The notes under the pieces: generated by a model
What the model was told of the DNA's origin: nothing
Database searches by the model: none
What the model saw: only the letters and a program-made list of their open reading frames with translations
Program-made: the position numbers and the translations under genes
In this document: one piece after another, positions 1-35,348 of the stretch
Numbering within the stretch: the stretch's first letter is position 1
How the letters are laid out: each line of letters begins with the position of its first letter
From: Gammaproteobacteria bacterium
GTDB lineage: Bacteria > Pseudomonadota > Gammaproteobacteria > Pseudomonadales > Azotimanducaceae
Assembly: GCA_026706385.1 (NCBI GenBank)
Contig: JAPOYV010000056.1
Location: 1-35,348, forward strand
Direction: 5' to 3'
DNA: 35,348 nucleotides

Positions 1-85
1 TGCGAGGGGCAGGCCCCTCGCGCTCCCCGGCTGAGGGCTCTTCCATGCGAGGGGCAGGCCCCTCGCGCTCCCCGGCTGAGGGCTC
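1..85 (-). repeat. 45-bp palindrome-bearing tandem repeat, about two copies (left array)
   Basis: Two copies with a 45-bp period (starting at 1 and 46 on the plus strand); the left copy is cut by the window edge. Each contains a 9-bp perfect inverted repeat, gcgaggggc and gcccctcgc, separated by 2 bases. The copies are the reverse complement of the array in coaX (33759-33893). Both copies here read ccctcagcc and have spacer ct (sense strand), whereas all coaX copies read ccttcagcc. Confidence 0.9.
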
Positions 86-154
86 CTGCGCCCCAATGAC
101 AAGCACCGTCATCAGAAGGGCCAGGGAGGCCGTGGTGGCCGAGAGCGAGCGCAT
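1..154 (-). CDS. Exported protein of unknown function, 5' part only, carrying in-frame 15-residue repeats
   Basis: Reading leftward from an ATG at 154, 51 codons are visible before the window ends, so the gene is partial and its function cannot be told. Residues 1-23 look like a Sec signal peptide: a short basic start (M-R-S), a hydrophobic core (about residues 9-20) and a likely cleavage near V-I-G-A/Q-E. Directly after it, from residue 24, come two copies of E-P-S-A-G-E-R-E-G-P-A-P-R separated by M-E. These are encoded by the same 45-bp element found inside coaX at 33759-33893, in the same reading phase. The frame stays open upstream to a stop at 260-262, and no clear ribosome-binding site precedes the ATG, so the start is chosen mainly from the signal peptide. 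The lipoprotein gene upstream lies on the same strand. Confidence 0.55.
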   Translation of the reverse strand, partial: MRSLSATTASLALLMTVLVIGAQEPSAGEREGPAPRMEEPSAGEREGPAPR

Positions 155-276
155 GGGTCGGACAGTACACAAACGGTGCGGGTGGACCAAACCGAGTGCG
201 CTTGAGCGCGGTTGCCTTGAGCGCGGCGGACGTTTGCGCGCAGTGGTTGGACGCCGGCGCTAGAACGCGAAGCGGA

Positions 277-969
277 CTAGTCGAAGTGCGATAGCACCCG
301 GAACGTAATCGACTCGGGCGAGGCGTCCAGCACCTCCACACGTGCGCCCTTGTAGGTGAGCAGGTTGGATTGCGCCAGGTCGTATTCGACTTCGGTGTTG
401 AACGCCGGACGGGTGACGCTGGGCGAGGACTCGTGGTAGCCGATTCTGATCCGACCCGCGTGGATGCCGTTGTAAATCAGCTGCTGTTGGAAGGCTCGGT
501 CGGAGACTGCGAGTTGAGTCGTCTCGAGCCACAGCTGTCCCTTCTTGCACCACTTCAGATTGAACATGTCGACCACACAGATGCGGTCGCTCCGGGCCGG
601 CACATGCACCGCGCGAACCGGGTCGGAAAGGGGTGCGCGCAAGATCTTCCCCGGATCGCCATGGCGACTTGGCGAGTAGAACGCGCCCTGGCGCGTCTCG
701 CCATCCTTCGTGTATGTGCCGCTGCGCACGGTACAAGCCAGCGAGACCGGCACGTCGCGCGTTAAGTGAATCGCGTCGATCTCGATGCTCATACCTTCCT
801 TGAGCAGGCTCTCGCCGATGCCGACGGTCGCGACGGCCCCGATGGGCGGCTCGCTGAATCGGACTTCTTGGATCTCGTGGTTTCGGGACACGATGACGCA
901 ACCACTGGCGACGACCAAAGCCGCGAGCGCAATCAGTCCACCACTCGACCGAACAAACGTTGCCGGCAT
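277..969 (-). CDS. Putative lipoprotein of unknown function
   Basis: 230-residue protein starting at ATG 969, chosen because GGAGG sits 6 bases upstream; a longer reading from 993 lacks this. The N-terminus is basic and then hydrophobic, ending in a lipobox-like V-V-A-S-G-C, so export and lipid attachment at that cysteine are likely, although the residue at -3 is Ala rather than the preferred Leu. The rest has no motif I recognise. It contains several cysteines (for example in R-I-C-V-V-D and K-W-C-K-K) and many aromatic and beta-prone stretches, which suggests a compact envelope domain. The gene is divergent from the TonB-dependent receptor and upstream, on the same strand, of the partial exported protein at the left edge. 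Confidence 0.7.
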   Translation of the reverse strand: MPATFVRSSGGLIALAALVVASGCVIVSRNHEIQEVRFSEPPIGAVATVGIGESLLKEGMSIEIDAIHLTRDVPVSLACTVRSGTYTKDGETRQGAFYSPSRHGDPGKILRAPLSDPVRAVHVPARSDRICVVDMFNLKWCKKGQLWLETTQLAVSDRAFQQQLIYNGIHAGRIRIGYHESSPSVTRPAFNTEVEYDLAQSNLLTYKGARVEVLDASPESITFRVLSHFD

Positions 970-1174
970 GCGATCCTCCCGCCTCGGTGACAAGTGACCG
1001 TTTTGACCGCCGATGCGACGCGTGGTTCCGGCCTAGTGGGTCCGTTGACTTGCGCTTGGGGCAGCCCTGGCGAGCAACGCCCGTTGATGGCGAGCTGAAC
1101 CCATTGATGTCGTGTGGCGCACAATCAGTCCGAGAAAGGCGCCTGGGACTGTCTTGCCGTGCCGTTGTTCCATG

Positions 1175-1203
1175 TTGTGCGCCTGGCCGCCTCAGGCGCA
1201 CAA
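1175..1203 (+). promoter_or_regulatory. Perfect 11-bp inverted repeat in the leader of the TonB-dependent receptor
   Basis: Arms ttgtgcgcctg (1175-1185) and caggcgcacaa (1193-1203) flank a 7-base loop and end 29 bases before the receptor start. The half ggcgcacaatc of the right arm also occurs alone at 1116-1126. This could be an operator for a dimeric regulator or an RNA hairpin near the ribosome-binding site. It does not resemble a Fur box. Confidence 0.5.
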
Positions 1204-1232
1204 TCCGCTGCGACCTCAAGGGGGAGACGGTC

Positions 1233-3767
1233 ATGCTGACGGTTCGTCGGGTTGTCAAAGTCGCGTTGACGGCGCTCGCCGTGTCCACAGTCGCCACCGA
1301 GCAGCAATCCAGCCGCGCTGATCTCCGGTCCATCGAGGAGGTGGTCGTCATCGGCAGCCGTGCGCGCATCGAGAGCCGCGCCGACGAATTGCCTGTACCC
1401 GTGGACCTGCACGACGGCTTGGACGTGGAACGCACCGGCGAACTGGACCTTGGTGCGGCGTTGACCAAGCTCGCACCGTCCTTCAACTACACCCGGTTGT
1501 CGGTGGGCGACGGGGCACTCCTGAACGCCGCCACGTTGCGCGGGCTCGCGCCGGACCAGACGCTCGTGCTGGTCAACGGCAAGCGGCGGCACAGCATGGC
1601 GTGGCTGCGCGTCCTCGACGGCGTGATCGGCTACGGGACGGGCGGCACGGACCTGCGCGCGATTCCCTCGGCGGCGGTGTCCCGCGTCGAGGTGCTTCGC
1701 GACGGTGCGGCTGCGCAGTACGGTTCGGACGCCATTGCAGGCGTCATCAACCTGGCGCTCAAGGAGGCCACCGGCGGCGAAGTGACCGTGCATGGCGGCC
1801 GGACTGCCGACGCCGAGGGCGGTCGCCTCGGCGTGACCTTCAATGGCGGCATCGCGCTCGCGGGCGACGGCTTTCTCAACGTGACGGCCGAGTGGTACGA
1901 CAGCGAGGCGATCATGCGCAATGGCGGCAACGGAGGCCTGGATCCCCGCTACCAGGACGAACTCATCACCTTCAGTTCGCCGTCGCACGGTGGCCGTTTG
2001 CTGTTCTTCAACGCGGCACTGCCGGTCGGCGACGCGGCGGAACTCTACGCCTTTGGCGGGCTATCCAAGCGCGAGGGGCGCTCGACCGGCGCGTACCGGT
2101 TCCGCCACAACTATTGGGACGGCGTCCAAACCGGCGACGAGACGTGGGACTTCGTACTGCCGAACTTCATCACGTTCCACGAACGCAACACCCACCCCGT
2201 TTATCCAAACGGTTTCCTGCCTTACGAGGAGTCGGCAATCGATGACCAGTCGGTCGCGGTCGGTTGGCGAAACCCAGTGGGCGCATGGGACGTCGATGCG
2301 AGCCTCAACTACGGCAAGAACACCTTCGACTTCTCGGTCTCGGACTCGATCAACGCATCCATTGGCGCGCAATTCGTCGCCGACAACCCGGGTGCGAGCA
2401 TCGCGCAGATCGTCGCCAATGCGGGGCCGACGGCGGGTCACAGCGGCAGCATTGAGTTCGACCAGTTGACCTTCAACGTGGACGTCCGGCGCAACTTCGA
2501 CAGTCGAGCAGTGACGGCGCTTGCCGCCGGTCTTGAGCGGCGTAGCGAGAGCTACGGCCAGGTCGCGGGAGACACGGCGGCCTGGGCCTGCGGGACCCCC
2601 CATCGCACGGACTTCCGGGCCTTCGCGGTCGGGCCGGACGGCACGCCCTTGGACGGTACGGTCGCGGCGTGCGGATTCCAGGGCTATCCCGGTTACGGGC
2701 CGCGCAACGCAGCGCTGAGCGCCGGCGACCGGGACAGCCTGGCCGCCTACTTGGATCTCGAGAGCGCGCCGACGGAAGCGCTGAGTCTGGGTGCGGCGTT
2801 GCGGGCCGAGGACTACAGCGATGCGGGTGCGCAGACCACGGGCAAGGTGACGGCGCGTCTCGATCTCTCTCAGGCGCTCGCCTTGCGCGGCGCGCTGTCC
2901 ACCGGTTTTCGAGCGCCGAGCCTGTCGCAGCGGCGCTTCAACTCGATCCTGTTCGTCGGCAGCGAGCAGGGCTTGACGACCACGTTCTCGGCCAACGAAG
3001 GGCATCCGATCTCGCGCGCCTTCGGAGTCGACGCGCTCGAACACGAGACATCGCGAAACGCAAGCGCCGGCATCGTTCTGCGCTCAGCCGACGACCGGGC
3101 CCGGTTGACGGTGGACTTCTATCGCACCGACGTCGATGACCGGGTGGTGCGTTCCCAGGGCTTGGGGTGCACCGGGATTCCGGCGTGCGCCACCGAGCAG
3201 GTCGCCACGGCGGCGTTCTTCTTCAACGGTGTCGACACCAGCACCCAGGGCTTCGATGTGGCGGCACGGTGGGGGACGGCCTTTGCCGGGGGCTACCTTT
3301 GGCTGTCGGCGAACGCCCACGTCAACGAGACCGAGATCACAGGACGCAACCTGCCGGAACGGGTGCCGGCGGGTTTGAGCTTCGGCGACTACTACGGTGG
3401 CTGGGGGGCGGCCGTTCTGGAGCGCGGTCAACCGCAGAGCCAGGCCAACGTCGCGGCCGACTGGCAGCGCGGCGACTGGGGTGCGCTCTTGCGCGTGAAC
3501 CACTTCGGCGACACCGTGCAGCATCCGATCGACACCGGCGAGATCGCGGTGGACGCGGCACGCACGTTTGACCTGGAAGCGCGTTTCGAGGGCCGCAGCC
3601 TCCGGGGCGCGGTAGGTGTCAACAACCTGTTCGACGAGTTGCCGACGGAGCTGCCGAAAACGCATTTGTCGAACGTGCTGTGGGGAATCCGCTATCCAAC
3701 GGACACGCCCTTCGGCCTTGCGGGACGCTTCGCCTACTTCCGCGTGAGCTTCGGAATCGGTCGCTAG
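1233..3767 (+). CDS. TonB-dependent outer-membrane receptor
   Basis: 844-residue protein starting at ATG 1233 behind a GGGGGAG ribosome-binding site; the frame is open further upstream but without a better start. A signal peptide (about residues 1-29) is followed by a TonB-box-like E-E-V-V-V-I-G-S-R. A plug domain (about 40-180) has the usual L-V-L-V-N-G-K-R-R, a block around V-S-R-V-E-V-L-R-D-G-A-A-A-Q-Y-G-S-D-A-I-A-G-V-I-N and then the barrel. The barrel shows typical strand pieces such as S-T-G-F-R-A-P-S-L-S-Q and, near the end, G-V-N-N-L-F-D. The last residues are F-G-I-G-R rather than a terminal Phe. Such receptors import siderophores, cobalamin, sugars or other large ligands using TonB energy. 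The ligand cannot be deduced here: the neighbours (aldolase, DUF2332) do not name one, and no Fur box is visible upstream. Confidence 0.93.
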   Translation: MLTVRRVVKVALTALAVSTVATEQQSSRADLRSIEEVVVIGSRARIESRADELPVPVDLHDGLDVERTGELDLGAALTKLAPSFNYTRLSVGDGALLNAATLRGLAPDQTLVLVNGKRRHSMAWLRVLDGVIGYGTGGTDLRAIPSAAVSRVEVLRDGAAAQYGSDAIAGVINLALKEATGGEVTVHGGRTADAEGGRLGVTFNGGIALAGDGFLNVTAEWYDSEAIMRNGGNGGLDPRYQDELITFSSPSHGGRLLFFNAALPVGDAAELYAFGGLSKREGRSTGAYRFRHNYWDGVQTGDETWDFVLPNFITFHERNTHPVYPNGFLPYEESAIDDQSVAVGWRNPVGAWDVDASLNYGKNTFDFSVSDSINASIGAQFVADNPGASIAQIVANAGPTAGHSGSIEFDQLTFNVDVRRNFDSRAVTALAAGLERRSESYGQVAGDTAAWACGTPHRTDFRAFAVGPDGTPLDGTVAACGFQGYPGYGPRNAALSAGDRDSLAAYLDLESAPTEALSLGAALRAEDYSDAGAQTTGKVTARLDLSQALALRGALSTGFRAPSLSQRRFNSILFVGSEQGLTTTFSANEGHPISRAFGVDALEHETSRNASAGIVLRSADDRARLTVDFYRTDVDDRVVRSQGLGCTGIPACATEQVATAAFFFNGVDTSTQGFDVAARWGTAFAGGYLWLSANAHVNETEITGRNLPERVPAGLSFGDYYGGWGAAVLERGQPQSQANVAADWQRGDWGALLRVNHFGDTVQHPIDTGEIAVDAARTFDLEARFEGRSLRGAVGVNNLFDELPTELPKTHLSNVLWGIRYPTDTPFGLAGRFAYFRVSFGIGR

Positions 3768-3789
3768 GGCTACCGGCAACTCGCGAGCG

Positions 3790-4545
3790 CTAGTCAATAC
3801 CTTCGAGCGCGCTCGCCTTGAACGCCGCCGCGCCGGCGCCAACCCAGGGCCCGGTGACGGTGAAGAAGAACCGCACGCCGATCTCGGCGAAGTGACGCAC
3901 GTTGCTGTTCATCGCCAACGTCCCGGCCGTGCGGCCTGCGGCGACGATCCGCTTGAGCGCGTCCTCGATCTTCTCTTGGACATCAGGGTGCCCCATGTCG
4001 CCGATGTGCCCCATCGAAGCGGCGAAGTCCGACGGCGCGACGAAGAATACGCCGATGCCATCCACCTCGAGGATCTCGTCGAGGTTCTGCCACGCCTCGA
4101 TGTCCTCGATGAGGGCGATAAGCAGCGTCTCGTCGTTGGCGCGGGCCAGGTAGTCGCCAACGCCGTAGCCCTGCCGGCTGGTGAATAGGCCGCGCTTGCC
4201 GAGCGGCGGGAACTTGCCGCCGGCAACTAGGTTTTCCGCATCCGCCCGTGTATCCACGTGCGGCACGACGATCGCCTGCGCGCCGCGGTCGAGCGTGCGA
4301 TAGATAAGGCCCTGCTCGTTGCGGTTGACGCGCACGACCGAGGTCATGCCCCAGATGTCGCACGCCCGGGTCAGGTTCCCGAGATCGGCGGCATCGACGC
4401 CACCGTGCTCGCCCTCGAGCCAGACGCCGTCGAAGCCGACCGGACCGAAGGCGTCGATGTCATCGGCGTGGGTGAACCCGCCGATGACGAATGCCGGCTC
4501 GCCGGCCTCGAGTTTGCGACGGATGCGGTTCGGGCGTAGCTCCAC
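3790..4545 (-). CDS. HpcH/HpaI family aldolase (class II, 2-oxo-acid type)
   Basis: 251-residue protein, a normal length for this family. The start chosen is GTG 4545 (M-E-L-R-P-N-R-I-R-R); a longer frame reaches 4677 but its N-terminus is not aldolase-like and overlaps the DUF2332 gene. Family blocks are visible: W-L-E-G-E-H-G-G-V (catalytic-base His region), V-R-V-N-R-N, V-P-H-V-D-T-R-A-D-A-E, the P-P-L-G-K-R-G loop, the metal-binding A-L-I-E-D-I-E region and V-A-P-S-D-F-A-A-S-M-G. Family members cleave or form 4-hydroxy-2-oxo acids with pyruvate and a divalent metal, for example in aromatic or sugar-acid breakdown. The natural substrate is not evident. The gene follows DUF2332 on the same strand and is convergent with the TonB receptor (22-base gap). 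Confidence 0.85.
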   Translation of the reverse strand: MELRPNRIRRKLEAGEPAFVIGGFTHADDIDAFGPVGFDGVWLEGEHGGVDAADLGNLTRACDIWGMTSVVRVNRNEQGLIYRTLDRGAQAIVVPHVDTRADAENLVAGGKFPPLGKRGLFTSRQGYGVGDYLARANDETLLIALIEDIEAWQNLDEILEVDGIGVFFVAPSDFAASMGHIGDMGHPDVQEKIEDALKRIVAAGRTAGTLAMNSNVRHFAEIGVRFFFTVTGPWVGAGAAAFKASALEGID

Positions 4546-4603
4546 GACGAGGACTCCGGGTGAAAGCCGCGGATCATGCCATGTTCGCTCTGTGCCGGTC
4601 GCG

Positions 4604-5713
4604 CTAACCGTCCGACCACTCCACCCAGCGCCCGTGAGCGCTCCGCAAGACGGACAGCAGGGGGCGCGAGCGCCCATTGACGAGCCGCGTAACGTTCAAA
4701 TGCTCGCCCTCCGACGAGACGTGGTACACGGGCCTTTGGTGCGATGCGGAACGGAGCGCTTCCGTAAACGCTGCCCGAGCGGAAGCCGGGAACTGGTTGA
4801 GAACGTGGCAGTGGAAGATGCAGAGCGCCGCGCCGATCGGCGCGGCCCGGATCAACTCGGACAGCCTCTCAACGGCATCCCCGGCCACGACGCGAGGCGA
4901 GTCCTGCAACCAGATCCGACGGGCGTTGGCGAGGAGGACCGTGCGATCCGCATGGTCCGCCCAGACCAGCGCCTGGAGCCAGCGGTATTGCTCGTCGTCC
5001 GCAAGGTCGATCGGCTCGAGGTCGATGCCGACGCGATAGGCAACCTCCGGGAACCGCGCGGGCGTCTCGGGCATGGGTCCACGGCTTTCGCAGTCGATCC
5101 GCACCGGTGAACGCCCGGTTCCGAACGCCGAGCCGTCGGAGTAGCGGTAGTCGAATCGATCCCAGAGCAGGTTCAATCCGGCCCCGGCACCGACGTCGAT
5201 CAGCGCCACGGGCTGTCGCGCGACTTTGGACACGATGCCGAACGCGGGCATCAGGTGCGAGCAGCGACCGACCTCGTTGGTCTGCACGTTGCGGCTCTCG
5301 AGGAGTGCGAGGATCCGGGCGCGGTTGTCGGCGCAGAACTCCGCAAAGGCACCGGGCAGCGCCGCGGAGGGGCGATCACCCCGCGCCGCCCGCTCGTAGT
5401 GCGGGGCAAGCGCCGATCTCGGCGCGTCCTGGACGACGCGCTTGACGGCGGCGAGCAAGAGGTTCGGGATCGGCTGCCCGGCGCGGCATTCGCGCGCCAA
5501 CGCGAGCAGATCGGGGTGCTTGGCGATGTACCGCGAGAGCGCGGCGTACGTTGGCGAGTTCACGCTCATTCCGGATCCCGACGCGGCGCACTCGAGATCG
5601 GCGAACTCCACGAAGCGACGTGCCAAGGCGGCATCTGTCCGCTTGAGTCGGTTCTGGTCCACGTCGTCCGGACCGGGCATGCCCGATTGGCGCGCGTCGA
5701 CGGCTGTTGCCAT
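4604..5713 (-). CDS. DUF2332 family protein
   Basis: 369 residues starting at ATG 5713, with AAGGA about 9 bases upstream. The recognisable blocks are S-R-N-V-Q-T-N-E-V-G-R-C (about residue 138) and V-A-L-I-D-V-G-A-G-A-G-L-N-L-L-W-D-R, the hallmark of DUF2332 and similar in shape to a methyltransferase motif I. A later C-I-F-H-C-H-V-L-N-Q-F-P and the H-V-S-S-E-G-E-H-L-N block are also typical. No experimental function is known to me for the family; the glycine-rich block suggests an S-adenosylmethionine-type fold, which is inference. It lies upstream of the aldolase on the same strand and is divergent from the metalloprotease. Confidence 0.85.
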   Translation of the reverse strand: MATAVDARQSGMPGPDDVDQNRLKRTDAALARRFVEFADLECAASGSGMSVNSPTYAALSRYIAKHPDLLALARECRAGQPIPNLLLAAVKRVVQDAPRSALAPHYERAARGDRPSAALPGAFAEFCADNRARILALLESRNVQTNEVGRCSHLMPAFGIVSKVARQPVALIDVGAGAGLNLLWDRFDYRYSDGSAFGTGRSPVRIDCESRGPMPETPARFPEVAYRVGIDLEPIDLADDEQYRWLQALVWADHADRTVLLANARRIWLQDSPRVVAGDAVERLSELIRAAPIGAALCIFHCHVLNQFPASARAAFTEALRSASHQRPVYHVSSEGEHLNVTRLVNGRSRPLLSVLRSAHGRWVEWSDG

Positions 5714-5785
5714 GTCAGTAGATTCCTTGGGTCTTGGCGGCGTCCACGTACCGCACGGAATGCGAGGCGGCGGCCAGCATGGGAT

Positions 5786-5794
5786 TGCTACACT
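5786..5794 (+). promoter_or_regulatory. Possible extended -10 promoter element for the metalloprotease
   Basis: TGCTACACT matches an extended -10 (TGN plus 4 of 6 bases of TATAAT) about 31 bases before the chosen start in the divergent intergenic region. No good -35 is visible, so this is weak. Confidence 0.3.
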
Positions 5795-5824
5795 ATAGGC
5801 GGGCCGACTGCAGCAGTCGTCAGC

Positions 5825-8428
5825 ATGTGCGCAACCCGGCGCGACTGGGCGGGCTTCTCAGTGAGCGTGCCTCTCCGATCACCGAAAACGACTTGGCTTG
5901 CCTGCGTGATTGCGAGCTTCGCGGTCGGCCTCGTGCCGCCTGGCGGCGCCGAGCCTGCTGCGTCGACGCCGTGCGCCGAGGAGCAATCGGAACCCCTAAC
6001 CGACGACGTGCTGTGGTGGTTGGTGCGACGCCCCTGGTGGCGTGCTCCGCCCGGGCGCCCAGAGCCGCCGGACATCGTGCAAGCGACCGGGGACAGCCTC
6101 ACCGCGATCTGGCCGCCGCCTGCGGACGGCAGTCCCGTACCGACTACCGGCTACGACGTCGGATACCGGGCGGCTGGCGACGCGGACTACATTGCATGGC
6201 CGCATGACAGCGACGCGCCCGAGGCCACGATCACCGGCCTCGTCGACGACACCACTTACCAGATCCGCGTGCGTGCCGCGAACGAGTTCGGCGCCGGCGA
6301 CTGGTCGCTGCCGGGAACTGGAACGACGCTCATCGCGCGACCGCAGTTCGCCGAGGGCGAGAGCGCAACGCGAGAGGTTCCTGAAAACACCGTACCGGGG
6401 TCGCCGGTCGGCAGCCCGGTGACGGCCACGGCGGGTCGCCGGTCGCCTGCCTACGCCTTAAGCGGCCCCGATGCGGACGCATTTCTTGTCGACGACGCGA
6501 CGGGTCAGATCAGCACCCGCGACGGTGTCGCGTACGACCACGAGGTTCGGCCGCGCTATGAACTGGCGGTGGAGGCGACTGCGGGCGAACACGTGGCGAG
6601 CCTTGCGCTGACTGTGTTCGTCACCGATGTGGACGAGCCGCCGGACGCGCCGGCGCGGCCGAGCGTGGAGTCCGCGACCGCGACGAGCTTGACGATCGGC
6701 TGGGAGGAACCTGGCAACACCGGTCCGCGGATTGACGACTACGACGTCGAGTACCGCTCGCCGGAGGAGGACTTCCAGGACGCCGGACACGATGGCCGGG
6801 CGAGGACCGCGCGACTCACGGGCCTAGAGTCCCAGACGCAGTACGAGTTTCGCGTCCGCGCCGCGAATGCCGAAGGCACGGGTCCTTGGTCCGAGTTGGG
6901 TGCCGGAATGACCAGGACGCCGCTCCCCAACTCGCCGCCCCGGATCCTGGCGGACCGTCTGCCGAGCACGACGACCTTGACCGCCGGCGGGGCGGCGGAG
7001 CGCTTCGACCTGTCGGATGCGTTCGCGGAGCCGGACGACGAGTTCGTTTGGCTCGAAGCTGCGTCGCGGAACTCGTCGGTGGCGGTCGCTGCCGTAGAAG
7101 GGCACGTCGTCGTCGTGCGTCCAATCGCCGTTGGCCGGGCGACAATTGCGGTGACCGCTCACGACCCCATGGGCCAGACGGCAGCGGGAACGTTCATGGT
7201 CATCGTCGGAGCACAGCTCCGCTCTGATCCGACGGCCACCTTTGACACCACAGGGGACAACCTGACGGTCGAGTTCACGGACGCCTTCGCGCTGGACGAG
7301 CAACGGTCCTACGAGGCCCGTGCGCGGCAGAAGGCCCCGGTGGGCAGTTGGGGGACCTTCTGCTTCACCGCCACCAACAACGCAGGCACCGCCGCCGACC
7401 TCACCGTGTCCGTTGAGGTCTCTGTTGATTCGTTCGCCGAGCCCGGCATGACCTACGAGGTCGTGTATCGCTACCGCGGCTCCTCGTGTGCCGATTCGGT
7501 GAGCGCGGGCTGGTCCCGGGTCGCGGAGGCGACGACCCCTGGATCAAGTCGCTTCGACATCGATGCCGTGGTCGTGGGCACCGCCACGGCGAGCCTCCGT
7601 AGCGCCGTGGAGTCGGCGGCGGACACCTGGGCGAGTATCGTCACGACGAGTCTCCCGGACATCGACTTCTCGGACGGACCGATATCGCTCGACGGCTGCG
7701 TGCCCGGACAAGCCCCGGTGGCGGACGTGATTGACGACTTGCGCATTTTCGTGCGCCTCGCCTCGATCGACGGTGTCGGCGGTACGCTGGCGTCCGCGGG
7801 ACCGTGCTTCCGACGGCGGGCCTCGTGGCTGCCCGCCGTCGCCCAAATCACGCTGGATTCGGACGATCTTGAGGACACATCGCCGATGCTGCTGCGGCAC
7901 GTGCTACTGCACGAGATGGGGCACGCCCTCGGTTTCGGCATCTGGCACGAGTTCAGCCTGCTGCGGAACCCAGCTCTCAATCAACTTCGGCAGGAGGTCC
8001 GGCCGCCGCCCGACACGCACTTCGTAGGTCCGCTGGCCCTGGCAGCGTTCGACGTGGCCGGCGGCAGTTCCCACAAGGGCGGCAAAGTCCCCGTGGCGAA
8101 CGTTGGAGGCGCCGGGCGCGCGGACAGTCATTGGCGGGAATCCGTGCTCGGTCACGAACTGATGACGCCAATCCTGACGATCGGCCAGGCGCAGCCGCTG
8201 AGCGCCATCACGATCCAGTCCCTGGCCGACTTGGGGTACGGCGTGGACGTGTCGCGTGCCGAGTCCTTTGCGCTGCCACAGTCCGCCACCAGCTTTGCGC
8301 TGCGTGCACAGGTCCTCGCCGCGACGGTGCCTGGGAGGTGCGTCGTCACGTCGGGCTCAGGCACCGTGGACGAGCAACTGCACATCGTCCCCATCGCGGT
8401 CGATGCCGTGTCATTGACGGGGCGGTGA
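5825..8428 (+). CDS. Secreted leishmanolysin-like metalloprotease with fibronectin III and cadherin-like domains
   Basis: 867 residues from ATG 5825; GTG at 5861 or 5867 would also leave a signal peptide (basic P-L-R-S-P-K then a hydrophobic core) and remain possible. Domain order: fibronectin type III (about 78-168), cadherin-like (about 172-270, with V-P-E-N-T and D-A-T-G-Q-I-S), a second fibronectin III (about 272-365, with S-L-T-I-G-W and Y-E-F-R-V-R-A-A-N), an Ig-like stretch (about 366-465), a beta-rich segment (about 467-570) and the protease. The zinc motif is H-E-M-G-H (696-700) within L-L-H-E-M-G-H-A-L-G-F-G. The expected third ligand lies in D-S-H-W-R-E-S (His 769), followed by H-E-L-M-T-P and an S-L-A-D-L-G-Y tail, as in M8-type enzymes. 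It probably acts outside the cell on proteins; the beta domains may bind surfaces or partners. The stop overlaps the next start by one base (TGATG). Confidence 0.85.
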   Translation: MCATRRDWAGFSVSVPLRSPKTTWLACVIASFAVGLVPPGGAEPAASTPCAEEQSEPLTDDVLWWLVRRPWWRAPPGRPEPPDIVQATGDSLTAIWPPPADGSPVPTTGYDVGYRAAGDADYIAWPHDSDAPEATITGLVDDTTYQIRVRAANEFGAGDWSLPGTGTTLIARPQFAEGESATREVPENTVPGSPVGSPVTATAGRRSPAYALSGPDADAFLVDDATGQISTRDGVAYDHEVRPRYELAVEATAGEHVASLALTVFVTDVDEPPDAPARPSVESATATSLTIGWEEPGNTGPRIDDYDVEYRSPEEDFQDAGHDGRARTARLTGLESQTQYEFRVRAANAEGTGPWSELGAGMTRTPLPNSPPRILADRLPSTTTLTAGGAAERFDLSDAFAEPDDEFVWLEAASRNSSVAVAAVEGHVVVVRPIAVGRATIAVTAHDPMGQTAAGTFMVIVGAQLRSDPTATFDTTGDNLTVEFTDAFALDEQRSYEARARQKAPVGSWGTFCFTATNNAGTAADLTVSVEVSVDSFAEPGMTYEVVYRYRGSSCADSVSAGWSRVAEATTPGSSRFDIDAVVVGTATASLRSAVESAADTWASIVTTSLPDIDFSDGPISLDGCVPGQAPVADVIDDLRIFVRLASIDGVGGTLASAGPCFRRRASWLPAVAQITLDSDDLEDTSPMLLRHVLLHEMGHALGFGIWHEFSLLRNPALNQLRQEVRPPPDTHFVGPLALAAFDVAGGSSHKGGKVPVANVGGAGRADSHWRESVLGHELMTPILTIGQAQPLSAITIQSLADLGYGVDVSRAESFALPQSATSFALRAQVLAATVPGRCVVTSGSGTVDEQLHIVPIAVDAVSLTGR

Positions 8429-8991
8429 TGTCCAGGCGAACCGGTATTGCGCTGCTCGCGTGCGCCGGCGCGTCCCTCGTCGACGTTTCCGCGGACGCGG
8501 CCAAGTCGGTCTCCGAGATCGACTCGTGCCGGCCTACGGCAGGCGCGCTGGCCCAGGACGCCACGCTGGTCGGCGCTCAGGGCCGGTACCGCCTCGTCCT
8601 CGTCGCGCGCACGGGCGGGCGGAGGGTTAGCGGTGTCCTCGTGCTCGCGGCATCCCCACCGGCACGAGAGGTCCTCGGTTCCGCGTCGACGCCGCTGCAA
8701 GGGTCGACGGACATCGACCTCGGGGCGGTCGGTGCCCATCGCATCGGCGACCCGGCGTCGACTGACCCGCACGCACCGGGCGTGCTGGTCCTCGAGTCCG
8801 AACGTCGCGGTACGCGCCAGATCCTCCTGCGCCTAGGTTCCGACGCGAACCGCGTCGACCGACGACTCTACGACGGCGGCCACACGGTGCTGCGTGTGCA
8901 GCAGATCGACGCGGATGGCTTCGCGGGGAGGTGGGAGAGCCGGGCGCGATCCTCCGGCACGGGCGGCACTTTCTGCGCGACGCGGCTCTAG
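8428..8991 (+). CDS. Small exported protein coupled to the metalloprotease, unknown function
   Basis: 187 residues; the ATG shares its A with the TGA of the protease gene, so translation is very probably coupled. The N-terminus (M-S-R-R-T-G then a hydrophobic run to about residue 25) looks like a signal peptide. The rest is beta-prone (Y-R-L-V-L-V-A-R, V-S-G-V-L-V-L), with cysteines at D-S-C-R-P near the mature start and F-C-A-T-R at the end that could pair. No family is recognised. Position and coupling suggest a partner of the protease, such as an inhibitor, chaperone or accessory subunit; that is inference. Confidence 0.7.
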   Translation: MSRRTGIALLACAGASLVDVSADAAKSVSEIDSCRPTAGALAQDATLVGAQGRYRLVLVARTGGRRVSGVLVLAASPPAREVLGSASTPLQGSTDIDLGAVGAHRIGDPASTDPHAPGVLVLESERRGTRQILLRLGSDANRVDRRLYDGGHTVLRVQQIDADGFAGRWESRARSSGTGGTFCATRL

Positions 8992-9036
8992 CCGACGCGG
9001 AGGCAGCGGCGCTTCGCAAGCATAGCCGCATGCGGA

Positions 9037-9064
9037 TTGGCCGAGGCAAGCATCGATGTAAACT
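9037..9064 (+). promoter_or_regulatory. Candidate promoter of the amidohydrolase-SRPBCC operon
   Basis: TTGGCC (9037-9042), a 16-base spacer and TAAACT (9059-9064) precede the first gene of the operon. A start of transcription near 9071 would leave a leader of about 27 bases containing the AAGGAAG ribosome-binding site. Confidence 0.4.
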
Positions 9065-9097
9065 GGCCTGATCGACAGCGTCCAAGGAAGTTGCCAA

Positions 9098-10753
9098 GTG
9101 GCCCACGATCTCGTCATCCGGAACGGCACGGTGGCCGACGGCACCGGCCGCGAACCCACCAGCGCCTCCATCGCCATCGACGCCGGCAGGATCTCCGCTG
9201 TCGGCGAGGTTCCGCGCCGCGGCACCGACGAGATCGACGCCAGAGGCAAACTCGTCACCCCCGGCTTCGTGGACCTGCACACGCACCTGGACGCCCAGGT
9301 TGGCTGGGATCCGCTGCTGACCCCGATCAGTTGGCATGGCGTCACCACCGCTCTGCTCGGCAACTGCGGCGTGACCTTCGCCCCCTGCAAGCCGGAGGAC
9401 CGGGAGATCCTGGCCGGCATGATGGAGACCGTCGAAGACATCCCCCGACAAGCCATCCTGTCCGGCCTGCCTTGGACCTGGGAGAACTATGGCGACTATC
9501 TCGACGCCCTCGAATCCCTGGCGCCGGCCATCAACGTCGCGGGGCTGGTGGGGCACTGCGCCATCCGCTACTACGTGATGGGGGATCGCAGCGCATCCGA
9601 ACAGCCGACGGCGGAAGAGAAGGCCAAGATCGCGCGCATCGCCGGCGACGCCGTCCGCGCGGGCGCGGCCGGGTTCTCCACGAACAGGTTCCTGGGCCAC
9701 TACATGCCGGACGGTCGCCACGTCCCGGGCACGCACGCACATCACGAGGAGGTCGAGGCGATCGCCGCGGAGGTCGGAGCCGCCGGCGGACTGATGCAGA
9801 ACGTGCTGAACCTCGGTGGCGATTTCGAGGGCGAGGCGGAACTCCTGCGCAAGGAGGCGCGAGCATCCGGCGGTCGCGTGCTGTTCAGCATCACCGCGGG
9901 CGCCAAGGACACCTCGGGCCGCCGCGTGCGGGCGATGCTCGACGGAATGCACGCCGAGGGCCTCGACATCAGCTCCATTTCGACGCCGCGGGGCACCGGG
10001 TTCATCTCGGGCCTGCAATGCGGCTTCCCGTGGCGCTCGCCGGCTTGGGTCGAGTTGGCCAAGCTCGACTTCGCCGCGCGGCTCGAAGCGATCCGGGACG
10101 CGGACACACGGGCACGGCTCGTCGCCGAAGCGCGGGCGCAGCCGGGAACGCCCCCGGAGAACCTTTTCTGGATGGGCGACCACGAACAGCCGAACTACGT
10201 CGGCAATGCGGATCAGAGCCTCGCCCAATTGGCCGAAGCACGTCTCGAACACCCGGCCGAGACGTTCCTGCGCATGGCGCTCGACAGCGACGGTCGGACG
10301 CTCTTCACGCTGCGCTCGTTCAACAAGAACCTGAAGGCCGTGGCGCACCTGCTCTCGAGCGAGCACTGCTTCCCGGGACTCGGCGATGCTGGCGCGCATG
10401 TGAGCCAGGTCATGGACGCGGGATGGGCGACCTTCGTCCTCTCGCACTGGTGCCGGGACGCCGGGCTCTACTCGATCGGCGAGGCGGTACGCCGCGTTTC
10501 CGCGGCACCGGCACGGATCCTCGGCCTGAAGGACCGCGGCACGCTCAACGTCGGCAAGCGGGCGGACGTGAACGTCATCGATCTCGACACGCTGCACGAG
10601 AAGCACCCGGAGATCGTCCACGATTTCCCGCACGGCGCGCCGCGCTTCATCCAGCGCGCGCAGGGTTATGCCGCCACCGTCTGCAATGGTGCGGTCATCC
10701 TGCGTGACGACGAACACACGGGCGTGCGAGCGGGGGCCGTGTTGCGCGGGTAG
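9098..10753 (+). CDS. Amidohydrolase, N-acyl-D-amino-acid deacylase-like
   Basis: 551 residues from GTG 9098, with AAGGAAG (9083-9089) 8 bases upstream. The N-terminal small barrel (D-L-V-I-R-N-G-T-V-A-D-G-T-G) and metal-binding V-D-L-H-T-H-L-D (His 61 and His 63) are classic for D-aminoacylase-type amidohydrolases. Further blocks are N-C-G-V-T-F-A-P, G-A-A-G-F-S-T-N-R, G-D-A-G-A-H-V-S (metal Asp/His region) and the closing L-G-L-K-D-R-G-T-L-N-V-G-K-R-A-D-V-N-V. The family hydrolyses N-acyl-D-amino acids and related amides; the real substrate is unknown. It heads an operon with DUF1214, sulfotransferase, SDR and SRPBCC genes, so it may cleave an amide in an unusual conjugated compound (inference). 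A 775-codon frame on the opposite strand is a GC-rich shadow. Confidence 0.88.
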   Translation: MAHDLVIRNGTVADGTGREPTSASIAIDAGRISAVGEVPRRGTDEIDARGKLVTPGFVDLHTHLDAQVGWDPLLTPISWHGVTTALLGNCGVTFAPCKPEDREILAGMMETVEDIPRQAILSGLPWTWENYGDYLDALESLAPAINVAGLVGHCAIRYYVMGDRSASEQPTAEEKAKIARIAGDAVRAGAAGFSTNRFLGHYMPDGRHVPGTHAHHEEVEAIAAEVGAAGGLMQNVLNLGGDFEGEAELLRKEARASGGRVLFSITAGAKDTSGRRVRAMLDGMHAEGLDISSISTPRGTGFISGLQCGFPWRSPAWVELAKLDFAARLEAIRDADTRARLVAEARAQPGTPPENLFWMGDHEQPNYVGNADQSLAQLAEARLEHPAETFLRMALDSDGRTLFTLRSFNKNLKAVAHLLSSEHCFPGLGDAGAHVSQVMDAGWATFVLSHWCRDAGLYSIGEAVRRVSAAPARILGLKDRGTLNVGKRADVNVIDLDTLHEKHPEIVHDFPHGAPRFIQRAQGYAATVCNGAVILRDDEHTGVRAGAVLRG

Positions 10754-10757
10754 CACC

Positions 10758-11957
10758 GTGAGGAAGATCGCGATCGCCTTGCTCGCGGCCTTCCGGAAAA
10801 CGTCCGCGTTCTTTCGGAGACTGCGAGGCAGAACCGAAGACGACCTCGCCGCGCAACGCGTGGTGAGCGGCCAGGCGTGGGACGAATTCTGCGACACCCT
10901 CAAGGCTGCCGGCGCGGCATTGAGCTTCCCCGGTGCACCGCAGGACAGTTTCAACCAGGCCGAGGGCTACCGCTATCTCAGCCGTCTGACGCGCGGTGCG
11001 TTGATGGCCTTCATCGAACACGCGGATCCGAGGGCGCCGGTGCTGCATCGCATTGCCCACGAGACGGTCAAGCTCGGTGCCGACAACCCGGACAACCACT
11101 ATCAGACCGCGGCCATCTCCGGTGCCTACGAGTATCGGATCGTGGGCAGGCGCAACACGGTGACCTACTTGGCCTTCGGCACCCAGGCCGGCAACTACGG
11201 TCAGGGTGGCGGGATGCCGCCGACGGGCTATGTCGAGGCGAGCGAACTCGAAATGGACGACGAGGGCCGGTTCGAGCTGATCCTTAGCACCGAGCCACAA
11301 CCCGGAAACTGGCTGCCGATGCGCGCGGAGACCGGCACGCTGATCGTGCGCCAGACGTTCTCAGACCGCGCGACGGAAGTGCCGGCGGAACTCGCCATCA
11401 TGCGGATCAACTGCCCGGCTGAAGAGCGTCGCCCGACGCCGCTCACACCGAGGCAGTTGGACGACGGGCTCAAGTCGGCGAGCCTGCTTGTCGCCGGCGC
11501 TTCGCTGCTGTTCGCCAAGTGGGCGCGCGACTTTCAACGCCACAGCAACGCCTTGCCGCGCTTCGACCAGAACGTCTCCAACGCTGCGGGCGGCGATCCG
11601 AACATCGCCTACTACCACAGCCACTGGGTCCTCGCCGAGGACGAGGCGCTGGTGATCGATGCAATGCCGCCGAAGTGCGAATACTGGAATTTCCAGCTCA
11701 ACAACTACTGGATGGAGTCGCTGGACTACCGCTACCACACGATCCACACCAATAAGCACCTCGCGCACACCGAAGACGACGGTTCCATCCGCTTGGTGGT
11801 CGCCCACGAAGACCCGGGGCTGCCCAACTGGATCGAAACGGCCGGCCACACCTCCGGCACGATGTGCTTCCGTTGGGTGCGGGCCGTGGATCCACCGGAG
11901 CCGGCCACGCAGGTCGTGAAACTCGGCGAACTGGCCGCGGCGCGGCGCGACGGATGA
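10758..11957 (+). CDS. DUF1214 domain-containing protein
   Basis: 399 residues from GTG 10758, four bases after the amidohydrolase stop. The N-terminal part (about 35-190) contains R-Y-L-S-R-L-T-R. The C-terminal part has the DUF1214-type end: H-W-V-L-A-E-D-E-A-L-V-I-D, K-C-E-Y-W-N-F-Q-L-N-N-Y-W, D-G-S-I-R-L-V-V-A-H and N-W-I-E-T-A-G-H. No biochemical role is established to my knowledge; the family recurs in lipid- and steroid-type catabolic clusters of actinobacteria and proteobacteria (recalled, not checked). The stop overlaps the next start as ATGA, showing coupling to the sulfotransferase. Confidence 0.8.
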   Translation: MRKIAIALLAAFRKTSAFFRRLRGRTEDDLAAQRVVSGQAWDEFCDTLKAAGAALSFPGAPQDSFNQAEGYRYLSRLTRGALMAFIEHADPRAPVLHRIAHETVKLGADNPDNHYQTAAISGAYEYRIVGRRNTVTYLAFGTQAGNYGQGGGMPPTGYVEASELEMDDEGRFELILSTEPQPGNWLPMRAETGTLIVRQTFSDRATEVPAELAIMRINCPAEERRPTPLTPRQLDDGLKSASLLVAGASLLFAKWARDFQRHSNALPRFDQNVSNAAGGDPNIAYYHSHWVLAEDEALVIDAMPPKCEYWNFQLNNYWMESLDYRYHTIHTNKHLAHTEDDGSIRLVVAHEDPGLPNWIETAGHTSGTMCFRWVRAVDPPEPATQVVKLGELAAARRDG

Positions 11958-13219
11958 GACAGGCTGCCGAGTCCGCCACGGACTATCGCCGGCCCTACCG
12001 GCCGCGGGCCGTGGCGTTGTTCAATGCGCTGACGTGGCGCACGGCGGGTTGGGCGTCGATGCGCCGGTTGGATGTGCAGGCGATGGTCGACAACGCCAAG
12101 CGGCGCACGGGATTGACGCGGTTCGGTGACGAGTCTTTCCTACCAGCGCTGCAGGCCCTCGTGGCATCGATCAACGAGGAGGCCGAACTGACCCCGGTCG
12201 GGGTGCTCCTGCAGCGCCGCCAGATCGAGGCCGTGTTGGCCAACCGCCTGCGTGCCCGCGACCTGCTGGAACACCAGCCGGAGATCGGGGAAATCGCCAT
12301 CGGCAAGGTCGTGGTGATCACCGGCCTGGCCCGGACCGGCACGACGATGTTGCACAGGCTGGTGGCCTCGCATCCCGAGATCCGGGCGCTCAAAGCGTGG
12401 GAAGCGATCAACCCCGTTCCTTTCGCACGCGAAGGCCGAAGAGGATTCGACCGCCGTCTTCGCCACGCCAGGATGGCGCAACGCGCCATCGGCTACCTGG
12501 CGCCCGCTTTCTACGCCGTCCACCCCGTCGAACACGACGCGGCGGAAGAGGAAGTCTTCCTGCTCGAGGCGTCGTTCATGAGCCAGATGCCGGCCGCCAT
12601 GATGCATGTGCCGAGCTATGCGCGCTGGCTTGAGCAGCAGGACCATGCGGCGTCCTACGCTTACTTGCGCACCCTGCTGCAGATCCTCGAGTGGCAACGA
12701 CGGCGGCCCTACTGGGTGCTGAAGACACCGGAGCACATGGAACACCTGCACCTCCTGCTCGAGACGTTTCCGGAAGCCACCGTCGTCCAGACCCACCGCG
12801 ATCCGCTGGTTGCGGTGACATCGTTCTGCAGCATGGTCGCCCACGGTCGCGGCGTGTTCAGCGACCGTGTCGACCCGGCGGCGGTCGCCGAACACTGGGT
12901 CGCAAAGGCCCGGCGCATGATCGCGCGTTCACTCGCGGCGCGCGACGCCTCAGAACCCGGCCGTTTCGTGGATGTCAGCTATGCCGACCTGCTTCGCGAC
13001 CCGATGGCGGAGTTGATTCGAATCTATGCGCGATCCGGCATTCCATTTGGCGATGCCGCCCGCGCCGAGGCCGAGCGCACGGCGGCGCGCAACGTGCAAG
13101 ACCGGTTCGGCAGGCACGTCTACCGTGCCGCGGACTTCGGCCTGGATTGCGCTGGCATCCACCGGACGTTCGGCGACTACCAGGCGCGTTTCGGCATCGC
13201 CAGAGAAGTACGGTCGTGA
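11954..13219 (+). CDS. Sulfotransferase family protein
   Basis: 421 residues; the start ATG overlaps the previous stop (ATGA). The 5'-phosphosulfate-binding loop is in V-V-V-I-T-G-L-A-R-T-G-T-T-M-L-H (about residues 117-132), and the 3'-phosphate region is V-V-Q-T-H-R-D-P-L-V-A-V-T-S. A W-V-L-K-T-P-E-H block lies between them. This is the arrangement of PAPS-dependent sulfotransferases of the mycobacterial Stf type. It would move a sulfonate to a hydroxyl or amine of a small molecule or lipid. A sulfatase is present at 21439-22935, so addition and removal of sulfate both occur in the neighbourhood. The gene is coupled to the next through a GTGA overlap. Confidence 0.87.
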   Translation: MRQAAESATDYRRPYRPRAVALFNALTWRTAGWASMRRLDVQAMVDNAKRRTGLTRFGDESFLPALQALVASINEEAELTPVGVLLQRRQIEAVLANRLRARDLLEHQPEIGEIAIGKVVVITGLARTGTTMLHRLVASHPEIRALKAWEAINPVPFAREGRRGFDRRLRHARMAQRAIGYLAPAFYAVHPVEHDAAEEEVFLLEASFMSQMPAAMMHVPSYARWLEQQDHAASYAYLRTLLQILEWQRRRPYWVLKTPEHMEHLHLLLETFPEATVVQTHRDPLVAVTSFCSMVAHGRGVFSDRVDPAAVAEHWVAKARRMIARSLAARDASEPGRFVDVSYADLLRDPMAELIRIYARSGIPFGDAARAEAERTAARNVQDRFGRHVYRAADFGLDCAGIHRTFGDYQARFGIAREVRS

Positions 13220-14202
13220 GGAGCATCGGCAGCGCGGTCCGTGCCGCCATCGGGGATCGGCGATCGGTGCAGGCCACCGTCGACCCGGTGCCCGACGATC
13301 TGCGCATGGACGGCAAGGTCTGCCTTGTCACCGGCGCCAATAGCGGTCTCGGCAAGGCGGTGGCCATCGACTTGGCGCGGCGCGGTGGCCACGTCCTCAT
13401 GGCCTGCCGGGGCGGTCATCCGCATGCCGGCGTAGAGGTGCGGCGGGCGTCGGGGTCGGACGAAGTACGGATGCTCAAGGTGGACCTCGCCGATCTTTCG
13501 AGCGTCCACCGCCTGTGCGATGGGCTGCGCCGCGAGGTGCCGCGCATCGATGTGGCCGTACTGAACGCAGGCCTGATGCCGCGCCGTGCCAGCCGATCCG
13601 CGCAAGGCTACGAGTTGATGTTCGCCGTCCACTTCCTCGCCAACCGCGTGCTCGTCGATCGTCTGCTCGGGGACGGCTTGCTGAGGCCGTCGCGCATGCC
13701 GGGCGAGACGCCCCGTATCGTGGTGGTCTCGTCGGAGACCCACCGCACGGCCGACGCCATTGACTTCGATCGTCTCGGAACGTTCGCCCCGTACCGCTTC
13801 CGGGACGGCCTCAAGTTCTACGGGGAGAGCAAGCTGGCCCAGTGCACGTATGTCTGCGAACTCTCCCGGCGCTTGAATCCACTGCCGGCAGATGCCGGTG
13901 GGGCACCCCGCTTCGCGGTGCATGCGCTCTGTCCCGGGCCGATTGACTCGGGGATCGCCCGCCAGGCCCCGCTGTTGCTGAAACCGTTGCTGGCGTGCGT
14001 CATGAAGGCGTTCTTCGCGAGCCCGGCCCAGGCCGCGGTGCCGGTGGTTTATCTTTGCTGTTCAGAAGCGGCCGGTGAGCGAACCGGAATCTACCTGCAC
14101 ATGATGAGCGAGAAGGAAGTCTCGGGGACCGCCGGTGATGCGCGGACCGGGGCGTTGCTGTGGTCGAAGAGTGCGGCCATGGTGGCGAAGCATGCGCCGT
14201 GA
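13216..14202 (+). CDS. Short-chain dehydrogenase/reductase
   Basis: 328 residues from GTG 13216, overlapping the sulfotransferase stop by four bases (GTGA). The NAD(P)-binding motif T-G-A-N-S-G-L-G follows a 35-residue N-terminal extension. A-V-L-N-A-G-L, the active-site serine in V-V-V-S-S-E-T-H and Y-G-E-S-K (Tyr and Lys of YxxxK) are all present. The layout resembles retinol dehydrogenase/WWOX-like SDRs acting on hydrophobic alcohols or ketones. The substrate is unknown; the enzyme sits between a sulfotransferase and a second SDR. Its stop overlaps the next start (GTGA). Confidence 0.88.
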   Translation: MRSIGSAVRAAIGDRRSVQATVDPVPDDLRMDGKVCLVTGANSGLGKAVAIDLARRGGHVLMACRGGHPHAGVEVRRASGSDEVRMLKVDLADLSSVHRLCDGLRREVPRIDVAVLNAGLMPRRASRSAQGYELMFAVHFLANRVLVDRLLGDGLLRPSRMPGETPRIVVVSSETHRTADAIDFDRLGTFAPYRFRDGLKFYGESKLAQCTYVCELSRRLNPLPADAGGAPRFAVHALCPGPIDSGIARQAPLLLKPLLACVMKAFFASPAQAAVPVVYLCCSEAAGERTGIYLHMMSEKEVSGTAGDARTGALLWSKSAAMVAKHAP

Positions 14203-15185
14203 ACGCCACGGGCGTCGGTCGGGCGATCGCCGATGGCGTGCTGCACACGGCCCGCCTGTTTGCGCCCGCGCGGAAGGCCCCGGTGGTGGACGTGGCGGGG
14301 CGGACGTTCGTCGTGACCGGAGCAACGCCTGGGTCGTTGGGCTACGTGGTCGCAGACAAGCTGGCCTGTTGGGGCGGCGACGTTGTCGCGACCTGTCTGC
14401 GTGACCCGGCGAGGCTCGAGCGATCGTTGACCGACGGCATGTCAGGGGTTGCGGGGGGCGGTCGCGTCACCGCGAGCCGACTCGATCTGGCCGACCGCGC
14501 CAGCGTCGAGGCCTTCGCGCGTTCGACCGAGGAGCGGCTCGAGGGTCGGCTGCATGTGCTCATCAACAACGCCGGGATACTGAAAGGCATGTTTGCCGGG
14601 CGGCGTGAGCCCGAGTACGCGCCCGACGGCCGGGAGGTTCATTGGCGAACCAACTATCTCGGCGCTTTTCATCTCACCCGGCTGCTGTTTCCGATGCTTG
14701 AGCGAGCTGCACGCGAGAGCGGCGATGCGCGGCTTGTGAACGTGGCCTCCCATCAGCACGTCCGGGCTCGCAACGAACAGTTGTTCGACCCAGCCGCGTG
14801 CCGGGACTCGTGGGACGCCTACGGACTCTCGAAGCTCGCCATGGTGCACATGTGCGCCGAACTGCACCGTCGTCATGGCGCCGCCGGCGATTTCCGGGCG
14901 GTTGCGCTGCACCCGGGAACGGTCTACACGAACATGATCGCCGAGGGTTTGGCGTCTGATCCACGGCTCAGGGTCCTTCGACCGGTCCTGCAACGGCTGA
15001 CGCGTAGCCTATTGCTGACACCGGCGGCGGGCGCGCAGACGGTGCTCTGGTGCGCGACGGCGGCAAGCGTGCAAGGCGGGCGCTACTACGAACGCTGCGC
15101 ACCGGCGCCCCCGTCCGCCGAGGTCCTTGACCAGGAGGCTGGCGCACGCCTGTGGGAAGCTTCGGCCCGATGGGCCGACTCTTAA
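14199..15185 (+). CDS. Short-chain dehydrogenase/reductase with an altered glycine motif
   Basis: 328 residues, GTG start overlapping the previous SDR stop. N-N-A-G-I, N-V-A-S-H (serine) and Y-G-L-S-K (YxxxK) place it in the SDR family. The cofactor loop reads T-G-A-T-P-G-S-L-G, one residue longer than the usual TGxxxGxG, so cofactor binding may differ. Like its upstream neighbour it is similar in size and layout to retinol-dehydrogenase-like SDRs; the two could be an old tandem duplication that diverged. A gap of 10 bases leads to the SRPBCC gene. Confidence 0.85.
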   Translation: MNATGVGRAIADGVLHTARLFAPARKAPVVDVAGRTFVVTGATPGSLGYVVADKLACWGGDVVATCLRDPARLERSLTDGMSGVAGGGRVTASRLDLADRASVEAFARSTEERLEGRLHVLINNAGILKGMFAGRREPEYAPDGREVHWRTNYLGAFHLTRLLFPMLERAARESGDARLVNVASHQHVRARNEQLFDPAACRDSWDAYGLSKLAMVHMCAELHRRHGAAGDFRAVALHPGTVYTNMIAEGLASDPRLRVLRPVLQRLTRSLLLTPAAGAQTVLWCATAASVQGGRYYERCAPAPPSAEVLDQEAGARLWEASARWADS

Positions 15186-15195
15186 GGGATTGGCT

Positions 15196-15642
15196 ATGGC
15201 GAGTTTCACCATCCGCTCCGATCCGGTGACCATCGAGGCACCGGTTGAGAAGGTTTGGCGGGTGCTGACGGATTTCGAACGCTACGGCGAGTGGAACCCG
15301 TTCACCCCGGACGTGAGGGCCGACCTGACGATGGGGGCGCGCGTCGACATGCGGGTCACCATGGGTGCATTCCGACTCAAGCAGACCGAGATCATCTGCG
15401 CGCTCGAGCCTCCGAGGCGACTGGCGTGGCGCACGACCATCGGCGCGCGCTGGCTCCTGCATGCCGTGCGCGAGCAGCGTCTTGAAATGTTGGGCAACGA
15501 GAGCTGCCGCTACGTCACGGAGGACGAGTTCAAGGGCGTGCTGATGCCGCTGGTCATCCTCTTGACAGGCGGCTTCGTCCGCCGGGGATTCAACGCCGTG
15601 GCCGCCGCCTTGAAACAGCGCGCCGAAGCGGAAACGGGTTAG
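15196..15642 (+). CDS. SRPBCC (START-like) domain protein
   Basis: 148 residues from ATG 15196, preceded by AAGGGAT. The pattern V-T-I-E-A-P-V-E-K-V-W-R-V-L-T-D-F-E-R-Y and E-W-N-P-F-T-P is the standard opening of the SRPBCC fold; the hydrophobic beta-strand middle and C-terminal helix (A-A-L-K-Q-R) agree. The fold binds hydrophobic ligands in a deep cavity. As last gene of the amidohydrolase operon it may bind or process the pathway compound; no catalytic residues can be assigned. Confidence 0.85.
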   Translation: MASFTIRSDPVTIEAPVEKVWRVLTDFERYGEWNPFTPDVRADLTMGARVDMRVTMGAFRLKQTEIICALEPPRRLAWRTTIGARWLLHAVREQRLEMLGNESCRYVTEDEFKGVLMPLVILLTGGFVRRGFNAVAAALKQRAEAETG

Positions 15643-15669
15643 CGACGACGCAGGAGGCCGTCCCCGAGG

Positions 15670-16281
15670 CTACTGCATGGTGATCGCGGTCTGGAACGCG
15701 GGCCGAGCCGCAACGCGTTCGACGTACGCTTTGAGGTTCTCCATATCGTCGGATACGCAGCCGAGCCGGTTGCTCATGAAGCAGGCGTGGCCGAGCATGA
15801 CGTCCGCGGCGGAGAAGTCGCCCACGAGGTAGTCCTTGCCGGCGAGTGCCTGGTCGACAGGGGCCAGGGAGCGGGACAGGAGGCGTTGTGCCTGGCCGAG
15901 GACGACCTCGTCGCGGCGTTCGGGCGGCAGCAGCAGCGTGTGCACGATGATCGTGTTCACCGGCGGCATCACCATGCCTTCGCAGTAGTGGAACCATTGG
16001 AGATAGGAGGGATACTCGGGCGCGTCGACTGCCGGCTTCAACCCGCCGTTCTTGTGCCGTTCGAGGATGTACTCGACGATCGCTCCGGACTCGTAGATGC
16101 GTACGTCGCCGTCGTCGAGCACAGGCACCCGGCCGAGCGGATGGCGGGCGCGGTGTTCGTCGGATTTGAGGTCCCGGGGGTGGAAGGCCATCTTGTTGAC
16201 CTCGTACGGGAGCCCCAATTCCTCCAGCAGCCAGATGATGCGGCCGGCGCGTGAATTCGGCGCGAAGTGCACCTTGAGCAT
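15670..16281 (-). CDS. Glutathione S-transferase
   Basis: 203 residues from ATG 16281, with AGAGGAG upstream. The N-terminal thioredoxin-fold domain has S-R-A-G-R-I-I-W-L-L-E-E-L-G-L-P-Y-E and the glutathione-contacting G-R-V-P-V-L-D-D-G-D and Y-E-S-G-A-I. The helical C-terminal domain contains Y-L-V-G-D-F-S-A-A-D-V-M-L-G. Serine near residue 10 may be the catalytic residue (beta- or theta-like classes use Ser or Cys). It is a soluble enzyme conjugating glutathione to electrophiles. It lies downstream of the CoA-transferase on the same strand, 79 bases apart, with a possible promoter of its own. Confidence 0.9.
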   Translation of the reverse strand: MLKVHFAPNSRAGRIIWLLEELGLPYEVNKMAFHPRDLKSDEHRARHPLGRVPVLDDGDVRIYESGAIVEYILERHKNGGLKPAVDAPEYPSYLQWFHYCEGMVMPPVNTIIVHTLLLPPERRDEVVLGQAQRLLSRSLAPVDQALAGKDYLVGDFSAADVMLGHACFMSNRLGCVSDDMENLKAYVERVAARPAFQTAITMQ

Positions 16282-16327
16282 GTTGTCGCTCCTCTTTGGT
16301 TACTCGGGTGTCGGCAAGTGCGCGCGT

Positions 16328-16333
16328 AGTATA
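16328..16333 (-). promoter_or_regulatory. Possible -10 element for the glutathione transferase gene
   Basis: TATACT on the minus strand (5 of 6 with TATAAT), 47 bases before the start codon. No convincing -35 is visible. Confidence 0.3.
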
Positions 16334-16360
16334 GGTCAGGCCACGACCGGCACCGGGACG

Positions 16361-18748
16361 CTAGGTGATCGCCCCGGCGGCGAATGCGGCGCTCAACTCG
16401 TCCTCCGAGAGGCCGAGCAACTCGCGCAACACCTCGAAGCTGTGCTCGCCGAGCATCGGCGCCGGCCCGCGCGGGCCGTTGTCGTAGCCAGAGATCCGGT
16501 ACTGGTGCCCTGCGTAGGGGATCCGGCCCATCTCGCCGTGCTCGAGGTAGCGGTAGAACCCGCGGTGCGCATACTGCGGGTCGGCCAGCAGGTCGCTTGA
16601 ACGCTGCACCATGCCGGCGGGTACGCCGGCCGACTGCAGTTCGCGCATTGCGGACCCCGCCTCCCGGGTCGCGGTCCAGTCGGCGAGCGTCGCGTCGATG
16701 GCATCGTGCGCCGCGAGGCGTTCGGCGTTCGTCGGACAGTCGAAGGCGCGCCCGATCACCTGCTGAAGGGCACGCCACTGTTCGTCGGTATCGACGGCGA
16801 TGGCGAGCCAAGCATCGTCGCCCGCGCAGGGGTAGCACCCTTGCGGCGCTCGAAATCGGTCGCGGTTGCCGATCCGGGTGATGGCCCGCCCGTTCACCTG
16901 GCTGTCGAGGATCTCGGGGCCGAGGAAATGCAAGGCGGCCTCGAGCTGGGCCAAGTCGATGAAGCAGCCTTCCCCGGTGCGGCGTTTGCGGTCCAGCGCG
17001 GCGGCCAGGATCGTGGACACGAACCGGGGCGCGATGGTGTCGGTGTAGGCCGTCCAAGGTCCGCACGGACCCTGGTCGGGCCAGCCGGTGACCTCGTAGA
17101 AGCCGGCGATCGCTGCCGCGTGATACCCGTAGCCGGCCATGGCCCGCGCCGGGCCGGTCTGCCCCATGAGGCAGGTGCTGACCATGATGATGCCGGGATT
17201 CAAGTCCCGGACGTGTTCGTAGTCGAGGCCCATGCGTGCCATCGCGCCGGGGGCGAAGCTTTCGATCATCACGTCCGACCAGGCGATCAGCCGCTTGGCG
17301 ATCGCCTGGGCCTCGGAGAGCTTCAAGTCCAGGGCCAGGCCGAGTTTCGACGTATTGAAGTCGCCGAAGAACTGCGAGCGGTTCCATCCCGGGATGGCGT
17401 CCTTGAACGGCGTACCGCCGCGCAGCACGTCGGGGCGGTTCTCGGACTCGACGCGGACAACCGTGGCACCGTGGTCGGCGAGGTACTTCGCCGAGATCGG
17501 CCCGACGCCGACCCATGCGAAGTCGGCGACCTTGATTCCGGCGAACGGCAGGGCGTCTACGTCGTCGTCGGGGTCGGACACAGCCGGTGCCGTGGGTTCG
17601 GCCGCCAGCTCGGCGCGGATCGTGGGGCCGTGGGCATTGAGCCTTGGCGGCGGTCGGCGCAGCGACAGGATTTCGCTGGCGGCCTCCGACCGCGCCCACG
17701 CGCCCGGCGACTTGACCGTGCGACCCTCCGGCAGCTCGAGTTCGCGCCAGTAGTCGCGCACGGCCAGGTGTTCGAGGTCCAGGAGTTCCGGCATCGTCCC
17801 CACCGGCGCCAGGGTGATGCCGTTGGCGATGCCGAATTCGAACAGTTCCTCCTTCGTGTGGCGGGCGAAGAACGATCGTAGGAACACGACCATTTCTTCA
17901 CGCGTCCAGCGCGGTTTCAAGTCGGGATCGCGCAGGCTGTGGTCGAAGGTCTCCCAATCGACGGCGCGGGCGGATGCGTCCATCACGCCGTCGTCGATCA
18001 TCCAGTCGAGCAACCCCAGGATCACCCGTGACGTCGGCAAGGCGATGAGGTGGCCGTCCTTGCACGGATGCACGATTTCGATGCTCGCCATCAGCGAACC
18101 GCTGCGCTCGAAGTCGAATCCCTGGATGGCATGGGCATCCATCGCCTGGAGCATCGTCCAAGTCATGACGCACTGCGCCGACACGTCGACGAGCTGCGCT
18201 TGCCCGGTCCTGACCCGGCGGGCGTGCGCGACCAGCGCGCCGGCTGCGGATTCCGCGCCTGCATGCCGCCACACCTGGGGGACGCCGACGCGAAGCGGCG
18301 CGCGATCGCGGGGCCCCTGCAAGGACACCGGCCCGCCCATGGCGGCGACCACGAGGTCGTTGCCGAGGTCGTCCGCGCGGGGCCCGTCGCTGCCGAATGG
18401 CGAGATCCGGACATGCACGATTGACGGATTGATCTCGCGCACGGCCCCAGCGTCCAATTGGAACGGTGCGAGGGTGCTGGGCCACGCGGATTCGAAGAGG
18501 AAATCTGCCGAGCGGATGAGTGCCGCGAGGACGTCCCGGTCCCCGTCATGGACAACGATGGACCGCTTGTTCCGGTTGAACGCCTGGAACGAAAGGCTGC
18601 CGGACTGCCCGTCGGGCGGCACCCGCCGTGCCGCGCTGCCCCCCGGCGGCTCGACGCGAATCACGTCGGCACCGAGGTCGCCGAGCAGCATGGGGCCGAG
18701 TTCCCCGCGCTCGTCGGTGAAGTCGAGCACCCGGTAGGGCTCTAGCAT
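16361..18748 (-). CDS. Family III CoA-transferase with two fused CaiB/BaiF domains
   Basis: 795 residues, about twice the usual 400, from ATG 18748. Half 1 (about 1-380) opens with Y-R-V-L-D-F-T and has L-L-G-D-L-G-A-D-V-I-R-V-E-P-P-G-G and F-N-R-N-K-R-S-I. After a short acidic linker (D-P-D-D-D-V-D), half 2 (about 412-795) repeats the scheme with V-A-D-F-A-W-V, L-A-D-H-G-A-T-V-V-R-V-E-S and S-K-L-G-L-A-L-D. Family members form a dimer like linked rings and move CoA between acyl groups through an active-site Asp. By eye the corresponding position is Cys in half 1 (V-D-V-S-A-Q-C) and Glu in half 2 (I-D-L-A-Q-L-E), so half 2 is the likelier active half. The acyl substrate is unknown; with the nearby oxidoreductases a catabolic role is plausible. 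Confidence 0.88.
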   Translation of the reverse strand: MLEPYRVLDFTDERGELGPMLLGDLGADVIRVEPPGGSAARRVPPDGQSGSLSFQAFNRNKRSIVVHDGDRDVLAALIRSADFLFESAWPSTLAPFQLDAGAVREINPSIVHVRISPFGSDGPRADDLGNDLVVAAMGGPVSLQGPRDRAPLRVGVPQVWRHAGAESAAGALVAHARRVRTGQAQLVDVSAQCVMTWTMLQAMDAHAIQGFDFERSGSLMASIEIVHPCKDGHLIALPTSRVILGLLDWMIDDGVMDASARAVDWETFDHSLRDPDLKPRWTREEMVVFLRSFFARHTKEELFEFGIANGITLAPVGTMPELLDLEHLAVRDYWRELELPEGRTVKSPGAWARSEAASEILSLRRPPPRLNAHGPTIRAELAAEPTAPAVSDPDDDVDALPFAGIKVADFAWVGVGPISAKYLADHGATVVRVESENRPDVLRGGTPFKDAIPGWNRSQFFGDFNTSKLGLALDLKLSEAQAIAKRLIAWSDVMIESFAPGAMARMGLDYEHVRDLNPGIIMVSTCLMGQTGPARAMAGYGYHAAAIAGFYEVTGWPDQGPCGPWTAYTDTIAPRFVSTILAAALDRKRRTGEGCFIDLAQLEAALHFLGPEILDSQVNGRAITRIGNRDRFRAPQGCYPCAGDDAWLAIAVDTDEQWRALQQVIGRAFDCPTNAERLAAHDAIDATLADWTATREAGSAMRELQSAGVPAGMVQRSSDLLADPQYAHRGFYRYLEHGEMGRIPYAGHQYRISGYDNGPRGPAPMLGEHSFEVLRELLGLSEDELSAAFAAGAIT

Positions 18749-18812
18749 CGTCGAGTCTCACCCCGCTGGCAGAACGACGACGCATTATGGGGCAATGCGA
18801 ACCGGGCGCGAC

Positions 18813-18818
18813 TACACT
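18813..18818 (+). promoter_or_regulatory. Possible -10 element for the LLM oxidoreductase gene
   Basis: TACACT about 30 bases before the ATG; the surrounding ctacact...ataggcgg resembles the sequence before the metalloprotease gene (5788-5801). No -35 match is seen. Confidence 0.3.
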
Positions 18819-18847
18819 CGATAGGCGGAACGGGAAGGAGCGTGCTC

Positions 18848-19924
18848 ATGAAGTTCGGCGTTTGCGTCGCCACCAACATCAACGACTGGCAGCTTCTGGT
18901 GCATGCCGAGAACCAGGGCTTCGACCACGGCTGGGTGCCGGATTCGCAGATGATTTGGTCGGACTGCTATGCGGTGCTCGCGCTGGCCGCGCACCATACG
19001 TCGAGAATCGGGCTCGGCACGGGTGTCGCCATCGCGGGCACCCGCATCGCCCCGGTCACCGCACATTCCATCGCCTCGATCAACCGCATCGCCCCGGGCC
19101 GCGTCTTCCTAGGGATCGGGACCGGGCACACCGCGATGCGCGTGATGAACTTCAACCCCATGAAGGCGCCACCGTTCCGCGAGTACCTGCGCGTGGTCCG
19201 GGCATTGCTCGACGGCGAGGAGGTGGAGTTCACCCTGAACGGCGAGACGCGCACCATCGAGATCATCCACAAGGAACTCGGCTTCGTGGACACGGAGCAC
19301 CGCATACCCATGTACGTCGCTGCGAACGGGCCGATGGCGCTTCGCGCCGCCGGCGAGTTCGGCGATGGTCGTGTCTCCGGGGGTTCGGAACCGGCGGATG
19401 CGTTTGCCAACAGCATGGTCCGCATCCGCTCCGGGGCGGCCCGTGTCGGTCGTAGCATGGACGACTTCCACACTGCGGAGTTGACCTATGCGTGCATCCT
19501 CCGGCCCGGGGAAACGCTGGGCTCCGACCGCGTCATCGACACCTGCGGGCACATGGTCGCGAGCCGCCTGCACGGGCTCTGGGAGGCCGTGCAGTTGCGC
19601 GGCGAGGACGTCGTCCCCGACGGCATCCGCCCCGTGTGGGAGCAGTACCGCGACTTCGTTGCGGGCTTGAACGTGCCGCGCGAACGCGCGGGCCAGGTCG
19701 TGCACCGCGGGCATTGCACCTACCTGCTGGCGGAAGAGCGCCGCTTCGTCACGCCGCAGATGCTCCGCTCGACCGGAGCGCTGGTGGGCACACCGGAGGA
19801 GATCATCGACATGCTGCGCGCCAAGGAGCGCAACGGTTTGAAGGAGGTCATCCTGCTGCAGCCGATGGCGACGGCGCGCGAGAACCTAACCGAGTTCCGT
19901 CGCGAGATCATCGACAGGTATTGA
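18848..19924 (+). CDS. LLM class flavin-dependent oxidoreductase
   Basis: 358 residues from ATG 18848, chosen over GTG 18842 because GGAAGGAG ends 7 bases before it. The luciferase-like TIM barrel is recognised from M-K-F-G-V-C-V-A, H-A-E-N-Q-G-F-D-H-G-W-V-P-D-S, I-G-L-G-T-G-V-A, S-I-N-R-I-A-P-G-R-V-F-L-G-I-G-T-G and Y-V-A-A-N-G-P. The family uses FMN or F420 as cofactor; the sequence alone does not decide which. It starts a plus-strand series with a split-barrel protein, a PLP dehydratase, a sulfatase and a selenoprotein, so it probably oxidises or cleaves a small organic compound. Confidence 0.88.
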   Translation: MKFGVCVATNINDWQLLVHAENQGFDHGWVPDSQMIWSDCYAVLALAAHHTSRIGLGTGVAIAGTRIAPVTAHSIASINRIAPGRVFLGIGTGHTAMRVMNFNPMKAPPFREYLRVVRALLDGEEVEFTLNGETRTIEIIHKELGFVDTEHRIPMYVAANGPMALRAAGEFGDGRVSGGSEPADAFANSMVRIRSGAARVGRSMDDFHTAELTYACILRPGETLGSDRVIDTCGHMVASRLHGLWEAVQLRGEDVVPDGIRPVWEQYRDFVAGLNVPRERAGQVVHRGHCTYLLAEERRFVTPQMLRSTGALVGTPEEIIDMLRAKERNGLKEVILLQPMATARENLTEFRREIIDRY

Positions 19925-19938
19925 ACGTAGGAGGAGAC

Positions 19939-20385
19939 ATGGTTCGAAAGGTGGTGATCGGTGTTGGCGCGGCGCTGGTGCTGATCTACGTACTCCTACT
20001 CGTCGTGCCCATCGACCCGGTGGAGCGACGCCCCGGGACCCGTCTGGGGGGTGAGATGGCGGCGGACCAGACGCCCGACTGGGGCGACTACGGCCGCAAG
20101 CAGATCGCCGTGCAGACCCGGACCTGGTATCTCGTGCCGCATGCGGTCACCACCACGTCCTGGGTCGACGACGGCAGCTTCTACGTGCCCTGCGCACGTT
20201 GCGAGGGCAAGCGCTGGCCGAGGAACGTGGCGCGCGACAACCGCGTGCGGCTGAAGATCGACGGTGTGCTTTACGACCGCCGTGCGATCCGCATCACGGA
20301 CCCGGGCGAACGTGCTCGGGTCCTCGGTACGGTTGGCCGCGACCCGGCAAGCGCCACCGCCGTGTTTCGCATGGATCCGAGGTAG
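19939..20385 (+). CDS. Membrane-anchored protein, possibly with a flavin/F420 split-barrel fold
   Basis: 148 residues from ATG 19939 behind AGGAGGA, 14 bases after the LLM gene. One N-terminal hydrophobic segment (about residues 5-24) would anchor it in the inner membrane with the rest outside or in the periplasm. The stretch W-P-R-N-V-A-R-D-N-R-V-R-L-K-I-D-G with R-R-A-I-R-I-T-D resembles the core of pyridoxamine-oxidase-like and DDN-like split-barrel proteins; this is a weak match. A C-A-R-C pair is present. Adjacency to the LLM oxidoreductase would fit a redox partner (inference). Confidence 0.65.
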   Translation: MVRKVVIGVGAALVLIYVLLLVVPIDPVERRPGTRLGGEMAADQTPDWGDYGRKQIAVQTRTWYLVPHAVTTTSWVDDGSFYVPCARCEGKRWPRNVARDNRVRLKIDGVLYDRRAIRITDPGERARVLGTVGRDPASATAVFRMDPR

Positions 20386-20398
20386 GCCGATAGCGCCG

Positions 20399-21421
20399 AT
20401 GTTTGACCTCGCCGGTCTGCACCAGGCGGAGGCCGTCGTGTACGGTGCCATGCCGCCGACGCCGCAGTACCGCTGGCCGGGTTTGAGCCGACTTGCGGGC
20501 TGCGACGTGTGGGTGAAGCATGAAAACCACACCCCGACCGGCGCCTTCAAGGTGCGCGGCGGTCTCGTCCTCTTCCACGAGTTGCACCGGACCGGCCAGT
20601 TGCCGGCGAAGGTCATCACCGCGACGCGCGGCAACCACGGCCAGAGCATCCCGTTCGCGGCTTCCCGCTTCGGCATCCCGGTGACCGTGCTCGCGCCGCG
20701 GGGCAACAGCGTGGAAAAGAACGCGGCGATGGTGGGCTGGGGTGCGGAACTCGTCGAGTTCGGCGACGACTTCGAGGACGCGCGCGTCGAAGCGGTGCGT
20801 CGAGCCGAGTCCGAGGGCGCGTTGCTGGTGCCGCCCTTTCATCCCGCGTTGGTTCGCGGGGTTGCCACCTATGCACTGGAGCTGTTGACCGCCGTGCCGG
20901 ACCTCGATGTCGTCTACGTCCCCATCGGCATGGGGTCCGGAATCTGCGGGCTGATTCGTACCCGCGATCTTCTCGGTCTGAAAACCGACATCGTGGGCGT
21001 GGTTGCGGCGCGAGCCCCGGCGATGGCGCGCAGCGTTGCTGCGGGAGAGGTGGTCGCCACACAAGCGGCGGATACGTTCGCTGACGGGATCGCATGCCGC
21101 GTGCCGATGCCCGAGCCGCTCGACGTCGTTTGTCGCGGCGCCGCCGGCGTGGTCGAGGTGGGCGAGGACGCGATTGCCGAAGCGATGCGCATGCTCTACA
21201 GCGAGACGCACAACGTCGCCGAAGGTGCGGGTGCCGCGGCATTCGCAGCGCTGATGCAGCACCGCGGGCGACACGCCGGTCAACGCGTCGCGGTCGTGCT
21301 GACCGGGGGCAACGTCGACACCGCGATTTTGCGCATCGTCCTCGGCGGCGGCGTCCCCGTCGCCGAGACCGCCGTACTGCAAGCGGCGCCGTCGGCGTCC
21401 GGGTCGCCGCCGCGCGCTTAG
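20399..21421 (+). CDS. PLP-dependent threonine/serine dehydratase-like enzyme
   Basis: 340 residues from ATG 20399. The PLP lysine lies in T-P-T-G-A-F-K-V-R-G-G (Lys 51). A-T-R-G-N-H-G-Q-S is the substrate Asn loop, and G-M-G-S-G-I-C-G replaces the usual glycine-rich phosphate loop. V-A-E-G-A-G-A-A-A-F and V-V-L-T-G-G-N-V complete the fold-type II pattern of catabolic threonine dehydratases. It lacks the regulatory ACT-type domain of biosynthetic IlvA. The reaction is probably deamination of a hydroxy-amino acid to a 2-oxo acid, but the context hints at a specialised substrate such as a 3-hydroxyaspartate-like compound (inference). It begins 13 bases after the preceding gene. Confidence 0.85.
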   Translation: MFDLAGLHQAEAVVYGAMPPTPQYRWPGLSRLAGCDVWVKHENHTPTGAFKVRGGLVLFHELHRTGQLPAKVITATRGNHGQSIPFAASRFGIPVTVLAPRGNSVEKNAAMVGWGAELVEFGDDFEDARVEAVRRAESEGALLVPPFHPALVRGVATYALELLTAVPDLDVVYVPIGMGSGICGLIRTRDLLGLKTDIVGVVAARAPAMARSVAAGEVVATQAADTFADGIACRVPMPEPLDVVCRGAAGVVEVGEDAIAEAMRMLYSETHNVAEGAGAAAFAALMQHRGRHAGQRVAVVLTGGNVDTAILRIVLGGGVPVAETAVLQAAPSASGSPPRA

Positions 21422-21438
21422 CGTCGTTGAGGATCAGG

Positions 21439-22935
21439 GTGTCGAAGCCGAACATCGTCCTGTTCCTGCCCGACCAACATCGCGGCGACGTCATGGGCTG
21501 TGCCGGGAATGCGGCGGCCATCACGCCGCACCTCGATCGACTGGCGTCGCGAGGCGTCCTGTTTGAGCGCTGCGCGACCAATGGGCCGCTGTGCATGCCG
21601 GCGCGGGCGTCGCTGATGACCGGCCAGCACGTCAACCGGCACGGCGTCTGGGGCAACAACCTGCTGGAAGCCGATCGCGGGGGGCCGAGCCACGTGCGCT
21701 GCATCCGCGATGCCGGCTACCACACGGCGATGTTCGGCAAGACGCACCTCTACGCGAACCATCGCAACGACGGCCATACGCGCGAGCATGCCTGGAAGCT
21801 CCGTGAATGGGGCTATGAGACGGTCCACGAACTGCGCGACGTCGTGCCGACCAGCCGATGCACCTGCCACTACGCCGACTTCCTCGCCGCGCGCGGCCGG
21901 TTGCGCGTCTACCAGGACTATGCGCGGCTGTGGTGGACGGGAGCGTTCCGGGGCGCCAAACCGTGGGAGGATCCGCCGAGCATCCTCCCGACCGAGGAAC
22001 ACATCGACATGTACTGCGCGACCCAGGCGGCGCAGTGGATCGGGTCGTACCAGGAGGACAAGCCGTTCTATCTGCAAGTGTGCTTCACCGGTCCGCATAC
22101 GCCGTTCGATGCGCCGCCGGAGTACCGCGCACGCTTTGCGCCGGAAGACGTGCCGGCGCCGATTCTCGAAGCACCGACCGAACCGGTGTCGCCGCAGGTC
22201 AGGCAGATGCTGGCCGCGAGCCGGATGGACGGGATCACCGAGATCCTCGGTCGCGTGATGGCGAGCCACTACTACGCCAAGGTGTCCCTCATCGACGATG
22301 CCGTCGGGCTGGTGACCCAGGCGCTCGCCGACGCAGGCCTCGAGGACGAGACCTGGATCATCTACACGTCGGACCACGGCGAGATGCTCGGCGACCACGG
22401 GCTAGGGCAGAAGAAGGTGTTCTACGAAGGCGCCCTTCGCGTGCCACTGATCGTCGTGCCGCCGGGCGGCACGGACGGCTGGCACGCCCGCGGCTTGAGC
22501 GACCACTTGGACGTGACGGCGACCCTACTCGAGGCGGCCGACGCCGGACCGTTACCGGACAGCCCGGGCCGCTCGCTCGTCCCTGCGGTCGTGGGTGGGA
22601 GCCGCGCCCATCCAGGCAAGGATGTGGTGTTCAGCGAGGTCGAGGCCTACTACGCGATGGCGCGCGACGACCGCTACAAGATGACGATCGATGCGCGGAC
22701 CGGCGCGGCGGTGGAACTCTACGACATGCAGAACGACCCGCTGGAACTCGAGAACCGGGTCGAGGAACCTGGATTTCGGGGTTTGCGCCAGGACATGGTG
22801 AACGAGTACTTCGGCCGGCTGGCGATCGACCGGACCAAACTCGACACCTACCAACGCCGCGTCGCTGCTGGCGGGTATCGCGATACATTCATGCATGACC
22901 TGCGGCGCCAGTTCGACGGCGTCGGGAGCACGTGA
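21439..22935 (+). CDS. Sulfatase (type I, formylglycine-dependent)
   Basis: 498 residues from GTG 21439, with GAGG 7 bases upstream. The N-terminus S-K-P-N-I-V-L-F-L-P-D-Q-H-R-G-D carries the first metal aspartates. The sulfatase signature is C-M-P-A-R (Cys 52), a CxPxR core in which the cysteine would be converted to formylglycine. Y-T-S-D-H-G-E-M-L-G-D-H-G supplies the C-terminal metal ligands. There is no signal peptide, so the enzyme is probably cytoplasmic. It hydrolyses sulfate esters, or phosphonate or carbonate analogues in some relatives. The next gene, a UGSC selenoprotein, starts 14 bases downstream, so the two are very likely cotranscribed. Confidence 0.9.
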   Translation: MSKPNIVLFLPDQHRGDVMGCAGNAAAITPHLDRLASRGVLFERCATNGPLCMPARASLMTGQHVNRHGVWGNNLLEADRGGPSHVRCIRDAGYHTAMFGKTHLYANHRNDGHTREHAWKLREWGYETVHELRDVVPTSRCTCHYADFLAARGRLRVYQDYARLWWTGAFRGAKPWEDPPSILPTEEHIDMYCATQAAQWIGSYQEDKPFYLQVCFTGPHTPFDAPPEYRARFAPEDVPAPILEAPTEPVSPQVRQMLAASRMDGITEILGRVMASHYYAKVSLIDDAVGLVTQALADAGLEDETWIIYTSDHGEMLGDHGLGQKKVFYEGALRVPLIVVPPGGTDGWHARGLSDHLDVTATLLEAADAGPLPDSPGRSLVPAVVGGSRAHPGKDVVFSEVEAYYAMARDDRYKMTIDARTGAAVELYDMQNDPLELENRVEEPGFRGLRQDMVNEYFGRLAIDRTKLDTYQRRVAAGGYRDTFMHDLRRQFDGVGST

Positions 22936-22949
22936 AGGAGAGATTAGCG

Positions 22950-24590
22950 ATGGAATTGATGAACCCGTGTGGCGTCTTCGACGTCCGATCCACGCCGCTC
23001 AGGCCACGCGTGGCGCTGGGACCGGACACGACCGTCGGCCTGTTCGCCAACGACAAGAAGAACGCCGACGTGTTGCTGGAACACGTCCGGCAGGGGCTCG
23101 TCGCGTCCTACGGCGTACAGGACTTCCGCTGGTTCCTGAAGGAGGCGACGCAGCCGGCCGAGTTCACACGGGAGTTCATCGAGGGCTGCGATGCCGTGGT
23201 GGGGGCCGTCTGCGACTGAGGCTCGTGCACGTCGTGGTGTATCCATGACCTGATCGAACTGGAGAAGCAGGGCATACCGTCGGTGGCCGTGGCCACCGAC
23301 GAGTTCTTCGCACTCGCGAAGGCGGAGGCCTTCGGGTGGGGGCTTCCGGGGTTGCCCATCACCGTCGTCCCGCACCCCTTGGCGAAGCTCGATGCAGCGC
23401 AGTGTGCAGCGGTCGCTGCCAACGTGCTCCCGGAGGTCGCGGCGGCGCTGACTGATCCGGCCGAGGATCTCGAGGCCCGGTACCGGAAAAAGACGATTTC
23501 GACCAGCGGACGACTGCGCTACAAGTCGCTATTCGACAGTGAGTTCAATGCGCCGGACGCGCCTGCCCGCATACGCGGCCCAGATACCATCGAGGCGTTG
23601 AACCGCGTCTTCTACGGTCGCGGGTGGACCGATGGCCTGCCGGTGCTCCCGCCGACTCCCGGACGCTGCGAGGCGATGCTTGACGGCCGGGACCCCGACG
23701 AGGTTGTCGCCATCGTCGAGCCGCGGCTGGGCCAAGCAACGCTTGGCAAGATCGCGGCGAACGCCGTCATGGCGGGCTGCGAACCGGCGCACTTCGGCGT
23801 GGTGCTGGCGGCGACGCGCGCCATGTGCGATCCCGCCTTCAACCTCAAGGCCATCCAGTCGACAACGCATCCGTGCACCGTGGGTTGCCTGGTCGGTGGC
23901 CCGGTTTGCGAGGCGATCGGGGTGAACGGGGCGTACAACGCGCTCGGTCAAGGCAGCAAGGCCAACGCGGTGATCGGGCGGGCGATCCGTCTGATCCTGG
24001 TCAACGTCGGCGGCGCGTCTCCGGGCGCCCTCGACCGGTCGACCATGGGCTCTCCGGCCAAATACGCCTTGTGCTTCGCCGAGAACACCGAGGCAAGTCC
24101 ATGGCAGCCGTTCCACGACGATCTCGGCCTTGATCCGTCGTCGAGCCACGTGACCGTCTTTGGGGTGGAGGGTCCGCACAACGTGAACGACCACTACGGG
24201 CGAAGCGCCGAGGAGATTCTGCTCACCGTCGCCGGCACGTTGGCATCCCCGGGCGCCAACAACTTCTACCTGGAGGGCGAGCCGGTGGTCGTGCTCGGGC
24301 CGGAACACGCGGAAGTGGTCGCCGCGGCGGGTTTCTCGAAAGCCGGGGTGAAGGCTTATTTGAGCGAGAAGGCCATCGTGCCGCGGGCGCTGGTCTCGGA
24401 CGCCATGATCGCGGAGCTGGAGAAGCGCTTGCCGCATCACCTGCTCGGTCCTGGAGGACGCGACGGCGTGCGGTTCGTCACGAACCCCGACGATTTGCTG
24501 ATCTTGGTTGCCGGGGGCGCTGGACGCCACTCGGCCGTGTTGCCGACGTTCGGCCACTCGACACGGGCGGTGACGTACCCGGTCGAATAG
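22950..24590 (+). CDS. UGSC family selenoprotein with selenocysteine encoded by UGA at 23217-23219, fused to a large C-terminal domain
   Basis: One frame of 547 codons from ATG 22950 (AAGGAGA 8 bases upstream) to the stop at 24590, interrupted only by TGA at 23217-23219. A conventional caller would report two genes, 22950-23219 and 23283-24590, but the sequence between them is open in the same frame and codes for conserved-looking protein. With UGA read as Sec the motif is C-D-U-G-S-C-T-S-W-C-I-H-D (Sec 90, Cys 93), followed by L-I-E-L-E-K-Q-G-I-P-S-V. This matches the U/C-G-S-C motif of the UGSC (seleno)protein family. UxxC suggests thiol-type redox chemistry. Residues from about 213 form a second domain with G-W-T-D-G-L-P-V-L-P-P-T and a cysteine cluster (H-P-C-T-V-G-C-L-V-G-G-P-V-C). 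The exact reaction is unknown to me. The gene closes the LLM-dehydratase-sulfatase series. Confidence 0.88.
23221..23259 (+). promoter_or_regulatory. Candidate bacterial SECIS element directing UGA to selenocysteine
   Basis: Just after the UGA a hairpin forms: gtcgtgg (23231-23237) pairs with ccatgac (23243-23249), seven pairs including one G-U, around a five-base loop tgtat. Outside a C-C mismatch further pairs (29-51, 28-52, 25-55, 24-56, 23-57 of the 232xx numbering) lengthen an imperfect stem. The loop begins 19 bases after the UGA, within the spacing known for bacterial SECIS, and a GGU lies at the loop edge. SelB would bind here. Confidence 0.65.
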
Positions 24591-24635
24591 GCGCGGCGCA
24601 ACTTGCGATGCCGCGCATCTAGCGATGCGGGGGGA

Positions 24636-24641
24636 TACACT
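24636..24641 (+). promoter_or_regulatory. Possible -10 element before the DUF6491-like gene
   Basis: TACACT at this position would start transcription near 24648, which favours the ATG at 24673 over the ATG at 24646. No -35 is clear. Confidence 0.25.
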
Positions 24642-24672
24642 GGGCATGGCGTTGTCCTTGGGCGATACGGCA

Positions 24673-25164
24673 ATGGCGAGATCGCTGGCAATGTTCTGGA
24701 TCGTCGTGGCGTCGGCCGTGGTGACCACCGCCGAGGAGACCGACGCGATTCCCTCCGCGGAGGAAATCCTCGCCAATCCGCTGGACGATGCGGCTTACGT
24801 CGACGATGTACGGTGTCTGGCCGTCGGGCGCTATCGGCAGGTGGACATTCTCAACCACCGGGTTCTGGTCTTCCGCGGACGCGGCGGTCGGGCTTGGATC
24901 AACCTGTTGCCACGTCCGTGCCCGGGCTTGCATCGCCACATGGTGCTCGCCATCGAGACCCGGGGCTCCCGGGTTTGCAGCCGGGACCAGTTCCGCGGCA
25001 TGCCGCGGATCGGCCCTGAAGGCGCCACGGGCTTTTGTTCGCTAGGAACATTTCGTCCTGTCGAAGCGGACAACTTGGATGCCATCCGCGGTGCCCTGCG
25101 CGCGAGCAGCGCGAATAGGACAGTCGCCAAAACGGTTCGCTCGTCCGAAAAGGCCGAAGACTAG
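24673..25164 (+). CDS. Exported DUF6491-like protein
   Basis: 163 residues from ATG 24673; starts at 24646 or 24625 are also possible. M-A-R-S-L-A-M-F-W-I-V-V-A-S-A-V-V reads as a signal peptide. The mature part has D-D-V-R-C-L near its start, a strand pair I-L-N-H-R-V-L-V-F with W-I-N-L-L-P-R-P-C-P-G-L, then R-V-C-S-R-D and F-C-S-L-G-T-F-R-P-V. Four spaced cysteines and this order resemble the DUF6491 family of small periplasmic proteins (recalled pattern). Function unknown. It ends convergent with the cupin gene. Confidence 0.6.
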   Translation: MARSLAMFWIVVASAVVTTAEETDAIPSAEEILANPLDDAAYVDDVRCLAVGRYRQVDILNHRVLVFRGRGGRAWINLLPRPCPGLHRHMVLAIETRGSRVCSRDQFRGMPRIGPEGATGFCSLGTFRPVEADNLDAIRGALRASSANRTVAKTVRSSEKAED

Positions 25165-25167
25165 GCG

Positions 25168-25185
25168 CGTCGCCTAGCGGCGACG
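25168..25185. terminator. Hairpin directly after the DUF6491-like gene
   Basis: Arms cgtcgcc (25168-25174) and ggcgacg (25179-25185) with a four-base loop start four bases after the stop codon. There is no T-run, so termination is uncertain. Confidence 0.35.
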
Positions 25186-25206
25186 GCGCGCCCTGCGCAC
25201 GCGATC

Positions 25207-25227
25207 GAGAAATGCTCCGCATTTCTC
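25207..25227. terminator. Perfect 9-bp inverted repeat between convergent genes
   Basis: gagaaatgc (25207-25215) and gcatttctc (25219-25227) around a three-base loop, placed between the convergent DUF6491-like and cupin genes. The position suits a bidirectional terminator, but no T-run follows on either strand. Confidence 0.45.
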
Positions 25228-25281
25228 CCACCCGCGTCACGAACTTGACCCACGTGACAGCATTCGGCGCTCTCAAGCCAA

Positions 25282-25665
25282 CTAGCCCCCGCCGGCGGCG
25301 CGCAACTGCCCCACGTAACGGAGTATCCGCTCGCTCGGTGGTCCGTAGACGTCGATGAAGATCACCGCCTCGTCGCCGAGGATTTCGCCACCGTGGGTGA
25401 CGTTCGCCGGGGCGTACCACATGTCGCCCGGGCCGATGTCCCTGACCTCGTCGCCGACCGTGAGCCGCAACCGCCCTTGCAGCAGCACGCTGAACTGCTC
25501 GTGCGGGTGGGTGTGCAGGTCGTAGCTCGCGCCGGGTTCGTATCGAGCCCAGATCAGTTGAAGGTGCTCACCCGTTCCCACCACACTGGTGTGAATCCGG
25601 CGGTCGGCGTCGAACACGGCGGCTGCCGCCGCCTCGGCAGCGGTTCGAATCTCCGGCGTCGACAT
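25282..25665 (-). CDS. Cupin domain protein
   Basis: 127 residues from ATG 25665 (M-S-T-P-E-I-R); the frame extends to 25701. It is a single cupin barrel: motif 1 is H-T-H-P-H-E-Q-F-S-V-L-L-Q-G (His, His and Glu metal ligands) and motif 2 is D-M-W-Y-A-P-A-N-V-T-H-G-G (His ligand). The motifs are separated by the usual loop with R-L-R-L-T-V-G-D-E. Small stand-alone cupins act as dioxygenases, isomerases or sensors; nothing here decides which. It lies downstream of ligD on the same strand, 45 bases away. Confidence 0.87.
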   Translation of the reverse strand: MSTPEIRTAAEAAAAAVFDADRRIHTSVVGTGEHLQLIWARYEPGASYDLHTHPHEQFSVLLQGRLRLTVGDEVRDIGPGDMWYAPANVTHGGEILGDEAVIFIDVYGPPSERILRYVGQLRAAGGG

Positions 25666-25710
25666 CACGATGCTGTTCCAAGTACGCGTTCCAATGCACA
25701 CCGGCAGCCG

Positions 25711-28209
25711 CTAGCCAAGGAGACCGCCGAGCCGCGCCAACGCATGCCCGAGATCGGGCTCGATGGTCAGCACTTCCAGCATGGGGTCGCCGGCGGTGCG
25801 CAGGTGGGGCACGGCGTTCTTCAGGTCATAGTTGGCGTTGTTCAAGTCGCCGTTCAGCGCCTCCCAGTCCACGGGCATCGACACCGATGCGGCCGGTTCG
25901 GCACGGGCCGAGAACGGCGCCACCAGAAGCTGACCGTGGCCGTTTTGCAGGTAGTCGATGTAGACCTTGTTCTCGCGCTTCTTAACCGCGCGCGTGATGG
26001 TGCAGATGTCGGGGCGACGGGCGACGAGGACGCGTGCGAGCAGCTCGCCGAGCGTCGTCGCTTGGCGGTGGGTGAGCTGACGGGCCAGCGGTAATAGGAT
26101 GTGCAAGCCGCTCGCCCCGCTGGTCTTGAGGAAGCCCGGCAGTTCGATCTCGTCGAGCAGGTTCTTCACCTCGGTGGCGGTCTCGACGACGTCCGCGAAC
26201 GGGGCTTGCTTGGGATCGAGGTCGAGCACGCACCAGTCCGGATGCTCGAGGTCGGTGATGCGACTGTGCCAGGCGTGGATGGGGATGGCACCCATGTTGG
26301 CCAGGTAGACCAGCGACTCGGGGTTCTGCGCGATGAAATAGTGGACCTCGCGCTCGGCGCTCTCGCTCCAAAGCACCTTGCGTTCGACCCAGTCCGGCAC
26401 GAAGGCGGGCGCGTCGCGTTGGTAGAAGGATTTGCCGTGGATGCCGTCGGGAAACCGGGTCAGCACCAAGGGTCGGTCGAAAAGGTACGGCAGCATCCAG
26501 GGCGCAACGGTCTCGTAGTAGCCTAGGAGGTCGCCCTTGGTCCACTGCTTCTCGGGGAAGAACACCTTGTCGGGGTTGGTGATGACGACCTCGCGCTCCG
26601 GCTCCTGTTCAAGGGCGTTGGGCGGTGGTTCGTGGTAGGTGCTAATGCACTCGTCGGGGGCCTTGTCGTCGCGCAAGCGCAGAAACACCGGATGGCGGAG
26701 CAGGCCGTCGGCGGAGTACTCGCGGAACTGGACCTCGCAGACCAGCACGGGTTCCACCCAGCGGTGGGCGCGGTCGTCGATGTCGTTGGCTAGGCCTGGC
26801 GCGGCCTTGAGCGCGGCAAAGCGGTTCTGCAACTCGCGCCGGGGATCCGTGCCGAGGCCGGAGCCGACGCGCCCGCAGTAGGTTAGCTCGTCGCCGCGGT
26901 ACTCGCCGAGCGCGAGGGCGCCGATGTCGTCGGGGTTGTTCTTGACCGGTACCCAACCGGCGACGACGAAGTCGCCGGTCTGCGCGCCGCGGACCTTGCG
27001 CCAGGATTCGCTGCGACCGCTGACATACGCCGAGTCGGCGCGCTTGCCGACAACGCCCTCGAGCCCCAAGCGGCGCATGGCGTGAAAGGTCTCGATGCCG
27101 TTTCCGTCGATGTGCTCCGAATACCGGATCGGGCCGGCCGGGGGCAGCATTTCGCGCAGCAGGGACTTGCGTTCGGTGAGTGGAAGTCCTTTCAGGTCGT
27201 AGCCGCAGGCGTGCAGTAGATCGAAGGCATAGCAGGTGACCGGGTCGTGCATCGAGGCCGTTCTGGTGGCGAGTTCGCCGCGAACCGCGGCGCGTTGCTG
27301 GAGACGGGAGAAATTGGGCACCCCGCGGTCGTCGTGTACGACGACCTCGCTGTCCATCGTGAACTCGGTATAGGGGAACTTCGCAGCGCACTTGGCGATC
27401 TCGGGGAACCGTGTGGTCAGGTCGATCCCGGTGCGTGAATGCAGCGTGACGCGGTCCCCGTCGCGTTCGATCATCAGCCGGTAGCCGTCGTACTTGATCT
27501 CGTAGACCCAGCCTTCGCGGTGGAAGGGCTCGGAGGATTTGGCCAGCATCGGGCTTTCGGTCAGCGACACGGTGGCCGGCGGGCAGGGCTCGATGGCCTT
27601 GATGCGCTCGACGAGGCCGTGCTCGATGGCTGTCGGGGCTGCGATCGTCTCGATGGTCATCCCGGACAACACGGAGCTGTCGGCGAGCGGTTCCTCGCGC
27701 ACCCACTGGTCTCGCTCCTTGATGAGGAGCCATTCCTTCCCGGAGCTTTCGCGGCCCTTGAGTCGAATCAGCGTGAACCGGCCTCGCAGCTTGTGGCCGT
27801 TGAGTTCGAACAGGAGCTTGCCATCCCGGAATCCGGTCACGAAATCCTCGAGTTCGACATAGGTCCCGGTGTCCCAGACGATGACGCTGCCGGCGCCGTA
27901 GTTCCCGTCCGGGATCCGGCCTTCGAAGTCGGCGTAGTCGAGGGGATGATCCTCGACTTCGGCGGCGAAGCGCTTGTCGTCCGGGTTCATCGACGGTCCT
28001 TTGGGCACCGCCCATGAGCACAGCACGTTGTTCACCTCGAGCCGGAAGTCCCAGTGCATGCGTCGCGCCGCATGCTGCTGGACCACGAAGAGACGTCTCG
28101 GCGCGTCGCTTGCGGCGATGCGGCCCGTCTCGGCACTGAACGGCTCCGGCGTCGCGGAAGCGCTGCGCTTTCTTCGATAAGTCTCGAGGTTGTCGCGGCT
28201 TGAGGGCAT
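25711..28209 (-). CDS. ligD: ATP-dependent DNA ligase D (phosphoesterase-ligase-polymerase)
   Basis: 832 residues from ATG 28209 (M-P-S-S-R-D-N-L-E-T-Y-R-R-K-R); the frame runs to 28257 but that start adds a tail foreign to the family. Three catalytic units in the Pseudomonas order: 3'-phosphoesterase (about 30-150, with V-Q-Q-H-A-A-R-R-M-H-W-D-F-R-L-E supplying His, His and Asp), ligase (about 220-510, nucleotidyl Lys 239 in E-I-K-Y-D-G-Y-R-L), and primase-polymerase (about 530-820, with V-L-D-L-D-P as the metal Asp pair). It repairs double-strand breaks by non-homologous end joining with Ku, trimming, filling and sealing ends. It is divergent from the Ku gene, sharing a 128-base intergenic region. 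Confidence 0.96.
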   Translation of the reverse strand: MPSSRDNLETYRRKRSASATPEPFSAETGRIAASDAPRRLFVVQQHAARRMHWDFRLEVNNVLCSWAVPKGPSMNPDDKRFAAEVEDHPLDYADFEGRIPDGNYGAGSVIVWDTGTYVELEDFVTGFRDGKLLFELNGHKLRGRFTLIRLKGRESSGKEWLLIKERDQWVREEPLADSSVLSGMTIETIAAPTAIEHGLVERIKAIEPCPPATVSLTESPMLAKSSEPFHREGWVYEIKYDGYRLMIERDGDRVTLHSRTGIDLTTRFPEIAKCAAKFPYTEFTMDSEVVVHDDRGVPNFSRLQQRAAVRGELATRTASMHDPVTCYAFDLLHACGYDLKGLPLTERKSLLREMLPPAGPIRYSEHIDGNGIETFHAMRRLGLEGVVGKRADSAYVSGRSESWRKVRGAQTGDFVVAGWVPVKNNPDDIGALALGEYRGDELTYCGRVGSGLGTDPRRELQNRFAALKAAPGLANDIDDRAHRWVEPVLVCEVQFREYSADGLLRHPVFLRLRDDKAPDECISTYHEPPPNALEQEPEREVVITNPDKVFFPEKQWTKGDLLGYYETVAPWMLPYLFDRPLVLTRFPDGIHGKSFYQRDAPAFVPDWVERKVLWSESAEREVHYFIAQNPESLVYLANMGAIPIHAWHSRITDLEHPDWCVLDLDPKQAPFADVVETATEVKNLLDEIELPGFLKTSGASGLHILLPLARQLTHRQATTLGELLARVLVARRPDICTITRAVKKRENKVYIDYLQNGHGQLLVAPFSARAEPAASVSMPVDWEALNGDLNNANYDLKNAVPHLRTAGDPMLEVLTIEPDLGHALARLGGLLG

Positions 28210-28337
28210 CTTCGATTTCGGGCTATAGTCGGCTGGCCTTAAATGAACGCGGCTCATCTTCCCGTGGCCGGCGGCGTATGGTCGGCACGTGATGGGAAGT
28301 AGCCCCGCCGGGCCTCAAAGAACAGGAGGTTCTCGAT

Positions 28338-29192
28338 ATGGCCGCACGCTCCATGGCCTCCGCCACCATTGCATTCGGATTGGTTTCCATACCGTGCAAG
28401 CTATTCGCCACGGCGGACAGTACACGCGCGGTACGCTTCAACTACCTCGCGAAAGACGGTTCCAGACTCCGCCAGCAGTATATCCGGGCCTCGGATGGCG
28501 AAGTAGTGGAACGCCAGGATCGGATCCAGGGCTACGAGTTCACGAAAGGGCAGTACGTCACGTTCACGGACGAGGAACTCAAGGCGCTCAACGCCGAAGC
28601 GACCAACGCGATCGACATCAACGAGTTTATTCCGCTGGCCGATGTCGAGCGGATCTACATCGAACGTGTCTACTACCTCGGCCCGGACAAGGGCGCAGGC
28701 CGGTCCTATCACCTGCTACGCGCCGCCTTGGACCAGACCGGGCGCGCCGCCTTGGCGCGCTATGCGGCCCGCGGCAAGAACTACCTGGTCCTGATCCGAC
28801 CGTTCGGCGAGGGCCTCGTGATGGAACAACTGAAGCACGAGGACGAACTGCGCAGGTTCGACGAGGTGCCGCTCGACGTCTGCGACGTGAATTCGGCGGA
28901 GTTGGAGTTGGCCGTGCAGATCATCGACCAGCGAACCAACGAGAAGTTCGAGCCTGAGGGATACCACGACGATGTGCGCGAACGGCAGCTCGAGTTGATC
29001 CAGCAGAAGATCGACGGTCAGGACATCTCGGTGGCACCCGAGGAACAGCCGGAGGCGAAGATCATCGACCTTATGGAGGCACTCAAGGCGTCTGTTGGTG
29101 ATCGCAAGCCGGCGATGCGAACGGAGTCGGCGAAAGGCGGTCGACGCAAGTCGGCGTCCGGGTCGCGCTCCGAGAAGCGCGCGGAAGGCTAA
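28338..29192 (+). CDS. ku: Ku protein for non-homologous end joining
   Basis: 284 residues from ATG 28338, preceded by a strong AGGAGG. A-S-A-T-I-A-F-G-L-V-S-I-P-C-K-L-F opens the bacterial Ku core, with R-I-Q-G-Y-E, V-E-R-I-Y-I-E-R-V-Y-Y-L-G-P and Y-L-V-L-I-R-P following. The C-terminal tail (from about 255) is rich in Lys, Arg and Ser, as in many bacterial Ku proteins that use it for DNA binding and sliding. It forms a homodimer ring on DNA ends and recruits LigD, encoded on the other strand. A gap of 31 bases leads to the MerR-TPR gene. Confidence 0.96.
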   Translation: MAARSMASATIAFGLVSIPCKLFATADSTRAVRFNYLAKDGSRLRQQYIRASDGEVVERQDRIQGYEFTKGQYVTFTDEELKALNAEATNAIDINEFIPLADVERIYIERVYYLGPDKGAGRSYHLLRAALDQTGRAALARYAARGKNYLVLIRPFGEGLVMEQLKHEDELRRFDEVPLDVCDVNSAELELAVQIIDQRTNEKFEPEGYHDDVRERQLELIQQKIDGQDISVAPEEQPEAKIIDLMEALKASVGDRKPAMRTESAKGGRRKSASGSRSEKRAEG

Positions 29193-29223
29193 CGGCGCTA
29201 CGCGGTAGGGGCCGCTTAAGGCG

Positions 29224-30099
29224 ATGTCACCGCCGAACGCCACCGGAAGCGCTCTCGGTGCGGCAAGGGTGGGCGCCGAGGATGGCTATCGGACGCGCGA
29301 TGCGGCCGAATTGGTCGGGCTGAAACCTCGCACCATCCGCCACTACGTGACGCGCGGACTGCTTGCGCCGGCGCGGGGACGTCGCGGCGAGTACCGTTTC
29401 TCGTTCCGTGACCTTGTCCTGCTGCGAACGGCAAAAGGGCTCATCGATGCTGATGTATCTTCGCGACGGACGCTTGCCGCGTTGGCCAAGTTGAAGGAGA
29501 CCGTGGGCGCGCTTGACGGCAAGGAACTCACGGCGATGCGGATTTTCGCCGAGGGCGACAATGTCGTGGTGCGCGCGGACGACGGTCAGTGGGATGCTGA
29601 GACCGGGCAGCGCCGGTTCGCATTCGCGAGTCCCGACGCGGGTCAGGTTCGCGAGTTGGGTGACGGGGACCGCGAGAAAGCCGACTCCACCGTGCGTTTC
29701 GACAGCGACGACTGGTACAACCTCGGGCTCGACTTGGAGGAGGCGGAACCCGCACGGGCGCCGGCCGCGTATCGACGGGCCATCGCCCTGAATCCGGACA
29801 ACGCCGACGCGCACGTCAATCTCGGGCGCCTATTCCAGGTACGAGGCGATCTGAAGCGGGCCAAGCGGCACTATCAGCGTGCGCTCAGGGCCGCACCGGC
29901 CCATCAGTTGGCGTACTACAACCTCGGCACGGTATTCGACGAGTTGGACGAACTCGACACCGCCCTCGACTACTACCACCAGGCGCCGAACGTGCCGGAT
30001 GCCCACTACAACCAGGCCCGGATCTTCGAGATGCGGGGCGACCAGCTCGCCTTCGCAAGGCACATGCGCGAGTACAAGGTCCTCATCCGCGACGAGTGA
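29224..30099 (+). CDS. MerR-type DNA-binding protein with tetratricopeptide repeats
   Basis: 291 residues from ATG 29224, with TAAGG upstream. Residues about 20-90 are a MerR-like winged helix: Y-R-T-R-D-A-A-E-L-V-G-L-K-P-R-T-I-R-H-Y-V-T-R-G-L, then E-Y-R-F-S-F-R-D-L-V. Residues about 160-275 contain TPR-type helices (D-W-Y-N-L-G-L-D-L-E, A-Y-R-R-A-I-A-L-N-P-D-N-A-D-A-H-V-N-L-G-R-L, A-Y-Y-N-L-G-T-V-F-D-E-L). The order suggests a regulator whose activity depends on protein-protein contacts rather than a metal or drug. Its closeness to ku hints at regulation of repair genes (inference). Confidence 0.85.
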   Translation: MSPPNATGSALGAARVGAEDGYRTRDAAELVGLKPRTIRHYVTRGLLAPARGRRGEYRFSFRDLVLLRTAKGLIDADVSSRRTLAALAKLKETVGALDGKELTAMRIFAEGDNVVVRADDGQWDAETGQRRFAFASPDAGQVRELGDGDREKADSTVRFDSDDWYNLGLDLEEAEPARAPAAYRRAIALNPDNADAHVNLGRLFQVRGDLKRAKRHYQRALRAAPAHQLAYYNLGTVFDELDELDTALDYYHQAPNVPDAHYNQARIFEMRGDQLAFARHMREYKVLIRDE

Positions 30100-30137
30100 C
30101 AGCGTAGTCTGGCGTAAGCGAAGCCGTCAGGCGTTTT

Positions 30138-30156
30138 GAGAATCATTTTCATTAAT
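30138..30156 (+). promoter_or_regulatory. Fur box upstream of bacterioferritin
   Basis: gagaatcattttcattaat matches 13 of 19 positions of the classical GATAATGATAATCATTATC. It overlaps a possible -35 (TTTTCA at 30146) spaced 18 bases from TATGTT (30170-30175), so iron-loaded Fur could control bfr. Confidence 0.7.
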
Positions 30157-30159
30157 AGC

Positions 30160-30178
30160 ATCAACAACTTATGTTGAT
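30160..30178 (+). promoter_or_regulatory. Short inverted repeat in the bfr promoter region
   Basis: atcaaca and tgttgat flank a five-base centre a few bases after the Fur box. It could be a second operator or simply part of the promoter. Confidence 0.35.
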
Positions 30179-30234
30179 TGCCCGCGTGAGGCGGTGCATG
30201 ATTCCCGCTCGACATGCCGCGAGACGGATGACAC

Positions 30235-30705
30235 ATGAAACCGCAAGATCCCAAGGTCATCGACTACCTGAACCAAGTGCTCAAAAACGAGTTGACGGCG
30301 ATCAACCAGTACTTCCTGCATTCCCGGATGTTCAGGGACTGGGGGTTCCGAGCCCTCGGCGAGCACGAGTACGAAGAGTCGGTGGACGAGATGAAGCATG
30401 CCGACCGGCTGATCGAACGCGTGCTCTTCCTCGATGGTCTGCCCAACTTGCAGGATCTCGGCAAGTTGCGCGTCGGCGAGAATGTCCCGGAGATGCTCAA
30501 GTGCGATCTGGCCTTGGAGCAGGACGCGATGCCCTTGCTGCGCGAGTGCGTGGCCTACGCCGAGTCGATCAACGATTTCGTCAGCCGGGAGTTGTTCGAG
30601 GACATCCTGACGTCCGAAGAGGAGCACGTTGACTGGCTGGAGACGCAAATCGAGCTGATCGACAAGACAGGCCTCCAAAACTACCTGCAGTCGCAGATGG
30701 GCTGA
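30235..30705 (+). CDS. bfr: Bacterioferritin
   Basis: 156 residues from ATG 30235, close to the usual 158. The four-helix ferroxidase protein is complete: ligands appear in [24 protein letters not shown] and [10 protein letters not shown]. The methionine in D-E-M-K-H is the position that binds heme between subunits. It stores iron as a ferric core in a 24-mer and protects against Fenton chemistry. A Fur box precedes it, and an ankyrin gene follows after three bases, so the two are likely cotranscribed. Confidence 0.96.
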
Positions 30706-30708
30706 CGC

Positions 30709-31794
30709 TTGCCGCGACCGTACCGCGCGCTCGTCAACGCCGTCGCCGCCGGCGACGAGGCGGCGCTGGCTGCAGCGATCGAGCGCGATCCCGAGGCGGC
30801 GCGCCACTGGAAGCCGATCGTCGATGCGGCATTCGCGGGCCGCGCGGACATGGTTCGCATGTTGCTCGAAGCGGACGCAGACCCGAATGTGATCTCGGGC
30901 ACCGGAAGCCGGCACACGCCGCTGACCCGCGTGACCCAGCACCATGTGACGATTCCCCGCCACGCGGGTCACGTCGACGTGGTCAATGCGTTGCTTGAGG
31001 GCGGCGCCGACCCGGATCTTCGGGCCGGTCCTTTCGACATCGAGCCCATGGCCTACGCGGCGATGGCGCCGAACGACGAGTTCGTGTCCGCACTCCGCCG
31101 CGCGGGTGCCACGATCGGCATCCACATGGCGGGCATACTGCTCGACCAAGGTCGCCTCAAGGACTTTCTCCGTGACGACGGCCTAGTCCGGGCGGGCGAC
31201 GCACGAGGACGCAAGGCGCTCGACTACGTCGCCTGGTCCGGGTTCTGGAGGACACCCGAGCGAGACGCCCTGGCTTGCGCGACGATGCTCCTCGAGGCCG
31301 GCGCCGGCGTCGACGACGGCGAGGAAATCGTCGAAGGCGGCGAGGTGTTCACCGCAACGCCGTTGTGGCGGACGCTGTCTTGGCCGCGCAACTACCCGCT
31401 CGCCGAACTGCTGCTGGAACGTGGCGCGAACCCCGACAACGCAGTGTTCACCGTCACCTACCACGGCGCGGCGGAAGGTTGCGAACTCCTGGACCGCTTT
31501 GGGGCGAACTGGGAGCACACCGCGGAAGGCCGCACTCCGTTGATGGACCTGATGCTCTTCAAGAAGCCGGGCGGCAGCGTATGGCTCATCGAACGCGGAG
31601 TCGACGTCCGGGCCACGGACAACCACGGTAAGACGGCACTGCACTACGCGGCCGCGCAGGGCGTTCGCGCCGACTATGTTGAGCGACTGCTCCTGGCGGG
31701 CGCGGACCCGGGCGCCAAGGACGCCGACGGCAAGACGCCGCTCGACTACGCCACGCAGCGAAACCGCAGCAAGTTGATCGACTTGCTGCGCTGA
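30709..31794 (+). CDS. Ankyrin repeat protein
   Basis: 361 residues from TTG 30709, three bases after the bfr stop; no other start fits as well. Ankyrin units are visible: V-R-M-L-L-E-A-D-A-D-P-N, V-N-A-L-L-E-G-G-A-D-P-D, M-L-L-E-A-G-A-G-V-D, L-A-E-L-L-L-E-R-G-A-N-P-D and, near the end, G-K-T-A-L-H-Y-A-A-A-Q-G with V-E-R-L-L-L-A-G-A-D-P-G-A-K-D-A-D-G-K-T-P-L-D-Y-A. There is no signal peptide. Such proteins bind partners rather than catalyse; in some bacteria an ankyrin protein supports catalase activity, and pairing with bfr suggests a role in iron or oxidative stress (inference). Confidence 0.85.
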   Translation: MPRPYRALVNAVAAGDEAALAAAIERDPEAARHWKPIVDAAFAGRADMVRMLLEADADPNVISGTGSRHTPLTRVTQHHVTIPRHAGHVDVVNALLEGGADPDLRAGPFDIEPMAYAAMAPNDEFVSALRRAGATIGIHMAGILLDQGRLKDFLRDDGLVRAGDARGRKALDYVAWSGFWRTPERDALACATMLLEAGAGVDDGEEIVEGGEVFTATPLWRTLSWPRNYPLAELLLERGANPDNAVFTVTYHGAAEGCELLDRFGANWEHTAEGRTPLMDLMLFKKPGGSVWLIERGVDVRATDNHGKTALHYAAAQGVRADYVERLLLAGADPGAKDADGKTPLDYATQRNRSKLIDLLR

Positions 31795-31821
31795 AGGGTT
31801 GCGCGTGCGCTAAAGGTCGGG

Positions 31822-32241
31822 CTACGCGGCCTTGGACTTGCGCACGTAGAGCACCAATTCGTGATGCACGAGGTCGTAACCGGCCTCCGCCGCGATGTCG
31901 CGCTGCAGGCTCTCGATGCGCTCGTTGACGAATTCCGTCACTTGGCCGGTATCGACGTCCACCATGTGGTCGTGGTGAGCGTCGCTCGCGAGTTCGTAGA
32001 CCGCATGGCCGTCGTCGAAGTTGTGGCGCTCGACGATCCCTGCGGCGTCGAACTGCGTGAGCACGCGGTAGATGGTCGTGATCCCGACGGACTCGTCGTC
32101 CTTAAGCAGTTCGCGATAAACGTCCTCGGCGGAAAGGTGGTGCGGGTCGGCGCGGGTGAGCACCTCGAGGACCTTGAGCCGCGGCAGAGTCACCTTGAGG
32201 CCGACTTTCCTGAGTTCCTTTTGGGGCAGGTCTTGTGGCAC
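31822..32241 (-). CDS. fur: Ferric uptake regulator Fur, without cysteines
   Basis: 139 residues from GTG 32241. The DNA-binding part contains G-L-K-V-T-L-P-R-L-K-V-L-E and T-T-I-Y-R-V-L-T-Q-F-D. The dimerisation and metal part has H-H-D-H-M-V-D-V-D-T-G and E-F-V-N-E-R-I-E. In E. coli Fur the segment after H-H-D-H carries a CxxC that holds structural zinc; here both positions lack cysteine, and the whole protein has none, so that zinc site is absent. P. aeruginosa Fur is already reduced in this region. It represses iron uptake genes with Fe2+. The convergent bfr-ankyrin operon carries a Fur box. Confidence 0.95.
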   Translation of the reverse strand: MPQDLPQKELRKVGLKVTLPRLKVLEVLTRADPHHLSAEDVYRELLKDDESVGITTIYRVLTQFDAAGIVERHNFDDGHAVYELASDAHHDHMVDVDTGQVTEFVNERIESLQRDIAAEAGYDLVHHELVLYVRKSKAA

Positions 32242-32277
32242 CGTGCGCCTATGGGGTCGATCAGAAGGATTGGCTCC

Positions 32278-32306
32278 ACGTTAACCACCGTCGATGGGCA
32301 CGTCAA
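32278..32306 (-). promoter_or_regulatory. Candidate promoter of fur
   Basis: On the minus strand TTGACG (32306-32301), a 17-base spacer and TAACGT (32283-32278) precede fur, with transcription expected to begin near 32271. It overlaps the start region of birA on the other strand. Confidence 0.45.
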
Positions 32307-33283
32307 TGGACTTTGCGCGGGCAGGCGCGGACGCACTGGGCGCCGTCTTCGAGGAACTCGCTTCGCATCGCGTCGCCTCCATAGCGGGGCTCGATCGCGC
32401 ATGTCTCGATCAACTGCAGGCGCTCGGCGTGCACGTCCGCGACCAGGCGGTCTTAGAAGACGACGTGGACCTCCTGTCGGCTACGGCTGTCCGTGAGGCG
32501 CTCACACCCGCGACCGTGGACTGGCTGCGTGAACTCGCCGTGCACGCCCACATCGGGAGCACGAACACGGCGCTCTTGGCCCGCCTCGAAACCGATGGCG
32601 TGGCCGGCCGCGTGGTGACCGCCGAGGTCCAGACCGCGGGGCGCGGGCGCCGCGGTCGAGCGTGGCTGAGTCCGTTTGGGCGCAATCTGGCGGTGTCCAT
32701 CGGCGTAGCCGTCGACCGTCCACCGGCGGAGCTCGGCGCCCTGAGCCTGGTCGTCGGACTGGCTGTTCGCGACGCGTTCCTCGAGTACGGTCTCAAGGAC
32801 ATCGCCTTGAAGTGGCCCAACGACGTGCTGATGCACGGGGCTAAGCTCGCCGGCATCCTGATCGAGTTGGCGCAGCCGAACCGACCGGCGGAAGTGGTGA
32901 TCGGCATCGGGGTCAACGTCGGCTGCCGGCAAGCGATCGCGGACCGGGTGGAGCAAGCCGTTGCCGACGTCGCCGAGCAGGTCGAACATCCGTCTAGGAA
33001 TCGCCTTCTTGCCGTCTTGGTCAACCACGTTGTGGCGGCATGCCGGCGCTTTACGGCGCAAGGCTTCGCATCCTTCCGTACCCGATGGGACGCTGCCCAC
33101 CACTACCATGGCCGGGCGGTGACACTGACGTTGCCGGGCACAGGCAGCCCGGGCGGCACGGTCTCCGGCACAGTACTGGGCGTTGCAGGGAACGGCGCCC
33201 TGCGGATCGCCAGTGCCGCGGGCGTGCGCGAATACATCGCCGGCGAAGTCTCGTTGCGAGCGGCGGGCGAGTCCGCCGGCTGA
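32306..33283 (+). CDS. birA: Biotin-protein ligase BirA with a reduced N-terminal domain
   Basis: 325 residues from ATG 32306 (ATG 32294 is four codons earlier and also possible). The ligase core is complete: S-T-N-T-A-L-L, the biotin/ATP loop G-R-G-R-R-G-R-A-W, L-K-W-P-N-D-V-L and K-L-A-G-I-L-I-E, then I-G-I-G-V-N-V. It attaches biotin to the acetyl-CoA carboxylase carrier protein. The N-terminal 65 residues line up poorly with the winged helix of E. coli BirA: the S-R-A-A recognition start and the G-K-G-Y wing are not seen, so repression of biotin genes may be lost. The next gene, coaX, begins 19 bases after the stop. Confidence 0.92.
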   Translation: MDFARAGADALGAVFEELASHRVASIAGLDRACLDQLQALGVHVRDQAVLEDDVDLLSATAVREALTPATVDWLRELAVHAHIGSTNTALLARLETDGVAGRVVTAEVQTAGRGRRGRAWLSPFGRNLAVSIGVAVDRPPAELGALSLVVGLAVRDAFLEYGLKDIALKWPNDVLMHGAKLAGILIELAQPNRPAEVVIGIGVNVGCRQAIADRVEQAVADVAEQVEHPSRNRLLAVLVNHVVAACRRFTAQGFASFRTRWDAAHHYHGRAVTLTLPGTGSPGGTVSGTVLGVAGNGALRIASAAGVREYIAGEVSLRAAGESAG

Positions 33284-33302
33284 GCCGGTGGTGGCGGACG
33301 CG

Positions 33303-34130
33303 ATGCCAATACTCGACATCGACATGGGCAATACGCGCACGAAGTGGCGTTGCGCAGACGAGGCTGGTGCGCTGCCTGCCCCGGAACTGCCGTGCCCGGT
33401 GGCCGGGCCAGAGCGCGTCCGGGTGGCGAGCGTCCTCCGCAACCGGGAAGGCATTGCGGCCGAGATCAGGAGACGATTCAACGTGGAGGCGGAGTTCGCT
33501 GCGACGTCGGCCAGCCTCGCAGGCGTCCGCTGCGGCTACCGCGAACCGCATCGACTGGGTGTGGACCGGTGGCTGGCCGTGGCCGCGGCTTGGCAGCGCA
33601 CCCACCATGCACTCGCCGTGATCAGCGTCGGCACGGCGGCCTGCGCCGACTTCGTCGACGCCGACGGACGCCATGCGGGTGGCTATATTGCGCCCGGCCT
33701 CCGGTTGCTCGCCGACGCCCTGGATCGACGAACCGCCGATGTCCGTCCGTATCCGCGCGAGGAGCCTTCAGCCGGGGAGCGCGAGGGGCCCGCCCCTCGC
33801 AAGGAAGAGCCTTCAGCCGGGGAGCGCGAGGGGCGCACCCCTCGCAAGGAGGAGCCTTCAGCCGGGGAGCGCGAGGGGCCCGCCTCCCGTAAAGAAGAGT
33901 ACCGCCTGGAACCCGGTACGGACACGCAGCAGGCCGTTGCGGCGGGGACGTTCCTGATGCTGTCGGCTTTCGTCGACGCGGCGATCGGCCGCCTCCACAG
34001 CCGGAGTGCGCCGCCGGTCGCGGTCTTTCTCACCGGTGGTGACGCGGCGCTCTTGGCGCCGCGCCTAAGCGTCGACGTGCGTTGCGAGCCGGAACTGGTC
34101 CTCGACGGCTTGGCGATCGCGCTGCCGTGA
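33303..34130 (+). CDS. coaX: Type III pantothenate kinase CoaX carrying three in-frame 15-residue repeats
   Basis: 275 residues from ATG 33303 (M-P-I-L-D-I-D-M-G-N-T); GTG codons at 33288 and 33291 are alternatives. It catalyses the first step of coenzyme A synthesis. Motifs: D-I-D-M-G-N-T-R-T-K-W (phosphate loop), G-V-D-R-W-L-A (pantothenate site), I-S-V-G-T-A-A-C-A-D-F and G-G-Y-I-A-P-G. Residues 153-197 are three copies of E-E-P-S-A-G-E-R-E-G-P-A-P-R-K and variants, inserted after R-P-Y-P-R and before E-E-Y-R-L-E-P-G-T-D-T. From memory of the Pseudomonas enzyme this is a surface loop between the P-G block and the following helix. The rest (G-T-F-L-M-L, F-L-T-G-G-D-A) is intact, so the enzyme is probably active. 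The stop overlaps the next start (GTGA). Confidence 0.92.
   Translation: MPILDIDMGNTRTKWRCADEAGALPAPELPCPVAGPERVRVASVLRNREGIAAEIRRRFNVEAEFAATSASLAGVRCGYREPHRLGVDRWLAVAAAWQRTHHALAVISVGTAACADFVDADGRHAGGYIAPGLRLLADALDRRTADVRPYPREEPSAGEREGPAPRKEEPSAGEREGRTPRKEEPSAGEREGPASRKEEYRLEPGTDTQQAVAAGTFLMLSAFVDAAIGRLHSRSAPPVAVFLTGGDAALLAPRLSVDVRCEPELVLDGLAIALP
33759..33893 (+). repeat. 45-bp palindrome-bearing tandem repeat, three copies within coaX
   Basis: Exact 45-bp period (33759, 33804, 33849). Copy 1 holds the perfect inverted repeat gcgaggggc/gcccctcgc with a two-base spacer (33780-33799); copy 2 has one mismatch, copy 3 several. The element is a multiple of three long, and five of its six frames lack stops. 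The same element, inverted, lies at 1-85. Confidence 0.95.
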
Positions 34131-34888
34131 CCGTTCGCGGCTGGCTTTGGGTTGGCTTGGCGGTTCTCGGCGCCGCGAACTTGGTCGTGGGTGCCGCCTG
34201 GCTGGGTCGGGACGGTCTGGTTTCGGCCCGCTGGCTTTCCAAGCCGACACCCGTGCGCATCGACTTGCCCGCGCAGACGTTGCCCCCTGTGGTGCACGCG
34301 GACAGCGCCGTCGCTCAATCGGCCACTCCCGCGGCGCCGCCCGAGCCGCGGTCGCAACCTCCGACTGCGCAGCGCCGGACGTGCGTTGCGCTTGGCCCGT
34401 TCGACACCCTCGAAGAGGTCAATGCGATCGGCCAACGGATCGTCTCGGCTGGTGGCGAGGCGGCCGTTGTCGAGGAGGCCGAGGCCGGCGAACCGGACTA
34501 TTTCGTCTATGTCGAGCCCGCCGCGTCCCGGGCCCTAGCCCATCGCACGTGGCGCGAGCTGGTCGCGCAGGGCATCGACGCCTTCGTGATCCCGCGTGGC
34601 GAGCGAGAGAACGGCGTCTCCGTCGGGGTCTTCTCGCGCCGCGAGCTGGCCGAGGCGCAGCACGACCGCGTGTCCGAACTTGGCTTCTCCGTCATCACGA
34701 GAACGGTCCTTCGCAGCCATGTGAGATATCGGCTCCAGGCCTGGGATGCTCCGGACGAAGCCGTGGCGGAAATGGCCAGCAGCCCTTGTGCGCCTCCGGA
34801 ACCGGCGGCCGATTCGCGAGCATCCAATGGCCGGTCGGTGCCCGCGGGGACGGCTGCGGATATTGCCGCCGACCAGCCCGACCCCTAA
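34127..34888 (+). CDS. Single-pass membrane protein with a SPOR-like C-terminal domain
   Basis: 253 residues from GTG 34127, overlapping the coaX stop (GTGA). One transmembrane segment (about residues 5-24) is followed by a Pro/Ala-rich linker (about 55-85). From R-T-C-V-A-L-G-P-F-D-T-L-E-E-V-N-A to about residue 205 the pattern resembles two SPOR-like beta-alpha units (G-P-F; then V-G-V-F-S-R-R-E-L-A-E-A). SPOR domains bind denuded peptidoglycan at division sites. A gene of this kind behind coaX is common in gammaproteobacteria (recalled). The match is by eye and moderate. Confidence 0.65.
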   Translation: MTVRGWLWVGLAVLGAANLVVGAAWLGRDGLVSARWLSKPTPVRIDLPAQTLPPVVHADSAVAQSATPAAPPEPRSQPPTAQRRTCVALGPFDTLEEVNAIGQRIVSAGGEAAVVEEAEAGEPDYFVYVEPAASRALAHRTWRELVAQGIDAFVIPRGERENGVSVGVFSRRELAEAQHDRVSELGFSVITRTVLRSHVRYRLQAWDAPDEAVAEMASSPCAPPEPAADSRASNGRSVPAGTAADIAADQPDP

Positions 34889-34900
34889 ACTCTCCATCCG

Positions 34901-34916
34901 CGCCGCGTTAGCGGCG
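34901..34916 (+). other. Small hairpin before tRNA-Thr
   Basis: cgccgc and gcggcg around gtta, with no T-run. It may be a weak terminator of the birA-coaX operon or a processing site for the tRNA. Confidence 0.3.
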
Positions 34917-34921
34917 TCCGC

Positions 34922-34999
34922 GCCGCCATAGCTCAGATCCGGCAGAGCAGCTCACTTGTAATGAGAAGGTCAGAGGTTCGATCCCTCTTGGCGGCACCA
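34922..34999 (+). tRNA. tRNA-Thr (anticodon TGT)
   Basis: Acceptor arms gccgcca (34922-34928) and tggcggc (34989-34995) pair fully, followed by A and encoded CCA (34997-34999). The D arm contains agctcag, the T loop is ggttcgatcc, and the anticodon loop cttgtaa has TGT at 34957-34959. The first pair of the anticodon stem is a G-A mismatch. Confidence 0.95.
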
Positions 35000-35009
35000 T
35001 TCGCCGCGC

Positions 35010-35058
35010 ATGAAACAACCGCCAGGCCGAGTGCAGCGAGCGACGGCGGTTGTCTCAT
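35010..35058 (+). other. Hairpin in the tRNA-Thr/tRNA-Tyr spacer
   Basis: atgaaacaaccgcc (35010-35023) and ggcggttgtctcat (35045-35058) pair with one mismatch around a 21-base loop, 10 bases after tRNA-Thr. No T-run follows. It may stop or slow transcription or mark the processing of the tRNA-Thr transcript. Confidence 0.45.
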
Positions 35059-35208
35059 GGGGGCTGGCGTGGCCTTGGGCCGGAGGCGAAGCCGGTGCGG
35101 AGCGAACGCGAGGTACCGGATACGGCTATGGGCGCTCGGTGCGCAGTCGTGCCGCGGATGGGTTGTTCACGGCGTCGGGAGAGCCCCGGAAATCGGTCCA
35201 ATTTCGCG

Positions 35209-35237
35209 TTGACAGGCGGCAACGCCATCGGCATAGT
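35209..35237 (+). promoter_or_regulatory. Promoter of tRNA-Tyr
   Basis: Perfect -35 TTGACA (35209-35214), 17-base spacer and CATAGT (35232-35237), followed by a GC-rich discriminator (tccgcg) typical of stringently controlled promoters. The tRNA starts about 20 bases after the expected start point. Confidence 0.7.
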
Positions 35238-35263
35238 TCCGCGTCCTTTAATTTGCGTGGCCT

Positions 35264-35348
35264 GGAGGGGTTCCCGAGCGGCCAAAGGGATCAGACTGTA
35301 AATCTGACGGCTCAGCCTTCGTAGGTTCGAATCCTACCCCCTCCACCA
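35264..35348 (+). tRNA. tRNA-Tyr (anticodon GTA)
   Basis: Acceptor arms ggagggg (35264-35270) and cccctcc (35338-35344), discriminator A and CCA ending at the last base of the window. Anticodon loop ctgtaaa has GTA at 35298-35300. The long variable arm expected of tRNA-Tyr is present, giving 85 bases. Confidence 0.95.

Follow-up and report, generated by a model that had tools for sequence, protein, structure and literature searches.

Two apparent genes separated by an in-frame UGA in a gammaproteobacterium are very probably one selenoprotein gene of the UGSC family

Do two adjacent open reading frames in the draft genome (134 contigs) of a gammaproteobacterium of the Azotimanducaceae encode two proteins, or do they form one gene whose internal UGA is read as selenocysteine? 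In the window, by which we mean the whole stretch of 35,348 nucleotides that was analysed, a single frame on the plus strand runs from 22950 to 24590 and comprises 89 residues, the TGA at 23217–23219, a further 456 residues and a TAG at 24588–24590. A preliminary description of this DNA had drawn attention to the unbroken frame and to the context CDUGSCTSWCIHD, and translation bears out both. It had also predicted that a standard gene caller would truncate the protein at residue 89, and the standard ORF listing does give two ORFs, a 5′ one ending at 23219 and one of 435 amino acids, with a GTG start, at 23283–24590. We conclude from the sequence comparisons set out below that the two apparent genes are almost certainly one gene for a selenoprotein of 546 residues, with the UGA read as selenocysteine (Table 1). 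The window is GC-rich and holds 39 TGA codons flanked each way by no fewer than 80 open codons, so the open frame alone is weak evidence and was dropped as an argument for selenocysteine. What stands above chance here is homology together with conservation through the UGA.

Table 1. Features at the UGSC locus, in positions of the window.
Feature	Position	Strand	Details and basis
Sulfatase ORF, possible operon partner	21094..22935	+	Ends 14 nt before the UGSC gene
Putative Shine-Dalgarno AAGGAG	22935..22940	+	9 nt before ATG 22950; sequence reading
Complete UGSC selenoprotein gene (very probable)	22950..24590	+	546 residues with Sec90, ending in TAG; one TGA in each full-length orthologue
UGSC domain (PF24696 / NF041046)	22956..23453	+	Pfam and NCBIfam profile matches
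In-frame UGA, predicted Sec90 of the U-G-S-C motif	23217..23219	+	Context CDUGSCTSWCIHD
21-nt identical block and bacterial SECIS-like hairpin	23229..23249	+	Fold, identical block, pair counts
Hairpin stem (7 bp)	23231-23237 with 23243-23249	+	Predicted fold; apical loop UGUAU at 23238-23242, 18 nt after the UGA
Separate 435-aa ORF, GTG start, expected from a standard caller	23283..24590	+	Standard ORF listing
C-terminal partner domain, about residues 206–546	23565..24587	+	No Pfam match; fused here, encoded next to UGSC in other relatives

The assignment to the UGSC selenoprotein family, which the preliminary description had made from the motif, is upheld by profile searches. The Pfam model UGSC (PF24696) spans the TGA, scoring 150.1 bits over residues 3–168 (cut-off 25; E 8.5e-44); the NCBIfam model NF041046, ‘UGSC family (seleno)protein’, scores 129.2 bits, narrowly over its curated cut-off of 125. 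The U/C-G-S-C motif is present at the aligned family position. The protein is like the family in this motif, in passing the curated cut-offs, in its in-frame UGA and SECIS-like hairpin and in the occurrence of Cys forms among some homologues, but differs in having a fused C-terminal domain. The gene is an ordinary member of a family already in print by 2008: PMC2398784 (2008) describes selenoproteins with UGSC, reports how abundant they are in the Global Ocean Sampling data and names a fusion of UGSC to ‘Unknown_1’, a domain that may correspond to the present C-terminal one. PMC9312934 and PMC13188914 include the UGSC family in lists, and the latter describes nearly all selenoproteins of this kind as largely uncharacterised in function. 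No function for UGSC was reported in the titles and abstract openings found; subscription papers and preprints lay outside the scope of that search.

Exactly one TGA occurs in each of the 10 full-length orthologues (66–100% identity, the present gene counted); the other nine are relatives at 66–94% identity. This count excludes a near-full-length sequence from G040 (L034, 34% identity), which has two TGA codons and whose frame contains a second stop as well as undetermined bases, and also the copies in G001, G004 and G009, which are partial or split. At the site itself, 34 of 36 distinct sequences have TGA and two have TGC (Cys); the latter, from Natrinema (L016) and Embleya (L018), are Cys-containing homologues of the kind that the preliminary description had proposed to seek. 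The 15 loci from named genomes are titled as gammaproteobacterial, alphaproteobacterial and betaproteobacterial MAGs. Three orthologues (L021, L028 and L056) terminate with TGA, which is thus also an ordinary stop in the clade, and the source genome itself carries three UGSC domains with one TGA each. Two further loci deserve mention. L061 has a second, divergent UGSC-partner fusion on the minus strand (about 9660–11425), facing the first, with the motif UGSCTPAVLRA; the hairpin that follows its UGA differs in sequence. L063 is a MAG titled Bordetella parapertussis, a label that may be unreliable, given the close resemblance of its UGSC gene to that of the betaproteobacterial MAG L062.

The preliminary description had judged the residues between the TGA and the next available start to be conserved protein, and pairwise comparison supports this reading. 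Over codons 91–111, dN is 0 to 0.19 against a dS of 0.15 to 1.36 in 10 comparisons with the present gene, and dN is lower than dS ahead of the UGA, immediately behind it and further downstream, with dS saturated in some of the comparisons. Codons 91–111, which lie in neither apparent gene, are under purifying selection as judged from these substitution rates. Within them, the 21 nucleotides of codons 94–100, encoding TSWCIHD, are identical in 12 fused orthologues (one of them, L054, cut by a contig end), and this is the longest identical run in the gene, the next being 8 nt. Degenerate codons are frozen in 6/6 cases in the block and in 14/179 of the invariant degenerate codons outside codons 91–112 (Fisher p 7.6e-7); the test omitted six invariant columns (91–93, 102, 104 and 105), none of them frozen, with which the second figure becomes 14/185. 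The comparison left aside the same or nearly the same copies L020, L023, L050, L052, L053 and L064, the partial copies L030 and L032, and the frame-broken L031/L057 and L055.

This block coincides with a hairpin that was predicted prior to any alignment. Its folding energy is ordinary, since 29% of 955 sampled 45-nt stretches of the window fold at least as well, and energy was dropped as evidence; an Rfam search of 22600–24900 returned zero matches. Pair conservation is more informative. A first count over 27 of the 34 distinct TGA-containing sequences and eight pairs found 86.6% of cells paired and one pair changed on both sides. Because outer pairs fail in some sequences (15–33, 16–32 and 22–26 in nine, eight and 10 sequences, respectively), the count was repeated on all 34 with five inner pairs, a choice made after the pair data had been seen; 97.6% of cells are then paired. 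The covariation of the inner pairs, 0.316, was matched by none of 500 shuffles, and two of five covariation measures were matched by 32/500. The commonest paired change, at columns 21–27, replaces G-C by C-G in 13 of the 34 sequences; it tracks protein clades and may represent one or two events only. The loop G and T (columns 23–24) are at least 90% conserved. In PMC1088965, a bacterial SECIS has a guanosine in the small apical loop of a stem-loop just past the UGA, and the predicted UGUAU loop, with its conserved G, resembles that element. The Natrinema Cys form is still able to fold a similar hairpin; the Embleya Cys form is not.

If the UGA is read as selenocysteine, selA, selB, selC and selD should be present in the organism, as the preliminary description had expected, and all four were found over their cut-offs. 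The contig C84 carries selA (536.7 bits), selB (374.2 bits) and tRNA-Sec (68.8 bits) in one cluster, in which the selA and selB ORFs overlap by 4 nt and the tRNA gene adjoins selB; its anticodon is TCA according to ARAGORN and its score exceeds the Rfam cut-off. SelA, SelB and SelD each exceed their family cut-offs. Among 14 control genomes the cut-offs were passed by one for selA, two for selB, two for selD and five for tRNA-Sec, so that the tRNA-Sec score alone is weak evidence. The selD match (250 bits) lies on C3 (L070:1402–3660, minus strand) within an ORF of 752 amino acids that has an N-terminal Pyr_redox_2 domain, an arrangement that resembles the Ndh-SelD fusions mentioned in PMC2398784. 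Across 293 genomes of the order, the UGSC domain exceeds the cut-off in 25 genomes with 37 matches, 36 of which have one TGA; six further matches below the family cut-off were left uncounted. In each of the 24 genomes that carry the TGA form, selA exceeds its cut-off; no selA was found in G123, the sole genome with the stop-free form, which is 75% complete. A further 15 genomes have selA without UGSC. In family f44, the UGSC and selA matches lie 84–108 nt apart in four of the six UGSC-bearing genomes (G115:C2, G249:C2, G270:C2 and G289:C1), and in G115 (L049) the partner-domain gene is just upstream of UGSC.

These observations bear on the other ways in which the locus might be read. Standard ORF rules give exactly what would be expected of two translationally coupled genes, one for an 89-residue protein ending at the UGA and one for a 435-residue protein starting at GTG 23283, and such a small protein is annotated on the Acidovorax sp. 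T1 plasmid in its public record. Against this, both PF24696 and NF041046 continue through the UGA, codons 91–111 are conserved as protein although they lie outside both ORFs, and no well-placed Shine-Dalgarno sequence is seen just before GTG 23283 on reading the sequence. Real splits do occur in relatives, but 83 to about 110 residues further on; the preliminary description had named homologues that truly end at the UGA as an outcome that would speak against it, and the separate UGSC genes instead end at that greater distance past Sec. Two coupled genes are therefore very unlikely, and on this evidence the 435-residue ORF would not be an independent gene, coding conservation being found upstream of its start.

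A pseudogene or assembly error, in which a Cys codon has become TGA, might be entertained for a draft genome when the same gene has frame breaks in the relatives L055 and L031/L057; the presence of TGA in nearly all distinct sequences and in all but one of the over-cut-off matches in the order, together with purifying selection downstream of the UGA, makes it exceedingly improbable. Reading of the UGA by some other route, as Trp or through general stop suppression, would equally leave an open frame, and has nothing more in its favour. Both stop-free forms with a residue seen (L016 and L018) have Cys rather than Trp, a conserved hairpin follows the UGA, selA accompanies the UGA form in 24 of 24 genomes and TGA is the own stop of some orthologues, so that this route is scarcely credible. 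The gene makes a well-supported case of a selenoprotein split in two by standard ORF rules. The Acidovorax sp. T1 annotation (L017:8640–8930), which stops the UGSC protein exactly at the UGA, is a misannotation of the kind that the preliminary description had predicted.

The decoding route through SECIS, SelB, SelA and SelD is established knowledge, and its parts were found here. On the selenoprotein reading, ribosomes would decode the UGA at 23217–23219 as selenocysteine, as we infer from the sequence; the downstream hairpin would act as the bacterial SECIS that recruits SelB with Sec-tRNA, the latter charged by SelA with selenophosphate supplied by SelD. The full-length structural model is confident (pLDDT 88.8, pTM 0.89). 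In the model of the UGSC domain, strands and helices alternate and Sec90 lies after the third core strand, between strand 82–86 and helix 91–106, so the domain models as Rossmann-like. If correct, this predicted order would depart from the thioredoxin-like fold that was thought likely for UGSC in PMC2398784. Among the 50 PDB fold matches listed for the full-length model, with MetH, TIR, flavodoxin-like and glycoside hydrolase family 3 chains among them, none bears the name of a thioredoxin-fold protein; none reached E 0.001, and a glycoside hydrolase came closest at 1.5e-3. By sequence, the PDB gave no match at E up to 1.

GrdB and PrdB are the selenoprotein B subunits of glycine and D-proline reductase. 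A UGSC profile aligned with 10 GrdB/PrdB-like proteins of relatives (PF07355) with a probability of 90.1 and E 1.6e-6 over 90 columns; in this distant alignment the Sec positions coincide and Cys93 meets the Cys that follows, which points to a possible relationship, the link being one profile alignment between two shallow alignments. The two are not the same at the family level: the motif is UGSC here and UGTC or UPVC/UPNC in the GrdB/PrdB relatives examined, TIGR01917 matches residues 70–157 with 19.1 bits, far below its cut-off of 602.2, and PF07355 is absent among the Pfam matches of the present protein (P0001) at a limit of E 10. The proprotein family that partners GrdB/PrdB, PF09338, gave zero matches in 38 genomes, which says little because no control genome gave a match either. 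Sec90, at the start of the helix, and Cys93 could together form a UxxC centre, acting in redox chemistry or as a nucleophile, with a relationship to the Sec end of GrdB/PrdB. The source genome (G000) has four GrdB/PrdB (PF07355) matches, at C77:3876–4283, C96:47888–48238, C84:179838–180245 and C112:36852–37211. Of these, L082 was examined; after its TGA the frame continues with PNCTRAV, so that it looks like a further selenoprotein. With three UGSC domains and four GrdB/PrdB regions, the genome may therefore use selenium in several proteins.

The C-terminal part gave zero Pfam family matches at a limit of E 10, nothing better than E 0.06 in NCBIfam and nothing against the GrdB/PrdB profile (probability 0.3). 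Among 49 loci fetched by similarity to the present protein, duplicates included, the partner domain is fused to UGSC or lies within 700 bp of it on the same strand in 48 of 51 copies, with UGSC first in 33 and the partner first in 15; it stands alone in three copies, one of them at a contig end. Where the two parts are split, the UGSC gene extends 83 to about 110 residues past the Sec/Cys and does not stop at the UGA. Fusion and adjacency in both orders argue for two parts of one enzyme. L031/L057, from one close relative, show a change of frame between UGSC and the partner domain near residues 226–249, which may be a genuine split or an error of assembly. In domain numbering, the columns that do not vary among 21 copies include DGLP, GP, N143, G150, G152, IGRA, K188, C192 and E195. 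The model of the domain (84.7, 0.86) has one weak match, the class I fumarate hydratase 7xky, which is the only PDB match at E < 0.001 (5.7e-4 over 352 columns); TM-scores of 0.28/0.33 and an rmsd of 12.5 make the fold match unreliable, and with scores near 0.3 fumarase membership is not claimed.

The UGSC domain and the fused C-terminal domain probably form one enzyme acting on a small organic substrate, conceivably by GrdB-like reductive cleavage, a possibility we hold only tentatively. It is an equally speculative suggestion that the pair constitutes an undescribed two-part selenoenzyme, in which the partner would bind or activate the substrate for a GrdB/PrdB-related Sec domain. The Rossmann-like UGSC model, the alignment with the Sec end of GrdB/PrdB and the linkage to the C-terminal partner domain are new here, and the linkage offers a concrete function hypothesis for the UGSC family, that of two domains working together in GrdB-like chemistry.

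The genomic neighbourhood was compared through annotation of chosen neighbours and was dropped as a clue to the substrate, the genes differing between clades. The sulfatase of the window was matched in three of 19 loci compared (L050, L057 and L064). Betaproteobacterial loci have CoA-transferase (L058, L060 and L063), enoyl-CoA hydratase (L058 and L061) and TctC receptors (L058, L061 and L062). Downstream of the UGSC gene in the window, LigD (25711–28257, minus strand) and Ku (28338–29192, plus strand) are divergently arranged and constitute a bacterial non-homologous end-joining pair.
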